Positions 1-64,000 of a DNA stretch of 64,000 bases are shown here, one piece after another. Origin of the DNA: Anaerohalosphaeraceae bacterium (GTDB lineage Bacteria; Planctomycetota; Phycisphaerae; Sedimentisphaerales; Anaerohalosphaeraceae); NCBI GenBank assembly GCA_037479115.1, contig JBBFLK010000016.1, positions 1-64,000 of the forward strand, written 5' to 3'. The notes beneath the pieces were generated by a model, which was given only the letters and a program-made list of their open reading frames with translations, did no database searches and was not told the DNA's origin. The position numbers were made by a program, and so were the translations under genes. Each line of letters begins with the position of its first letter. Position 1 is the first letter of the stretch.

Positions 1-1
1 A

Positions 2-439
2 CTAGATACACAGAATTACTTCAATGGAATTCTCAATTCCGGCGTCCTTTTCTTCCGCCGTTATCCGAAGCTGCTTCTGGGCCGATGGATGCAGAAATGT
101 GCAGCCGGCGGCCATACCGACCAAAGCGCTCTGGCAGAGATTCTTTCCGAAACCATTAACTGGAGAAAACCTCGGCAAATTCAGGTTTGGCACGGGTTCT
201 CCGTTCGACTGCTGCCGGTAGAAATCTACAACGATTATCACTTAAAAACTGGAAAAATTTTCCACTTCAAAGGCCTGCGGCACAGCAAGGAAATCTATCC
301 GCAACTGCTTCAAGCCATGCAGGCAGGCAGGAATGTCTGGCGAGAATATGAATCCTTGAAAAATCGACTGCCACAAGAAGAAAAACAGGTATCGACAATC
401 ATCGCCGTAAATCTGCTTGTACAGCCGGAAACCCTCTAA
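2..439 (+). CDS. C-terminal part of a nucleotide-sugar transferase-like protein (5' truncated by window)
   Basis: The open frame runs in from the left edge without a start and ends at TAA 437-439, giving about 145 residues. The visible part has NSGVLFFR, then DQSAL about 25 residues on, and near the end VRLLPVEIYNDY followed by IFHFKG. That spacing of an 'NSG' strand, a 'DQ' pair and a 'HFKG' end is what I know from GT8-like or nucleotide-diphospho-sugar transferases. It would add a sugar to a surface glycan, as its neighbours do. Its tail overlaps the tail of the opposite-strand GT2 gene by 4 bases. The family call is moderate; the donor and acceptor cannot be read. Confidence 0.6.
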   Translation, partial: LDTQNYFNGILNSGVLFFRRYPKLLLGRWMQKCAAGGHTDQSALAEILSETINWRKPRQIQVWHGFSVRLLPVEIYNDYHLKTGKIFHFKGLRHSKEIYPQLLQAMQAGRNVWREYESLKNRLPQEEKQVSTIIAVNLLVQPETL

Positions 440-1332
440 AAAAGACCAGCCAGAAAACGGCTAAATCGAAGACGTCCCAGCATAACAGACAAAAAAGACC
501 ATTTGTTATACTGAAGCGCCTTTTGCAAACATCGGCGTCCTTCCGCTTCCCTGCCCTCCTGCAGGAGCTTAAAGCCGGTCTTTCGATACTTCTTTGATAA
601 AATCCGCATGGCCTGCCTGCGGGGAATCCAGTCAGCCCCACCGTATTCAAAATAAAACCGCTCCGGCACCTTCAGATTGTCCAGATGAACCTTCCCTTTC
701 CCGTCTTGTCGGCTCAAACTCTCTGTCTGTATGCGCCGAATCACAAATGTTTGCGGGACAAACAAAAACGGGGTTCGAGTGGATAACCGCAGGAAAAAGT
801 CCTGGTCCTCCGCCAGCTCCAGCGTCTCATCAAAAAAGAACCCATCCAGCAGTTCCCGGCGAATTAGACTGGCCTGGCAATACACAAAAAAACGGGAAAA
901 CAAAGGCCCCACAATCCAGCCGGTACAGGCATATTTGTCATTCATTCGCTCCTGACGGCTGCCGTCCGGATGCTCCATCGTCACGGAAGCATATCCAACT
1001 CCATATTCCCGTGCCCTTTCCAGCGACGAAACCATCGTTTCCAGATAGTCCGGCATGTACAAATCATCCGAATCCAGAAAAGCAATATATTCCCCCTCTG
1101 CCTTTCGTAAGCCCAGATTCCTTGCCGAAGAAACGCCGCCGTTTTCCTTCCAAAAATAGCGTATTCGACCGTCCTTTATAGAAGAAATCTCCTGGGCCGT
1201 TCCATCTGTCGAGCCGTCATCAATCACCAGAATTTCAAAGTCCCGGAAAGTTTGACGACAGACACTCTCAACGGCCTCCCGCAGGAGCATTCTGCGGTTA
1301 TACGCAGGAATGATAACACTAACCTTCGGCAT
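436..1332 (-). CDS. Family 2 glycosyltransferase
   Basis: This 298-residue protein starts with VSVIIPAYNRRMLLREAVES, the classic GT-A beginning. It continues with LVIDDGSTDGT and GVSSARNLGLRKAEGEYIAF, followed by LDSDD, the DXD metal and nucleotide-sugar site at about residue 90. It is a cytosolic inverting glycosyltransferase, probably acting on lipid-linked surface glycan. No transmembrane segment is obvious. It is divergent from the double-kinase gene with a 73-base gap, and its 3' end overlaps the partial transferase. Family assignment is firm; the sugar is unknown. Confidence 0.88.
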   Translation of the reverse strand: MPKVSVIIPAYNRRMLLREAVESVCRQTFRDFEILVIDDGSTDGTAQEISSIKDGRIRYFWKENGGVSSARNLGLRKAEGEYIAFLDSDDLYMPDYLETMVSSLERAREYGVGYASVTMEHPDGSRQERMNDKYACTGWIVGPLFSRFFVYCQASLIRRELLDGFFFDETLELAEDQDFFLRLSTRTPFLFVPQTFVIRRIQTESLSRQDGKGKVHLDNLKVPERFYFEYGGADWIPRRQAMRILSKKYRKTGFKLLQEGREAEGRRCLQKALQYNKWSFLSVMLGRLRFSRFLAGLF

Positions 1333-1405
1333 TTTTTCGATATCCTCCCAAACAATTCTATGATATATTTAAGATTTGGAAGAAACAACAGTTAAGTACA
1401 CGAAC

Positions 1406-2782
1406 ATGACGAATACGCCGTTGGAAATTGCGATTACAGACCCGAAAACCGGGCATACAGCCGTCGTCCGGTGCACGGCCCTTTTGCGCCGCTTGAGCGG
1501 TGTGCGCTATACGTATGAAGGTTTCTGGGAGACTCGGCCGGTCATTGTCAAAATCTTTACCAGCCCCCTGCGAGGTTTCCTTCATTTCCGACGCGAAACA
1601 CAAGGACTCTCTCGGCTGGCCGAACGCGGCATCCCCAGCCCCGCTCTGCTGCATTCCGGAAAAGACCCCGCCGGCCGATGGACCCTGGTTCTCGAGAAAA
1701 TCACACCGGCGAAGGATTTGGCCAACCTGCTCGAAAAAACAGAGGACCCGCAGCAGAAAGCCGAGCTCTGCCTGAAATGGCTCGATTTTATCGCCTTAAT
1801 GCATCAAAAAGGTGTCCTTCAAAAAGACCTCCATCCGGGCAACTTTCTCTGGGACGGCAGCCGCCTTTATGCCCTGGACCCCGGCACAATCCGTTTCCGC
1901 CGCTCTCCTATCTCCGCTGAGCAGGGCCTTCGACAGCTGGCCGGCATGCTCTGCACAATCCCCCCTGCTGTCCGGGAAAATCCCCAGCCGCTGCTGGAAC
2001 ACTATGGCCGAATCCGGGGTTGGAAACCGACGGACGAAATGCTCGCCCGGTTCGAAAAGTACATCGCTCAGCGACAGCGGCGGCTCCTTCGCCAAACCCT
2101 TAAAAAAACTTTGCGCAACAGCAAACGGTATTTCTCCCTGCAGGAAGGCTCGGTCCGGGGCATGTTTACCCGTCAGGATTGGACGGAGGAAACCGCCCGG
2201 CAGTTCATCCGACAAATCGACTCGCTAATGGAGGCCGGGCAGATTCTCAAACGCGGCAATACCTGCTTTGTCAGCCGTGTGCAGTTCGGCTCGCTGGACA
2301 TTGCCGTCAAACGCTACAACTACAAGGGCTTCTGGCACTCGCTGCGGCATACCCTCAAGGGCTCCCGCGCCCGAAAATGCTGGCTGGCCGCTCACCAACT
2401 GCTGCACTGCGGCATCCCCACCCCGCGCCCTTTGGCTTGTATCATACAAAGACAAAAGGGATTGCTCCTGCAATCTTATTTTCTATCAGAGTTTCTTTCA
2501 GGCAGCAATCTGGATGAATTCCTCAAATCCTCGGCCGCTTCCCAAGAAAAAGAAAAAATTCTAAATCGGACAAAAAAGATTATTTTCTCTTTGGCTGACA
2601 ACAGTCTGGCCCATTATGATCTGAAACTGAGCAATATTCGCATCTCCAATGGTCAGCCGGTTCTGATTGATCTGGATGCACTTCGCCCGCAACTGCTTTG
2701 GCGGAAGAAAGGCAGCATCCAAAAAAAAATGGAAGCGGCCTTTGGCAAACGACTGGAACAATTCATCCACGCAGCGCATTGA
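1406..2782 (+). CDS. Tandem lipopolysaccharide-kinase-like protein (two kinase domains)
   Basis: About 458 residues from ATG 1406; a TTG at 1376 in the same frame is an alternative start and neither has a clear Shine-Dalgarno. The protein holds two eukaryotic-like kinase lobes of the WaaP/Kdo-kinase type. The first has DLHPGN (about 141-146) as catalytic loop and LDPG (about 157-160) in place of DFG. The second has IAVKRY as the ATP lysine strand, HYDLKLSN (D about 405) as catalytic loop and LIDLDAL (about 420-426) as metal motif. Such kinases phosphorylate heptose or Kdo in the LPS core at the inner membrane. It is the only plus-strand gene inside the minus-strand glycan locus, and its last 20 bases overlap the end of the next gene. 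Both domains keep the catalytic Asp, so two active sites are possible. Confidence 0.72.
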   Translation: MTNTPLEIAITDPKTGHTAVVRCTALLRRLSGVRYTYEGFWETRPVIVKIFTSPLRGFLHFRRETQGLSRLAERGIPSPALLHSGKDPAGRWTLVLEKITPAKDLANLLEKTEDPQQKAELCLKWLDFIALMHQKGVLQKDLHPGNFLWDGSRLYALDPGTIRFRRSPISAEQGLRQLAGMLCTIPPAVRENPQPLLEHYGRIRGWKPTDEMLARFEKYIAQRQRRLLRQTLKKTLRNSKRYFSLQEGSVRGMFTRQDWTEETARQFIRQIDSLMEAGQILKRGNTCFVSRVQFGSLDIAVKRYNYKGFWHSLRHTLKGSRARKCWLAAHQLLHCGIPTPRPLACIIQRQKGLLLQSYFLSEFLSGSNLDEFLKSSAASQEKEKILNRTKKIIFSLADNSLAHYDLKLSNIRISNGQPVLIDLDALRPQLLWRKKGSIQKKMEAAFGKRLEQFIHAAH

Positions 2783-3755
2783 AAACAATGCGGCAGAAGC
2801 GTTCACCAATAACATGCTGATCATATTGCTTCACATAATCCTTTGCCTTTCGCCCTAAATCCTTCCGAAGCTGCTCGTCATGAATCAGTTGATGAACGTA
2901 TTGACACCACTGTTCGAGAGTCGAAGCGGAAAATCCGGCCCCGCTTTCCTCAATGAAGTCACGATTAACTCCTACCGGCGAAGCAATCACAGGCAGCCCA
3001 GCCGCAAAATACTGAAGAATCTTAAAACCGCATTTCCCCCGCGTGAAACGATTATCCGGCAGCGGAGCCAGCCCGATGTCACACTCCTGAAGCCGTTGGG
3101 TCTGCGTATCCAAAGTCCACACAACCCATTCTACCGGCAAATGCTGTAAGCCCAAAAACCGGTCTGCAATAATTCTCAGAACGGCAGAAGGGTTTCCCTG
3201 CCCAATTGTCTCCAGAGCCGGTTTTATCTCTTCCAAATAGTGAAGCGTGCTGCGGCTGCCGATCCAGACCAGGCGGATTTTTCCATCTTGCGGTTTCTTA
3301 ATTTGCGACGCATAAGCCCTCCCATCCAGACCGGTAGGGAGAATATGAACATTTTTGCAAAAAGATCTTGCATGCTCCGCCAGATAAGAATTGCCGGCAA
3401 TCACACAGTCCGCCATCTTCACCGTTCGCCGAAATCGACGAAAATGGCTGGTCCAATTCCTGTCGGGTTGTCCAGGATTATACATTACCGCATCATCAAA
3501 ATCATATAGAATGCACCGCGCGGTCTTTCGCAGAATCCGAGCATCGAGCATATTAAGCGTCTTTTTATGAATCAGGACTGCATCAAACCGCCCGGCCTCC
3601 CGAAACAGCCGCCAACGCTGCCGATAGGATGCAGGAATCCGCTCAACCCGACAAGTCACGCCGCAGCCAGCCAGCCGCTCCAGATACACCCCAATCCGCT
3701 CCCGATAACTGGCCCGCTCCGGATTGTTCGATAGAACGAGAAGCTTCACATTCAA
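2763..3755 (-). CDS. GT4-type glycosyltransferase
   Basis: About 330 residues from TTG 3755, which has GAGG eight bases upstream and leads straight into KLLVLSNNP, the first beta strand of a GT-B fold. The longer frame to 3809 also begins with TTG and would overlap the upstream gene. Middle region: IRLVWIGSRSTLHYL is the start of the second Rossmann lobe. KILQYFAAGLPVIASPVGVN is the nucleotide-sugar binding E/K-x7-G block of GT4 enzymes. It is a retaining transferase probably building the same surface glycan as its neighbours. It is the last gene of the minus-strand run and follows the sulfotransferase gene by 25 bases. Confidence 0.8.
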   Translation of the reverse strand: MNVKLLVLSNNPERASYRERIGVYLERLAGCGVTCRVERIPASYRQRWRLFREAGRFDAVLIHKKTLNMLDARILRKTARCILYDFDDAVMYNPGQPDRNWTSHFRRFRRTVKMADCVIAGNSYLAEHARSFCKNVHILPTGLDGRAYASQIKKPQDGKIRLVWIGSRSTLHYLEEIKPALETIGQGNPSAVLRIIADRFLGLQHLPVEWVVWTLDTQTQRLQECDIGLAPLPDNRFTRGKCGFKILQYFAAGLPVIASPVGVNRDFIEESGAGFSASTLEQWCQYVHQLIHDEQLRKDLGRKAKDYVKQYDQHVIGERFCRIVFNALRG

Positions 3756-3780
3756 TACTCTGTCCTCACAGGAAGTGTGA

Positions 3781-4680
3781 TTATCCAATAGATACCGGGT
3801 TGCCGTCAACCGGCTCGTTCTTGAAGATTGTTAATCCTCGCTCATAATCAAAAAAGACACCTATTTTGTTCAAATAATCCGCAACAGAAGGATGATTATA
3901 AATCTCCCTTTGAGTCTTCTCATCGAGCTCTTTCTTCCATCTCTGGTCAAAATACAGCTCGCCGTCCTGCGGCGGCTTCAGATAGTCTTTCTTTACACTG
4001 CCGTGATGAGAAAAATTCCAGTACTCCTTCTGCAACGGCTCATGTTCATATCCCAGCCATCCCATCAACTCTCCCAGCACTTCATCCGCTTTCATTACCA
4101 AATCATGATAGGTAACAAGCCGGAAATCCAGCCGGTTTCGTTCAAGAAAGTCCGTAATCTGCTGATTTTGATAAAGCCAATGCCAAAAGCAGGCCCGGCT
4201 TTCTCCTCCGGTCAATATCTCCCAGGCATGCCTCCAGCATCGCCGTGCTGTTTTCAGCCGACGTCGGAATTTGTCCCCCGGTTCAAAACTGAGCTTCCAT
4301 CGGCGAACCAGAGCCCGCGGGTCCCGAATCAAATGAATATACTTCATCGTATATCCGGGCATCCCCGAAAACCGACTCGCCCACTGAACCTTTTTGGAAT
4401 TATCAACCACCGTGGAAACCAAAGGATAGGAACGGGACAGATTGTCAAAAATGATGTCATAAAATTTTTCGGCCGGGCGGCCTCGAATCCCTGCAAGTAC
4501 CGGACAGAGTTCCTCCGAAGCACACATGGAACACACTCGATGCCTTGTATCTTTCCGACGAAAATGATGCAGCTCTCCAACAGACCTGCATCGGCTGTGA
4601 GACCCCAGCTGCAAAGCCAGAAGATGCGAGCCCGCATAGTTGGTAGACAAGATATAAACAATCTGTCTTTGAACCGTCAT
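3781..4680 (-). CDS. PAPS-dependent sulfotransferase-like protein
   Basis: This 299-residue protein opens with IVYILSTNYAGSHLLALQLG, resembling the 5'-phosphosulfate P-loop of carbohydrate sulfotransferases. A second block, YIHLIRDPRALVRRW (about 113-128), matches the 3'-phosphate binding Arg-Asp-Pro-Arg segment. It would transfer sulfate from PAPS to a sugar hydroxyl. A cysteine cluster (CSMC...C, about 50-62) is unusual and could bind metal or form disulfides. ATG 4680 is preceded by AAGGAG at a 12-base spacing. It sits between glycosyltransferase genes, so a sulfated surface polysaccharide is likely; the acceptor is unknown. Confidence 0.75.
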   Translation of the reverse strand: MTVQRQIVYILSTNYAGSHLLALQLGSHSRCRSVGELHHFRRKDTRHRVCSMCASEELCPVLAGIRGRPAEKFYDIIFDNLSRSYPLVSTVVDNSKKVQWASRFSGMPGYTMKYIHLIRDPRALVRRWKLSFEPGDKFRRRLKTARRCWRHAWEILTGGESRACFWHWLYQNQQITDFLERNRLDFRLVTYHDLVMKADEVLGELMGWLGYEHEPLQKEYWNFSHHGSVKKDYLKPPQDGELYFDQRWKKELDEKTQREIYNHPSVADYLNKIGVFFDYERGLTIFKNEPVDGNPVSIG

Positions 4681-4752
4681 TCGCTTTTTTAGCTCCTTGT
4701 TTTTTTCAAAGGCCTAAACAAATCTGCTCAGGCTGGAAAACATTCTATTCGC

Positions 4753-5802
4753 TCAAAGAATGACTTTCCAGGGAGCATTGTAATCGCCCGTCCTGATCAA
4801 GTCCATCAAATGCTGGGCCATCCTGGTACAGTTGAATTCCCGGTGAGCGTGTTCCATTCCTGCACGCGCAATCCGCTCCCGCTCCTCTTCATGAGCCAAA
4901 TACCACTCCGCCAGCTCAAAGAACTCCTCCGCCGTATCAAAATACCGCAGATGTTTTCCATCCTGAAAAAGAAGGTCGGAATCCGGCACTCGTTTGGCCA
5001 GCGTGAACGTCCCGCAGGAAATGCAATTTACCAGCCGGTCCGAATGATAGAGAGGTATATCATCAACAACATTAATACTCAGGGCAACCTTGGCAGCACT
5101 AACAGCCTGGAAGACCTCAATGCCATCCAGGGTAGGAAACCCAAAGCACCCGTACAAACGAACCCCTTTCCTGTTTCTCAGACGTTCCAGCAAAAGCTGT
5201 CTTTCCTTATCCGTTTCGGCCAAAAACCGGTTGTGGCCTTCTGAACCTGTAAAAATAATATCAGACTTCCATTTCTCCTCTACATTGGGATAGGGCCTCT
5301 GGATATCGGGATCGCAGGGACAAGGAAGAAAAGCACATCGCGGAACACCTTCCTTTTTAAATCTTTGCATCCACAAACCGGCATTTGTTACAATTGCCAG
5401 GTCCAGCATTTTGAGGATTTCAAACCATCTCGGTGGGGAATCAGAAGGATAAATGTCTGTATCCCGTCCAACTAAAAAAGCGTAGGGAGCTGCCTTTCGA
5501 ATCTCATGAATCATCTCTATATTAAAGTATTTCATGACACACAGGATCAGGATATCCGGATGATATCGTCGAATCTGCTCCAGCATAACCTCAAAGGCCT
5601 TCGCTTTTTCTGATCGTTGTTTCAGAATAGGTATCGGCCACATACACTTCTGTTCTGCAATATCCCAGAAGCTAAACGGCTGGACATCGTGTCCGAGACG
5701 GAGCAGTCCCTTAACCCATCGACGCCGTTCGAGCCGAATGGACTTGGGAGAATCATTTTTAAAATCTGCAACTAAGAAAATCCGTTTGCTGTCATTCAAC
5801 AT
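4753..5802 (-). CDS. CgeB-like glycosyltransferase, copy A
   Basis: 349 residues with the layout of CgeB/DUF3880-type GT-B glycosyltransferases. The N-terminal half contains FLVADFKNDSPKSIRLERRR and the GRDTD segment. The C-terminal half has YHSDRLVNCISCGTFTLAKR followed by a short conserved acidic tail, typical of the Glyco_trans_1_2 nucleotide-sugar lobe. The motif FLPCPCDPDIQ is shared with the next gene, and the two proteins are collinear over their whole length, ending in APWK-x2-L. The genes are 12 bases apart, so this is a tandem duplication within one operon. The role is presumably sugar addition to surface glycan; the substrate is unknown. Confidence 0.72.
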   Translation of the reverse strand: MLNDSKRIFLVADFKNDSPKSIRLERRRWVKGLLRLGHDVQPFSFWDIAEQKCMWPIPILKQRSEKAKAFEVMLEQIRRYHPDILILCVMKYFNIEMIHEIRKAAPYAFLVGRDTDIYPSDSPPRWFEILKMLDLAIVTNAGLWMQRFKKEGVPRCAFLPCPCDPDIQRPYPNVEEKWKSDIIFTGSEGHNRFLAETDKERQLLLERLRNRKGVRLYGCFGFPTLDGIEVFQAVSAAKVALSINVVDDIPLYHSDRLVNCISCGTFTLAKRVPDSDLLFQDGKHLRYFDTAEEFFELAEWYLAHEEERERIARAGMEHAHREFNCTRMAQHLMDLIRTGDYNAPWKVIL

Positions 5803-5814
5803 CCTGATTTCCCT

Positions 5815-6852
5815 TTAAAGAACATATTTCCAGGGAGCAGAATAACTGCCTGTCTCAACCAAATCGAGCACCCGCTGGGCCATCAACGTGCAATTCATCT
5901 GACTATGGGCCTTCTCCATACCTGCCTGCGAGATAGCGCGTCGTTCGCTTTCATGCTGAAGGTACCAGGCCGCTAAATCAAAAAACTCATCCGCGCTATG
6001 AAAATACCTCATTTCGCGCCGATCCTCAAAAAGCAGGTTCGAATCAGGAACCCACTTGGCCAGCGTAAAAGCCCCGCAGGCAAGACAGTTAGTAAAACGA
6101 TCAGAGTGATAAAGCCGCTGAGTATTATCGGCATTGATGCTTAAGGCAATTTTGGTGTTCGAAATCACCCGAAAAGCATCAAGACCTTCTATGCGTCCAT
6201 GCCCCAGCCCGCCGCCATACACACGTGCAGAGGACATCTGGGACAACCGTTTCAAGATGGCGGTTCGTTCCGGATCCGTGGTATGTATCGGATGTTCCGA
6301 ACGGCCGATGAAAAGAATATCGGTCTGTAAATGCGGGTCGGTTTCATAAGGATGCTGAATATCGGGATCACAGGGACACGGCATAAAGGCACAGACTGGC
6401 ACGCCGGCTTTTTTATAGTCCTGAAGCCACGAACCTGCATTCGTCGCAAGGACAATATCCATTTTGCGGGCGATTCGCATTCGTTCCTTATTTTGTGCCG
6501 GATTCCAATCATTATCTCGTCCAAGAAAGACCGTATGTTTCAGCGCATTTCTCAAAAAATCCAAACACTCCGGGCTGATATCCCTCATATTGAGAATCAA
6601 CACCATCTGGGGCCGATAGGATTCGGCAATCTGAATCAGAGATTCTTCTGTTTTCCTTCTCCCAAACAGAAGAGCATATTTTCTTTTATGAAAAGGAGTA
6701 AAATGATGAATGATATTTCGATAACTGAAACTCTGAACATCACAGCCGGCCCGTACGAAACCCTTAATCCAATGCCTCCTCTCTATCCGAAGAGATTCGG
6801 GCAAATGCAGCTTAAAATCACCGATAATCAGAATTCGTTTGGCCCAAGCCAT
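5815..6852 (-). CDS. CgeB-like glycosyltransferase, copy B
   Basis: 345 residues, the tandem paralogue of the downstream gene. It shares the SIRIERRHWIKG-like opening (here LPESLRIERRHWIKG), the LGRDNDWNP stretch, FMPCPCDPDIQ, and the C-terminal YHSDRFTNCLACGAFTLAKW block. The N-terminal acceptor-side half differs more from copy A than the donor-binding half does, which suggests the two use a similar donor on different acceptors. It lies 15 bases after the FkbM gene on the minus strand, consistent with one transcript. Confidence 0.72.
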   Translation of the reverse strand: MAWAKRILIIGDFKLHLPESLRIERRHWIKGFVRAGCDVQSFSYRNIIHHFTPFHKRKYALLFGRRKTEESLIQIAESYRPQMVLILNMRDISPECLDFLRNALKHTVFLGRDNDWNPAQNKERMRIARKMDIVLATNAGSWLQDYKKAGVPVCAFMPCPCDPDIQHPYETDPHLQTDILFIGRSEHPIHTTDPERTAILKRLSQMSSARVYGGGLGHGRIEGLDAFRVISNTKIALSINADNTQRLYHSDRFTNCLACGAFTLAKWVPDSNLLFEDRREMRYFHSADEFFDLAAWYLQHESERRAISQAGMEKAHSQMNCTLMAQRVLDLVETGSYSAPWKYVL

Positions 6853-6867
6853 TCAATTTTCTACCCC

Positions 6868-7530
6868 TTATGCAAGAAATAATACATCTTCCGTCGAAGA
6901 AATTTCAGCCAGATCCAAACGATGAGTTCCAAAGACACAGTAGGGTTGATAGCCGAAGGATGCCATATATCCCTCAAAGTCAGCCGGCGTAATTCCAAAA
7001 TGGGCCATCCCGTTTCTCGACACCTCCGCCAGAACCGGAGGCAGGGAATGCTTGTTCTGCGCAAAATATTCCGAACACCCTCTTAGAACAGCCCATTCAT
7101 ATCCTTCTGTATCAATTTTAATCATCGAAGGGAAATTCTTGTTCCTATTTAAATAAGAATCCAGCCGCTCCTTCTTCACCTGTATCCTGGTTTCAACCTT
7201 ATCCGGATCGATAAAATCTGCCAGCATCGAAGAGCCTCCCGGGTTAGAGCGATGAACATACATTGGTACGGCTTCTTCGAATGAATCCCCCAAAGCCGTA
7301 TCGTTTAAAAAAAAGGGGTAGGAAGGATTCAACTCCTTCAGTCTCTTCAACAAGGCAAAATACTGCGGAACAGGTTCAAAACAATGAACAGCCCCATCTG
7401 GACCGACAATATCCGCTGCCACTGCAGATATGAAACCGAAATTCGCCCCTACATCGATAAACACTCCTTGTTTAGGAAGAAATTTCCGAATCGACTCCTG
7501 AATATGAAACTCGTAGGTTCTATCAAACAT
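6868..7530 (-). CDS. FkbM-family SAM methyltransferase (downstream fragment of an interrupted gene)
   Basis: 220 residues carrying the FkbM methyltransferase fold. GVFIDVGANFGFIS (about 22-35) is the SAM-binding glycine loop, HCFEPVPQYF follows, and IKIDTEGYEWAVLRG is the typical acidic block. Such enzymes O-methylate sugars in surface polysaccharides. The ATG at 7530 has no Shine-Dalgarno. The same frame continues upstream past a single TAA (7537-7539) to ATG 7686, which has a good ribosome site, so this ORF is probably the main part of a gene broken by one nonsense codon. Enough of the catalytic domain remains that reinitiation could give an active enzyme. Confidence 0.8.
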   Translation of the reverse strand: MFDRTYEFHIQESIRKFLPKQGVFIDVGANFGFISAVAADIVGPDGAVHCFEPVPQYFALLKRLKELNPSYPFFLNDTALGDSFEEAVPMYVHRSNPGGSSMLADFIDPDKVETRIQVKKERLDSYLNRNKNFPSMIKIDTEGYEWAVLRGCSEYFAQNKHSLPPVLAEVSRNGMAHFGITPADFEGYMASFGYQPYCVFGTHRLDLAEISSTEDVLFLA

Positions 7531-7536
7531 TTTTCG

Positions 7537-7686
7537 TTAGCGAGGCGTGTTGTGAAATTCGAAACAAATCTTCCCGACAGTTCCCTGAAATGTCTCAGCA
7601 GGATACGAAAGGTGTTGGGCCCTCCATTTTCTCCACTTCTTTTTAAAATAAAAAAGCGGATGTTTCCGTTTCCAGTTCTCTTCCAT
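7537..7686 (-). pseudogene. N-terminal piece of the FkbM methyltransferase gene, ended by in-frame TAA
   Basis: A 49-codon frame starting at ATG 7686, with GAGGAG (7695-7700) eight bases upstream and overlapping the end of the preceding GT2 gene, as expected for an operon gene. It is in the same frame as the FkbM ORF, separated only by TAA 7537-7539 and two codons. The product is basic (KRKHPLFYFKKKWRKWR) and ends VGKICFEFHNTPR, which resembles the beta strand that usually comes before the FkbM core. Joined across the stop the gene would encode about 272 residues, a normal length for the family. This may be a real mutation or a sequencing error. Confidence 0.6.
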
Positions 7687-7698
7687 AACATAAACTCC

Positions 7699-8514
7699 TC
7701 AAAAATCCAAAGAATCCTCTGAAAGAATAGAACGAATCAGCTCAGAGCCCATGATTGCATTTATACGCGTTTGAATCTTTTTGATTGTCCGCCTTCGGAG
7801 ATGATACTGCTCCGCATTCAGCACCTGCGTTGCGTGGGCCAGATGGAACACGTATTGCTTCAGTACCCGGTCCGGGATGCGGACTGTCTTGTACCCACGG
7901 TCCTCCAGCTCAAAATACAGCTTCTGCCCCACTGTCAGTCCCTTGTCCCGGTCCATCAGAAATGTCAGTCCCTCTTTTTTCAAAATCTCCGTCCGGTACG
8001 CACAGCAGACCGTTCGATTGTAATAGCGGTACCGCCCCAGCGGGTCCGGCACCCGAAACAGTTTTCGAAAGAAGGTTTTGTAATCGGTCGCCTTCTTCAG
8101 CCAGACTCGCCAGGTCTCCTCCAGCTCCGCCTTCCCACCGCCGACACAGGCCATCTTCGGCTCATCCCGAAACGGCTCCAGCAGCATCTCCAGCCACCCC
8201 TCCCGATGCACCACCGTATCCGAATGCAGCGACACAAAAAACTCCGTCCGGCACTCCTGCAGGGCCCAATCCAGTGCCGCCGCATGAGCATACCCGCCGC
8301 TGGCATCATTTGCCGGGTCCTTTCGCTCCATCAGCCGAATCCACTTAAGCGACTTTAAATACTCCAGCGACTCATCCTGCGAATTGTTATCCACCACGAC
8401 CACCTCATACGGACCGCGGGTATATCTGCGGATACTCCGCAGACACAGACGCGTCAAATCGAGCGTCTTGTAGTTGACCACACAAATTGTTGCGATTCCG
8501 TTCGTCCGGCTCAT
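7699..8514 (-). CDS. Family 2 glycosyltransferase (rhamnosyltransferase-like)
   Basis: 271 residues with the GT-A start IATICVVNYKTLDLTRLCLR, then VVVVDNNSQDESLEYL. LHSDTVVHREGWLEML holds the metal-binding SDT in place of DXD, a form often seen in rhamnosyltransferases. Given the complete dTDP-L-rhamnose operon just upstream, rhamnose is a reasonable donor, but that is inference from context. Its ATG overlaps the stop of the ABC flippase gene by 4 bases (8511-8514), so translation is coupled. Confidence 0.83.
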   Translation of the reverse strand: MSRTNGIATICVVNYKTLDLTRLCLRSIRRYTRGPYEVVVVDNNSQDESLEYLKSLKWIRLMERKDPANDASGGYAHAAALDWALQECRTEFFVSLHSDTVVHREGWLEMLLEPFRDEPKMACVGGGKAELEETWRVWLKKATDYKTFFRKLFRVPDPLGRYRYYNRTVCCAYRTEILKKEGLTFLMDRDKGLTVGQKLYFELEDRGYKTVRIPDRVLKQYVFHLAHATQVLNAEQYHLRRRTIKKIQTRINAIMGSELIRSILSEDSLDF

Positions 8515-10685
8515 TGTCCCTGCGGCACAATCAGCTGTGTTTCATACAGATTTTTATAAACCTGGCAGGTCCGAATCAAGTCCTCGTGCCGGCCCTGCCC
8601 CGCAATCCGTCCTTTGTCGAGCACCACAATCCGGTCGGCGGAAATCACCGTGCTGAACCGATGGGCAATCAGAAAACACGTCCGGCCTTTCAGCAGCGTC
8701 TGCAGGGCCGCGTGAATCTTCGCTTCGCTGTCGGCATCAATCTGGCTCATCGCCTCATCAAAAATCAGAATCGCCGGATTCTTCAAAATCGCCCGGGCAA
8801 TCACAATCCGCTGCATCTGCCCGCCGCTGAACCCGCTGCTGTGCTCGCCGATAATGGTATCATAACCCTCCGGCAGCGGCTCAATAAATTCATGCGCATA
8901 GGCCCGACGCGCCGCCTCCATCACCTCTTCGCGGCTTGCCCCCGGTTTGCCGTAGGCGATATTGTTGGCAATCGTATCCCGAAACGTCACAATATCCTGC
9001 GTCACCAGCCCAATCTGGCCCCGCAGACTCCGCAGCGTCGCCCGGCGGATATCTTTGCCGTCTATCAAAATCCGCCCGCTGTCCGGGTCGTAAAACCGGG
9101 CAATCAGATTCACCAGCGTCGATTTGCCCGAACCGTTGGGCCCCACAATCGCCACCGTCTGCCCCGCCGGCACCTCCAGCGTAATCCCGTTCAGCGCCGG
9201 CAGTGCAGCCCCAGGATAGGTAAAGCGAATATCTTCAAAAACCATCTTCTCCCGCAACGGCGCCAAATCAAAGGCATCGGGCTCTTCCTTTTCCAGCGGC
9301 TCATCCAGCACCGCAAAGACCCGCTCAGCCGCCGCATTCGCCCGCTGCACCTCATTCCAGACATCACTGACCTTGCGAACCGACTCCGCCGCCATCCCCA
9401 GAAAAAGAAGAAGACCGAAAAAGGACGGCTCATCGAGCCCCTCTCGCCGCTGAACCGTCCAGGCCGCCCCCAGCAGCAGAGCCGCCGAACCGGCAAACAT
9501 CCCCAAGACATCCATCAGCGGGTTGGTCATCGCCTCCACCCGGGCAATCCGAATCAGCTGTTTGAGCAGGGATTGGTTGGTTCTTTCATAGAGCCCAATC
9601 TCATGGTCCTGGCGGTTGTACACCTTGACCACCCGCACTCCCCGCATCGCTTCCTGAATCCGTCCGAGCAGCTGAGCCGAAATGGCCAGCGATTTCTTCG
9701 TGGCCTTTTTAATTTTGCGGCCGAGTACCACAAAAAGCCCCAAAACCAGCGGCGCCGCCGTCAGAAAGATAGCCGTCAGTTTCCAATTAATCCAAAACGC
9801 CGCTCCAATACAGCCTGCCGCCGTCAGCGGCTCCCGAAGGGTCTTGCCCAGCAGCACCTTGATGCCCCGGCAGCTCTGCGCAACATCATTAAAAATCCGG
9901 CTGGTCGTATCGCTTGTTCCCCGACTGCTGAAAAAGCCGACCGGCATATACATCGCATGCGCAAACACACGCTCCCGCAGCCGTGTATTGGCAACCAGCA
10001 CAACCTTCTCTGCCAGAAAATGCTGGTAAAAGCGGGCCGTACATCGAAAAATCGTAATCACAATCATCCCGATAATAATCACGCCGATGGCCTGCAGCTT
10101 CGTTTCCCGGGTTTCTTCACGAGGCAGAAAACTCACAGGCCATTGCGCCCAATCCGCCAGACGCGGCTTTTCCGGCGCCGTAACCTCCACCGTCTTGACC
10201 ACAGGAACCAAATCCGCAATCGAAACCACCTGCAGGGTCAGCAGCTGTCCGGCGGGACAGGTTGCCAGTGCCTCGAGCATCTTGCCGGAAAACACCGGCT
10301 GTCCCTCCGAAGAAAGATAAGGACTGACCCCGACAATCCGGTCCTGCGGATGCAGACCGTGTTCTTTCGCCCATGATTTCGACCGAACATGAGTTATCAG
10401 CAAATAATGAAGAAAGGATTCTCCATCCTCCGCCAGAAAATCCATTCGGTCCGGGACATAAAAATCCAGCCCGTACCGCCAGTTGCAGATTTTTCGGTCC
10501 ACCCAGCCGTGAAGACCCTCCTGGCCCATCATCACCTTCAAAAGCGGAATCACCGTCGCAAAACTAACAGAGATGGTCAACGCAAGAATCACAGACCAAA
10601 TGACCAGCTTTATCAGCTGAGGCCACTGCGGCCAGACATCTTCCCAGACACGCCAAAAAGCAGATAATCCTTTTGTCTCCGACAT
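8511..10685 (-). CDS. MsbA-like ABC transporter with a large periplasmic insert
   Basis: 724 residues, a half-transporter with fused membrane and ATPase domains that would flip lipid-linked saccharide or lipid A across the inner membrane. TM1 is about 24-50. TM2 does not begin until about 198, so a loop of about 140 residues follows TM1, far longer than in MsbA. Inside it GLHPQDRIVGV (110-120) with following strands resembles a PDZ domain. The ATPase part has Walker A GPNGSGKST, signature FSGGQ (Phe for the usual Leu), Walker B ILIFDEAMSQID and the switch His in IAHRFSTV. It is followed by an overlapping GT2 gene and preceded by rmlB at a 73-base gap. Confidence 0.88.
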   Translation of the reverse strand: MSETKGLSAFWRVWEDVWPQWPQLIKLVIWSVILALTISVSFATVIPLLKVMMGQEGLHGWVDRKICNWRYGLDFYVPDRMDFLAEDGESFLHYLLITHVRSKSWAKEHGLHPQDRIVGVSPYLSSEGQPVFSGKMLEALATCPAGQLLTLQVVSIADLVPVVKTVEVTAPEKPRLADWAQWPVSFLPREETRETKLQAIGVIIIGMIVITIFRCTARFYQHFLAEKVVLVANTRLRERVFAHAMYMPVGFFSSRGTSDTTSRIFNDVAQSCRGIKVLLGKTLREPLTAAGCIGAAFWINWKLTAIFLTAAPLVLGLFVVLGRKIKKATKKSLAISAQLLGRIQEAMRGVRVVKVYNRQDHEIGLYERTNQSLLKQLIRIARVEAMTNPLMDVLGMFAGSAALLLGAAWTVQRREGLDEPSFFGLLLFLGMAAESVRKVSDVWNEVQRANAAAERVFAVLDEPLEKEEPDAFDLAPLREKMVFEDIRFTYPGAALPALNGITLEVPAGQTVAIVGPNGSGKSTLVNLIARFYDPDSGRILIDGKDIRRATLRSLRGQIGLVTQDIVTFRDTIANNIAYGKPGASREEVMEAARRAYAHEFIEPLPEGYDTIIGEHSSGFSGGQMQRIVIARAILKNPAILIFDEAMSQIDADSEAKIHAALQTLLKGRTCFLIAHRFSTVISADRIVVLDKGRIAGQGRHEDLIRTCQVYKNLYETQLIVPQGQ

Positions 10686-10758
10686 TCATTTCTCCAGAAA
10701 CGAACAAAGCAGGCAGATTAACACAGGGATGAGGGCTGGTCAAGAACTCAAAATAGAC

Positions 10759-11772
10759 TTAACGGTTCGAGTACATCCGTTTATAGTACTCCTGATATTG
10801 ACCGGAAACCACATGATTGAGCCACTCGGAATGCTCCAGATACCAGCGTATCGTTCGAGACAGCCCTTCTTCAAACGACACCGAAGGCCTCCAATTCAGC
10901 TCCGCTGTAATCCGACTCGAATCAATCGCATACCGCCGGTCATGGCCCGGCCGGTCTTTCACAAAAGTAATCAGCGATTCGGGCTTTCCGAGTGTCTTTA
11001 AAATCAGACGTACTACATCAAGATTATGCTTTTCGTTGTTGCCGCCGATATTGTAAACCCGTCCCGGCTGGGCCTCCGTCAAGACTTTCCAAACCGCCGT
11101 ACAATGGTCATACACATACAGCCAATCCCGGATATGCATTCCGTCCCCGTACACCGGCAGCGGCTTATCCTTCAGCGCATTATGAATCATCAGCGGAATC
11201 ATCTTTTCCGGGAACTGATACGGCCCGTAATTGTTGGAGCATCGTGTAATATTGTACCGAAGCCCCCAGCTGTGCCCAAACGCCTGAACCAGCATGTCCG
11301 CGGAGGCCTTGCTGGCCGAATACGGAGAGTTTGGACTCAGCGGCGTCGTCTCCGTAAACTTCCCTTCCGGCCCCAAAGAACCATACACCTCATCCGTCGA
11401 AATCTGGACAAACCGCTCCAGTTTTTTCTCGAGGGCAATCTTCAGGAGAGTCAGTGTGCCCTTGACATTTGTTTCAATGAAAATTCCCGGCTCTTCCAGC
11501 GAACGGTCCACATGGCTTTCCGCCGCAAAGTTAATCAGAGCATCAATCTTATAGGTTGATATCAGACTCTCAACCAGGGCCCCGTCACAAATGTCCCCTT
11601 TGACAAAGATATGATTCGGATGGTCCCTATAGCCCTCCAGATTCTCCAGATTGCCCGCATAGGTCAGCTTGTCCAGATTCACCACCCGGGTATCCGGATG
11701 CTCTTCCAGCACCATTCGTACAAAATTGCTGCCGATAAAGCCGGCGCCGCCGGTTACCAAAATCGTTCTCAT
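10759..11772 (-). CDS. rmlB: dTDP-glucose 4,6-dehydratase
   Basis: 337 residues, an extended SDR. GGAGFIGSNFV (8-18) binds NAD. STDEVYG holds the catalytic Asp-Glu pair, and YSASKASADML provides the Tyr-Lys pair. RCSNNYGPYQFPEKMIP is characteristic of RmlB. It converts dTDP-glucose to dTDP-4-keto-6-deoxyglucose, step two of dTDP-L-rhamnose synthesis. The length is standard. Its start overlaps the rmlD stop by 4 bases (ATGA), so the rml genes are translationally coupled. Confidence 0.96.
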   Translation of the reverse strand: MRTILVTGGAGFIGSNFVRMVLEEHPDTRVVNLDKLTYAGNLENLEGYRDHPNHIFVKGDICDGALVESLISTYKIDALINFAAESHVDRSLEEPGIFIETNVKGTLTLLKIALEKKLERFVQISTDEVYGSLGPEGKFTETTPLSPNSPYSASKASADMLVQAFGHSWGLRYNITRCSNNYGPYQFPEKMIPLMIHNALKDKPLPVYGDGMHIRDWLYVYDHCTAVWKVLTEAQPGRVYNIGGNNEKHNLDVVRLILKTLGKPESLITFVKDRPGHDRRYAIDSSRITAELNWRPSVSFEEGLSRTIRWYLEHSEWLNHVVSGQYQEYYKRMYSNR

Positions 11773-12620
11773 AATTGCTCCAGAAATTCTTTGAGCGGAT
11801 CCTGCCAGGGCCTCATATCTTTGCCCAGTACAGACCGCAGTTTGCGGCAGTCAAACCGGCTGTTCAAAGGCCGTTTGGCCGCCGACGGAAATTCCGATGT
11901 CCTGCAGGGTTCTATCGAATTCGAAAGTCCCTTGACCTGACAAATAAAACGGGCCATCTCATAGCGGGACGTATAACCGGAGGCCGCCGCATGAAAAACC
12001 CCTTCCGGAAAGACCGGCAGCTTCAGCATCTGAACGAGCACCTCAGCCAGTTCCGAAGTCGCCGTCGGCGACCCGACCTGGTCCTCTACCACCCGCAAGA
12101 CTGGACGGCTCTTGGCGGCCTCCAGCAGTTTGACCACAAAGTTCGTGCCCGCCCGCCCATAGGTCCACTGAACCCGCACAATGCAAAACCGGCACCCCGA
12201 AGAGGCCAGCTGCTTCTCCCCTTCCCACTTGCTTCGTCCGTAGGCGCTGAGGGGATTGGGCGGGTCCGTCTCGACATAAGGCCGCTCCAGCATCCCGTCA
12301 AAGACAAAATCCGTGCTGATATGCATTACCGGCACACCGCACGAAGCCGCCAGACGCCCCAGCAGCCCCACCGCCTCGGCATTAATCTGCATCGCCAGCT
12401 CCGGCTCCTGCTCCGCCCGTTCCACATTGGTATAAGCGGCACAGTTCACCACAGCCCGACAGCCGTTCATCGCCTCCTTCAAATCCTCTTCGTTCCGGAT
12501 ATCCAGCTCCGGCAGGTCATACCCTCGCACCTCCAGCCCATGCTTCAGACAGCAGGCCGTCAGGTCCGTCCCGAGCATCCCGCGAGCCCCCAAAACCACA
12601 ATCGGCCCTGCCCCGTTCAC
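11769..12620 (-). CDS. rmlD: dTDP-4-dehydrorhamnose reductase
   Basis: 283 residues. VVLGARGMLGTDL is the NAD(P)-binding loop, HISTDFVFDG the core strand and YGRSKWEGEKQ the Tyr-x3-Lys catalytic pair of RmlD. It makes the last reduction to dTDP-L-rhamnose. It lies three bases after rmlC and overlaps rmlB. The gene order here is rmlA-rmlC-rmlD-rmlB. Confidence 0.95.
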   Translation of the reverse strand: MNGAGPIVVLGARGMLGTDLTACCLKHGLEVRGYDLPELDIRNEEDLKEAMNGCRAVVNCAAYTNVERAEQEPELAMQINAEAVGLLGRLAASCGVPVMHISTDFVFDGMLERPYVETDPPNPLSAYGRSKWEGEKQLASSGCRFCIVRVQWTYGRAGTNFVVKLLEAAKSRPVLRVVEDQVGSPTATSELAEVLVQMLKLPVFPEGVFHAAASGYTSRYEMARFICQVKGLSNSIEPCRTSEFPSAAKRPLNSRFDCRKLRSVLGKDMRPWQDPLKEFLEQL

Positions 12621-12623
12621 CGC

Positions 12624-13181
12624 TTAAGCCCTTTCATACACAGGCAGACGCGAGGGAGAAATCTGACGCAGGGGCCCGTATCGGCTGTCCTTGGCGGACA
12701 GAATCGGCTCCGCAATCGGCCAGGCAATCCCAATCTCCGGGTCATTCCAGCAGACCCCGCCTTCACAGTCCGGCCTATAAAAATCCGTGCATTTATACGA
12801 AAACAAAGCCGTCTCACTCAATACGCAAAAACCGTGGGCAAATCCCGGCGGGATATACATCTGCAGGTGATTGTCCGACGACAGCTCCGCACAGACATAC
12901 CGTCCGAAAGTCGGCGAGCCGACTCGAATATCCACTGCCGCATCAAACACCCGGCCCTGCAGCACCTGAACCAGTTTGCCCTGTCCGTGCGGGTGCTGAT
13001 AATGCAGCCCCCGAAGCACCCCTCGCTGCGAAAAAGAAACATTATCCTGAACAAACGACGGCAGGCCGAGTTCCGCATACCGTTTCTGCTGCCAGGTCTC
13101 CAGAAACCAGCCGCGGGCATCCCCGAATACAGCCGGACGAATCAGCAGCACCTCCGGAATCGATGTCGGCAGAATCTCCAT
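12624..13181 (-). CDS. rmlC: dTDP-4-dehydrorhamnose 3,5-epimerase
   Basis: 185 residues, a cupin. LIRPAVFGDARGWFLETW is the signature start with the substrate Arg. GVLRGLHYQHP carries the catalytic His, and PPGFAHGFCVLSE gives the C-terminal beta strands. The enzyme inverts C3 and C5 of the keto sugar. Start and end abut its neighbours (one shared base with rmlA, 3 bases to rmlD), so it is an operon gene. Confidence 0.95.
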   Translation of the reverse strand: MEILPTSIPEVLLIRPAVFGDARGWFLETWQQKRYAELGLPSFVQDNVSFSQRGVLRGLHYQHPHGQGKLVQVLQGRVFDAAVDIRVGSPTFGRYVCAELSSDNHLQMYIPPGFAHGFCVLSETALFSYKCTDFYRPDCEGGVCWNDPEIGIAWPIAEPILSAKDSRYGPLRQISPSRLPVYERA

Positions 13182-14059
13182 CAGCCGATTTCCTCTATCA
13201 TCTGCTTGAGATAATCGCCGTAATGATTCTTCTTGAGCGGCTCCGCCAGCCGGAGCACCTGTTCGGCATCAATCCACCCCTGCCGATAGGCGATTTCCTC
13301 CGGACAGCAAATCATCAGCCCCTGCCGCTGCTGGACCGTCTGGACAAATACCGACGCCTGAATCATCGCCTCCATCGTACCGGTATCCAGCCAGGCCGTC
13401 CCCCGCCCCAGCAGCCGCACCTGAAGCCGATTCTGCTTCAGATACAGATTGTTCAAATCCGTAATCTCCAGTTCCCCCCGCGCTGAGGGCCGAATCTGCG
13501 CCGCCAGCTCCGTCACCTGCGAATCGTAAAAATACAGTCCCACCGCCGCATAGTGCGATTTGGGTTTCTGCGGTTTTTCCTCAATCCCGAGCACCCGGCC
13601 GTTCCGGTCAAACTCGATCACCCCGTACCGCTCCGGGTCTTTGACCCAATACCCGAAAATCAAAGCGCCCTCTTCCTGCCGGGCCGCCTCCTGCAGCATC
13701 TGGGAAAGCCCCTGTCCGTAAAAAATGTTGTCCCCCAGAATCAGACACGCCGGATGGTCCCCCAGAAAATCCCGACCGATTAAAAACGCCTGGGCCAGCC
13801 CTTCCGGACGGGGCTGACAGGCATACTCAATCTGAAGACCCCATTGCCGGCCGTCTCCGAGAAGACGTTCGAAAAGAGGCAAATCCGACGGCGTCGAAAT
13901 CACCAGAATCTCCCGAATCCCCGCCAGCATCAGCGTAGACAGCGGATAGTAAATCATCGGCTTGTCATACACCGGCAGGATTTGTTTGCTGATGGCCTGC
14001 GTAATCGGATACAGACGCGTCCCGCTTCCGCCGGCCAAAATAATCCCCTTTCGTCTCAT
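13181..14059 (-). CDS. rmlA: Glucose-1-phosphate thymidylyltransferase
   Basis: 292 residues, first enzyme of dTDP-rhamnose synthesis. [20 protein letters not shown] is the nucleotidyl-binding loop, [16 protein letters not shown] follows, and [11 protein letters not shown] supplies the metal Asp. [20 protein letters not shown] is the sugar-binding region. ATG 14059 has GGAAGGGATT directly upstream. It begins the long minus-strand run that goes through the flippase and glycosyltransferase genes. Confidence 0.96.
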
Positions 14060-14130
14060 AATCCCTTCCTGTCCCTAATGCGGCTCTCAAAAAAACCGGT
14101 TCTTGCTCGAGTTCTCCCGATAACCATCCA

Positions 14131-14159
14131 AAAAAAACGGGATACAAACCGTATCCCGC
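14131..14159 (-). terminator. Rho-independent terminator after trxA
   Basis: On the minus strand CGGGATAC, a 5-base loop GGTTT and GTATCCCG form a perfect 8-bp stem followed by seven T. It lies 25 bases after the trxA stop and separates trxA from the rml operon. Confidence 0.9.
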
Positions 14160-14183
14160 AAACAGGGTTTCAATCCGTCAAAC

Positions 14184-14510
14184 CTACAGCAGTTCATCCA
14201 GAGCATCGGTGATGGCCTTTTTGCTTGTCAAGCCGACCCACTTTTTCTCCAGATTGCCGTTCTTGAACAAAAGCAGCGTCGGAATGGCTGTAATCCCGTA
14301 ATCGATGGCCGCCTGCCGCTGCTCGTTCGTATCCACCTTGCAAATCAGAGCCCGACCCGCATATTCGTTCGCAATTTCTTCAATGACAGGGGCCAGCATT
14401 CGGCACGGTCCGCACCACGGAGCCCAAAAATCCACCAGAACCGGTTTATCCGTCCCCTGAATCGTGGATTCAAATTCCGCATCCGTCAATTCAATCACAT
14501 TGCCCGCCAT
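14184..14510 (-). CDS. trxA: Thioredoxin
   Basis: 108 residues, the standard length. VLVDFWAPWCGPCRMLAPVI carries the redox WCGPC site (about 31-35), and AIPTLLLFKNG has the cis-Pro. It is a cytosolic disulfide reductase. It is bounded by its own promoter (14560-14588) and terminator (14131-14159), so it is probably monocistronic. ATG 14510 follows GAAAGGAACC. Confidence 0.96.
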   Translation of the reverse strand: MAGNVIELTDAEFESTIQGTDKPVLVDFWAPWCGPCRMLAPVIEEIANEYAGRALICKVDTNEQRQAAIDYGITAIPTLLLFKNGNLEKKWVGLTSKKAITDALDELL

Positions 14511-14559
14511 AGACGGTTCCTTTCGGTCAAAACATCGTTTTTTCTCATTTCAGCCGCTG

Positions 14560-14588
14560 ATTCTACCGGCCGAGGATGAACCTGTCAA
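14560..14588 (-). promoter_or_regulatory. Sigma-70 type promoter of trxA
   Basis: On the minus strand TTGACA (14583-14588), 17 bases, then TAGAAT (14560-14565). The -35 is a perfect match and the -10 is 5 of 6. It lies 50 bases before the trxA ATG and just past the scpA stop. Confidence 0.75.
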
Positions 14589-14598
14589 ACAGGAATCG

Positions 14599-15645
14599 TC
14601 AAGAGGCGGAAGAATCCGGACGCTTCTGCCAATCACGGCCGCCGGATGTCTCTGTTTCCGACGGTCTCGAAAAATCGCAAGGCGGCTCAATCTCCTGAAT
14701 GGGAATTCGCGGACGCTCTCCGGAAGACATCTCGATTTCCGGAAGCTCGATATCCAGGTCCTCTTCTTCCTCCGGCTCCGCCTGAACGGATTGTGAAAAA
14801 CTTCCTTCCGGTTTCTCCAGAGGGTCCTGCTCCTGAGCCGGTTCTTTCGGTCCGGCAGACTCTTCGGCCTGCCGCACGGACAAAATCGCCTCTCGAACCG
14901 CCTCTTCCGCCGGAACCTGGGTCAAGGAGCTCAGCAGAATGGGGCTGCGGCTGTCGGCCTGCTCCGCCCAGACCAGGCGGTTTCGAATCAGCTCCAGCAG
15001 CGCCAGGAACAGCCCGATCAGCACCAGGCGGTTGCCGCGCCCTTCAAAAAGGGCCTCCAGCGGTTTCGGGCCCTCCGTCTGAAGACGATGCAGAATCTCT
15101 ATCTGATACAAATCAATCGGGGTATCGTCCTGAATCCGCTTGAAATCGCCGACCTGACCGGTGGCCTTCAAAATCCGGTCAAAGGCCTCCAAGAGTGTCC
15201 AGACGCTCACCTGTTCCAGGTCAATCTGCGGCTCCTGCGATTTCTCCAAAGAAGACAGAATAGAATCCGGACGGGTGAAACGCAGGGAACGCTGCTCACC
15301 CGCGGCGGAAAGCAGATTCGCCGCATCCTTATAACGCTTATACTCCAGCAGCTGCCGAATGAGCGTTGAGCGCGGGTCTCCCGCCGCCTCTTCCGCCCCT
15401 TCTTCCGTCTCACTCTTGGGCAGCAGCATCGCCGATTTGATTTCCAGCAGCGTGGCGGCCATTACCAGAAACTCCGCCGCCACATCCATATCCAGCTCCT
15501 TAAGCATCTCAATATAATGAAGATACTGCTCCGTGATGCGGGCAATCGGAATATCATAGATGTCCAGCTCTTCCTTGCGAACCAGATACAGCAGCAGGTC
15601 CAGCGGGCCGGCAAACACATCCAGCTGTACACGGTATTCGCTCAC
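14599..15645 (-). CDS. scpA: Segregation and condensation protein A
   Basis: 348 residues. The N-terminus VQLDVFAGPLDLLLYLVRKE is the SMC-binding helical domain signature of the kleisin ScpA, and FLVMAATLLEIKSAMLLP follows. The middle (about 150-250) has the second helical bundle. The last 80 residues are a Glu/Pro-rich tail (EEEEDLDIELPEIE), longer than in most ScpA (about 250 residues) and probably disordered. It bridges SMC heads with ScpB in chromosome compaction; scpB is not in the window. Its start overlaps the DUF2007 gene by 4 bases. Confidence 0.93.
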   Translation of the reverse strand: MSEYRVQLDVFAGPLDLLLYLVRKEELDIYDIPIARITEQYLHYIEMLKELDMDVAAEFLVMAATLLEIKSAMLLPKSETEEGAEEAAGDPRSTLIRQLLEYKRYKDAANLLSAAGEQRSLRFTRPDSILSSLEKSQEPQIDLEQVSVWTLLEAFDRILKATGQVGDFKRIQDDTPIDLYQIEILHRLQTEGPKPLEALFEGRGNRLVLIGLFLALLELIRNRLVWAEQADSRSPILLSSLTQVPAEEAVREAILSVRQAEESAGPKEPAQEQDPLEKPEGSFSQSVQAEPEEEEDLDIELPEIEMSSGERPRIPIQEIEPPCDFSRPSETETSGGRDWQKRPDSSAS

Positions 15646-15917
15646 AACACATCCCCCGCATTGTCCTGACCGTCCGCACCGTCCTCGGACCCGTCGTCCA
15701 GCGGTGTCCGTTCATTCAAGACAGCGGCCGCCCGTTCTGCATCCGACTCCAAAACCTGCACGCAGACCGTAAACAGATCCGTCGGATACAGCCCCCCCGC
15801 CACCGGCTCTCCGAGAATCACGCAGCGAATCCCCGCCTCCTCCAGCGCAATCCGGGCCAGATCGGCCTCCATCGGCTCGGCATACTGGGCCACCGTAACC
15901 AGTCTCTCTCGGCTCAC
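15642..15917 (-). CDS. DUF2007-type small protein
   Basis: 91 residues. VTVAQYAEPMEADLARIALE, GIRCVILGEP and the closing beta strand VQVLESDAERAAAVL match the small GlnB-like fold of DUF2007, often annotated as a putative signal-transducing protein. The tail is acidic. It overlaps both trpS and scpA by 4 bases, so all three are translated together. The biochemical role is unknown. Confidence 0.8.
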   Translation of the reverse strand: MSRERLVTVAQYAEPMEADLARIALEEAGIRCVILGEPVAGGLYPTDLFTVCVQVLESDAERAAAVLNERTPLDDGSEDGADGQDNAGDVL

Positions 15918-16885
15918 AGAATCCCTTTCAATCCAACCGCCCGACGCACCCGGTCCAGCGTTCTGCGGGCCACCGCATCCGCCCGAGCCGCCCCGTCCAT
16001 CAGAACCTTCTCCACATAATCCGGATTCTGTTCCAGTTCGGCCCGCTTGGCCCGATATGGCCGGAAATATTCAATCAGCAGCTCTGCAATTCTCTTCTTG
16101 ACCGTCCCGTAGCCCAGTCCGCCCTTCCTGTACCGCTCCTCCCATTCTTTCAGCTCCTCCGTCGAAGCCGCCAGCCGCAGGAGTGCAAACAGATTGCACG
16201 TGTCCGGATTCTTCGGCGCCTCCACCGGCGTCGAATCCGTCACAATCCGCATCACCTTCTTCTGGACACTCGACTCCGGCTCAAAGATTTCAATCGTGTT
16301 GTTGTAGCTTTTGGACATCTTCCGTCCGTCCAGCCCCGGCACAACCGCCACCGATTCAACAATATAATCCTCCGGAATCACAAAGGTTTCCCCGTAGGTG
16401 TTGTTAAATTTGATAGCGATATCACGGGTTACCTCAATATGCTGCTTCTGGTCAGCCCCCACGGGAACCAGCTGGCTGTCAAAAATCAGAATATCCGCCG
16501 CCTGAAGCACCGGATACGCAAACAGCCCGTGGTTGGGGCTGATGCCCTGAGCCACCTTATCCTTATAACTCGTGCACCGCTGAAGCAGCCCCATCGGGGT
16601 AATGCACGAGAGAATCCATTGCAGCTCCGTCACCGCCGGCACATCCGACTGCCGCCAAAAGACCGTTTTTTCCGGATTCAGCCCCAGCGCCAGATAATCC
16701 ATCGCCACCTCCAGCGTCCGCTGGCGGAGGGCCTCCGGATTCGGATTGGATGTTAAGGCGTGATAATCCGCAATAAAATAAAACCCTTCGTGTTCCTGCT
16801 GGAGGGCCAGATTCTGCCTCATGGCCCCGAAATAATTGCCGATATGAAGTTTTCCTGACGGCTGAATCCCGGATAGTATTCTCAC
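15914..16885 (-). CDS. trpS: Tryptophanyl-tRNA synthetase
   Basis: 323 residues, class Ic synthetase. SGIQPSGKLHIGNYFGAM holds the HIGH-type motif (HIGN) and GRKMSKSYNN is the KMSKS loop. DILIFDSQLVPVGADQKQH is the dimer and tRNA-side region. It charges tRNA-Trp. It is the first gene of the trpS-DUF2007-scpA operon and has a promoter candidate at 16924-16952. RBS GAGGAG precedes ATG 16885. Confidence 0.96.
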   Translation of the reverse strand: MRILSGIQPSGKLHIGNYFGAMRQNLALQQEHEGFYFIADYHALTSNPNPEALRQRTLEVAMDYLALGLNPEKTVFWRQSDVPAVTELQWILSCITPMGLLQRCTSYKDKVAQGISPNHGLFAYPVLQAADILIFDSQLVPVGADQKQHIEVTRDIAIKFNNTYGETFVIPEDYIVESVAVVPGLDGRKMSKSYNNTIEIFEPESSVQKKVMRIVTDSTPVEAPKNPDTCNLFALLRLAASTEELKEWEERYRKGGLGYGTVKKRIAELLIEYFRPYRAKRAELEQNPDYVEKVLMDGAARADAVARRTLDRVRRAVGLKGIL

Positions 16886-16923
16886 GACGCAAATTCTCCT
16901 CTAAATCGGTCCGTAAAAAGTGT

Positions 16924-16952
16924 ACACTACCAAGTCCAACCCCCTCCGTCAA
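16924..16952 (-). promoter_or_regulatory. Promoter candidate of trpS
   Basis: On the minus strand TTGACG (16947-16952), 17 bases, TAGTGT (16924-16929), about 40 bases before the ATG. The -35 is 5 of 6, the -10 only 3 of 6; an overlapping TACACT could also serve. Confidence 0.45.
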
Positions 16953-17112
16953 GACTCCTGCATCCTCAGATTTTTTTCACAAACGTCCCATAAACAACCT
17001 ATTTCTTCGCTTAAAAACGAAAAAAATCTTATATTCTTAACATATTCTTTGCATTTTCTTTGTGTTTTTTTACAATTTAAATGTACAATTTCATAAATGG
17101 GGGATAGACGCT

Positions 17113-17871
17113 ATGATTTCTGCATCGTCCATATCCACAATAAGTCAGGGACTAACAGAAGTCTTAAAGGCCTATCGAAATCAGCTGGGGCAAAACGTTG
17201 AAAATCGGCAAAAGTCCGATCAATTCAGCACCGTTTCGGACATCCCTTCCTTGCGTGCCGAGCTTGCCCCTGTCAGGCAAGGATTTCTGACACTCCATGA
17301 AGCCGTTTCTCTCCTTCAGACTGTTGATGCAAACCTCCAGACGATTGTTGAGAAACTTCCTCGCCTCCTCGAAATTATCAAACAAGCCCAAAGCGGCGAA
17401 CTTACTCCTGAGCAAATCCAAACGCTTCAGGAAGAATTTGACAAAAAAGCAGGGGAAATCAATCAAGCGGCTCGCACAGCCGAATACAACGGAATTCCTC
17501 TGCATCAGCAAAAACAAGCGTATCTCTTCACGGCAGCCGGCAGACAGATTCGCATCCAGCTGGAAGAAATCGATTTCATAGAAGGCGACATCGAAAACCC
17601 CCTCTGTGCCAAAGCCCTTCGCACATTTGCAGAATTCATCCGCAATTACAAAAAACGAATTAACGGAACACTCCGGGCCGTTGAGGGGCTTGCCGATTAT
17701 CTAAACGAACTTATGGAGGAAATTACAAGAAATGGAGCCCTTCTGTCCGATTTAACCGCTGCCAAGAACCTGCTGAATACTCATCTTTCCCAAATTAACA
17801 ACCTACATATCCCTTCTCTTATACAAAACAATCAATTCACCCAAACCATCCTCTCGCTTCTAAAACTATAA
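17113..17871 (+). CDS. Short flagellin-like protein
   Basis: 252 residues from ATG 17113, chosen because GGGGGAT lies just upstream; the open frame reaches back to GTG 17062. HEAVSLLQTVDANLQTIVEK, then a GELTPEQIQTLQEEFD stretch and AARTAEYNGIPL, follow the pattern of the flagellin N-terminal helices ending in the 'T-E-F-N-G' block. The C-terminal third is again helical, as in a flagellin C-domain. There is no variable middle domain, no signal peptide and no cysteine-rich region. No flagellar gene is adjacent. It stands alone between trpS (divergent) and acs. It could be a minor flagellin, a hook-associated relative, or a helical-bundle protein that only looks similar. Confidence 0.5.
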   Translation: MISASSISTISQGLTEVLKAYRNQLGQNVENRQKSDQFSTVSDIPSLRAELAPVRQGFLTLHEAVSLLQTVDANLQTIVEKLPRLLEIIKQAQSGELTPEQIQTLQEEFDKKAGEINQAARTAEYNGIPLHQQKQAYLFTAAGRQIRIQLEEIDFIEGDIENPLCAKALRTFAEFIRNYKKRINGTLRAVEGLADYLNELMEEITRNGALLSDLTAAKNLLNTHLSQINNLHIPSLIQNNQFTQTILSLLKL

Positions 17872-17966
17872 AGACATAAAAAACCAATTATTCTCCACAA
17901 TTGTGCGATTGTGCGCACTTCTTGTTCTCTCAAACATAGTTTTCTTCACAAGAACGCTTTTTTTTG

Positions 17967-17994
17967 TTGAAATTTTATCTTCAATGCATAATTT
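17967..17994 (+). promoter_or_regulatory. Promoter candidate of acs
   Basis: TTGAAA (17967-17972), 16 bases, TAATTT (17989-17994), about 73 bases before the acs ATG, in an AT-rich stretch. Plausible but not strong. Confidence 0.4.
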
Positions 17995-18067
17995 ATCTGT
18001 CTAAAGTCGATATCCATCGGGCTTCCCGATTAACCGCAACATAATCTTTATGAAAGGGAGAGGTGGT

Positions 18068-20050
<1,983 letters not shown>

Positions 20051-20070
20051 AAAAGAATCCTTCAAAAAAA

Positions 20071-20103
20071 GCCGGACGTGTTCATCACGCCCGGCTTTTT
20101 TTT
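20071..20103 (+). terminator. Rho-independent terminator after acs
   Basis: GCCGGACGTG, loop TTCAT, CACGCCCGGC with one A-C mismatch in a 10-bp stem, followed by eight T. It starts 20 bases after the acs stop. Seven A before the stem would make it work on the other strand too. Confidence 0.88.
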
Positions 20104-20128
20104 CAGCAATCTTTCGAAAGGACAGTTT

Positions 20129-21508
20129 ATGTCAGAAACCAAGCACATGAATCGATGGTGGGTTGTCATCGGCGCTCTGATTATTCAAATCAGTCTGGGC
20201 GCTGTCTATATCTGGAGCGTTTTTCAGACACCGCTGAAAACCTTCTTCCCAACCTGGTCCGAAACAGCCGTCACGCTGCCGGCTCAAATTGTCCTGGCTA
20301 TGTTTGCTCTGGCGGTCATTATCGGCGGGCGTATCCAGGACCGCATCGGCCCGCGCAAAGTCGCCACCGCCGGAGGCATCATCCTCGGCACAGGACTCAT
20401 CCTGGCCCGCTTTACCGAATACTTTGAGCCTTCCTGGTCCCTGCTGTGGCTGATTCTGACCTTCTCCGTCCTGGGCGGCATCGGCATTGGAACCGGGTAC
20501 GTCTGCCCGATTGCCACCTGCGTCAAATGGTTTCCGGACAAACGAGGCCTTGTCACCGGTCTGGCTGTAGCCGGCTTCGGAGCCGGGGCCTTCTTTTTCG
20601 CGCCGCTGGCCAAGGCCCTGATTACCGGCGGGGCTTATCAACTCTTTAATCAGCCCTTGTTCTCCCTGCCCAAAATCGGCGTCTTTAATACCTTTCTGAC
20701 ACTGGGTATCATCTTCCTAACCGCTGTCGTCACCGGCGCCCAGCTGCTGCGCAATCCGCCCGCCGGTTATAAGCCGGCAGGATGGAATCCCCCGCAACCC
20801 GCTCAATCCGCTGCACCGAAGGCCGACTATACTCCTTCCGAAATGCTGCGGATGCCCGCCTTTTGGCTGCTCTGGATTACCTATTTTGCCGGCTGCACCG
20901 CCGGTCTTCAAATTATCATGAAGGCGTCACCCATTTGGCAGTCCTTCCGAACAGCCGTGATGACTGCTCCGATTCAGGAAGAAGCATTCAATCAGATTGC
21001 CGCCGCCGGTGCTACGGCCGTCGCCGTTCTGGCAATTTTTAATTCGCTCGGACGGATTCTCTGGGGAAAAATTTCCGATGCCTTTGGGAGAAAAGGAACG
21101 CTGATTACGATGTTTATCCTTTGCGGCGCTGCCATGCTTCTCCTGGACCGGCTTCGGGAATACCCCATCTATTTGGTCGGCGTTTCCCTAATCGGCTTAT
21201 GTTTCGGCGGTTATCTGGCCCTGTACCCGGCCGTGACGGCGGATTTCTTCGGCACCAAACATTTCGGCGTCAATTACGGCTTTATGTTCACGGCATTCGG
21301 TGCCGGCGGAATTGTCGGTCCCTACCTGGCCGCCGCCCTGATGAAGACAGTAAACACCATTTCATACCTGTCCAGAGATTCCAGCGGGGCCGTTGTAGAA
21401 AAACTCTTCACCATCGGCAATTACCGCCTCGCCTTTTGGGTCGCCGGCATCGCCTGTCTGGTGGCGGCAGCTGTTATGACGCAGATTAAACCGCCCAAAA
21501 AATCTTAG
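20129..21508 (+). CDS. OFA-family MFS transporter
   Basis: 459 residues from ATG 20129, with GAAAGGAC upstream; the frame is open earlier but that part is the terminator. Twelve hydrophobic segments are visible. WWVVIGALIIQISLGAVYIW is the typical first helix of the oxalate/formate antiporter (OFA) branch of the MFS. GGRIQDRIGPRKVATAGG is the MFS loop 2-3 motif, and GIGIGTGYVCPIATCVKWFP follows in helix 4. Substrates of the branch are small carboxylates. Position between acs and acuC suggests acetate, and the glycyl-radical locus nearby suggests formate or pyruvate; neither can be proven. A terminator follows. Confidence 0.82.
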   Translation: MSETKHMNRWWVVIGALIIQISLGAVYIWSVFQTPLKTFFPTWSETAVTLPAQIVLAMFALAVIIGGRIQDRIGPRKVATAGGIILGTGLILARFTEYFEPSWSLLWLILTFSVLGGIGIGTGYVCPIATCVKWFPDKRGLVTGLAVAGFGAGAFFFAPLAKALITGGAYQLFNQPLFSLPKIGVFNTFLTLGIIFLTAVVTGAQLLRNPPAGYKPAGWNPPQPAQSAAPKADYTPSEMLRMPAFWLLWITYFAGCTAGLQIIMKASPIWQSFRTAVMTAPIQEEAFNQIAAAGATAVAVLAIFNSLGRILWGKISDAFGRKGTLITMFILCGAAMLLLDRLREYPIYLVGVSLIGLCFGGYLALYPAVTADFFGTKHFGVNYGFMFTAFGAGGIVGPYLAAALMKTVNTISYLSRDSSGAVVEKLFTIGNYRLAFWVAGIACLVAAAVMTQIKPPKKS

Positions 21509-21530
21509 TCGGACTTGACCGATAGCCCTA

Positions 21531-21560
21531 AGAGCCCGCAGAGAAGCGGGCTCTTTTTTT
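21531..21560 (+). terminator. Terminator between the MFS gene and acuC
   Basis: AGAGCCCGC, 6-base loop, GCGGGCTCT: a perfect 9-bp stem followed by T(6). It sits between two convergent genes and touches the acuC stop. Confidence 0.88.
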
Positions 21561-22711
21561 CAGGCAAGCCCGTGCAGCGGGAAAACGGTGCGGCGCACCG
21601 TATCGAGCACCTGTTCCGCCGCCGGCAGCACCGATTCTCTCTGCCAATTTGAGGGAACCAAAACCCGGTCCCGCAACCCCCTGTCATCGTTCCAGTCCGT
21701 GCTTTGCAGCATCACGCCGCCCAGCCCCGCCCAGGTTTCATCTGTCTGCTGGCGTCCGCACAACGTCGCCCAAACCAGGGCCCAGGCCCGCACAGTATTC
21801 TCCACATGATACCCGCCCCCGCCGACCGCCAGCAATGGCTTGCCAAAGTCCAGCAGAGACTGGACGACCTCGACATACACGTTGTTGGTTAACGAAAAGC
21901 CGGCCAGCGGGTCTCCGGCCAGCGTGTCGGCTCCGATTTCCAGCACAATCACATCCGGCCTGTACGCCCCAATCAGCGGAAGAACCCCCTCCCGAAACAC
22001 CTTCAGATAAGCCTCATCATACATCCCCGGAGGCAGCGGAAAATTCACACTGTACCCGCGTCCATCGCCCTCTCCGATTTCCTCCACAAATCCCGTACCG
22101 GGAAATAGTGTCCGGCCGTCCTGATGCGTCGATATCGTCATCACATCCGCCCGGTCATAAAAGGCCGCCTGGACCCCGTCGCAGTGATGCACATCCACAT
22201 CAAGAAACAGCACCCGCTTGCCCGCCTTCACAAATTCCAGACATCCCAAAACAACATCATTCAAATAACAAAACCCGCCGGCTCGTTCGGCATGGGCATG
22301 GTGATACCCCCCGGACGGATTAAAGGCAATTCCGGCTTTCCCTTCTAAAATCAGACGAGCCCCTGTTATCGTCGCCCCCGCCGCCAGGACCGCATAATCA
22401 TAAACCCCGGCAAAAACCGGACAATCCCCCGTCCCCAGGCCCATCCAAAGCATCGAAGAATCAAACTCTCCCTTGTTTGCCCGCTCCAGTGCATCCAGAT
22501 AAGCCGACGAATGAAACTGCTCCAAAACAGACCGGTCGGCCTTTTTCGGACTGACTTCGAAGACATCTGGACCGCTCAGCAGCCCCATCGAAACCAGTTT
22601 GCGCCGAAGCAGAGACGCACGATAGGTCTTAAACGGACAGGTATCCGGATAGGTGTATGCCTCCAGCTGGGGGCCGTGAATAAACGCTTTTTTCACACGC
22701 GACCCTTCCAA
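21560..22711 (-). CDS. acuC: Histone-deacetylase-family protein (AcuC-type)
   Basis: 383 residues of the zinc-dependent arginase/deacetylase fold. GYHHAHAERAGGFCYLND has the His-His pair and Tyr-side loop, FLDVDVHHCDGVQ gives the Asp and His zinc ligands, and GADTLAGDPL gives the second zinc Asp. The substrate-rim Tyr would be in the GGGGYHVENT segment. AcuC of Bacillus removes acetyl groups from acetyl-CoA synthetase. The gene here faces acs across one MFS gene, which supports the same job. Other acyl-lysine or polyamine substrates are possible. Confidence 0.88.
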   Translation of the reverse strand: MEGSRVKKAFIHGPQLEAYTYPDTCPFKTYRASLLRRKLVSMGLLSGPDVFEVSPKKADRSVLEQFHSSAYLDALERANKGEFDSSMLWMGLGTGDCPVFAGVYDYAVLAAGATITGARLILEGKAGIAFNPSGGYHHAHAERAGGFCYLNDVVLGCLEFVKAGKRVLFLDVDVHHCDGVQAAFYDRADVMTISTHQDGRTLFPGTGFVEEIGEGDGRGYSVNFPLPPGMYDEAYLKVFREGVLPLIGAYRPDVIVLEIGADTLAGDPLAGFSLTNNVYVEVVQSLLDFGKPLLAVGGGGYHVENTVRAWALVWATLCGRQQTDETWAGLGGVMLQSTDWNDDRGLRDRVLVPSNWQRESVLPAAEQVLDTVRRTVFPLHGLA

Positions 22712-22876
22712 TGTACCGGGACTATGAAAGGGATAGTATATCCAAAACCCGCCGGCTTTCCAGCCTGCTTTGGAAAATTTCTACACTGAACCGCTTCAAT
22801 CACTTGCTCTTTCAAATTCATTGAAAAAAAAGACTTTCTCTGGTAAGCTCAGGGTTCCTGTTGTTCGCAAAGAAAC

Positions 22877-23794
22877 ATGAATTACAGCTGCATAACCGGT
22901 ATAATTTTTGATATCAAAAAATATGCGATTCATGACGGCCCCGGCATTCGCACGACCGTCTTTTTTAAAGGCTGCCCGCTTCGATGTTCCTGGTGTCACA
23001 ATCCGGAAAGCTGGGAATCTTCTGACGAAATGATTCACCGCTCTGTCCGCTGTATCCAGTGCGGACGCTGTATCCAGGTTTGTCCAAACAGAGCCATTGA
23101 GAAGATAAACGGCAGAATACATCGCATTCCAAGCCGATGTACCGTCTGCGGCGCCTGTATCCTGCCTTGTCCGGCCCAGGCGATGGAAAAAGTCGGCCGG
23201 AAGGTCACCGTTAACGAGGTCTTAAAAGAAATAGAAAAAGATTCCATCTTTTATGACCAGTCCGGCGGGGGCGTCACTTTTTCAGGAGGGGAACCCCTTG
23301 CCCAGCCTGATTTTCTGCGTGCTTTGCTGACCGCTTGTAAAGAAAAGGGCTTCCATACAGCCGTGGACACATCCTGCTATGGAAAACAGGAAACATTAAA
23401 GTCAATTCTGGATTTGACAGACCTCTTTTTGTGCGACATCAAACATCTCGATTCACAAAAACACCGGGAATTTACAGGCGTGGACAATTCCCTGATTCTG
23501 GATAATATACATTGGTTAAGCCGGCACGCACGCCAAATTGTTGTTCGTATTCCCATCATTCCGGGCTTCAATGCCTCCCCGAAAGTAATTGAAGCCATCG
23601 GCCAATTCATTCAAAACCTGAAAAAGATAAAACAAATTGACCTCCTGCCGTATAATAGTGGAGGACTCGCCAAGGCCGAGCGGCTCGGAAAAAGTGAACA
23701 AATGTTCCGCTCCAGCCGGCCTTCCGAGCAGCAGATGCAGGAACTGGCCCAGCGGCTTCGGCAAATGGGCTTTACAGTAACAATGGGCGGATAA
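22877..23794 (+). CDS. Glycyl-radical enzyme activating protein (radical SAM)
   Basis: 305 residues. GCPLRCSWC (Cys 33, 37, 40) binds the SAM [4Fe-4S] cluster. Next comes a ferredoxin-like insert with CIQCGRCIQVCP and CTVCGACILPCP for two more clusters. GGGVTFSGGEPLAQPDFL is the SAM-binding GGE-type motif. It makes the glycyl radical on the enzyme encoded 5 bases downstream. The two extra clusters mark it as an activase for a dehydratase or decarboxylase class rather than pyruvate formate-lyase, whose activase lacks them. Confidence 0.93.
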   Translation: MNYSCITGIIFDIKKYAIHDGPGIRTTVFFKGCPLRCSWCHNPESWESSDEMIHRSVRCIQCGRCIQVCPNRAIEKINGRIHRIPSRCTVCGACILPCPAQAMEKVGRKVTVNEVLKEIEKDSIFYDQSGGGVTFSGGEPLAQPDFLRALLTACKEKGFHTAVDTSCYGKQETLKSILDLTDLFLCDIKHLDSQKHREFTGVDNSLILDNIHWLSRHARQIVVRIPIIPGFNASPKVIEAIGQFIQNLKKIKQIDLLPYNSGGLAKAERLGKSEQMFRSSRPSEQQMQELAQRLRQMGFTVTMGG

Positions 23795-23799
23795 AACTT

Positions 23800-26160
23800 A
23801 TGAACGAACGAGTTTTCAAACTGCGAGAGCAAAGTGTCAACACCAAACCCTACATCAGCGCCGAACGGGCTGAACTGATTACCGATTTCTATCAGAGCGG
23901 CGTCACGATGGAGTTTTCTCCCCCGATTGTCCGCGGCCTGGCTCTGAACTACATCATGAGCCGCAAGCACATCTGCATCAACGATGGTGAATTAATCGTC
24001 GGCGAGCGGGGACCGGCCCCCAAAGCCACCTATACCTATCCGGAACTGTGCTGCCATACCCTCGAAGATTTCGAAATTATGGCACGGCGCACCCGAACCT
24101 CCTTTGATGTGAGCGAGGATGTCAAAAAGGTTTACCAAGAAAAAATCATTCCGTTCTGGAAGGGCAAAACGATGCGGGAAAAGGTCTTCGCTGCGATGAG
24201 CGAAGACTGGCATCGGGCCTTTGAAGCAGGCATTTTCACCGAGTTTATGGAGCAGCGGGCGCCCGGACATGCCATCCTCGACGACAAGATTTACCGCAAA
24301 GGCCTGCTCGACCTGCAGGATGAAATCAGCCAGTCCATCCGCAGTCTGGACTTTTACGGCGACCCGGAGGCCCATGCAAAACTCCAGGAACTGAAAGGAA
24401 TGAAACTGGCGATCGATGCCGTACTGACCCTGGCCCGCCGGTACGCTGAAAAAGCCCAGCAGCTGTCCCAGAGTGAATCCGACCCCGTCCGCAAAAAAGA
24501 GCTGGAGGAAATCGCCGCCGTCTGCCGGCACGTTCCCGCCTACCCGCCCCGAACCTTCCGCGAGGCCCTGCAGGCCTACTGGTTCGTCCATCTGGGCGTC
24601 ATTACAGACCTGAACGTCTGGGATTCCTTCAATCCGGGCCGCCTCGACCAGCATCTGTATCCCTTCTACAAACGAGAGCTGGAAGCCGGAACGCTCACCC
24701 GCGAGCAGGCCAAAGAGCTGCTGGAGTGCTTCTGGATTAAGTTCAACAACCAGCCCGCCCCGCCCAAGGTCGGCATCACGGAAGAACAGAGCGGCACCTA
24801 TACCGATTTTTCGCTCATCAATGTCGGCGGTGTGGACCCCCAAACCGGGCAGGACGCCGTCAACGACGTTTCCTATCTGATTCTCGAAGTCGTCGAGGAA
24901 ATGCAGCTCGTCCAGCCCAGCTGCTGCATCCAAATCAGCGCCAAAAACCCCGACCGATTCGTCAAACGGGCCTGTCAGGTCATCCGCACCGGTCTGGGCC
25001 AGCCGTCCGTCTTTAATACGGATGTCATCATTCGCGAAATGCTCCACGACGGCAAATCGCTCTTTGATGCCCGAAGCGGCGGCCCCAGCGGCTGCGTGGA
25101 AGTCAGCGCCTTCGGCAAAGAAAGCTGCATCCTCACCGGCTACTGCAACTGGCCCAAAATCTTCGAGGTCACCCTTCACAACGGGCGCGACCCTCGAACC
25201 GGCGTCCAGGTCGGCCCCAAAACCGGCGACCCGGAAACCTTTACAACCTATGAACAGCTGCGCGACGCCTACAAAAAGCAGCTGAATCACTTTATCAACA
25301 TCAAAATCCGCGGCAACCAAATCATCGAACGGCTGTATGCGGAATGGATGCCTGCCGTCTTTATGTCCGTGCTGGTCGATGACTGCATCAAGCGGGGCAA
25401 AGACTACCACAACGGCGGCCCTCGCTACAACACAACCTATATTCAGGGCGTTGGCATCGGCACGCTCACCGATGCCCTCACGGCCGTCAAATTCCACGTC
25501 TTCGACCGCAAAACACTTCCCATGCGGACCCTCTTAAAAGCCCTCGAGGCCAACTTCGAAGGAATGGAAGACATTCAGAATCTGCTCCGGCAGGCCCCCT
25601 GCTACGGCAACGATGACGATTACGCCGACTCCATCGCTGTTGATTTATTCAACCTTTATTACGACGCTATCAACGGCCGTCCCAACACCAAAGGCGGCAG
25701 ATACCGCATTAACCTCCTGCCGACCACGGTCCACATCTATTTCGGTCAGGTCACCGGCGCCCTGCCCAACGGACGCAAGGCCGGCCTGCCCCTCTCTGAC
25801 GGCATCTCCCCCAGTCAGGGAGCGGACACACACGGTCCGACGGCCGTGCTCAAATCCGCCGCCAAGCTCGACCACGCCCGAACCGGCGGCACCCTGCTCA
25901 ATATGAAATTCATCCCGCAGGTGCTTGAAGGGGAAGGGCTGGACAAGCTGGTTCATCTGATTCGCAGCTACTTCCGGCTCGACGGCCATCATATCCAGTT
26001 CAACGTCGTCAACCGCCAGACCCTGCTGGAAGCCCAGAAAAACCCGCAGCAATATCGGCACCTGATTGTTCGCGTGGCCGGATACAGCGACTACTTCGTG
26101 GAGCTCGGCGAAGGCCTGCAGAACGAAATCATCGCCCGTACGGAACAGACATCCATTTAA
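23800..26160 (+). CDS. Glycyl-radical enzyme, HypD (hydroxyproline dehydratase)-like
   Basis: 786 residues, a full-length PFL-like barrel. GPSGCVEVSAFGKE has the thiyl Cys at 432, and RVAGYSDYFVELG has the radical Gly at 761. Towards the C-terminus LPTTVHIYFGQVTGALPNGR, HGPTAVLKSAAKLDH and LDGHHIQFNVV closely follow, from memory, trans-4-hydroxy-L-proline dehydratase. Proline-forming HypD loci usually carry a pyrroline-5-carboxylate reductase gene, and none is present here. The substrate may therefore be a different hydroxylated acid. It is strictly anaerobic and needs the upstream activase. Confidence 0.85.
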   Translation: MNERVFKLREQSVNTKPYISAERAELITDFYQSGVTMEFSPPIVRGLALNYIMSRKHICINDGELIVGERGPAPKATYTYPELCCHTLEDFEIMARRTRTSFDVSEDVKKVYQEKIIPFWKGKTMREKVFAAMSEDWHRAFEAGIFTEFMEQRAPGHAILDDKIYRKGLLDLQDEISQSIRSLDFYGDPEAHAKLQELKGMKLAIDAVLTLARRYAEKAQQLSQSESDPVRKKELEEIAAVCRHVPAYPPRTFREALQAYWFVHLGVITDLNVWDSFNPGRLDQHLYPFYKRELEAGTLTREQAKELLECFWIKFNNQPAPPKVGITEEQSGTYTDFSLINVGGVDPQTGQDAVNDVSYLILEVVEEMQLVQPSCCIQISAKNPDRFVKRACQVIRTGLGQPSVFNTDVIIREMLHDGKSLFDARSGGPSGCVEVSAFGKESCILTGYCNWPKIFEVTLHNGRDPRTGVQVGPKTGDPETFTTYEQLRDAYKKQLNHFINIKIRGNQIIERLYAEWMPAVFMSVLVDDCIKRGKDYHNGGPRYNTTYIQGVGIGTLTDALTAVKFHVFDRKTLPMRTLLKALEANFEGMEDIQNLLRQAPCYGNDDDYADSIAVDLFNLYYDAINGRPNTKGGRYRINLLPTTVHIYFGQVTGALPNGRKAGLPLSDGISPSQGADTHGPTAVLKSAAKLDHARTGGTLLNMKFIPQVLEGEGLDKLVHLIRSYFRLDGHHIQFNVVNRQTLLEAQKNPQQYRHLIVRVAGYSDYFVELGEGLQNEIIARTEQTSI

Positions 26161-26187
26161 CGCCGGCGATTCCGCTTCGGCGGACGG

Positions 26188-27492
26188 CTATTTCAGCAGC
26201 CCCAGCTGCCTGGGCAGCCACATGGACAAAGCAGGAACATAGGAGCAGATCAACAGCACCACAATCATGGCCGCATAGAAATAGCCGATCTGCCTCATCA
26301 CTTTTGTCACCGTCGTTTCGGCGATTCCGCAGCCCAGAAACAGACATGTCCCCACCGGCGGTGTGCACAGCCCGATGCACAAATTCATAATCATAATGAT
26401 GCCGAAATGAAGCGGATGGACCCCGAACGTGGCTACCACCGGCAGAAAAATCGGCGTAAAAATCAGAACCGCCGGCGTCATATCCATAAAGGTCCCTACC
26501 GCCAGCAGAATCAGGTTAATCATCAGCAAGACCAGGATTCGGTTGTGCGTCAGCCCCAGCAGCGAGGCACTGATGTCCTGCGGAATGCGCTCGGCCGCCA
26601 GCACCCAGCTCATCGCCATACTCGTCGCAATCAGCAGAAACACCACCGACGTCATCACCCCCGCCTGCAGCAGAATCCCCGGGATTTCCGACCACTTGAC
26701 CTCCTTGTAAAACACCACTGCCAGCAGAAACGAATACAGCACCGCTACGGCCGAGGCCTCCGTCGCCGTAAAAACCCCTGACAGAATCCCCCCCATCACA
26801 ATCACAATCAGCAGCAAGGCCGGCTGCGCCTGAAAGAACCGCTCCAAAGCCTCATTGGGTTCCAGCGTTTCGCCTTTGCCGTATTTCCGCTTCCAGGAAA
26901 TCAGGCTGCTGACGAGCATCAGTCCCAAACCAACCAGAATCCCCGGAATGACTCCCGCCATAAAAATCGCGGCGATGGAAACCGCCCCGCCGGTCGCCAG
27001 CGAATAGACAATCATCACGTTGCTCGGCGGAATCAGCAGTCCCGTCGTGGCGGCCGTAATCGTTACGGAGGCATTGAAATCCCGGTCATAGCCGCGTTTG
27101 TTCATCAGGGGAATCATAAAGCCGCCTACGCTCGAAACCGCCGCCGCCGCCGAGCCGGAAATGGCCCCAAACAGCATACACGTCAGAATATTGACCAGGG
27201 CCAGCCCGCCGCGGAAATGCCCCACCAGAACGTTTGCAAAATCAATCAGACGACGGGCAATCCCTCCATGGCCCATAAACAAACCGGACAGAATAAAGAA
27301 GGGAATGGCCAGCAGAGAAAACTCATCAATGCCTGTCGCCATTTTGTGGGCGACCGCTGTGAAGGCCGGCAAATCGCCCATCGCCAGGATACCCAGCACC
27401 GAGGCGATCCCCATTGAAAAGGCCACCGGAACCCCCAGCACCAGCAGAATCACGAAACTGACTACCAGAATGTGAATCGGAAAGTCCATCAC
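26188..27492 (-). CDS. dctM: TRAP transporter large permease
   Basis: 434 residues, about 12 hydrophobic segments. FSLLAIPFFILSGLFMGHGG and GVIPGILVGLGLMLVSSLIS are typical of DctM, as is the late CTPPVGTCLFLGCGIA block. It forms the sodium-coupled channel half of a TRAP uptake system for carboxylates. It overlaps dctQ by 4 bases and ends the minus-strand uronate operon. The substrate is most likely a hexuronate, from the operon context. Confidence 0.94.
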   Translation of the reverse strand: MMDFPIHILVVSFVILLVLGVPVAFSMGIASVLGILAMGDLPAFTAVAHKMATGIDEFSLLAIPFFILSGLFMGHGGIARRLIDFANVLVGHFRGGLALVNILTCMLFGAISGSAAAAVSSVGGFMIPLMNKRGYDRDFNASVTITAATTGLLIPPSNVMIVYSLATGGAVSIAAIFMAGVIPGILVGLGLMLVSSLISWKRKYGKGETLEPNEALERFFQAQPALLLIVIVMGGILSGVFTATEASAVAVLYSFLLAVVFYKEVKWSEIPGILLQAGVMTSVVFLLIATSMAMSWVLAAERIPQDISASLLGLTHNRILVLLMINLILLAVGTFMDMTPAVLIFTPIFLPVVATFGVHPLHFGIIMIMNLCIGLCTPPVGTCLFLGCGIAETTVTKVMRQIGYFYAAMIVVLLICSYVPALSMWLPRQLGLLK

Positions 27493-28013
27493 TGCTCCTT
27501 GTCCTGAACCTCGTCTGCCTGCTCATCCGACGGTCTGAAGAAACGAACTAGCCGTTCATACAGGCCGATTCCGCTGTACAAAAGCATAAAGAAACCGCTG
27601 ATGGGAACCGCCAGATACACATACCCCATCTGTACCCCCAGCGCCGGCGATTTCTGCTGGAGGCGCAGCGTGATTCGAACCAGCTCCGTCCCGCCGACAA
27701 TCATCACAAAAAAGGCAAAGAGCACTATGCACAGAAACCCAAAAATCTCCACACCCAGCCGGTCTCGCGGCGGCAGTTTCTGGACAAAATAATCAATCCC
27801 CAGATGCGCCCCCCGACCGGTCGCCACCGCCGCCCCCAGCAGTGCCGCCCAAATCAGCAGAAAAATCGCCAGCTCCTCCGTCCATTTGCTCGGGGCCCGA
27901 AGCACATACCGGCTGAACACCTGCCAGAGTACATCAACCACCAGCACCCCCATAACCGTCATCACCAGAATTTCCAGACTTCGGTCGAGGATTTTCTTCA
28001 ACCATTCGGCCAT
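27489..28013 (-). CDS. dctQ: TRAP transporter small permease
   Basis: 174 residues with four predicted helices. WQVFSRYVLRAPSKWTEELA and IDYFVQKLPPRDRLGVEIFG match the DctQ family. It stabilises DctM and contacts the binding protein. It shares one base with dctP upstream and overlaps dctM downstream. The tail is charged (about 160-174). Confidence 0.92.
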   Translation of the reverse strand: MAEWLKKILDRSLEILVMTVMGVLVVDVLWQVFSRYVLRAPSKWTEELAIFLLIWAALLGAAVATGRGAHLGIDYFVQKLPPRDRLGVEIFGFLCIVLFAFFVMIVGGTELVRITLRLQQKSPALGVQMGYVYLAVPISGFFMLLYSGIGLYERLVRFFRPSDEQADEVQDKEQ

Positions 28014-29002
28014 CAGCGAATCTCCTGAATCTTTTCAATCAGTTCGCCCAGCTCCGTGCCTTTATATCGCTCCCACATCGGCCTGACGGCCTGCTGAAAG
28101 AGGGTCTTATCCGGCTCAATGACGGTTACGCCGGCCGCCTTAACGGCCTCCAGCGAGGCCTGTTCCGCCTCCGCCCAGAGTTTTCGATTAAACACAACCG
28201 ACTCATCCGCCGCCTCCTGGAGAATCCGCTGCTCCTCCGGCGTCAGACTGTCCCAAACCCGTGTGCTGATGACCAGAATATCCGGCACACGGACATGTTC
28301 ATCCAGCGTATAATACCGGCAGACTTCAAAATGCCGCGAGGTCTCAAACGAAGGCGGATTGTTCTCCGCTGCATCCACCACGCCCTGGTCCAGCGCCGTG
28401 TACAGTTCGCCCCAGGCAATCGGCGTCGGAGAGCCCCCCATCGTCTCAATCATCTGCATGGACATAATGCTCTGCATCACCCGCACTTTCAGTCCTTTGA
28501 GGTCTTCCGGAGTGTAAATCGGCTTTTTGGAATAAAAGCTTCGAGCTCCGGCATCATAATAACAAAGCCCTTTGAGCCCTTTCTCGATGCCGGCGTTCAG
28601 CAGCTCTTTGCCAATCGGTCCTTCCGCGACCTTCCAGAAATGCTCCGAATCGCGGAACAGATAGGGGATTCCGAAGATTTTCATCTTCGGCACAAACCCC
28701 TCCATCGGCGCCGTCGATGTTTTGGTCATCGACATATACCCAATCTGCAGGGCCTCAATCTGCTCCTTTTCCGAACCCAGCTGTTCGTTGGGGAAAATCT
28801 GCACAATCAGCCGGCCGCCGGACTTTTCCTCCACCAGTTTGGCCATATACTCCATCGTGACATGAACCGGATGGCGGGGGCTGAGACTGTGTGCCAGCCG
28901 AAGAATTCGAACCTCCTGTTCCCCGCGCAGCACCGATACGGCATACCCTATCGCCAGCCAGGCCAGCATCAGACCGATAAAAATCAAAAGTCCTTTTCGC
29001 AT
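28013..29002 (-). CDS. dctP: TRAP substrate-binding protein
   Basis: 329 residues. An N-terminal hydrophobic segment (about 5-24, LLIFIGLMLAWLAIGYAV) is a signal or anchor. RLAHSLSPRHPVHVTMEYMA and IFPNEQLGSEKEQIEALQIG open lobe 1. LKGLKVRVMQSIMSM has the Arg that usually clamps the substrate carboxylate, and DAAENNPPSFETSRHFEV is the hinge. It acts in the periplasm. It lies 6 bases after uxaC, so uronate is the probable ligand. Confidence 0.92.
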   Translation of the reverse strand: MRKGLLIFIGLMLAWLAIGYAVSVLRGEQEVRILRLAHSLSPRHPVHVTMEYMAKLVEEKSGGRLIVQIFPNEQLGSEKEQIEALQIGYMSMTKTSTAPMEGFVPKMKIFGIPYLFRDSEHFWKVAEGPIGKELLNAGIEKGLKGLCYYDAGARSFYSKKPIYTPEDLKGLKVRVMQSIMSMQMIETMGGSPTPIAWGELYTALDQGVVDAAENNPPSFETSRHFEVCRYYTLDEHVRVPDILVISTRVWDSLTPEEQRILQEAADESVVFNRKLWAEAEQASLEAVKAAGVTVIEPDKTLFQQAVRPMWERYKGTELGELIEKIQEIR

Positions 29003-29008
29003 AGGCCC

Positions 29009-30430
29009 TCACGAATCACAGCGCCGGCATTCCATATCAAAGTACCGGCACGCATTCTGAAAACAAATATCCTCCACAATCCGGCCCAGCCAGTCGAAAT
29101 CCGGCGGCAGCAGTCCCTTTTCCACATCCGAGCCGAGGATATTGCACAGAATTCTACGAAAATACTCGTGTCGAGGAAAGGATAAAAAACTCCTCGAATC
29201 GGTTAACATCCCAACAAATCGGCTTAAAAGTCCCATATTAGAGAGGGCCTCTATCTGCTTTTCAATCCCGTCTTTCTGGTCCAGAAACCACCACGCCGAA
29301 CCGTATTGAAGTTTTCCCGGACAGGACCCATCCTGGAAATTGCCGATCATCGTGGCCATCAGTTCATTGTCCCGCGGATTCAGATTGTACAGAATCGTCT
29401 TGGGCAGCAGGTCTTCGCGGTTCAGACGGTCCAGAAAGGCCGCCAGCGGACGGGCAATTTCAAAATCCCCGATGGAATCACAGCCGGTATCGGCTCCCAG
29501 CCGCTTCATAATCTTGCTGTTGGTGTTGCGCAAAGCCCCCAGATGCAGCTGAAGCACCCAGCCGGCCTGGGCATCCATCACCGCCATATCATACAAAAGG
29601 GCCGATTTGTACTGAAGCAGCTCGGTTTCGTTCAGCGTCTGTCCGGCCCGCAGTTTTGAAAAGGCCGTTTCGACCTCCCGCCGCGTGTAGGGCGCTGCAT
29701 ACACCGTTTCCAGCCCGTAATCCGACAGCCGGCATCCGTTGGCGTGGAATTCATCATGACGCTTATGCAGGGCCTCCAGCAGATTTGAATACGTGCGAAT
29801 CTCTATGCCGGAAACCTTTTGCAGCCCGTCCAGCCACTGATTCAAAAAACCGGGATTCTCCGCCGCCAGCGCCTTGTCCGGCCGCCAGGCCGTATGCACA
29901 AAAATCTCAAAGCCGTCCTGTCGGATACGCTGATGCCACTCCAAAGAATCCAGCGGGTCCTCCGTCGTACAGAGCACCTGAACGTTCATCTTCCGCAGCA
30001 GGTTGCGGATGCTGAATTCCGGCATCTTGAGCAGGTCGCTGCAGGCCTCATAAATCCGCTCGGCCGTCTCCGGCCCCAGCAGCCGGTCAATCCCGAAATA
30101 CCGCTTCAGCTCCAGATGCGTCCAGTGATACAGGGGATTGCGGAGGGTATAAGGCACGGTGGCCGCCCAGGCGGAAAACTTCTCCCAATCCGACGCCGAA
30201 CCGGTAATCCGCTCTTCCGGAATGCCGTTGGTCCGCATCGCCCGCCATTTGTAATGGTCTCCTTTGAGCCAGGCCTGCGTGAGATTCTCAAAGCAGCTAT
30301 CCTCGGCAATCAGCCGTACCGGCAGATGGCAATGGTAATCATAAATCGGCATCTTTTCGGCGTATTCGTGATACAGCCGCGACGCCGCCTTGGTTTCCAG
30401 CAGAAAATCCTCGTGAATAAACGGTCGCAT
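29009..30430 (-). CDS. uxaC: Glucuronate (uronate) isomerase
   Basis: 473 residues. YDYHCHLPVRLIAE holds the metal His pair. The other blocks, LLRKMNVQVLCTTEDPLDSL and LTDSRSFLSFPRHEYFRRIL, are typical of UxaC. It isomerises D-glucuronate to D-fructuronate and D-galacturonate to D-tagaturonate in the cytosol. It is followed immediately by dctPQM, making an uptake-plus-first-step module. 242 bases with a repeat element separate it from gnd upstream. Confidence 0.96.
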   Translation of the reverse strand: MRPFIHEDFLLETKAASRLYHEYAEKMPIYDYHCHLPVRLIAEDSCFENLTQAWLKGDHYKWRAMRTNGIPEERITGSASDWEKFSAWAATVPYTLRNPLYHWTHLELKRYFGIDRLLGPETAERIYEACSDLLKMPEFSIRNLLRKMNVQVLCTTEDPLDSLEWHQRIRQDGFEIFVHTAWRPDKALAAENPGFLNQWLDGLQKVSGIEIRTYSNLLEALHKRHDEFHANGCRLSDYGLETVYAAPYTRREVETAFSKLRAGQTLNETELLQYKSALLYDMAVMDAQAGWVLQLHLGALRNTNSKIMKRLGADTGCDSIGDFEIARPLAAFLDRLNREDLLPKTILYNLNPRDNELMATMIGNFQDGSCPGKLQYGSAWWFLDQKDGIEKQIEALSNMGLLSRFVGMLTDSRSFLSFPRHEYFRRILCNILGSDVEKGLLPPDFDWLGRIVEDICFQNACRYFDMECRRCDS

Positions 30431-30541
30431 CGCCGCTTCCTTTCCCAGTTCTACTCTGCCTCTAACAAATCTCTGCCCTTCCCGGCTAAGTCATTTTACC
30501 AAAGGTCTCTTGTCAGGCCCGGCTTGGTCGCTTCAGCGCCA

Positions 30542-30648
30542 GCCGTTTGCCGTCAATTGCTTGTTGTCAATCGCTTGCTGCCAGCTCTTTGCTGTCGGCC
30601 GTTTTCTGTCAATTGTTTGCTGTCATTCCCGCGAAGGCGGGAATCCAG
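30542..30648 (+). repeat. Tandem array plus palindrome (element 1)
   Basis: Degenerate units of about 14-15 bases built on GCTTGTTGTCAATC run from about 30542. They end in the palindrome ATTCCCGC, loop GAAG, GCGGGAAT (30625-30644). The repeat unit carries the same GTCA that flanks the palindrome. The rest of the 30431-30672 gap shows nothing else. Confidence 0.7.
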
Positions 30649-30672
30649 ACCCTTCACCACAGCCGAAAGTTT

Positions 30673-32124
30673 CTACACCACATAGGTCGAAGCGGAAGTT
30701 TCGCCGCCCCGTCCCGTCCAGTTCGTATGGAAGTACTGCCCGCGCGGACGGTCCACCCGCTCGTACGTGTGCGCGCCGAAGTAATCCCGCTGGGCCTGCA
30801 GCAGGTTGGCCGGCAGACGCTCGCTGCGGTATCCGTCATAGAACGCCAGGGCGCTGCCCATCGCCGGAACCGGAATCCCCATCTGGACCGCCATTGTAAC
30901 CACCCGTCGCCAGCTGGCCTGGCCTTTCTGGACCGCATCCGCAAAGAACGGGTCCAGCAGCAGATTCGACAGATTCGGATTGCGGTCAAACGCCTCCTTA
31001 ATCTTGCCCAAAAAGACCGACCGAATGATGCAGCCGCCCCGCCACATCAGGGCAATTCCGCCGTAGTTCAGATTCCACTTGTATTCCGCCGCCGCCGCCC
31101 GCATCAGCTGATACCCCTGCGCATAACTGACAATCTTGGAGGCGTACAGGGCCTTGCGCAAATCATCAATCATCTGTTTCTTATCGCCCGTAAAGGCCGC
31201 CTGAGGCCCCTTGAGCACCTTGGAAGCAGCTACACGCTCCTCCTTCAGGGCCGACAGACACCGCGCAAAGACCGCTTCTCCAATCAGCGTCAGCGGCTGG
31301 CCGGTATCCAGCGCCGCAATCACCGTCCATTTGCCCGTTCCCTTCTGGCCCGCCGCATCCAGAATCAAATCCAGCACATACTTGCCCTCTTCGTCCTTGT
31401 ACGCCAGGATGTCTCGGGTAATTTCAATCAGATAGGAATTCAGCTCCCCCTCGTACCATTCAGCGAAGACCTTATGCATTTCCTCGTTGGTCATTCCCAG
31501 GCCGTCCTTCATCAGATGATAGGTCTCGCAAATCATCTGCATATCGCCGTACTCGATGCCGTTGTGCACCATCTTGACGAAATGGCCGGCTCCGTTTTCC
31601 CCCACCCAGTCGCAGCACGGCTCGCCCTTGTCCGTCTTGGCGGCAATCTTCTGGAAAATCGGCTTGACATGCGGCCAGGCTGCCGGCGAACCGCCCGGCA
31701 TAATCGACGGACCCCGCAGCGCCCCTTCCTCGCCGCCGGATACACCTGTCCCGATGTACAGCTTGCCCTTGCTTTCGACATACTGCGTTCGGCGAATCGT
31801 ATCCGGGAAGTGGCTGTTCCCGCCGTCAATCAGGATGTCCCCGTCTTCCAGATGCGGCAGAAGCTGCTCGATGAACTCATCCACCGGCTTGCCCGCCTTG
31901 ACCATCATCATAATTTTGCGGGGCTTCTTCAAGACCTTCACCAGCTCCTCAATTGAATGGCAGCCGATGATATTCTTGCCCTTCGCCCGGCCGGCCAGAA
32001 AGGCGTCCACCTTTTCCACCGTCCGGTTGTAGCAGGCCACCGTAAAGCCCTTGCTTTCCATATTCAGAATCAGATTTTCCCCCATCACCGCCAGTCCGAT
32101 TAAGCCGATATCCGCCTGTGCCAT
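30673..32124 (-). CDS. gnd: 6-phosphogluconate dehydrogenase, decarboxylating
   Basis: 483 residues. GLIGLAVMGENLILNMESKG binds NADP. ILIDGGNSHFPDT, HFVKMVHNGIEYGDMQMICE (active Lys) and GTGKWTVIAALDTGQP are the substrate and catalytic blocks of the long (about 470) Gnd class. It turns 6-phosphogluconate into ribulose 5-phosphate, CO2 and NADPH. Placement inside an uronate operon rather than with zwf is unusual. It suggests that gluconate is made by this operon (see the LarA-family gene). Confidence 0.97.
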   Translation of the reverse strand: MAQADIGLIGLAVMGENLILNMESKGFTVACYNRTVEKVDAFLAGRAKGKNIIGCHSIEELVKVLKKPRKIMMMVKAGKPVDEFIEQLLPHLEDGDILIDGGNSHFPDTIRRTQYVESKGKLYIGTGVSGGEEGALRGPSIMPGGSPAAWPHVKPIFQKIAAKTDKGEPCCDWVGENGAGHFVKMVHNGIEYGDMQMICETYHLMKDGLGMTNEEMHKVFAEWYEGELNSYLIEITRDILAYKDEEGKYVLDLILDAAGQKGTGKWTVIAALDTGQPLTLIGEAVFARCLSALKEERVAASKVLKGPQAAFTGDKKQMIDDLRKALYASKIVSYAQGYQLMRAAAAEYKWNLNYGGIALMWRGGCIIRSVFLGKIKEAFDRNPNLSNLLLDPFFADAVQKGQASWRRVVTMAVQMGIPVPAMGSALAFYDGYRSERLPANLLQAQRDYFGAHTYERVDRPRGQYFHTNWTGRGGETSASTYVV

Positions 32125-32156
32125 AGGTTCATCTCCCGTTTTTTAAGGTTTCTCTT

Positions 32157-33422
32157 TTACTGAAATCGTTCCCGATACGCCCAAAGCCCCAGCCCCGGAT
32201 TGGAAATGAAAAATACCTCTTCCCCGTCAATGCTGTGAAATCCGTCCGTCCGCTCAGCGGGCTTGTATTTCTTCATCATCTCATTCAAATCCCCCCACGC
32301 AAACCCCACGGATTCGATTTCTTTGCGGCTCAGTTTGCCCGGGCAGTACCGCACCAGAAAACGCCCCTCCGACGAGCCGTGTATCAGATGGGCCGCTGCG
32401 CTCAGATTGGCCTGCAAATCCTCATTCTCCGCCGTCAGGGCCAGGACCCGCTCTGTCCCGACATACCCGTACTTGCGAATCAGCCGGTCAATCTGAGCAT
32501 CCTCCCCAAATTCCACAAGCCCCGGCGCCAGAACAATCAGCTCCCCGCCGTCGGCCATCGCCATTCGTGTCCGGTAAATGCTCTTGTTGCCCAGCCAGGT
32601 ACTCTTGTATTCCTCCGGGTCCAGATAGACAACCGCTTTCTTCAGCGGCCGCTCGAGCATTGTAAAATTGACCTGCAGAGCCAGCCGGGCCGCCTGCAGG
32701 AAGCACTCCGTATCATCCCCAATAAAGAGTCCCCGCACTTTCGGTCGGCCGCCTCCTCCGTCCACCACCGTCAGCACATATACAATCGGCAGGTCCTTAA
32801 GAAAATGCTCCGAAGCATAATTCAGAACCCGCCGAACCGGCGTATCCGCACGGCCCATCATCCGCTCCATTCCATAAACCGCCCCGAGGAAATGACTTTT
32901 GTTGATGCCCTCCGAGCCGCCGGTGCCGACCAAAATATTCTTATTGTAATTGGCCATCCCCGTGACTTCGTGAGGCACCACCTGGCCAATTGAAAGAATC
33001 AGGTCATATCCGCCCTCCGGCAGCAGTCGGTCCACCTGGGCCGGCCAGTCGTAATCGACCTTTCCTTCGCTCACCTGACGAATGAACGATGCCGGCACCT
33101 TGCCCATCGTCACAATCCCGTTTCGCCAGTCGTGAACCCGGAACATCGACAGGGGCATCCCCGGATACATCTTTCGGATTTCCTCCGGCGTCATCGGCCG
33201 ATGTGTCCCGATAGCCGGCAGCACATCCGTCAAAGACGCCCCATAATAATCCCAGGCCATTTGGGTCAGAAGACCCGCCTGCGAATGCAGACGGGTGATA
33301 TCCGGCGGCACCGCCAGCACTTTTCGCCGGGGGCCCAACTGCTCCAAAGCCGCCAAAAGTCCCTCCCGCAACTGTTCAGGCGTCAATTCTTCCTGCGGAT
33401 TGCCGCGAGCATAATAGAGCAT
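32157..33422 (-). CDS. LarA-family (nickel-pincer racemase/epimerase-like) protein
   Basis: 421 residues of the LarA (DUF2088) family. LAVPPDITRLHSQAG matches the D-x-T-R substrate loop, AIGTHRPMT has the first catalytic His, and GQVVPHEVTGMANYNKN has the second His and the pincer-binding Lys region, followed by GINKSHFLG. Family members use a nickel-pincer nucleotide to invert C2 of 2-hydroxy acids; gluconate 2-epimerases are known in the superfamily. Between a fructuronate reductase and gnd, mannonate to gluconate is the obvious candidate reaction. No larB, larC or larE is in the window, so the cofactor must be made elsewhere. Confidence 0.85.
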   Translation of the reverse strand: MLYYARGNPQEELTPEQLREGLLAALEQLGPRRKVLAVPPDITRLHSQAGLLTQMAWDYYGASLTDVLPAIGTHRPMTPEEIRKMYPGMPLSMFRVHDWRNGIVTMGKVPASFIRQVSEGKVDYDWPAQVDRLLPEGGYDLILSIGQVVPHEVTGMANYNKNILVGTGGSEGINKSHFLGAVYGMERMMGRADTPVRRVLNYASEHFLKDLPIVYVLTVVDGGGGRPKVRGLFIGDDTECFLQAARLALQVNFTMLERPLKKAVVYLDPEEYKSTWLGNKSIYRTRMAMADGGELIVLAPGLVEFGEDAQIDRLIRKYGYVGTERVLALTAENEDLQANLSAAAHLIHGSSEGRFLVRYCPGKLSRKEIESVGFAWGDLNEMMKKYKPAERTDGFHSIDGEEVFFISNPGLGLWAYRERFQ

Positions 33423-33436
33423 ATTTCACCCAATCA

Positions 33437-34255
33437 TTAAACGCCGCTGAATGCATTAAAGCCGCCGTCAATCGGCACCACCACACCGGTCACAAAACGG
33501 GAGGCGTCGCTGATCAGCCAGCGGACGGTCCCGCACAGTTCCTCCGGACTGCCGAACCGTCCCATCGGGGTATGAGCAATAATCGTCTGTCCCCGCGGCG
33601 TCAGGGCCCCGGTCTTCTCATCCGTCAGCAAATACCGGTTCTGCTGCGTCAGGAAAAAGCCCGGCGCAATCGCATTCACGCGAATTTCCGGCGAGTAATT
33701 CTGGCACATATGCACCGCCAGCCATTCGGTAAAATTGCTCACCGCCGCCTTGGCCGCCGAGTAGCCCACCACTTTTGTCAGCGGACTAAATGCGCTCATG
33801 CTCGAAATATTCAGAATGACCCCCCTCTTTTCCTGAGCAAAATACCGCCCAAAAACCTGAGACGGCAGAAATGTCCCCATAAAATTCAACTCGAATACGG
33901 AGCGAAGCGCCTCCTCCGGCAGGTCAAAAAACGGCATCTGTTCCGAGGTAGTGGCTTCCTTTTTGTTGCCGCCGGCCCCGTTAATCAGCACATCCACCCG
34001 CCCCATCGTCTCTTTGGCACAGGAAAACGCCTCCTGAATCTCTTTTTTGTCCAGAACATTGATGCGAAGCGGCATCGCAAAATGCCCTTGCGATTCAATC
34101 TTTTGGGCCAGCTCCTTTGCGCGGAACTCATCATAATCCGCAATACAGACCTTTGCGCCGGCCGACGCCAAATCCTCCGCAATCGCCCCGCACAAAATCC
34201 CCGCCCCGCCGGTAATGACCACACATTTGCCCTTCACATCAAACCAATCCGCCAT
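33437..34255 (-). CDS. SDR oxidoreductase, probable fructuronate reductase (UxuB-like)
   Basis: 272 residues. VVITGGAGILCGAIAEDLAS is the NAD-binding loop, LINGAGGNKKEATT the nucleotide loop, and YSAAKAAVSNFTEWLAV has the catalytic Tyr-x3-Lys. The stretch FELNFMGTFLPSQVFGRYFA is typical of the SDR-type D-mannonate oxidoreductases found next to uronate genes (YjmF type). It would reduce fructuronate to mannonate. It is the first gene of the operon, 14 bases before the LarA gene, and is divergent from the ROK regulator. Confidence 0.83.
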   Translation of the reverse strand: MADWFDVKGKCVVITGGAGILCGAIAEDLASAGAKVCIADYDEFRAKELAQKIESQGHFAMPLRINVLDKKEIQEAFSCAKETMGRVDVLINGAGGNKKEATTSEQMPFFDLPEEALRSVFELNFMGTFLPSQVFGRYFAQEKRGVILNISSMSAFSPLTKVVGYSAAKAAVSNFTEWLAVHMCQNYSPEIRVNAIAPGFFLTQQNRYLLTDEKTGALTPRGQTIIAHTPMGRFGSPEELCGTVRWLISDASRFVTGVVVPIDGGFNAFSGV

Positions 34256-34273
34256 CGGCCGGACTCCTTACAC

Positions 34274-34439
34274 TTTTTTTTGCTTATTTTTTCTCGTTTT
34301 CGCTTATTTTTTCTCGTTTTTTGCCTATTTTTTCTCGTTTTCGCCTATTTTTTGTCGTTTTTTGCTTATTTTTCTCGTTTTTGCTTATTTTTTGTCGTTC
34401 CCGCCCTTTTTTTGTCGTTCCCGCGCAGGCGGGAACCCA
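34274..34439 (+). repeat. T-rich tandem array plus palindrome (element 2)
   Basis: Six to seven degenerate 19-21-base units based on GCTTATTTTTTCTCGTTTTC run from about 34274. The last ones gradually turn into GTCGTTCCCGCC and then the palindrome GTTCCCGC, loop GCAG, GCGGGAAC (34417-34436). ORFs reading through the array are artefacts of the repeat. It is in the 379-base divergent gap between the SDR and ROK genes. Confidence 0.72.
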
Positions 34440-34553
34440 AACCCTTCCAAATAAGTTCTGTCAACACTTTTTATCCTCAAAACTTGAGATTATTTTACGT
34501 CACGGCAGACAAAATTTGCAAGTTTTTTATTATTATTCTTATATCTTATTGTC

Positions 34554-34567
34554 GTAAAATATTTTAC
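34554..34567. promoter_or_regulatory. Palindromic operator candidate for the ROK regulator
   Basis: GTAAAATATTTTAC is a perfect 14-base palindrome, AT-rich in the centre as in NagC/Mlc-type sites. A related half site TTGAGATTATTTTAC lies about 65 bases upstream, and TTGAGATATTAT lies just before the ROK start. It is in the divergent region where a ROK protein would control both itself and the uronate operon. Confidence 0.5.
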
Positions 34568-34634
34568 AATCCACCTAAACAAACACCGCAGAAACCTTGA
34601 AAATACTCAAGAATTGAGATATTATAATTGTTCT

Positions 34635-35843
34635 ATGGAAAAAACCGCAATCAATTCGAAGGCGGCCGGCCGTCGAAACGAGAAAGTCGTACTCTCTCTT
34701 CTGGCCAGGCATGGCCCCCTGTCCCAGAGTCAAATCTGCGAAATGACTCATTTGGGCAGTTCCACGGTCAGCACCATCGTCAGCCGACTTCGGGACAAAG
34801 AGTGGATTCACGAAACCCCTCTTCCCAGCGGAAAACGCGGCGCCAAGCCTGTCCTGATCCGCATCAATCCCCAGGGGGGACATCTAATCGCCGCCGAAAT
34901 CAATCCGCACACGCTTCGACTCGGTCTGTTTGACTTCCACTGTCAGCTGACTGAACAAATCGCCATCGCTCTTGCTGGAGACCATTCTGTAGAGAATGTT
35001 CTGCGGCTGCTTGAAATCAACATTCGAGGGCTGGTCAGCAAAGCCGCCATCCGCCCCGACAGAATCCTCGGCATCGCCGTCACCCTCAGCGGCTCCATTA
35101 CCCCCGCCGGGGTCGTCGAACTGTCCAGCCCTCTCGGATGGAAATCGGTTCCTCTTCAGCGGCTCCTCCAAAGCCGTTTTGACTGGCCGGTGGAAATCTA
35201 CTCCACCAAAGTGCGGCTTTTGGCGGAAATCCGCCTTCAGCCCTCGCTCCAGTCCAAAAACATTATCTATTTCAATATCGCCGACGGCGTCGGATCCACC
35301 CTCTTAATAGACGGCAAACTCCTGTACGGAGCCACCCGGCGAAGCGGAGAAATCGGGCACATCACGGTAATGCCCGACGGCCCTTTGTGCGGCTGCGGAC
35401 ACAAGGGCTGCCTGGAGGCCCTGATTTCCGGACCCGCCGTCCTGCGAAAAATGCGGCAGGAACTCGCCGAAGGAGGCTCCTCTCTTCTGCACCAGCGGCT
35501 CCCCGCTCTCCGCTCTCCGGAGCAGGCCGTTGAAGAGCTGGCCTGGGCCGCTGAAAAACAGGACCCTTATGCCCTGTCGGTTCGGGATTTTATCGCCGAC
35601 CGCCTCTGTTACGCCGCGGCCGCCGCCGTCAACCTCTTCGACCCGGATGTGCTGATTCTCGCCGGCTATGTCAGCCAGCCCTTTCTCCCTTATTTCACAC
35701 AACGCCTTCAGGACTACTTTGTCGAACACGTCTATGATTTTGCATCCAGAACCATCGAAATCATCCCCGCCCGCGCCGGCAAAGAAGCCCTCATTCAGGG
35801 GGCTGCCGCCGCCCTCTTTCAAAATGCGATTGCCCCCGCCTGA
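34635..35843 (+). CDS. ROK-family transcriptional regulator
   Basis: 402 residues from ATG 34635 (a TTG at 34614 is also in frame). Residues about 15-75 form a winged helix: VVLSLLARHGPLSQSQICEM then STVSTIVSRLRD. The rest is a ROK sugar-kinase fold with GLVSKAAIRPDRILGIAV and the zinc motif CGCGHKGCLEAL. In ROK kinases an Asn-Asp pair follows the catalytic strand; here the segment is IYSTKVRLLAEIRLQ, so catalysis is unlikely. It is divergent from the uronate operon and is its likely repressor, sensing a sugar acid or its derivative. Confidence 0.86.
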   Translation: MEKTAINSKAAGRRNEKVVLSLLARHGPLSQSQICEMTHLGSSTVSTIVSRLRDKEWIHETPLPSGKRGAKPVLIRINPQGGHLIAAEINPHTLRLGLFDFHCQLTEQIAIALAGDHSVENVLRLLEINIRGLVSKAAIRPDRILGIAVTLSGSITPAGVVELSSPLGWKSVPLQRLLQSRFDWPVEIYSTKVRLLAEIRLQPSLQSKNIIYFNIADGVGSTLLIDGKLLYGATRRSGEIGHITVMPDGPLCGCGHKGCLEALISGPAVLRKMRQELAEGGSSLLHQRLPALRSPEQAVEELAWAAEKQDPYALSVRDFIADRLCYAAAAAVNLFDPDVLILAGYVSQPFLPYFTQRLQDYFVEHVYDFASRTIEIIPARAGKEALIQGAAAALFQNAIAPA

Positions 35844-35872
35844 ACGCCCGTTAAGGATTCATGCCAAATCCC

Positions 35873-35901
35873 TTGCGTTGGGCCAATCATTCCGGTAAGA
35901 T
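35873..35901 (+). promoter_or_regulatory. Promoter candidate of the lipoprotein gene
   Basis: TTGCGT (35873-35878), 17 bases, TAAGAT (35896-35901), about 52 bases before the lipoprotein ATG. Confidence 0.5.
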
Positions 35902-35952
35902 GCTCAATTACAGGGATTGAAAACAAAGACCGTCAAACGAAAGGGATTGTGT

Positions 35953-36297
35953 ATGAAAAAAATCATCGCTGTGTTGGGGCTGACCGCCGCTGTTCTGTCC
36001 GGATGCAAAGCCAACCCTAAGCTCGTAACCTGCCAAAACGAAAACCAAACTCTCCAGCAGGAACTGACTGAAGCCCGCAAAACCATCGAACAGCAGAATG
36101 AAAAAATCGCCAGGATGCAGAAACAGTACGAAGAGGTCAACCAGCAGGCCCTCGAAATTACTCGGACCTTGATGGAAAAATCCACCCAGTTCAAAAACGA
36201 ATCCCTTCAAAAAGACAAACAAATTCAGGAACTTCAGAAACAGCTCGCCGAACTCCAGAAAAAACTGTCGGAGACCGCCGGAACGGCCAATCCATAG
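35953..36297 (+). CDS. Small coiled-coil lipoprotein
   Basis: 114 residues from ATG 35953 (RBS AAGGGATTG). IIAVLGLTAAVLSGC is a lipoprotein signal with a cleavage Cys (LSGC). From about 30 on it is one long heptad-rich helix (NQTLQQELTEARKTIEQQNE), Gln/Glu/Lys-rich, ending in AGTANP. It would be anchored in the membrane by lipid and extend into the periplasm, as in Lpp-type or coiled-coil spacers. No C-terminal Lys for peptidoglycan linkage is seen. It precedes the chemotaxis genes but has its own promoter and terminator. Confidence 0.8.
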   Translation: MKKIIAVLGLTAAVLSGCKANPKLVTCQNENQTLQQELTEARKTIEQQNEKIARMQKQYEEVNQQALEITRTLMEKSTQFKNESLQKDKQIQELQKQLAELQKKLSETAGTANP

Positions 36298-36322
36298 TCC
36301 CGACAGCATCCGATGTTTCTCA

Positions 36323-36357
36323 GGGCCGCTCATCCGCAGGATGACCGGCCTTTTTTT
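36323..36357 (+). terminator. Terminator after the lipoprotein gene
   Basis: GGGCCGCTCATCC, loop GCA, GGATGACCGGCC forms an imperfect stem (GGCCG/CGGCC and CATCC/GGATG, with an internal mismatch) followed by seven T. Confidence 0.85.
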
Positions 36358-36570
36358 ATCCAGTATGGTTTGATTTTATCAGACCTCGTGAAATCCCGGA
36401 CACGTCGTTCCGGAAAAGTCCTGGATTCTCTTCGTCCTTTTTCCGTTAACCCCCGCAGTTTTTCGCCCCATCCTCACACAAGTTGTTCTTTTTGCACAAC
36501 TCCTGCTTAAGCCCTCTTTCTCTTTATCCGAATTGAATGCCAAAGGTCTAAATCCCTTTTGCAAACAAAG

Positions 36571-36578
36571 ACCGATAA
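36571..36578 (+). promoter_or_regulatory. Possible sigma-28-like -10 element before cheW
   Basis: ACCGATAA matches GCCGATAA at 7 of 8 positions. A TAAA lies 18 bases upstream (36549-36552), 3 bases further than the usual flagellar spacing. Weak, but fitting for a chemotaxis operon. The remaining 36358-36603 gap has an AGTTGT...ACAACT inverted repeat near 36481 and no gene. Confidence 0.28.
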
Positions 36579-36603
36579 CCTAAAGCCAGTTAGGAGTCAA
36601 ACT

Positions 36604-37116
36604 ATGACAACGGCCGTACAGGAAACAACCGCAAGAAAAAACGGTGCTCAGGAAGGCAAGTACCTGACCTTCGCTCTCGGAAAAGAAGAATACGGGCTGG
36701 AAATCCTGAAAGTGCGGGAAATCATCGGCTATATGAACATTACCGCCGTCCCCCGCACACCGGAATTCGTCAAAGGCGTCATCAACCTGCGCGGACAGGT
36801 TATTCCGGTCATTGACCTGCGTCTGCGGTTCGGGATGGACGCCGCCGAAGTCACCGACCAGACCTGCATCATCGTGGCGGAAATCAACCAGAACGGCAAA
36901 ACCTTCAACGCCGGCCTGATTGTGGACCGCGTCCAGGAAGTGCTCGACATCGCCGCCGAAGACATCGAGGAATCCTCACATCTGGGGACCGCCGTCCAGA
37001 CCGATTTTATTCTGGGCATCGGAAAGGTCGGCTCCTCCATCAAGATTCTGCTGGACATCGACCAGGTCCTCGGCAGCGTCCGCCTCAGCGAATCCGCCGA
37101 AACCGCTTCCGAGTAA
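36604..37116 (+). CDS. cheW: Chemotaxis coupling protein
   Basis: 170 residues from ATG 36604 with TTAGGAG upstream. FALGKEEYGLEILKVREIIG and VKGVINLRGQVIPVIDLRLR are the classic CheW SH3-like subdomain motifs, and GLIVDRVQEVLDI follows. It links the receptor to CheA at the membrane array. It is the first gene of the che operon, 78 bases before mcp. The N-terminal 20 residues are extra and polar. Confidence 0.96.
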   Translation: MTTAVQETTARKNGAQEGKYLTFALGKEEYGLEILKVREIIGYMNITAVPRTPEFVKGVINLRGQVIPVIDLRLRFGMDAAEVTDQTCIIVAEINQNGKTFNAGLIVDRVQEVLDIAAEDIEESSHLGTAVQTDFILGIGKVGSSIKILLDIDQVLGSVRLSESAETASE

Positions 37117-37194
37117 ACCATGCAGATACGATTAAAAATAAAAATGTATGAACAGCATTGAAGTCCAACTCCAATCTGAACAAAGGAGATGAGT

Positions 37195-39285
37195 ATGCTG
37201 AAAAATCTGACCTTAAAGGCCAGACTGCTCACCTGCGGACTGATTTTAACGCTTGGGCCGATTTTGGTCATTCTGGCCATTGTGAGCATCCAGAACCGGC
37301 GGATGACAAACGTGGCCGATGAAGAAAGTACAAAAATGGCCTATAACGACCTGGACCACCTGGCTCAGCACATCTACAACATGCTCCAGGTCGAGCAGAT
37401 GTCCATCCAGGAAAATATTAACCAGGCCCTTCGGGTCGCCCGGGATATCTTCCATCAGACAGGCGCCATACGGCTGGATGAGTCGACCGTCACCTGGCAG
37501 GCCGTCAATCAGTTCAGCCAGAACACCCAGACCGTCACCCTGCCCAAATTGATGGTCGGCGACACCTGGCTGGGCCAGAACACCAGCCGCCAGGTTCCCT
37601 CTCCGATTGTTGATAAGGTCAAAGACCTCATGGGCGTCACCTGCACCATCTTCCAGCGGATGAATGAACAGGGCGACATGCTGCGGGTCTGCACCAATGT
37701 CGAAAAGGCTGACGGCACCCGCGCCATCGGCACCTTCATCCCCAGAATCCAGCCGGACGGAACCCCCAACCCCGTCGTCGCTGCCCTGCTCGAGGGCCGC
37801 CGATATGAAGGAAGGGCCTTTGTCGTGGACCGATGGTACATCACGGCCTATGAACCCCTCTATGACGCACAGAAAAAGGTTATCGGGGCCCTGTATGTCG
37901 GAATCCCCCAGGAACGCTGCACGAATATCCGGCAGGCAATTCTGAAAACCGTTGTCGGCAAGACCGGCTACGTCTTTGTGCTGGACTCCAAAGGCAGCTA
38001 CATCATTTCCAAAGACGGCAAACGTGACGGGGAAAACATCGCGAATGCCAAGGATGCCAACGGCGTGCTTTTCATCCAGGAAATCTGCAAAAAAGCCCTT
38101 GCCTCCAAACCCGGCGAAATCACCGAACAGCGCTATCCCTGGCAAAACCCGGATGAACCCGCCCCGCGGGAAAAAATCGCCCGCATCGTGTATTTCCAGC
38201 CCTGGGACTGGGTTATCGGCGTCAGTTCCTATCTGGATGAGTTCTATGAATCCAGTGCCCGGCTTCGTTCAATCGGCCGTGCTTCCATGATTCAAATCGG
38301 TATCCTGGCAGCTGTTTCTTCAGCCCTCTGCCTTCTGATTTGGTTCTTCGTTTCGCATAAGCTTACAAACCGGCTGACCGAAGTCGCCGAACAAATCCTC
38401 ACGGGCGTCCGGCAGGTCTCCGACGCTTCCGGACAGGTGGCATCGGCCTCCCAGACCCTCGCACAGGGAACGACTGAACAGGCCGCCGGCCTGGAGGAAA
38501 CATCTTCCTCGCTCGAAGAGATGGCCGCCATGACCAAACAGAATGCCGACAACGCCGCTCAGGCCGCTACCCTGGCCTCCGGTGCACAGCAGGCCGCCGA
38601 CAACGGCGCCAAGGCCATGCAGAAAATGCTGACGGCTATTGAGGAAATCCAGAAAAGTTCCGACGAAACGGCCAAGATTATCAAAGTCATCGATGAAATC
38701 GCCTTCCAGACCAATCTGCTGGCCTTAAATGCCGCCGTGGAAGCCGCACGAGCCGGAGAAGCCGGAAAGGGTTTTGCCGTCGTCGCTGAAGAAGTCCGCA
38801 ACCTGGCGATTCGGTCCTCAGAAGCGGCGGAAAAAACCGCAGAGCTGATTGAACAGTCTGTCAAAAACGCCAAAAACGGTGTTCAAATCTCCAACGAAGT
38901 CAAAACCGCTCTCGACCAGATTGTCAGCGGCATCGGAAAAACGTCGGCTCTGGTCAATGAAATCGCCGCCGCCTGCAAAGAACAGGCCCAGGGAATCGAA
39001 CAGATTAACTCGGCGGTTTCCCAGATGGACAAGGTCACTCAGCAGAACGCCGCCGGAGCGGAAGAAGCCGCCAGTGCCGCTGAGGAACTGGCCTCACAGG
39101 CTGAATCGATGAAACAGACGGTCTGGCAGCTCCAAACCCTCGTCCGCGGCGGGTCGGAAGCAACCCCCCAACAGGCCGCAGCCGGACAGCTGTCTTTGTC
39201 CAACCAAATCTTTCATCAGATTGCAGAGGGCTCAAATACCCCTCCGACAAGCAGGAATTTCTCTCGTTTTACAAACCATAAATAA
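37195..39285 (+). CDS. Methyl-accepting chemotaxis protein with Cache sensor
   Basis: 696 residues from ATG 37195 (AAGGAG upstream). TM1 is about 12-32. Residues about 35-360 form a large periplasmic sensor of the Cache type, with [20 protein letters not shown] and [20 protein letters not shown] being typical. TM2 (about 365-385, [18 protein letters not shown]) is followed by a HAMP-like linker and the signalling hairpin [20 protein letters not shown] with the E-A-G-K-G tip. There is no C-terminal pentapeptide for CheR tethering. The ligand is unknown; a small carboxylate would suit the nearby metabolism. Confidence 0.93.
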
Positions 39286-39296
39286 GGAGTTTGTCT

Positions 39297-39671
39297 ATGC
39301 CAAAGTCACTGATGATAGTCGATGATTCGGCCACGATGCGGAAAATCATCATGCGCACCGTCCGAATGTCCGGCCTCGAATTCGACCGGACCGAAGAAGC
39401 CGGAAACGGAGCCGAGGCGATTGAAAAACTGAAGGCCTCACCGGTGGACATCGTCCTGTGCGACATCAACATGCCGGAAATGCCCGGCACAGAGATGGTC
39501 AAACAGGCCCGCCAGCTGCCCAACTGTCAGAACACCAAAATTATTATGGTTTCTACGGAAAGTGCTCAGGATTTGATTAACAGTGTCCTGGCCAGCGGCG
39601 CCAACGGCTACATCACCAAACCCTTTACACCGGAAAAGTTTCAGGAACAGCTGGCTCCGTTCATGAGCTGA
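39297..39671 (+). CDS. cheY: CheY-type response regulator
   Basis: 124 residues, single receiver domain, from ATG 39297 (AAGGAG 7 bases upstream; TTG 39291 is in frame). LMIVDDSATMRK has the acidic pair, CDINMPEMPG the phosphorylation Asp 56, and the late GYITKPFTPEKF the Lys. It receives phosphate from CheA and would bind the motor or another output. Operon position directly after mcp. Confidence 0.94.
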   Translation: MPKSLMIVDDSATMRKIIMRTVRMSGLEFDRTEEAGNGAEAIEKLKASPVDIVLCDINMPEMPGTEMVKQARQLPNCQNTKIIMVSTESAQDLINSVLASGANGYITKPFTPEKFQEQLAPFMS

Positions 39672-39702
39672 ACGCAGGGCAAGATGCAGAAAGGACCCAA
39701 TC

Positions 39703-40176
39703 ATGATCGAACAGAAAACCTACCACGAAATTGTACTCGATGCCGCCAAAGAAGTATTTGAAACGATGATTTTTATGGAAATCGAGCCGTCCGCTCAGGC
39801 GTCTATCGATGAATCCGCCCTGTCTCTGCTTGGAACCATCACCTTCAAAGGCGACATCGAAGGATGCATGGGCATCAACCTGTCCTGGCCCTGCGGACAA
39901 ACCATCGCCCGCAACATGCTGGCCCTCGAGCCGGATGCAGAGGTCTCTCAGCAGGAAGTCTGCGATGCCGTCGGCGAAGTGGCCAATATGGTCATGGGAA
40001 GCATCAAAAGCCGCCTGCAGGATATGTATCCGGATATCGCCGTCTCCATTCCGACCGTAGTCACCGGCAGAGAATTGAACAGCAACCTCGGCGAAGGCGC
40101 AGAAAAAGTAGCCGTGCCCGTCTGCCTGAATGAAGAGTTTACGGCTGTATTTATTCTTTTGTATCGAAGAAAATAA
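39703..40176 (+). CDS. cheX: CheX-type CheY-phosphate phosphatase
   Basis: 157 residues. The family motif Asp-x3-Glu-x2-Asn is present as DAVGEVANM (Asp 88, Glu 92, Asn 95), followed about 22 residues later by the conserved Pro (SIPT). The strand GTITFKGDIEGCMGINL precedes it. CheX removes phosphate from CheY, and the Glu and Asn do the chemistry. It is 31 bases after cheY, so both would be made together. Confidence 0.88.
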   Translation: MIEQKTYHEIVLDAAKEVFETMIFMEIEPSAQASIDESALSLLGTITFKGDIEGCMGINLSWPCGQTIARNMLALEPDAEVSQQEVCDAVGEVANMVMGSIKSRLQDMYPDIAVSIPTVVTGRELNSNLGEGAEKVAVPVCLNEEFTAVFILLYRRK

Positions 40177-40207
40177 ATCAGCCGAAACTGGAAAGGACTC
40201 ATCGGCC

Positions 40208-41536
40208 ATGACAGAACCAACCGTCCAATCCGTCCCGCTTGAAACGATTCTGCCGCAGGTCAGCACTCTGTCTATGCAGACATTCTGCGAAGACATGGAC
40301 GGAATGCTCGGCATCTCCATCAGCTGCGCGCTCTGTCAGGCCGCCCCGGGAACCCTCGACAGACTCAAACCCTTCTTCCCCAAATTCGCCGCCGTCTATT
40401 CCATCAAAGCGCAGGGGACACTGAGCGGACGCTTTGACCTGCTCCTCGATAAAAATGCCCTGTTCCTGCTGTCCGGAACCATTGTCATGCTGCCGGAGGC
40501 CAAAATCAAAGAGCAGTGCAAACAGGGCACCCTCGAGCAGGCCCTCAAACTCAGCGACACCATTAAGGAAATCGGCAATCTGACCGTCGGCGCCTGGGAC
40601 CGAATCTTCCGTGAACATCTTCCCGGACACAAACACCTGCTCCAGACCAACACCCAGATTCTCAATCCCTGGGACAAACCCGCCGAAGTCTTCGGATTCA
40701 AAGAAGACACGCCCTGTCTGCTGGTCGTGTGGGAAATGACCGTCGGCGACTATCCGCCCTTCCATGGAGCCGCCGTCTTCCCGGCTGCTCTTTTTGAGCC
40801 GCCCAAAGAGGAACCGGCTCCGGCGGAAGCCCCCGCACAAACCCCGGCGGAATCCGCCGCAGCTCCTGCGGCCGCCCCTGCACAGCCCGAGCCGGCTGCA
40901 AGCCAGCCGCCGCAAACCCCCGAACCCGCCGCAGCCGCACCGGTCTGTCCGCAAACTCAGGAATCAACCGAACCCCATCCGGTCTGGAATGCCATTCAGC
41001 AGATGGTCCAGTCTGCCCCGGATGGAAGGTCCGCCGCCCCGCTGGACGCCGCTGTTCTGAACTGCCCGGCCCGGCTCTTTATGAATCCAAAACCCCTCTG
41101 GCTGTCTCCAAACGACTCCGTCGAAACCGCCCGCCAGCGGATGCAGCAAAACAATACCCGGTACGCTCTGATTGAAGAAAAGGACCAACTCGTCGGCATC
41201 CTGTCTCAGGGGGATGTCAATGCGGCCCTCAGCCCGTACCTCCGCTCTCCTTTTGAGGAGTATCGACGCCCCCTCGATGAGGCCTCTTTGCAGATACGCA
41301 TCCGATGGTTCATGAGCCGGCCCGTCCATACGGCCTCACCGGATACACCGATGTGGAAAATAATGGATCTCATGTGCCGTCATCAAATCCGCGCCGTCCC
41401 CATTCAGGACGCCGGCGGGACCGTTACCGGTCTGGTAACCGTCATGGAAATCTTTCAAACCCTGCTCAAAACGCTGTCCGGCGGCTCTCCCGCCGCTCAG
41501 CCGGAAGCCACAAAGGACTGTACAAAAACGGATTGA
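40208..41536 (+). CDS. CheX/CheC-like domain fused to a CBS pair
   Basis: 442 residues from ATG 40208. Residues 1-195 are a CheX/CheC-like region in which DTIKEIGNLTVGAW gives Asp 117, Glu 121 and Asn 124, the Asp-x3-Glu-x2-Asn phosphatase pattern. About 200-275 is a Pro/Ala-rich linker (EEPAPAEAPAQTPAE). About 290-425 holds two CBS motifs: RQRMQQNNTRYALIEEKDQL then GILSQGDVNA, and HQIRAVPIQDAGGTVTGLVT. CBS pairs bind adenine nucleotides. The fusion would let energy charge tune CheY dephosphorylation. I do not know of this arrangement. It lies two bases before cheA. Confidence 0.6.
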   Translation: MTEPTVQSVPLETILPQVSTLSMQTFCEDMDGMLGISISCALCQAAPGTLDRLKPFFPKFAAVYSIKAQGTLSGRFDLLLDKNALFLLSGTIVMLPEAKIKEQCKQGTLEQALKLSDTIKEIGNLTVGAWDRIFREHLPGHKHLLQTNTQILNPWDKPAEVFGFKEDTPCLLVVWEMTVGDYPPFHGAAVFPAALFEPPKEEPAPAEAPAQTPAESAAAPAAAPAQPEPAASQPPQTPEPAAAAPVCPQTQESTEPHPVWNAIQQMVQSAPDGRSAAPLDAAVLNCPARLFMNPKPLWLSPNDSVETARQRMQQNNTRYALIEEKDQLVGILSQGDVNAALSPYLRSPFEEYRRPLDEASLQIRIRWFMSRPVHTASPDTPMWKIMDLMCRHQIRAVPIQDAGGTVTGLVTVMEIFQTLLKTLSGGSPAAQPEATKDCTKTD

Positions 41537-41537
41537 A

Positions 41538-43625
41538 ATGCTTATGGAAAAGACAGTGAATATCACAGAACTGATTGAACAGGCCGCCGGCAAGCTCCCC
41601 CTGCTGGACCCGCAGGATACCCGCGACATCGAGGAAATCGCCGGCGTCTTCAAACAAATCGAAGAAGCCGTCAAAGCCCTCAGCGGCTGGGAGGAGTCCT
41701 CCCGGCTTCAGGTGCAATCCCTGGCCCATCTGGGAGCCGAACAGATTGAAAAACTGCTCCGACAGGAAATCCAGTCCTCCGAGCAGGTTCTTCAGGAGCT
41801 CACAAAGGCCGTCAGTCAGCTGCAGACTCTGACACAGTCCCTTTCTTCTGCATCCGGTGCTGCAGCCGCTCCGACGTCCACGGCCGCTCCGACGGAAACA
41901 TCGGAGTTCCCACCGACTGTCATCGCCCCCGACGATGCCCCGCTCGTTCAGGATTTCCTCAACGAATCCCGCGAACATCTCGAATCCGCGGAAACAGCGC
42001 TTTTGAGTCTCGAAGCCGACCCAACCAACACGGAAACGCTCAATCAGATCTTCCGCGGCTTCCATACCATCAAAGGCATGGCCGGCTTCCTGAACCTGAC
42101 GGCCATTAATCGGCTGGCTCACGTATCCGAAAATCTGCTCGACCGCGCCCGCAAAGGCACCCTCACGATGTCCGGAGCCGCCAGCAACCTGGCCTTCGGC
42201 TCCATCGACATGCTCAAAACCATGCTCAAAGACCTCGAAGCGGGCCTGGCTCAAAATCAGCCGATCCCCGCTCCCAATGACCTGCCGGCCCTGATTCAGA
42301 AAATCCAGGACTGTGTCGAAGGCAGACTCCAGGCGGAGCCGGCACCCGTCCCGGCCGATGTCGCTCAGGACAGACAGCTCGAACCCATTCTTCAGCCCGA
42401 ATCCCAGACCCAAACCGCCGTCTCCTCATCCGCCGCAGTCTCCTCCGCCGCTCGCGAAACCATCAAAGTCAGCACCAAACGGCTGGACGACCTGATCAAC
42501 ATGACCGGGGAACTGGCCGTCGCTCAGCTGATGATTTCTGAAGAGGTCAGCAAAACCTGCCACACCGACAGCGACCTCTACCGAAAAGTCGCCAGCCAGT
42601 CCAAAATCGTCCGCGACCTGCAGGAATTGTCGATGTCCATGCGGATGATTCCGATGCAGGGCGCCTTTCAGAAAATGGCCCGCCTGGTCCGCGACCTGTC
42701 CCAAAAGGCCGGAAAACCCATCAATTTCCAGACCTCCGGCGAAGAAACCGAGCTGGACCGCACCATCGTGGACAAGATTACCGACCCGCTGATTCATATG
42801 GTGCGAAACTCCATCGACCACGGCATCGAACCGCCGGAGGAGCGAGTCAAAAAAGGCAAATCCCCTCAGGGGCTGCTGCGACTGTCGGCCTACCATCAGG
42901 CCGGCAGCATTGTCATCGAAATCGAGGATGACGGCCGCGGGTTGAACGCCGAAAAAATCCGCAAAAAAGCCCTCGAAAAAGGGCTGATTTCCGAACATCA
43001 GGAACTGACGGAAGAAGAGCTGCTGAATCTGATTTTCAAACCCGGCTTTTCCACCGCCGACAAGGTCACCGAAATCTCCGGCCGAGGCGTCGGAATGGAT
43101 GTGGTCAAGAAAAACATCGACGCCCTCAACGGAAAAATCGAAATGAAAACCGCGCCGGACAAAGGAACAATCTTTTCGCTCCGGCTTCCTTTAACGCTGG
43201 CCATTATCGACGGACAAATCGTCACCATCGGCTCCCAGCGGTATATCATCCCGATCAATTCGGTCATTCAGAGCCTGCGGCCGACCCCGGACCAGATTTC
43301 CACGATTCGAAACCGCTCCAAAGTCGTGATGATTCGTGGACAGCTTCACCCGCTCATTCCGCTCTACAAGCTCTTCCGCATCTCTGGTGCGGTGGAAGAA
43401 CCCGAACAAGCCCTTCTGGTAGTCGTCGGAGAAGGCAGCCGACGATGCTGCCTGCAGGTCGATGACCTGCTCGGCCAGCAGCAGGTCGTTATTAAATCCC
43501 TTCGCGGATTGGGCAAAATCAAAGGCGTTTCCGGCGGTGCCATTATGGGCGACGGCCAAATCAGCTTGATTCTCGACGTACCGGGGCTCCTCGAATTGGC
43601 CCAGGACCCCGATGCAAATCTGTGA
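41538..43625 (+). CDS. cheA: Chemotaxis sensor histidine kinase CheA
   Basis: 695 residues (ATG 41544 is also possible). Residues 1-130 are a helical and Pro/Thr/Ala-rich lead with no recognised domain. The HPt domain follows with FHTIKGMAGFL (phospho-His 176). Then comes IKVSTKRLDDLINMTGELAV as the P3 dimer helix, LIHMVRNSIDHGIEPPEERV as the N box, and GRGVGMDVVKKNI as the G box. The C-terminal CheW-like domain has the block PLTLAIIDGQIVTIG. No P2 (CheY-binding) domain is evident between the HPt and P3. Usual CheA enzymes begin with the HPt, so the lead is unusual. Confidence 0.94.
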   Translation: MLMEKTVNITELIEQAAGKLPLLDPQDTRDIEEIAGVFKQIEEAVKALSGWEESSRLQVQSLAHLGAEQIEKLLRQEIQSSEQVLQELTKAVSQLQTLTQSLSSASGAAAAPTSTAAPTETSEFPPTVIAPDDAPLVQDFLNESREHLESAETALLSLEADPTNTETLNQIFRGFHTIKGMAGFLNLTAINRLAHVSENLLDRARKGTLTMSGAASNLAFGSIDMLKTMLKDLEAGLAQNQPIPAPNDLPALIQKIQDCVEGRLQAEPAPVPADVAQDRQLEPILQPESQTQTAVSSSAAVSSAARETIKVSTKRLDDLINMTGELAVAQLMISEEVSKTCHTDSDLYRKVASQSKIVRDLQELSMSMRMIPMQGAFQKMARLVRDLSQKAGKPINFQTSGEETELDRTIVDKITDPLIHMVRNSIDHGIEPPEERVKKGKSPQGLLRLSAYHQAGSIVIEIEDDGRGLNAEKIRKKALEKGLISEHQELTEEELLNLIFKPGFSTADKVTEISGRGVGMDVVKKNIDALNGKIEMKTAPDKGTIFSLRLPLTLAIIDGQIVTIGSQRYIIPINSVIQSLRPTPDQISTIRNRSKVVMIRGQLHPLIPLYKLFRISGAVEEPEQALLVVVGEGSRRCCLQVDDLLGQQQVVIKSLRGLGKIKGVSGGAIMGDGQISLILDVPGLLELAQDPDANL

Positions 43626-43634
43626 GGTGAGCCT

Positions 43635-44488
43635 ATGACTTTAATCCAGCCTATCTTGGACGAATTGGTTCTGACGGATGAGCAGTTTGCACGGATTTGC
43701 CGAATGGTTTATGAGCACTGCGGCATCAATCTCCACGAGGGCAAAAAGGAGCTCGTCCGCGCCCGCCTGGCCAAAATGCTTCGAAAATACCATATGAAAT
43801 CCTACGACGAATACATCGATTTCGTCCTGCAGGATGTCGGCGGAAAAACGTTCTACGAAATGATCGACCAAATCAGCACCAACCTGACCAGTTTTTTCCG
43901 CGAACCCAAACACTTTGAATACCTCACACAGAAGTTTCTGCCGGAACTGATTGCCAAAAAGCAGAAAATCGGCCGCCTCCGAATCCGCGCCTGGAGCGCT
44001 GGATGTTCCTCCGGCGAAGAACCTTATTCGATGGCCATCACCCTGCTCGAATCCCTCCCCAAAAATCAGACCTGGGATGTGCGGATTCTGGCCACGGATA
44101 TCTCTACACGCGTCCTTCAGACGGCTCAGCAGGGGCTCTACGAAGCCCAGCGTGTCGCTGCCGTCTCCGCCGACCTCAAACGACGCTACTTAATCCCGCG
44201 AAAAGAAAGAAACGGAGAGATGTACTACGAAGTCGCCTCTGCTGCCCGAAACATTCTTACGTTCAAGTACCTGAACCTGATGGACCCCTGGCCGTTTCGA
44301 GGCCCTTTTGATTTCATCTTCTGCCGAAATGTAATGATTTACTTTGACAAACCTACCCAAGAAAAACTCGTCAACCGTTTCTGGGATATCCTCGATGTCG
44401 ACGGGCATTTCTTCACCGGCCATTCCGAGTCCCTGACCGGAATCCGCCATTCCTTCTCTTACGTACAGCCGACTATCTATAGGAAACA

Positions 44489-44492
<4 letters not shown>
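43635..44492 (+). CDS. cheR: Chemotaxis methyltransferase CheR
   Basis: 285 residues. The N-terminal helical domain (CRMVYEHCGINLHEGKKELV) is followed by the SAM fold with RIRAWSAGCSSGEEPYSMAI, LATDISTRVLQTAQQGLYEA and DFIFCRNVMIYFDKPTQEKL. It methylates receptor glutamates. It starts 9 bases after cheA and overlaps cheD by 4 bases. The receptor here has no pentapeptide, so tethering is probably not used. Confidence 0.96.
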
Positions 44493-46052
<1,560 letters not shown>

Positions 46053-46067
46053 GACAGAAAAAAAAAC

Positions 46068-46096
46068 TTGCAGCCCCCCTTCTCGGCCGGTATATA
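46068..46096 (+). promoter_or_regulatory. Promoter candidate of the E2 gene
   Basis: TTGCAG (46068-46073), 17 bases, TATATA (46091-46096), about 48 bases before the ATG. Confidence 0.5.
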
Positions 46097-46144
46097 CAAT
46101 TCCTGTTTCGAGATAGAACAAGTCGAAAAAACAGGAATCTGCTG

Positions 46145-47272
46145 ATGGCGATTGAAATTCTTTTGCCTCGTTTAGGTCGGACAATGGAACAGGCCGTCAT
46201 TGTGGCCGTCCATGTCCAGGTTGGACAAAAAGTCAGCAAAGGCCAGGTCCTGGCCGATATCGAAACGGACAAGGCGGCCATGCAGATTGAATCCCCCGCC
46301 GATGGAACCATACGCGCCGTTCTCGTCGAACCGCCGGTTACTCTGCCGGTGGATACCCCTCTCTTTGTGCTCACCGAAGACGGACGACCCATCGACCCTG
46401 AACGGCTGGAAAAACTCAAACAGCAGGTCCAAACCGCCCGCGAAAGGGTCCTCGAACCCGCTGCTCCCCTTGCCCATTCCGTTTCTCCTGCAGACCTCCT
46501 GCGGATTCCGGAAGCCCCCTCCCTCATCAGACCCCAGGAAGCCGTGAAGGCCTTTCAGACTTCCGGTGCCGTTGCGCCTGCCCAGTTCAAACCCGGCAAA
46601 AAAGTCCCTTTTACACGCTGGCAGGCCGTCGTAGCCCAAAGAATGCTCCTTTCCAAACGTCAAATCCCCTGCTTTTACCTGAATCTGCAGGTCGACGTGA
46701 CAGAATTGGCTCAATTGCGGGATACCCTCAAGCAAAAGGGCAACAACCTGTCTTATAACGACTTTCTCCTCAAAGCCGCCGCCGTTTCCCTGCGGCGATA
46801 CCCCATTTTAACAGGTCGTCTGGGGACAGATACCATTGAGCTGGCCCCCCAAATCGATATCGGACTGGCTGTTGCCTCCGAACAGGGGGTTGTCGCACCG
46901 GTCCTGCGGGCGGTGGATACCCTGTCTTTGCCCCAGATTTCCGCCGCCGTTGAAGATCTGGTCACCCGAGCACGCCGAAACGCCCTGCGCCCTGAAGACC
47001 TCGACGGCGGTTCGATGACCGTCAGCAATCTGGGCGGCTACGGTATCGACTCCTTTATCCCAATCGTTATCCCCGGTCAGACGTCCATTTTGGGCGTCGG
47101 ACGAATCCGCGAACAATGCGTCCCCGACGGGAACCAAATCCAAATCCGAAAACGAATGACCCTCACCCTCTCGGTAGATCACCGCATCGTCAACGGTGCA
47201 GAAGCCGCCCAGTTTCTTGACCATATCAAAAAACTGCTCGAACACCCCCAGGAACTGCTCGACAACCCTTAA
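46145..47272 (+). CDS. Orphan dihydrolipoyl acyltransferase (E2) of a 2-oxoacid dehydrogenase complex
   Basis: 375 residues. The lipoyl domain has ETDKAAM with Lys 43. The catalytic domain runs from about 165 (KVPFTRWQAVVAQRMLLSKR), passes SNLGGYGIDSFIPIV, and ends in TLSVDHRIVNGAEAAQFLDH. The usual D-H-R-x2-D-G motif has Asn in place of the last Asp. Between the two domains I see no peripheral E3-binding domain, only an Ala/Pro linker. No E1 or E3 gene is near. It may work with partners elsewhere or have a different acyl-transfer role. Its tail overlaps marC by 4 bases, convergently. Confidence 0.82.
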   Translation: MAIEILLPRLGRTMEQAVIVAVHVQVGQKVSKGQVLADIETDKAAMQIESPADGTIRAVLVEPPVTLPVDTPLFVLTEDGRPIDPERLEKLKQQVQTARERVLEPAAPLAHSVSPADLLRIPEAPSLIRPQEAVKAFQTSGAVAPAQFKPGKKVPFTRWQAVVAQRMLLSKRQIPCFYLNLQVDVTELAQLRDTLKQKGNNLSYNDFLLKAAAVSLRRYPILTGRLGTDTIELAPQIDIGLAVASEQGVVAPVLRAVDTLSLPQISAAVEDLVTRARRNALRPEDLDGGSMTVSNLGGYGIDSFIPIVIPGQTSILGVGRIREQCVPDGNQIQIRKRMTLTLSVDHRIVNGAEAAQFLDHIKKLLEHPQELLDNP

Positions 47273-47859
47273 ACACCCCCGCCCCAGCCCGGGAAAATCC
47301 CCAGCAGACCCCGGCGAATCATCATCACGGCAATCGCCGCCAGAATCAGACTGGCCACTTTGGAAAGTGCCTGCGAGCCCGTTGACCCCAGCAGCCGATT
47401 CCAGAACTCCGCCGTCAGCAAAATCCCGACCGCCAGCACCAGATTCAGCAGCACCGCCGCCAGCGTTGCCGCCAGCCCGTGCACATCCACCAGCATCAGA
47501 CTGGTCGTCAGTACCGCCGGCCCCACAATCAGCGGCACCCCCAGCGGAACAGCCCCCAGCGTATCCACCCGACGGGCAAACTTGGTCCCCGAAGTCAAAT
47601 CCAGGGTCGCTATAATAAACAGCAGCGCCCCGCCGGCCACCATAAAATCAGAAACGCTGATGCCCAAAAAACGAAAAATACCTTTGCCCAAAAAGATGAA
47701 TCCCACCGCCACCGACAGCGCTGTAAAAAAGGAATGTTTAACAACCCGACGGCGTTCCGCAGGCGAAACCCCTTCAACAAGCCCCATATAAATCGGCAAT
47801 ATCCCCATCGCATCGACCGCGACAAACAGCGGAACAAAGACCATCCAGAAATCACGCAT
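47269..47859 (-). CDS. MarC-family integral membrane protein
   Basis: 196 residues with about six hydrophobic helices. PLFVAVDAMGILPIYMGLVE and VPLGVPLIVGPAVLTTSLML are typical of the MarC (UPF0056) family. Members are inner membrane proteins, and the function is not established; drug resistance was proposed and then doubted. It follows rplU on the minus strand but is separated from it by a terminator. Confidence 0.9.
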   Translation of the reverse strand: MRDFWMVFVPLFVAVDAMGILPIYMGLVEGVSPAERRRVVKHSFFTALSVAVGFIFLGKGIFRFLGISVSDFMVAGGALLFIIATLDLTSGTKFARRVDTLGAVPLGVPLIVGPAVLTTSLMLVDVHGLAATLAAVLLNLVLAVGILLTAEFWNRLLGSTGSQALSKVASLILAAIAVMMIRRGLLGIFPGWGGGV

Positions 47860-47955
47860 ACACTCCCTTTCGCGATTCCCTGCTCCCTGAGCTTATCCCA
47901 GTTTCCGCGGCCCTTTGGTTTTCGCCTTCCAAACCGGCTTCGGGCCGTTTGAGTA

Positions 47956-47989
47956 TAAAAAAACCTGCCCGCTTTTCCGCAGGCAGGTT
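47956..47989 (-). terminator. Terminator after rplU
   Basis: On the minus strand AACCTGCC and GGGCAGGTT form an about 10-bp stem around TGCGGAAAAGC, followed by seven T. It lies 32 bases after the rplU stop. Confidence 0.85.
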
Positions 47990-48020
47990 GGAATCCTCAA
48001 CCCCGTTTCACCAGGCCCGT

Positions 48021-48350
48021 TTACGCCTCAATCCGCTCAATCACAACCTGCTGATATTTCTGCCGATGTCCGATTTTCTTCTTGGAGTTCTTGCGGCGGC
48101 GGAAATACATCGGATACAGCTTGGGCCCTTTGACCACCGACTCTTCGGCTGTCCCCTGGAAACGGGCCGTCACTTTAGCCCCCTTCACATACGGTTCGCC
48201 GATTCGAATCGAATCCCCATCCCGCACCAGCAGCACCTTGTCCAGCTGAATCGTCTGAGCGTCCGCCGGTGCATCCGTCAGCTCAATCCGAAGCATATCT
48301 CCCTGAACGACCTTATATTGCTTGCCGCCTTGTTCGATAATCGCGTACAT
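48021..48350 (-). CDS. rplU: Ribosomal protein L21
   Basis: 109 residues from ATG 48350, chosen because AGGA lies 5-6 bases upstream and L21 begins MYAIIEQGGKQY. ATG 48362 is also in frame. FRRRKNSKKKIGHRQKYQQV is the conserved C-terminal rRNA-binding stretch. L21 binds 23S rRNA in the large subunit. Its usual partner rpmA (L27) is not next to it; a terminator follows instead. Confidence 0.96.
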   Translation of the reverse strand: MYAIIEQGGKQYKVVQGDMLRIELTDAPADAQTIQLDKVLLVRDGDSIRIGEPYVKGAKVTARFQGTAEESVVKGPKLYPMYFRRRKNSKKKIGHRQKYQQVVIERIEA

Positions 48351-48406
48351 TGTCTTCCTCATCTCTTAAAAAACTTTGTCCAATCCCAAACCTATAAGAG
48401 TCAGGT

Positions 48407-48435
48407 ATTGTAGATTTTTTTAATCTTCTTGTAAA
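48407..48435 (-). promoter_or_regulatory. Promoter of rplU
   Basis: On the minus strand TTTACA (48430-48435), 17 bases, TACAAT (48407-48412), about 60 bases before the start. Each hexamer matches the sigma-70 consensus at 4-5 of 6. Confidence 0.7.
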
Positions 48436-48604
48436 GTCTTTTTTGCCGGCAATTTTAAAAAACGTAACCCCTTGTCCAAAAAGACGTTGCCGCACAACGC
48501 CTCTTCCGCTTCGTCTGCCGGCTGATTGGAAATCTTATCCATTGCCAAAGAACCGCCGATATTCTATGATACCCCTTTTACAAAAATCGACCGGAGAATC
48601 GGAT

Positions 48605-49462
48605 ATGGAACTGGCTGTTCTGAATGAAAACCTGCTGCCGCTCACCGAAGTCCCGCTGGACAAAATGGACCGCGGGCTGTTCTTCGGAGACGGCGTCTAT
48701 GAAGTGCTCCGCAGCTACCACGGACGCATCTTTGCCCTCGAAGAGCATCTGGCCCGCTTTGAACGAAGCGCTGTCGAAATCCAGCTGGGCGGTTTCGACA
48801 TCGCCCAAATCCGCTCGCGTATCCTCGAGGCCTTCGAAAAAGCCAGCTTCCGGACCGCCAAAATCTATTTTCACCTCACCCGCGGCTGCGAACTCCGCGA
48901 ACACCTGCCCGGCCCGAATCTCAAACCCTCCTTCTTTCTGACCGTTCAGGAGCTCCACGACGACCCGAAAAAAAAGGAGCACGGCATCCGCGTCTGCACC
49001 CATCCGGACCTGCGATGGAAGCGATGCGACATCAAGTCTCTTAATCTGCTCCCGAATGTCCTGGCCCGCATGGAGGCCGACCGAAAAGGATGCACCGAAG
49101 CCGTTCTGGTCAATGACCAGGGGGTGATTACGGAGGGGGCGGGTTCGGCCTTCTTTGCCGTCAACGGCAAAGAAAAAACTCTTTATACCCATCCCCTCGG
49201 CCCTCAAATCCTGCCTTCTATCACCCGAGCCGTGGTCCTTCGAATCGCCCGCGATGCCGGGCTGACACCTGTCGAGCAGGCCGTCACGCCGCAGCAGGCC
49301 GCCCACATGGACGAGCTGTTCCTGGCCGTAACCACCAAAGACATCCTGCCGATTACGCAGTTTGACGGAAACCCCGTCGGAACAGGCCGACCCGGCCCCT
49401 GCACCGCCGCCCTTGTCAAAAAGTTCCAGGAATACGTCGCCGCCTACGCCCAGCGTCCTTAA
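48605..49462 (+). CDS. dat: Class IV aminotransferase, D-amino acid aminotransferase-like
   Basis: 285 residues from ATG 48605 (GGAGA upstream). MDRGLFFGDGVYEVLRSYHG opens the fold-type IV domain. RCDIKSLNLLPNVLARMEAD has the PLP Lys, and this form of the block is the one I know from D-alanine aminotransferase. GVITEGAGSAFFAV holds the phosphate loop. It would interconvert D-Ala or D-Glu with 2-oxo acids for the cell wall. Branched-chain transaminase or aminodeoxychorismate lyase cannot be excluded. Confidence 0.85.
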   Translation: MELAVLNENLLPLTEVPLDKMDRGLFFGDGVYEVLRSYHGRIFALEEHLARFERSAVEIQLGGFDIAQIRSRILEAFEKASFRTAKIYFHLTRGCELREHLPGPNLKPSFFLTVQELHDDPKKKEHGIRVCTHPDLRWKRCDIKSLNLLPNVLARMEADRKGCTEAVLVNDQGVITEGAGSAFFAVNGKEKTLYTHPLGPQILPSITRAVVLRIARDAGLTPVEQAVTPQQAAHMDELFLAVTTKDILPITQFDGNPVGTGRPGPCTAALVKKFQEYVAAYAQRP

Positions 49463-49532
49463 GAACAGGGTCGCTGTTCTATCTGCTCAGGCTCACAGAC
49501 CCGATTCGGCCAATCCCTGCTCCCTGACAACG

Positions 49533-49626
49533 GATGACTGACCACTGACAACTGATAACTGATAACTGATGACTGATAACTGATAACTGATGACTGATGA
49601 CTGATAACTGATGACGACGACTGACG
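49533..49626 (+). repeat. Heptamer tandem array (CTGATRA)
   Basis: About ten head-to-tail copies of CTGATAA or CTGATGA, degenerate at both ends, in the 466-base gap between dat and the WYL gene. It precedes the compound palindromes 30 bases on. Confidence 0.85.
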
Positions 49627-49657
49627 TCTTCCTTGTCCTTCCCGCTTCCCCCCTCTC

Positions 49658-49764
49658 ATTCCCGCGACCTGTCCTTCGAAGCTTCAGCGAAGGAGGAAGG
49701 CGGGAATCCAGACCTTTCCCGCGACCTGTCCTCCGAAGCTTCAGCGAAGGAGGAAGGCGGGAAT
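49658..49764 (+). repeat. Two compound palindromes (element 3)
   Basis: Two adjacent copies (49658-49707, 49716-49764). Each starts TTCCCGCG and ends CGGGAAT, with a second hairpin (TCCTTCGAAGCTTCAGCGAA, in variant form) placed inside the short loop. It is a larger version of the palindromes at 30.6, 34.4 and 55.0 kb. The rest of 49463-49928 shows nothing. Confidence 0.72.
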
Positions 49765-49928
49765 CCACCCTTTTCGAGCCTTTTTAACGCTCGTTCCTCC
49801 CCGCCCTTCCAAACCCAGGGAAACATCCAATCAGGAAAGGGCAAAAAAACCTTGCTGAAGACCCGACTTTTCTTTAAAGTGTTTCTTTTGAAGGAAATAA
49901 AGAAGGATGCAGATGGAAAGGAGCCCTC

Positions 49929-50930
49929 ATGTCTCGCGGCCAGTCGCTGATGCGCCAGTGGAACCTCTTGAAAGCCCTCCAATCCGTCTATTTCGGCATT
50001 GACAGCCAGGAACTGGCCCAGCGCCTCGAATGCAGCCAGCGGCAGGTCCTGCGGGACCTGAATATCCTCCGCGAACTGGGCTTTCCCATCACCTACGAAG
50101 AGCGGGATTTCGGAAAGCGTTTCTGGAAATTGAGCCGCCATTTCATCGAAAGCGACCGGCTTGTCTTTACCCCCACAGAACTCATCAGCATCTACCTAAG
50201 CCAAAAACTCCTCTCTCCGCTGTCCGGCACCCAATTCGGCGAAGGACTGGCCTCGCTTCTGGAGAAAATCAAGGCCATGCTCTCCCCCCGCACCCTCGAA
50301 TACTTCTCCAGACTCGAAGAACACCTTCTGGTCAAAACCTCCGCCCTGAACACCTACGCCGCCCACGACAAAGTCATCCGCATCCTCACCCGCGCCGTCC
50401 AGGACTCCCAGACCGTCCGCCTCCGCTATCAATCCACCCGGCATCCCGAGCCCTACGAAACCCTCTATCAGCCCTACGGTCTGATTTTCTTCGACGGTGA
50501 CCTGTACTGCATCGGCTGGATGCAGCGATACGAAGAAATTCGCACCCTCAAAGTCAGCCGCATTCAGAGCGCCGAATCCACCGGCCAATCCTTCCGCCGA
50601 CCGGCCGACTTCTCCCTCGTCCGACACGTTCAGGACAGCTTCGGCATCTTCTCCGAACCCGCTGCACCGTGCAAAATCCGCATCCGTTTTAACGGCTGGG
50701 CCGCCGCCAACGTCCGCGAAACACGCCGACACCCCTCCCAAACCATCCTCGAAGACCAAGGAGACCGGCTGCTGGCCCAGTTTGAAATCGCCCCCAGTGC
50801 CGAGCTGATTCGCTGGATTTTAAGCTTCGGCTCCCACGCACAAGTCCTGACACCGCGTTCCCTCATCCGGCAGCTCGAAAATGAACTGCAGCGGATGCTG
50901 GAGCAATACACAGCGACCCAAAAAAATTAA
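49929..50930 (+). CDS. WYL-domain transcriptional regulator
   Basis: 333 residues, with GGAAAGGAG before ATG 49929. Residues about 5-60 form a winged helix (GIDSQELAQRLECSQRQVLR). The middle (about 135-210) is the WYL domain: VRLRYQSTRHPEPY, then QPYGLIFFDGDLYCIGW. The C-terminal WCX extension contains LIRWILSFGSHAQVLTP. WYL proteins sense nucleic acid or small ligands and often repress stress or defence genes. The next gene on the same strand is the ARPP-1-like gene, 219 bases away. Confidence 0.88.
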   Translation: MSRGQSLMRQWNLLKALQSVYFGIDSQELAQRLECSQRQVLRDLNILRELGFPITYEERDFGKRFWKLSRHFIESDRLVFTPTELISIYLSQKLLSPLSGTQFGEGLASLLEKIKAMLSPRTLEYFSRLEEHLLVKTSALNTYAAHDKVIRILTRAVQDSQTVRLRYQSTRHPEPYETLYQPYGLIFFDGDLYCIGWMQRYEEIRTLKVSRIQSAESTGQSFRRPADFSLVRHVQDSFGIFSEPAAPCKIRIRFNGWAAANVRETRRHPSQTILEDQGDRLLAQFEIAPSAELIRWILSFGSHAQVLTPRSLIRQLENELQRMLEQYTATQKN

Positions 50931-51001
50931 AAATTTTTTCTCCCCGTCAAACCCCTATTCATAGATTGTTTTCCGAATCCAAAGCCCCAAAAATCGTAGG
51001 T

Positions 51002-51064
51002 CTGACCAGCCCTGTCATCCCCCTCCGCCTCCCCCAAAACAAAATCCCCTGACCAGCCCTGTCA
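51002..51064 (+). repeat. Direct repeat in the WYL-ARPP gap
   Basis: CTGACCAGCCCTGTCA occurs at 51002-51017 and 51049-51064, 31 bases between copies. It may be a regulator site in front of the ARPP-1-like gene. Confidence 0.5.
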
Positions 51065-51149
51065 GACCATCCCCATATTATCTTAAAGGAAGGCCGTGCT
51101 GTCTCTCAGTATTTCGAATGCAGAATCGAATGAAACAGGAGAAACCTAA

Positions 51150-52148
51150 ATGAACGAAGAAGTCAGGGGAGTCCAAATTCTTGCCGATTTATCCGAAAAA
51201 CTTCAAACCAGACCGCCGTTAACCTATCGGAATTTGACGCTGGTTCCGCTGGCCGGACTGAACGGCTCGGTCTCTTATCTGCTGGCCTCCGAAGCCATCG
51301 AGCAGGGGCTGCTGACAGTCCGGGAAGTCAGCACAGCAGGACAAGTTAATTCCCTGCGTGTCGAAAACAAAAGTCCGCATCGCATCCTTCTGCTCGACGG
51401 CGAAGAACTCGTCGGAGCCAAACAAAACCGTATTCTGAACACCACAATCCTTTTGGAGGCCCAAACCGTTCAGGATATTCCCGTCTCCTGTGTGGAGCAG
51501 GGTCGCTGGCATCACTGTCGGCCCGATTTTGCCTCCGGCGGCCTCTCGTTCCCCAAATTGCGGGCCTCAAAAACCCGCCGGGTTACCGAGTCGCTCTGCT
51601 CCATCGGACAACCCTTGGCCGATCAGGGCGAAATCTGGGACGAAGTGGACCATGCGCTCCAGGCATTTGAGCTCCATTCTCCAACCAAAGCGATGAAAGA
51701 TGTGTACGACCGTCAAAAAGACAGCTGGGAGGATTTTACAAAAGCCCTCCCTTACCCGGAAGGAGCCTGCGGAGTGGCCGCAGCCATCTGCGGACGTGTG
51801 CTGATACTGGATGTTTTCGATAAGCCCGACACCCTGAAAAAAATCTGGCCGCGCCTCACCGCCGCCTATGCCCTCGAGGCGCTCCAGCAAAGAAAGGAAC
51901 CCGAAAAACCGTTCGATGAAAAAAACGCCCGATTCTTTCTCGACGGCCTGAAACGATGCCAAACCCATCTGTTCAGGGCCGTCGGGCTCGGAGAGGAACT
52001 TCGCTTCCAGTCCGATGAGCTCTTCGGACAGGCCTTATGGTTTGAACAGTCCGTCATCCATCTGGCCTTATTTCCCAATGACGGACGCGAACACGGGCAA
52101 AGCCGAATGATGCCGCCAGCCTTCCGGCGGTCCCGGTACATGTACTAA
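51150..52148 (+). CDS. ARPP-1-like protein
   Basis: 332 residues. The blocks ILLLDGEELVGAKQNRILNT and DIPVSCVEQGRWHHC followed by SGGLSFP agree with the ARPP-1 family as I remember it. That family was named from its association with ADP-ribosylglycohydrolase and rhodanese-phosphatase genes. No catalytic residue set is known to me. It has no signal peptide or membrane segment. It follows a WYL regulator and precedes the hairpin pair at 52.2 kb. Function unknown. Confidence 0.68.
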   Translation: MNEEVRGVQILADLSEKLQTRPPLTYRNLTLVPLAGLNGSVSYLLASEAIEQGLLTVREVSTAGQVNSLRVENKSPHRILLLDGEELVGAKQNRILNTTILLEAQTVQDIPVSCVEQGRWHHCRPDFASGGLSFPKLRASKTRRVTESLCSIGQPLADQGEIWDEVDHALQAFELHSPTKAMKDVYDRQKDSWEDFTKALPYPEGACGVAAAICGRVLILDVFDKPDTLKKIWPRLTAAYALEALQQRKEPEKPFDEKNARFFLDGLKRCQTHLFRAVGLGEELRFQSDELFGQALWFEQSVIHLALFPNDGREHGQSRMMPPAFRRSRYMY

Positions 52149-52179
52149 GGCGTCAGCGTTCTCCTTGGAGATAGGCGGG

Positions 52180-52291
52180 GTGCAGAGAATGCTCGCGGCG
52201 AGGGGAGAATAGCGGCAGAAGGGCTTGGTAGGAAAGCCCCGGCTCTCTGCACAGCGGAGGACACTCGGCGGAAAGCCGAGGCGTCCTCCGC
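52180..52291 (+). ncRNA. Putative structured RNA: two consecutive perfect-stem hairpins
   Basis: Hairpin one closes with GTGCAGAGA/TCTCTGCAC (52180-52188 with 52244-52252) and has an inner stem GGGCTT/AAGCCC. Hairpin two has GCGGAGGAC/GTCCTCCGC (52254-52262 with 52283-52291) and an inner CTCGGC/GCCGAG, loop GGAAA. Only one base separates them, so they could stack. No T run follows, so it is not a simple terminator. No known RNA family is recognised. Confidence 0.45.
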
Positions 52292-52387
52292 CTTGCCGCC
52301 GTTGACCGTTTGAATCAGGTACAATGCAACAAATGGATTTTCTTACGGATTGAAACAGCAATAGAACTTCAGCAAAGGAGCGGAATT

Positions 52388-52990
52388 ATGACGGCAAAAC
52401 AAACGCGTCCCCGATGGAAACAGCGGCTGCTGAAATGGCTGCTGAGCCCCAGGGAACTGGAATGGCTTCAGGAAGGACCTCAGGAAGTCCGTCACATTAA
52501 CAGCGAACTGTACAAAATCTTCCATTGGCTCAAGTGGCTCAAAGAATACACCGACACCGTCGCCAACGAGGCGGAAGCCGACCGGTTTCTGTCGCTGGAG
52601 GCCTGGCTGGCAACTCGGCAGGAGTTTGAGGATGACCTGGACCCGGAGGAACAGGAGGAACTGCAGCGGCAGCTCGAACGCCAGATGGAAGAGCAGGAAT
52701 GGATGCGCCGATTGGGCATGGATGAAATGTATGAGGCATTCAAGCGAGACCCTGAAAAATGGCACAAAGACTTCAATGACCGGCTCTATCCGTGGAAATC
52801 CTTCCAGGAAGTCTGGAAGCTTTGTCTGGAAAACTCGCATCGGCGGAGCATCGAACGGCTGCGGAAACAGCTGGGGTTTCCAAATCCCCTTCCTCCGTCC
52901 AAATCCGAAAAGCCGGCGTATTCGGTTGTTGAGGCAGACAACGCCCTGAATGCACTAAAACCTCAATCCGCAGAAAAAGACAAAACCTAA
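52388..52990 (+). CDS. Charged helical protein of unknown function
   Basis: 200 residues from ATG 52388, with AAAGGAG upstream. It is rich in Glu, Arg, Lys and Trp, predicted helical throughout. Blocks include WKQRLLKWLLSPRELEWLQE, WLKEYTDTVANEAEADRFLS and DPEEQEELQRQLERQMEEQE (coiled-coil-like). There is no signal peptide. I do not recognise a family. It stands alone between the hairpin pair and the tRNA, on the plus strand. The ribosome site and regular amino acid use support it being real. Confidence 0.72.
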   Translation: MTAKQTRPRWKQRLLKWLLSPRELEWLQEGPQEVRHINSELYKIFHWLKWLKEYTDTVANEAEADRFLSLEAWLATRQEFEDDLDPEEQEELQRQLERQMEEQEWMRRLGMDEMYEAFKRDPEKWHKDFNDRLYPWKSFQEVWKLCLENSHRRSIERLRKQLGFPNPLPPSKSEKPAYSVVEADNALNALKPQSAEKDKT

Positions 52991-53109
52991 CAGCACCTTC
53001 GGGCGGCAGGCGGAAAATAGCTCGTTTCCGCTTGCCGCCGGCCGCCGCAAACCGGACTCTAACCTTCTATGCCTTCTTTGCCGCCCTGCCTTCAGACAAT
53101 CCCCGCTGG

Positions 53110-53164
53110 AAAGTCGAAAATTGGAAATCGGAAATAGAAAATTGGAAATGGAAACTCGAAAATC
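53110..53164 (+). repeat. Short A-rich tandem repeat
   Basis: GAAAATTGGAAAT occurs at 53116-53128 and 53137-53149 with degenerate copies around. No gene is seen in 52991-53243. Confidence 0.55.
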
Positions 53165-53243
53165 CCCCCACCCCTCCCCCGTCCACCTGCATCCCTGTAT
53201 TCCTGTATTCTTGAATTCTTATCTCCCCGCCCCCGTCTCCCAT

Positions 53244-53317
<74 letters not shown>

Positions 53318-53412
53318 CGGATTGAAACGGCACTTTCCCCGCCTCAAACCCCGCAGGGGAAAACTCGCCGACTAAACCCATTATAAACCCCGCCGGCACA
53401 GCCGGTCAACCC

Positions 53413-54888
53413 TCAGCGCCGTTTGCCCGCCAGATACTCATTGATGGCCGCCGCCGCAATCCGCCCCTGCCCCATCGCCAAAATCACCGTCGCCGCCCCC
53501 AGCACAATATCCCCGCCCGCATACACCCCCTCCAGGGACGTGCGGCAGTTCTCATCCACCTCAATATTGCCCCATTTGTTGAATTTCAGCCCCGGCGTCG
53601 TCTGCTGCAGAAGCGGATTGGCCCCGTTGCCGATCGCCACAATCACCGTATCGACATCCAGCACAAACTCGCTGCCCGCAATCGGCACCGGACGCCGACG
53701 CCCCGACTCATCCGGCTCGCCCAGCTCATACCGCAGGCACTCCACACCGACCACCTGACCCTGCTCATTGCCCAATATCCGCTTGGGATTCTGCAGCAGA
53801 CAGAATTCCACCCCTTCCTCTTTGGCGTGATGCACCTCTTCCACCCGCGCGGGCATTTCTTTTTCGCTCCGCCGATACACCAGATACACCTTTTCCGCCC
53901 CCAGCCGCACGGCCATTCGCGCCGCGTCCATCGCCACATTGCCGCCGCCGAAAACCGCCACCCGACGGCTGCGGGCAATCGGCGTGTCCGCCCCCCGGCC
54001 GAACTGATAGGCCTTCATCAGATTCGCCCGCGTCAGGTATTCGTTGGCGCTGTACACCCCGACCAGCTGTTCTCCCTCAATGCCCATAAACTTCGGCAGC
54101 CCCGCCCCCACTCCGATATACACCGCATCAAAGCCGTCCTCTTTCATCAGCTGCTCGATTGTCCGCGTCCGCCCCACGATAAAATTGCAGACAATCTCCA
54201 CCCCCATCTTCCGCAGCGTCTCAATCTCCTTGTGCACAATCGCCTTCGGCAGACGAAACTCCGGAATTCCGTACACCATCACCCCCCCCGGCTTGTGAAA
54301 CGCCTCAAAAATCGTCACCGAATGCCCCGCCCGCCGCGTATCCGACGCCGCCACAATCCCGCCGGGACCGGACCCGATAATCGCCACCTTCTGCCCTGTC
54401 GGTGCGGCCACCCGAGGTGTCTCGGCCCTGTCCGCCCCCCAATCCGCTGCAAACCGCTCCAGCCGGCCGATCGATACACTCTTCATCACGTCCTTGAATT
54501 TCAGCCCTACGGTGCATTTTTCCTGGCACTGCACCTCCTGCGGACACACCCGACCGCAGACCGCCGGCAAAAGCGAATACTCCTTGATTATCTCCAGCGC
54601 CTTGGCATAGTTGCCCGCCGCAATCTGTGCAATAAAAGCAGGAATCGGAATCCGAACCGGACAGCCCTCCACACACGGAGCCGTCGGACACTGAAGACAC
54701 CGCAGTGCCTCCAGCCGCGCCTGCTCCTCCGTATAGCCCAGCGCCACTTCATTCATATTCGACCGCCGAACCACAGGGTCCTGCTGCGGCATCTCCTGCG
54801 GAGGAATCTCAAATCGCTCTTTTGTCTTCAATTGCCCGCTTCGCTGCTTTTCCAGCAGTTCCTGAAGTTTTTTAGACAGTTCGCTCAC
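53413..54888 (-). CDS. NADPH-dependent ferredoxin/glutamate-synthase-like flavoprotein, NfnB-type
   Basis: 491 residues. N-terminal CLQCPTAPCVEGCPVRIPIP and CGRVCPQEVQCQEKCTVG bind two [4Fe-4S] clusters. VAIIGSGPGGIVAASDTRRA binds FAD, VAVFGGGNVAMDAARMA binds NAD(P)H, and GVYAGGDIVLGAATVILAMG closes the FAD site. This is the GltD-like fold shared by glutamate synthase small subunits and the NfnB subunit of NADH-ferredoxin:NADP transhydrogenase. The neighbour upstream is an NfnA-like reductase, so NfnB is preferred. No glutamate synthase large subunit is near. Confidence 0.88.
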   Translation of the reverse strand: MSELSKKLQELLEKQRSGQLKTKERFEIPPQEMPQQDPVVRRSNMNEVALGYTEEQARLEALRCLQCPTAPCVEGCPVRIPIPAFIAQIAAGNYAKALEIIKEYSLLPAVCGRVCPQEVQCQEKCTVGLKFKDVMKSVSIGRLERFAADWGADRAETPRVAAPTGQKVAIIGSGPGGIVAASDTRRAGHSVTIFEAFHKPGGVMVYGIPEFRLPKAIVHKEIETLRKMGVEIVCNFIVGRTRTIEQLMKEDGFDAVYIGVGAGLPKFMGIEGEQLVGVYSANEYLTRANLMKAYQFGRGADTPIARSRRVAVFGGGNVAMDAARMAVRLGAEKVYLVYRRSEKEMPARVEEVHHAKEEGVEFCLLQNPKRILGNEQGQVVGVECLRYELGEPDESGRRRPVPIAGSEFVLDVDTVIVAIGNGANPLLQQTTPGLKFNKWGNIEVDENCRTSLEGVYAGGDIVLGAATVILAMGQGRIAAAAINEYLAGKRR

Positions 54889-54989
54889 CGCAATCTCTTC
54901 AACTAATTTTGATTATTCTTTCTGTCAAAAACAATCTCATTCCCTCGGCCTTTTTCTCTCACACAAAGGCCTTTTTCTCTCCCGAGAAA

Positions 54990-55165
54990 GTTTTTGTCAT
55001 TTCCGCGTAAAAATTTGTCATTCCCGCGTAAAATTTTGTCATTCCCGCGTAGGCGGGAATCCAGCCATATCCTTCTTGCGACTTGTCCTTCAAAGCTTCC
55101 GCGAAGGAGGATGGCGGGAATCCGGTCTTTCCCGCATCTTGTCCTCCGTGGCTCCAGGTCAAGGA
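54990..55165 (+). repeat. Half-unit tandem array, palindrome and compound palindrome (element 4)
   Basis: TTTGTCATTCCCGCGTAAAA appears nearly two and a half times (54991-55037), each a left half of the palindrome. The full ATTCCCGC, loop GTAG, GCGGGAAT follows at 55041-55060. After it come two degenerate compound copies (about 55074-55165). It fills most of the 311-base gap between nfnB and nfnA. Confidence 0.7.
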
Positions 55166-55199
55166 AGAAGGTAAAAGGCATTCTCCGCTTGCGTCGGCT

Positions 55200-56057
55200 C
55201 TATCCCCGCGGCTCCAGCCCGATTTTGCACCGATGCTGCCGGTACTCTTCATACGCCCGCTGTTCCAGGTCCTTGTAGGCGGCCATGCGCTTCATCATCA
55301 AATCAAAATTGACCTGATGGCCGTCAAACTCCGGTCCGTCCACACAGACAAACTGCGTCTTGCCGCCCACTTCCACCCGGCATCCGCCGCACATCCCCGT
55401 CCCATCCACCATAATCGTATTCAGCGAAACCTGCGTGGGAATCCCGAAGGGGCGCGTCGTCTCGCAGCAGAACTTCATCATAATCGTCGGACCGATGGCA
55501 ATCACAAAATCGGGCTTGGGCTCCCGCCGGCAGACCTCTCCCAGCGGCTCTGTCACCAGCGCCTTGCGCCCGTACGAACCGTCATCGGTCACCACAATCA
55601 ACTCATCGCTGAACTGCCTGAATTCTTCCTCCAGAATCAGCAGCCCTTTCGTTCGCGCCCCCAGAATGCTCACAACCCGGTTTCCCGCTTTTTTGAGCGC
55701 CTCAGCTATCGGCAGAAGCGGCGCAATCCCAATCCCCCCGCCCACACAGACACAGACCCCGAACTGGTCAATATGCGTCGGCTTGCCCAGCGGTCCCGCT
55801 ACATACCCCAGACTGTCTCCCTCCTTCAAATCCGCCATCTGAGCCGTCGCCTTGCCCACCCGCTGAAAAATCAGCCGAATCGTCCCCTTCGTCTCATCCG
55901 CTCCGGCAATCGTCAGCGGAATCCGCTCCCCGCCCTCCTCATCCACCGAGACAATCACAAACTGCCCCGGTTTCCGGGCTCGGGCTACATACGGCGCTTC
56001 CACCTCCATTTGAAAGACATGTTCTGACAACTGCTTTTTAGACAGGATGTTATACAC
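55200..56057 (-). CDS. Ferredoxin-NADP reductase-like subunit, NfnA-type
   Basis: 285 residues. RKPGQFVIVSVDEEGGERIP binds FAD and GVCVCVGGGIGIAPLLPIAE the pyridine nucleotide. DGTGMCGGCRVEV with a later Cys (FVCVDGPEFD) is the unusual [2Fe-2S] site using Asp plus three Cys. With the GltD-like partner it would form NfnAB, which couples NADH and reduced ferredoxin to NADP reduction by electron bifurcation. The pair would supply NADPH in a fermenter. It could also be the SudB type. Confidence 0.88.
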   Translation of the reverse strand: MYNILSKKQLSEHVFQMEVEAPYVARARKPGQFVIVSVDEEGGERIPLTIAGADETKGTIRLIFQRVGKATAQMADLKEGDSLGYVAGPLGKPTHIDQFGVCVCVGGGIGIAPLLPIAEALKKAGNRVVSILGARTKGLLILEEEFRQFSDELIVVTDDGSYGRKALVTEPLGEVCRREPKPDFVIAIGPTIMMKFCCETTRPFGIPTQVSLNTIMVDGTGMCGGCRVEVGGKTQFVCVDGPEFDGHQVNFDLMMKRMAAYKDLEQRAYEEYRQHRCKIGLEPRG

Positions 56058-56109
56058 ACTCTAACCTTTTCTTATCCCCGGCACCATAAATAACAATCAC
56101 TTATAATAA

Positions 56110-56142
56110 AACAGGGTTATCCTTATAATAGACAACCCCGTT
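56110..56142 (-). terminator. Probable terminator after holA
   Basis: On the minus strand AACGGGGTTGTC and GATAACCCTGTT pair over 12 bp with two G-T pairs and a 9-base loop. The following sequence TTATTATAAG is only partly T, so termination may be weak. Confidence 0.55.
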
Positions 56143-56179
56143 CTTTTCAAGACATTTTTGGCTTGAAAAAGAAAAAAAC

Positions 56180-57172
56180 CTACACACGGCCTCCTATCTC
56201 CATCAGGAGGCGTTCCATAACAGCCGGGGCCGAGGTTTTGCCTGTCTTAATCTGATAATCCGCTTCTCCGAGCTGAGCAAGAATCCAGGCCAACTGCCGC
56301 ACAGAAAACGGCCTGAGCTGCTCAAAAAAAGATTTCTGGATTTTTTCCCAAACTCCGACCTCTTTGGCAGCCGCCGCTTCCGACACCCCCTTTTCCAGCA
56401 GACATTTGGCCGTAAAAAGCCGCCGAAAATGGTAGGCAAACGCCCCCACCACAGTGAACTCCGCCGACTTGTCCGACTCAAACATCACCCGAAGCCGCCG
56501 CAGTGCTTCGGCCGTATTCCTTTTCATCAGCACATCAATCACATCAAAGGCGCCAAACGTGCGGTTCTGCCCGACCAGTCGCTGAACCTGCTCCGGCGTT
56601 ATGGTCTTCTGCTCACCGACAAAAACCGCCAGTTTCTCCACTTCACCGCAAATCGCCCCCGGCTCATCTCCCGCCAGCTCCACGAGCAGCTGAGCCGCCG
56701 GCAGCGTCAGCGTCTTTCCAAAATGACTCCGGCAATACTCACACGCAAATCGCGGCAGTTCCCACGCTTTGACTTCCGTCTCAATCAGCCCGCCCAGCTG
56801 AGCCAAACGTTTCACCAGCCGGGTCCGCGTATCCGCCTTGCTGACCGTTAAAATCAGAATCCCAGTCGGGCTCGGATGTTCCAGATACTCTTCGAGCCGC
56901 GCCCGATTCCGGGAAAAAAACTCGTCCGCATTCTGAATCAGTACCACCCGACGGCTCGCCAGAAAAGGCACCGTCCGCAGCTCATCCAGAACTTCTGCAA
57001 TTTCAGGAGGTTCTTCCCCCGTCGGTTGCCAAAGTGCCAGCTGCCTTTCCTCCTCCGTCAGGAACTGCTCCGTCAACCGGCGGGCCTGGCGGGCATTTAA
57101 GAAGGAATCAGGTCCGGCAATCAGATACAGCGGACTGACGGCAGGCACAGATGCAGCTCGCTTGGCGTTCAT
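56180..57172 (-). CDS. holA: DNA polymerase III delta subunit
   Basis: 330 residues. LYLIAGPDSFLNARQARRLT is the ATPase-like beginning of the delta clamp loader subunit. RRVVLIQNADEFFSRNRARL, VVGAFAYHFRRLFTAKCLL and the helical end fit HolA. It opens the sliding clamp. Its start overlaps the gyrA stop by 4 bases (ATGA), so the two replication genes form an operon. Confidence 0.88.
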   Translation of the reverse strand: MNAKRAASVPAVSPLYLIAGPDSFLNARQARRLTEQFLTEEERQLALWQPTGEEPPEIAEVLDELRTVPFLASRRVVLIQNADEFFSRNRARLEEYLEHPSPTGILILTVSKADTRTRLVKRLAQLGGLIETEVKAWELPRFACEYCRSHFGKTLTLPAAQLLVELAGDEPGAICGEVEKLAVFVGEQKTITPEQVQRLVGQNRTFGAFDVIDVLMKRNTAEALRRLRVMFESDKSAEFTVVGAFAYHFRRLFTAKCLLEKGVSEAAAAKEVGVWEKIQKSFFEQLRPFSVRQLAWILAQLGEADYQIKTGKTSAPAVMERLLMEIGGRV

Positions 57173-59760
57173 GAATTCTCCTCAGACGCCTCCCCGGATT
57201 CCTTCGTCTGGCTCTTCGGTTCCGACGATGTCGGCGGTTCTTTGTCCTCCGGCACAATCCGCGCCGCCGCCACCAGCTTATCGCCCTCTTTGAGCGTAAT
57301 CATTCGGACGCCGGCCGTATTTCTGCCGATTTCACGAATCTGCTCCAGCCCCGTGCGAATCATCATTCCGTTGGCGGTAATCAGCATCAGCTCATCCTCA
57401 TCATGCACGGTCTTGAGGGCCACAACCTTCCCGTTGCGCTCCGTGGTCTTGATGTTAATCAGACCCAGCCCGCCGCGATTCTGCGGCCGATATTCCTCAA
57501 TCGGCGTCCGCTTGCCGTAACCGTTCTCACAGACCGTCAGCAGCGAACTGTTCGGCTCGGCAATCACCAAATCCACCACCTCATCCCCCGGACGGAGCCG
57601 AATCCCCTGCACCCCGCGGCTGACCCGCCCCATCGAGCGGACCTGCGTTTCCGAGAATCGAATCGCCATCCCGTCCCGCGTGCCCAGAATAATCTCATCC
57701 TCCCCGCTGGTAATTGCCGCCCCGATCAAATCGTCATTCTCATCCAGTTTAATCGCAATCACGCCGCTGGAGCGCGGATTGCCGTAGGCCGACAGCACGG
57801 TCTTTTTCACCAGACCGTTCCGCGTCGCCATCACCAGCTGCCGTGTATCATCAAACGTGCGCACATTCAGAATGGAGGCAATCTTCTCCTGCGGGTCCAG
57901 CTGCAGCAGGTTCACCAGATTCCGCCCCTTGCTCTGACGCGACATCTCCGGAATATGATAGACCTTCAGCCAGTGGCAAATCCCCCGATTCGTGAAAAAC
58001 AGAATCGTATCGTGTGTCGAGGCCGCAAACAGATGCTCAATAAAATCCCCTTCCTTGGTGTCCGACGCAATCACTCCTTTGCCCCCGCGGCCCTGCTTGC
58101 GGTAGGCATCAATCGGCGTACGCTTGATATACCCGCCGTGGCTGATCATCACCAGCGTCTCTTCATCTGCAATCAAATCCTCCAAATCGGGCTCATCCGC
58201 CTCCTCCGTAATAATCTCCGTCCGGCGCGGGTCTTTGTACTTTTCCTTGATTTCGTACAAGTCCTCCCGAATCACATCCAGCTGAAGATTCCGATTGGCC
58301 AGCAGCGCCTCATAATCCGCAATCTTCTCGGCAACCTCCGCATACTCCTTGGCCAGTTTCTCAATCTCCAGCCCCGTCAGCCGCTGCAGCTGCATCGTCA
58401 GAATCGCATCCGCCTGCGGCCCTGTCAGGAACTGGTCCTGCCGGCTCCGCTCCGTCACAAACGCCTCCGGCAGGATGCGTTTAAGCGTCTCGGTTTCCGC
58501 CAGCCGCAGCGGTTTTTTCATCAGATTCTCTTTGGCCGTCGGCGCATCCGGCGAGGCCTTAATCAGTGCAATAATCTCATCAATATCGCTGACCGCCAGA
58601 ATCAGCCCCTCGAGAATATGAGCCCGGCTGCGGCATTTGCGCAGCAGAAACCGCGTCCGCCGCCGAATCACTGTCAGCCGATGGCTGATAAACAGCTTCA
58701 GCATCTGCTTGATGTTCAGCGTCTCCGGCCGGTTGTTCACCAGGGCTACATTGTTCACCGCAAAGGTCGTCTGCAGCGGCGTATAGCGGTACAGCTTGTT
58801 GAGCACCACATGGCTGTCGGCATCCTTCTTCAGTTCCACCACAATCCGCATGCCCTTGCGGTCCGACTCATCCCGAAGGTCTGCAATCTCATCAATCGTG
58901 CCGTCCCGAACACATTCGGCGATTTTGGCTACCACATTGGCCCGCACCACCTGATACGGAATCTCCGTAATCACAATCCGCGTCTTGCCCTTCGAGGTCG
59001 TCTCAATATGCGAACGGCACCGCACCTTCAGATGTCCGCGGCCCGTCACATACGCATCCAGAATCCCCTTGCGGCCGCAGATGATGCCCCCCGTCGGAAA
59101 GTCCGGCCCCGGCAGCTTTTCCAGAATATCCTTAAACCCGCAGTCCGGGTCGTCAATCATCAGCAGCAGCGCATCGCAGACCTCCCCCACATTGTGCGGC
59201 GGAATATTTGTCGCCATTCCGACCGCAATTCCGCTGGCCCCGTTAACCAGAAGATTGGGAAATTTCGACGGCAGCACCACCGGCTCCGTCCGCGTCTCAT
59301 CATAGTTCGGCACAAAATCCACCGTGTCCAGCTTCAGGTCTTCCAGCATGTCCATCGCCGCCTGCGTCAGCCGCGCTTCTGTATAACGCATCGCCGCAGG
59401 CGGGTCCGCATCAATGCTGCCGAAGTTGCCCTGCGGGTCCACCAGCAATACCCGCATATTCCAGTCCTGCCCCATTCGAACCAGCGTGCCGTAGGTCGCC
59501 TGGTCGCCGTGCGGGTGGTAGTTGCCGCTTGTATCGCCGACGATTTTGGCGCATTTTCGGTGTTTGGAGCGAGGCCCTAGATTCAAATCATTCATCGCCA
59601 CCAGAATGCGCCGCTGAGAGGGTTTCAGCCCGTCCCGAACATCCGGAAGAGCCCGCGAGACAATCACGCTCATCGCATAATTCAGATACGAGGTCTTCAG
59701 CTCATCCAGAATCTGTTTTTCTTCAAATCGCTCCGGAAATTCCGTTTTGGTCTCGTCCAT
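57169..59760 (-). CDS. gyrA: DNA gyrase subunit A
   Basis: 863 residues from ATG 59760 (AAGGAC upstream). The N-terminal domain runs to about 500, with YHPHGDQATYGTLVRMGQ (81-98) and the catalytic Tyr in AAMRYTEARL. The C-terminal half is a six-blade beta-pinwheel. The GyrA box appears as KQGRGGKGV, which marks gyrase rather than topoisomerase IV. It introduces negative supercoils with GyrB. At the quinolone positions it has Gln 87 (Ser 83 of E. coli) and Gly 91 (Asp 87). A good promoter lies upstream. Confidence 0.96.
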   Translation of the reverse strand: MDETKTEFPERFEEKQILDELKTSYLNYAMSVIVSRALPDVRDGLKPSQRRILVAMNDLNLGPRSKHRKCAKIVGDTSGNYHPHGDQATYGTLVRMGQDWNMRVLLVDPQGNFGSIDADPPAAMRYTEARLTQAAMDMLEDLKLDTVDFVPNYDETRTEPVVLPSKFPNLLVNGASGIAVGMATNIPPHNVGEVCDALLLMIDDPDCGFKDILEKLPGPDFPTGGIICGRKGILDAYVTGRGHLKVRCRSHIETTSKGKTRIVITEIPYQVVRANVVAKIAECVRDGTIDEIADLRDESDRKGMRIVVELKKDADSHVVLNKLYRYTPLQTTFAVNNVALVNNRPETLNIKQMLKLFISHRLTVIRRRTRFLLRKCRSRAHILEGLILAVSDIDEIIALIKASPDAPTAKENLMKKPLRLAETETLKRILPEAFVTERSRQDQFLTGPQADAILTMQLQRLTGLEIEKLAKEYAEVAEKIADYEALLANRNLQLDVIREDLYEIKEKYKDPRRTEIITEEADEPDLEDLIADEETLVMISHGGYIKRTPIDAYRKQGRGGKGVIASDTKEGDFIEHLFAASTHDTILFFTNRGICHWLKVYHIPEMSRQSKGRNLVNLLQLDPQEKIASILNVRTFDDTRQLVMATRNGLVKKTVLSAYGNPRSSGVIAIKLDENDDLIGAAITSGEDEIILGTRDGMAIRFSETQVRSMGRVSRGVQGIRLRPGDEVVDLVIAEPNSSLLTVCENGYGKRTPIEEYRPQNRGGLGLINIKTTERNGKVVALKTVHDEDELMLITANGMMIRTGLEQIREIGRNTAGVRMITLKEGDKLVAAARIVPEDKEPPTSSEPKSQTKESGEASEENS

Positions 59761-59843
59761 AAACGTCCTTTTCTCACACGGGTCATTCCGCAAAAAATCT
59801 CTTTGTCAAAAAGGGCAAAACCCTTCCAATTCAGAAAGAATGA

Positions 59844-59872
59844 AGTGTACCGCCAAAAAGAGGTTTCGTCAA
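59844..59872 (-). promoter_or_regulatory. Promoter of the gyrA-holA operon
   Basis: On the minus strand TTGACG (59867-59872), 17 bases, TACACT (59844-59849), about 83 bases before the ATG. A second TTGACA lies nearer the gene but lacks a good -10. Confidence 0.65.
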
Positions 59873-60004
59873 TGTTTCTCGGGAAAGTTTCTCGGAAATA
59901 CAATCTTCCTAATCCCTTTGAAACCAGGAAGTTAGGAAAAACCATCCGCCGAAGTGCCCCCTCTTTGGCCGCACCCCGCAAGCGCCCCGAAAAACGGTTT
60001 GAAA

Positions 60005-61726
60005 TTATCCCTTTCTCTCCAGGGCTGCCCGGACCAGACCCGTAAAAAACGGATGCGGCCGCAGGGGTCGGCTTGTCAGTTCCGGATGGGCCTGGGTGCC
60101 CATAAAAAAGGGATGATTCGGAAGTTCCAGAATCTGCATGATCGGCTGATTCGGCGCCTTGCCCGAAAAAACAAGCCCCGCCTTTTCGAGGATTTCGATA
60201 TACCGCGGATCCACCTCATACCGATGCCGAAACCGCATTCGAACCGACGCAGCCTTTCCGAACAGCTCCCACGCTTTCGTATTCGGCTTGATTTCCACAT
60301 CCCGGCCCCCCAGCCGCATATTCCCCCCAAGCCCTTCAATCTTCTTCTGTTCGGGCAGAACATCAATCACCGGCTCCGCGCACTTCTGGTCCACTTCTGT
60401 ACTGTTGGCCCCTTTCAGCCCGCACACATTCCGTGCATATTCAATCACCGCCGCCTGAAACCCCAGACAAAGTCCCAGATACGGCAATCTGTTCTCCCTC
60501 GCATACCGGACACAGGCAATCTTGCCCTCAATGCCCCGCACCCCAAAGCCCCCGGGGACAATAATCCCGTCCACATCCCGCAGATGTTCGGCGGCATTCT
60601 GCTCCGTGACCGTTGTGGTCTCAATCCATTTGACGTTCACCTTGCAGCCGAGATGAACCCCCGCATGCTCCAGCGCATTCAGAATGGACGCATAACTGTC
60701 CCGAACCGACGTGTATTTGCCGGTAATCCCGATGGTGACAGACCTCGTCTCCCGCCCGATTTTGTCCGTAAAATCACACCAGCGCCCCCACTCCTTCCGC
60801 TCATACCCCAAATTGATGCGGTCCTCGATTTTGAGCATCCGGATCACCTCAAAATCCAGTCCGCACTCCCGCAGCATCGCCGGAATCGCATAAATGCTCG
60901 CCGAGTCATGCATGCTCACCACCCGCTCCAGCGGAACATTGCTGAACACGCTCATCTTCTGGCGGGCCTGCTCGCGGACCGGCTTTTCCGAGCGGCACAC
61001 GATAATATCCGGCTGAATCCCCATCTGCATCAGCTGCTTGATGCCCAGCTGGGCCGCTTTGGACTTCTGCTCGCCCAGCGTCTTCGGCTCCAAAATATAC
61101 GTCAGCGCCACAAAGCACGTACTGTGCGGTCCCTCTTCATACGCCAGCTCCCGCATCGCCTCGATATAAAAGGCATTTTCCAAATCCCCCACCGTCCCCC
61201 CGATTTCCACAAACACCACATCCGCCTTGGCCGACATCGCCAGTTGCCGCAGTTTGAGCTTCACCTCGCCGGTCACATGCGGAATCATCTGAACATCCCG
61301 CCCCAGATAATCCCCGTGCCGCTCCTTATGCAGCACCGAACTGTAAATCTGTCCGCTCGTGGCAAAATTCGCGCGGCTCAGATTCTGGTCCAGCATCCGC
61401 TCATACGTGCCCAAATCCATATCGGTTTCCATCCCGTCATCCAGCACGAACACCTCGCCGTGCCGATAGGGATTGAGCGTCCCCGAATCAATATTCAGAT
61501 ATCCCTCCAGTTTAATCGGCGCCACCCGAAGCCCTTTATCCTGAAGCAGCTTGGCCAGACATGAGGAAAAAATCCCCTTGCCCAGCCCGCTCATCACCGT
61601 CCCCATCACAATCACATATTTCGTCCGCCCCTTCTGGTATCCTTCCGGCAGCGGCAGGAAAAACTCATCCTCCTGCGTCATCTGGCTGATTTTCGCAAAC
61701 AAATCCTGACTGCTGAACTCATTCAT
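60005..61726 (-). CDS. pyrG: CTP synthase
   Basis: 573 residues from ATG 61726 (GAGG upstream; the TTG at 61738 is in frame). The amidoligase part has YVIVMGTVMSGLGKGIFSSC, normally GGVVSSLGKG, and HVTGEVKLKLRQLAM. The glutaminase part has LPYLGLCLGFQAAVIEYARN with the nucleophile Cys, and an HPEL near the end. It makes CTP from UTP and glutamine. A lead of about 35 residues comes before the usual start of the protein. It lies 36 bases after kdsB, which makes CMP-Kdo from CTP, so the operon joins donor and user. Confidence 0.95.
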   Translation of the reverse strand: MNEFSSQDLFAKISQMTQEDEFFLPLPEGYQKGRTKYVIVMGTVMSGLGKGIFSSCLAKLLQDKGLRVAPIKLEGYLNIDSGTLNPYRHGEVFVLDDGMETDMDLGTYERMLDQNLSRANFATSGQIYSSVLHKERHGDYLGRDVQMIPHVTGEVKLKLRQLAMSAKADVVFVEIGGTVGDLENAFYIEAMRELAYEEGPHSTCFVALTYILEPKTLGEQKSKAAQLGIKQLMQMGIQPDIIVCRSEKPVREQARQKMSVFSNVPLERVVSMHDSASIYAIPAMLRECGLDFEVIRMLKIEDRINLGYERKEWGRWCDFTDKIGRETRSVTIGITGKYTSVRDSYASILNALEHAGVHLGCKVNVKWIETTTVTEQNAAEHLRDVDGIIVPGGFGVRGIEGKIACVRYARENRLPYLGLCLGFQAAVIEYARNVCGLKGANSTEVDQKCAEPVIDVLPEQKKIEGLGGNMRLGGRDVEIKPNTKAWELFGKAASVRMRFRHRYEVDPRYIEILEKAGLVFSGKAPNQPIMQILELPNHPFFMGTQAHPELTSRPLRPHPFFTGLVRAALERKG

Positions 61727-61762
61727 TCCAAACCTCAAATTGTTTATGCAACTGGGGCCGAT

Positions 61763-62500
61763 TTATCGGCTCAAAACCCGCTTGACAAACTCCTCATACT
61801 GGGCGGCCGTATCGATTCCATCCCAGGCCTTTTCGACCATCGCCGTCCAAATCGTATAACCGTTCTCAATCGCCCGCAGCTGCTCCAGTTTCTCAATCTG
61901 CTCCAGAGCACCGGGCGGCAGTTTCGTAAAGGTCATCAAAAACGACTTTCGATAGGCATAAAGCCCCAAATGCCGTTTGTACTGCTCCACCGCTCCAACC
62001 CCCCCGTTTGACCGGTCATACGGAATCACCGAGCGGGAAAAATACACCGCCCGCCCCTTCGCATCCGTCACACACTTGACAATATTCGGGTCCGACACCT
62101 GCCGGGCCGTTTCAAACGGCGCCAGCAGCGTCGCCATATCCGCCTCCGGATGGTCCGCCAATAATTGAGCCGCCCGCCGCAGATACTCCGGATTGATTTC
62201 CGGCTCATCCGCCTGAAGGTTCACCACAATCTCGCAGTCCAATCCGCCGACCGCCTCGGCAATCCGGTCCGTACCGCTCGGATGGTCCGAACGGGTCATT
62301 ACACACGGTGCCCCGAACTCCCGGCACGCCTGCATCACCCGTTCATCGTCCGTCGCAATCAAAACCTGCTGAGCAAATCGCGATTTCAGCGCCTGCTCAT
62401 AGGTATGCTGAACCAGATATTTCCCCGTTTTTTTGGCGAGAACCTTCCCCTCCAGCCGGCTGGACCCGTATCGGGCGGGAATGACGATAACCGCTTTCAC
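61763..62500 (-). CDS. kdsB: 3-deoxy-manno-octulosonate cytidylyltransferase
   Basis: 245 residues. VIPARYGSSRLEGKVLAKKT is the nucleotide loop, DHPSGTDRIAEAV and VVNLQADEPEINPEYLRRAA are the Kdo and metal-binding blocks, and LGLYAYRKSFLM is a family strand. It makes CMP-Kdo for the LPS inner core, so the organism makes Kdo-type LPS. First gene of the kdsB-pyrG operon with a near-perfect promoter. Confidence 0.96.
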   Translation of the reverse strand: MKAVIVIPARYGSSRLEGKVLAKKTGKYLVQHTYEQALKSRFAQQVLIATDDERVMQACREFGAPCVMTRSDHPSGTDRIAEAVGGLDCEIVVNLQADEPEINPEYLRRAAQLLADHPEADMATLLAPFETARQVSDPNIVKCVTDAKGRAVYFSRSVIPYDRSNGGVGAVEQYKRHLGLYAYRKSFLMTFTKLPPGALEQIEKLEQLRAIENGYTIWTAMVEKAWDGIDTAAQYEEFVKRVLSR

Positions 62501-62556
62501 CAGTCTTTCTTTCCGTGCAGTGTGTTCTCTTCCGTTCCGTTAACCACTGCTCGGAT

Positions 62557-62585
62557 ACCATAGACCAAACAGTCCCCCCTGTCAA
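62557..62585 (-). promoter_or_regulatory. Promoter of kdsB-pyrG
   Basis: On the minus strand TTGACA (62580-62585), 17 bases, TATGGT (62557-62562), 57 bases before the ATG. The -35 is a perfect match. Confidence 0.75.
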
Positions 62586-62609
62586 GGCCGCCCAAAACTT
62601 TTTCCGCCC

Positions 62610-62637
62610 TTGCAAAATTTCCTGCCCCGGGTACGAT
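62610..62637 (+). promoter_or_regulatory. Promoter candidate for the sirtuin gene
   Basis: TTGCAA (62610-62615), 16 bases, TACGAT (62632-62637). Only 7 bases lie between the -10 and the ATG at 62645, so the message would be leaderless. It is back to back with the kdsB promoter. Confidence 0.5.
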
Positions 62638-62644
62638 AACAGCT

Positions 62645-63403
62645 ATGAACCGTATCCAAAATCCACAGGAGGCGGCCGACTCACTCCTGTCCGCTCTGCG
62701 GCAGAGCCGCTGTGCCGTTGGCCTCACCGGTGCGGGGGTCTCCACCGCCTCCGGAATCCCTGATTTTCGCGGAGCCGGCGGTCTCTATTCCAAAATCTCT
62801 CCGCGCACCTTCGAAATCGATTTCTTCTTATCCAACCCGGGCGACTATTACAAAATCGCCCTCGAACACATCCACCCCCTGGCCGACAAAACCCCAAACC
62901 CCACCCATACCATGCTCGCCCGCCTCGAGCAGGAAAATCTTCTGAAAGCCCTCATTACCCAAAATATCGACGGACTCCACACCAAAGCCGGTTCCAAAAA
63001 CGTCATCGAATTTCACGGCAATGTCATCGACTTCTATTGTCTGGAATGCGAAAGCCCTTCCTCACGCGTGGAGGTGGACAGCCAAATCCGCTCTGCGGGC
63101 GTCCCCAAATGTCCCCGCTGCGGCGGGCTCATCCGCCCGGGCATTGTCTTTTTCGGCGACCTGATCCCCCTTGAAGCCCTCCAAAAAGCCCGCGAATACA
63201 GCCGGCAGGCGGATGTTTTCGTGGTACTCGGCTCGTCGCTGGAGGTCAACCCTGCCGCATCGCTGGCCCTCGATGCCCAGCGAGCCGGCGCCAAACTGGT
63301 CATTATCAACCGCGGCCCCACCCGCCTGGACCCCATCGCCGATGAACGTTATGAAGTGGACCTGACCGACTTTTCCAACGCCGTTTTATCCCGGCTTCCA
63401 TAA
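62645..63403 (+). CDS. cobB: SIR2-family NAD-dependent protein deacylase
   Basis: 252 residues. GLTGAGVSTASGIPDFRGAG binds NAD, ITQNIDGLHTKAGS and the following HG carry the catalytic His. Zinc is held by CLEC and CPRC (about 127-160). VVLGSSLEVNPAASL closes the fold. It removes acetyl or other acyl groups from lysine. Acetyl-CoA synthetase (acs, 43 kb away) is the best known bacterial target. The start has no Shine-Dalgarno. Confidence 0.94.
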   Translation: MNRIQNPQEAADSLLSALRQSRCAVGLTGAGVSTASGIPDFRGAGGLYSKISPRTFEIDFFLSNPGDYYKIALEHIHPLADKTPNPTHTMLARLEQENLLKALITQNIDGLHTKAGSKNVIEFHGNVIDFYCLECESPSSRVEVDSQIRSAGVPKCPRCGGLIRPGIVFFGDLIPLEALQKAREYSRQADVFVVLGSSLEVNPAASLALDAQRAGAKLVIINRGPTRLDPIADERYEVDLTDFSNAVLSRLP

Positions 63404-63416
63404 AGGAACCTGCACG

Positions 63417-63515
63417 ATGAAAGACGCCGGCCGCATCTTTCCGGTCCTCTTGCCTGGGGGGAAACCGTTGAAAACCCCGCATCTGAAAGGCTCATTATGT
63501 TCGCATCCTGCCTGA
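63417..63515 (+). CDS. Possible 32-codon leader ORF before the GH43-like gene
   Basis: ATG 63417 with AAAGGAAC upstream opens a 32-residue frame that ends at TGA 63515, overlapping the start of the next gene by 19 bases in another frame. It looks like a small translated leader that could couple translation. No family. Confidence 0.3.
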   Translation: MKDAGRIFPVLLPGGKPLKTPHLKGSLCSHPA

Positions 63516-64000
63516 CTTTGTTTGCATGCTTTTTTTCAATGCTCCTGACCCAGCCGCCCGCCGAACATACCGAATTTCGCCCGGGCGAACGATGGCCCGA
63601 CACCGACGGCGTCCATATCAACGCACACGGCGGCGGCTTCCTCTATCACAACGGTATTTATTACTGGTTCGGTGAACACAAAGTCGAAGGCCGACGCGGA
63701 AATAACGCCTGGGTCGGCGTCCGCTGCTACTCCTCCCAGGACCTGTACAACTGGAAAAACGAAGGCGTCGCCCTCTCCGTCGTCCCGGACAACCCCGCTC
63801 ACGACCTGGCCGCCGGATGCATCCTCGAACGCCCCAAAGTCATCTACAATGCCAAAACCGGCAAATTCGTCATGTGGTTCCACCTCGAGCTCAAAGGACA
63901 GGGCTACCGCGCCGCCCGCTGCGGCACAGCCGTCAGCGACACCCCGACCGGCCCCTATACGTACCTGAGAAGTTTCCGGCCCAACGCGGGCGTCTGGCCT
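63497..64000 (+). CDS. Secreted GH43-like glycoside hydrolase (3' truncated by window)
   Basis: 168 residues to the window edge, from ATG 63497 (AAAGG 7 bases upstream). FASCLTLFACFFSMLLTQPP is a signal peptide. DTDGVHINAHGGGFLYHNG and YYWFGEHKVEGR are the first blade of a five-blade propeller, as in GH43 enzymes of the exo-beta-1,3-galactanase type. LERPKVIYNAKTGKFVMWFH is the second blade. The enzyme would cut galactan or arabinan outside the cytoplasm. The catalytic acid lies beyond the window. Confidence 0.72.
   Translation, partial: MFASCLTLFACFFSMLLTQPPAEHTEFRPGERWPDTDGVHINAHGGGFLYHNGIYYWFGEHKVEGRRGNNAWVGVRCYSSQDLYNWKNEGVALSVVPDNPAHDLAAGCILERPKVIYNAKTGKFVMWFHLELKGQGYRAARCGTAVSDTPTGPYTYLRSFRPNAGVWP

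Follow-up and report, generated by a model that had tools for sequence, protein, structure and literature searches.

The che operon in the 64,000-nucleotide stretch of contig JBBFLK010000016.1 that was analyzed (hereafter the window) encodes a 442-residue protein that consists of two folded parts, an N-terminal domain of the CheC/FliY/CheX fold and a C-terminal pair of CBS domains, which are joined by a disordered Pro/Ala linker. We propose, with a confidence that stops just short of even, that this fusion gives the operon a second phosphatase for CheY-P, of the CheC type, which is tuned by the binding of adenine nucleotide to its tethered CBS pair. The fold, the active-site residues, the exact motif of CBS1, the distribution of the family and its linkage to the operon were all computed, and the tethering of a CheC-type domain to CBS domains suggests that the swimming signal may be linked to the energy state in these bacteria.

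The fusion gene (40,208 to 41,536, plus strand) starts with the ATG at 40,208 and ends with the stop codon at 41,534 to 41,536. The reading frame is supported by full-length orthologs in many genomes, and the ortholog starts coincide with this ATG, which shows that the frame and start of the original prediction were right. The gene lies in a complete che operon, whose members from CheW to CheB were matched by Pfam, in agreement with the setting that had been recognized from the sequence. On the same strand, the operon contains cheW (36,559 to 37,116; PF01584), a chemoreceptor gene with a Cache_3-Cache_2 sensor (37,189 to 39,285; PF17201 and PF00015), cheY (39,291 to 39,671; PF00072, E 2.3e-26), cheX (39,703 to 40,176), the fusion gene, cheA directly 3' of it (41,538 to 43,625; Hpt, H-kinase_dim, HATPase_c and CheW domains), cheR (43,635 to 44,492; PF01739), cheD (44,489 to 44,989; PF03975) and cheB (45,003 to 46,052; PF01339 and PF00072). 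The listed open reading frame of cheB starts at 44,898, and the in-frame ATG at 45,003 is the likelier start. The CheX is an ordinary paralogous phosphatase (PF13690, E 1e-18), as had been described; its gene ends 31 bases before the fusion gene and is thus the immediate upstream neighbor, not the next-to-previous gene. In the source genome, searches identified FliG and two FliM/FliN-type genes, and found neither CheZ nor a second CheC beyond the fusion. Upstream of the operon, positions 29,009 to 35,843 of the window resemble a sugar-acid catabolism cluster, with putative genes for uronate isomerase-like, 6-phosphogluconate dehydrogenase-like, LarA-like and SDR proteins and a ROK regulator.

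A full-length structural model built from a 28-sequence ortholog alignment contained two confident domains, residues 8-197 and about 276-423. Modeled alone with AF2 from 67 sequences, the N-terminal domain (residues 8-197; 40,229 to 40,798, plus strand) reached a pLDDT of 94.5 and a pTM of 0.90, and its top Foldseek match in the PDB was FliY of Thermotoga maritima (4hyn, E 1.1e-11). In VIA-align comparisons with the PDB, the Z scores were 17-20 for FliM (best 19.8), 18.0 for FliY, 14-16 for CheC and 11-12 for CheX and CheX-sized CheC-like proteins. All 27 entries with Z >11 among the matches listed were FliM, FliY, CheC or CheX; only these four exceeded Z 5, and the next unrelated entry was at 4.3. 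A search of the PDB with the domain profile had returned 4hyn as the sole match, a weak one (E 0.038) that was superseded by the fold searches. The length of the domain is also of the CheC/FliM/FliY type. By its modeled fold, the domain is thus a member of the CheC/CheX/FliY superfamily (Pfam clan CheC-like), and with fold and active site taken together the models make it almost certainly CheC-type.

In the window protein itself, Pfam recognizes the CBS pair alone; it gave no CheX or CheC match, and the protein was not filed as a CheX because its score falls under the PF13690 cut-off. When searched singly, 16 of 30 orthologs matched Pfam CheX (best E 1.1e-5), and comparison of the domain profile with that of the CheX proteins encoded alongside the fusions gave an E of 1.5e-4 at a probability of just 51.5. 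The relation of the N-terminal half to CheX and CheC is therefore seen through orthologs, profiles and structure. Of the checks suggested with the original prediction, the HMM search thus succeeded for the CBS domains and for about half of the orthologs and failed for the N-terminal half of the window protein itself, while structure prediction returned the CheC/FliY/CheX fold. The predicted CheY-phosphatase-like character holds for the fold and its E-x-x-N, and does not hold as a specific likeness to CheX, for which Z is about 12 compared with 16-20 for FliM, FliY and CheC. These fold scores, together with a quick tree in which the two are separated with a support of 99, rule out that the domain is a duplicate CheX; the sequences instead indicate that it is a separate CheC-like family, distinct from the neighboring CheX.

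The predicted catalytic helix segment, D117-xxx-E121-xx-N124 (40,556 to 40,579, plus strand), was located by conservation and by alignment to CheX. Asp117, Glu121 and Asn124, which had been noticed for their CheC/CheX spacing, lie within SDTIKEIGNLTVGAWDRIF and are in register with D88, E92 and N95 of the neighboring CheX in the profile comparison. E121 and N124 are each kept in 64 of the 67 N-terminal domains and D117 in 62, which excludes a chance origin of the site. Once non-CBS relatives with 13-18% identity are aligned, M94, P96, E121 and N124 are the sole invariant positions. CheC carries two ExxN sites; inspection of the fusion sequence found no E-x-x-N in helix 11-34. A Pro following the catalytic Asn is part of the CheC/CheX motif, and it is present in the neighboring CheX and absent from the fusion domain, a difference that weighs against the phosphatase reading. 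CheX, CheC and FliY use an Asn to orient the attacking water and an acidic residue as partner of the receiver lysine (PMC3035606). Of 56 che-linked copies, 55 retain both E121 and N124, compared with 8 of 11 copies for which no che neighbor was found (Fisher p 0.012, a value that ignores kinship; L094 and L099 are closely related, and several of the unlinked loci are short contigs). In the three unlinked copies in which a catalytic E or N has been replaced, positions 117, 121 and 124 read G, E and T (L093) or N, D and K (L094 and L099). Judging from the conserved sequence of its site, the fusion is probably an active phosphatase.

The predicted Pro/Ala linker was borne out by the model: residues about 198-256 are Pro/Ala-rich with pLDDT mostly <50, the disordered linker proper covers residues 201-256 (40,808 to 40,975, plus strand), and the interdomain spacing in orthologs ranges from ~47 to 357 residues. 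Such a disordered linker of variable length makes a fixed interdomain coupling, or simple intramolecular allostery, less likely. Beyond it, the CBS pair spans residues about 286-423, and its two motifs, which had been read from the sequence, gave a PF00571 score of 64.4 bits over 2 stretches against a cut-off of 24, or 40.5 and 31.3 bits singly. CBS1 (residues 291-341; 41,078 to 41,230, plus strand) contains an exact G-h-h-S/T-x-x-D/N sequence, G330-I-L-S333-Q-G-D336, and CBS2 (41,309 to 41,464, plus strand) contains G408-L-V-T411-x-x-E414, in which Glu replaces the Asp of 59 of 77 sequences, a deviation that counts against nucleotide tuning. The S/T at 333 is kept in 76/77 and the D/N at 336 in 71/77; the T/S at 411 is kept in 77/77, and D, E or N stands at 414 in 72/77. 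CBS pairs sense ATP, ADP or AMP in other proteins. In CBS pyrophosphatase, G-h-h-S/T-x-x-D/N has been described as binding ribose-phosphate (PMC11172384), and the Foldseek matches of the CBS half include AcuB with bound AMP/ADP, an energy charge sensor (PMC13121692). With these motifs, the CBS pair is likely to bind an adenine nucleotide. Between CBS1 and CBS2, residues 342-373 (41,231 to 41,326, plus strand) form a conserved segment with the consensus SPYLxxxFxxWRRPxDDATLQIxxxWxMSRPV, in which S342, Y344, F349, D357, A359 and W367 are each kept in at least 76 of 77 sequences; its near-invariance suggests a possible contact surface.

Planctomycetota MAGs yielded more than 60 orthologs with this fusion, and the MAGs named to class or order belong to Phycisphaerae or Sedimentisphaerales; a search of near relatives gave full-length matches throughout the order. 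When one genome per species was scanned, 75 loci emerged, nearly all labeled as Planctomycetota, Phycisphaerae or Sedimentisphaerales MAGs and one as Candidatus Kuenenia stuttgartiensis. Most of the orthologs have the gene order CheY-CheX-fusion-CheA-CheR-CheD-CheB. The fusion directly follows CheX in 54 of 67 cases and directly precedes CheA in 37 of 67, with many loci ending at a contig edge; L108 has no CheX upstream. In L091 (5959-7400), the phosphatase and CBS halves occupy two overlapping frames, which is probably an assembly frameshift. An additional CheX-like protein was observed in some che regions, either alone with about 150-157 residues or as the end of a 283-289-residue protein (L051:7472-7936, L095:8233-8703, L096:11782-12231, L109:5608-6078, and also in L054, L080, L097 and L115).

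We also considered whether the phosphatase domain had been lost from the che slot in L109 and L111, a notion that contig ends and repeats leave unsupported. L109 proves nothing on this point because it starts at a contig edge, and in L095, its nearest relative, the domain is present behind a long low-complexity stretch. In L111 (770-1999), an isolated case, a CBS protein without the phosphatase domain follows CheX directly, and this could be a real loss or an assembly collapse within repeats. The CBS module of the fusions is also found without a phosphatase domain, behind long, charged, coiled-coil-like repeats of the KAEAEEKA type, mostly far from che genes; these paralogs (L105, L110, L113, L114, L094:4427-5947 and L099:3437-5947) nest within the fusion tree. 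Thus, the CBS module is able to act alone, which counts against the proposed coupling.

With a widened N-domain profile, the family was found in 29 of 294 Planctomycetota genomes, often behind CheY and CheX. Its members lack a C-terminal partner in L139, L140, L146, L149 and L160, and carry a Pfam-confirmed receiver in L141-L144, L147, L148, L153 and L154 or a Pfam-confirmed FliN domain in L156, L157 and L159. In L137, L138, L150 and L161, the partner is a degenerate receiver. The latter architecture, which has no name, shows FDWCxRxK and NPAAH motifs and a best Pfam receiver E of 0.014, and it follows CheY and CheX where the flank is visible (L137 and L138). A quick tree placed the CBS fusions in one clade and the CheX proteins, without exception, in a second, each with a support of 99; the deeper branching order is uncertain because some branches are long. 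Given the single CBS clade and the relatives in the same slot with receiver or FliN tails, the C-terminal module looks exchangeable. These sequences suggest a single acquisition of the CBS tail, by a phosphatase-like protein that accompanies CheX and bears other tails in other lineages.

In the mechanism that we propose, catalysis, the ligand, the dimer, the coupling and its direction are what we infer. The N-terminal domain would offer E121 and N124 to CheY-P; as in CheX, E121 would pair with the receiver lysine and N124 would orient the attacking water. The CBS pair, very likely dimeric, would probably hold an adenine nucleotide at its two ribose-phosphate motifs, and this binding would alter the oligomeric state, partner binding or location of the tethered phosphatase, which would let a metabolic signal, for example energy charge, tune steering. 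The disordered linker of ~47 to 357 residues speaks more for control by dimerization, partner binding or placement than for a rigid switch. That the nucleotide controls the phosphatase is a tentative proposal whose chance we put somewhat below even. The most far-reaching reading, which we hold possible and on balance doubtful, is that a chemotaxis phosphatase is under direct adenine-nucleotide control, so that the lifetime of CheY-P would depend on energy charge at the level of the core che operon, without a receptor as intermediary, and that Planctomycetota have a CheC-type slot with a tail exchanged by lineage (receiver, FliN, CBS or none).

The presence of cheD in this operon and in most of the long loci points to another role, in which the N-terminal domain is mainly a CheC-like adaptor of CheD. 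As in Bacillus subtilis, the domain would then link the CheY-P level to the modification of receptors, phosphatase activity would be weak or incidental, and the CBS pair would tune the adaptation loop. Consistent with this reading, the CheD-binding role of B. subtilis CheC outweighs its phosphatase role (PMC3513319). The domain also has the length of CheC and a Z of 15.2 against the CheC of the CheC-CheD complex (2f9z), and the genome search found no other CheC to pair with CheD. A CheC-type partnership with CheD is thus a serious rival, which we nevertheless consider unlikely as the main role, given one ExxN site where CheC has two. Docking at the flagellar switch would fit the best structural match by Z, which is to FliM middle domains (19.8); FliM is not known to be a phosphatase, and this match counts against the phosphatase reading. 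FliN-tailed relatives in the phylum also fit a FliM/FliY-like docking domain without catalysis. Persistence of E121 and N124 at 13% identity, the lack of a FliN part in the CBS forms (in the window protein, Pfam found CBS and no FliN domain at the C-terminus) and the FliM/FliN-type genes of the genome itself make this very improbable.

The almost invariant segment between CBS1 and CBS2, which resembles a contact surface, the long disordered tether and the occurrence of the same module behind charged repeats without a phosphatase domain would all suit a CBS pair that serves assembly or localization, dimerizing the phosphatase or docking it on CheA, CheX or the motor, and that is not a ligand sensor. 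Assembly alone would not require the ribose-phosphate motif residues that are conserved in both halves, and we regard this role, the other main rival, as likewise improbable. A merger of two genes by assembly or gene calling is refuted, as over 60 independent MAG contigs carry the same fusion, nearly always in an uninterrupted frame. Among these readings, we keep the nucleotide-tuned CheC-type phosphatase as the working proposal.

The usual explanation of energy taxis invokes receptors that sense redox or proton motive force and act upstream of CheA. If our proposal is true, a nucleotide-reading module on a signal-terminating enzyme would constitute a second metabolic entry into chemotaxis, located in the core che operon of a large order of flagellated Planctomycetota that has received little study. 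A single phosphatase family with exchanged C-terminal modules would also provide natural variants for studying the control of CheY-P removal.

No CheC/CheX-CBS protein was found in the literature searched, in agreement with the original prediction; subscription journals were sparsely covered and an earlier mention is possible. Both halves are of known kinds and the novelty lies in their combination. With CheX (PF13690; 1xko and 1squ of T. maritima, 3hzh of Borrelia burgdorferi), the fusion shares the fold at a Z of about 12, a single D-xxx-E-xx-N in the second long helix and the same operons; its N-terminal domain of about 190 residues is, however, longer than the about 155 residues of CheX, falls in a separate clade (support 99) and bears the CBS tail. 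Compared with CheC of T. maritima (1xkr and 2f9z), domain length, fold (Z 15-16), ExxN and the cheD in the operon are alike, whereas the first helix of the fusion has no ExxN and the CBS tail is added. The likeness to T. maritima FliY (4hyn) amounts to 16% identity over 183 residues and a Z of 18, but the CBS pair takes the place of the FliN domain and the gene sits in a che operon. The CheC-like-receiver fusions of other Planctomycetota have the same N-domain family and the same slot after CheY and CheX and before CheA, and differ in having a C-terminal receiver instead of CBS domains. CBS pyrophosphatase and AcuB share the Bateman module with G-h-h-S/T-x-x-D/N, and adenine nucleotides control activity in those enzymes; their effectors are different and they have no link to chemotaxis, and the ligand proven there is predicted here. 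CheO of Campylobacter, considered as a precedent, is unrelated. The nearest described proteins are the CheA-CheC/CheX fusions of Leptospirae (PMC10782961), in which a CheC/CheX domain is likewise joined to a signaling part, although there the part is CheA and no CBS domain is present.
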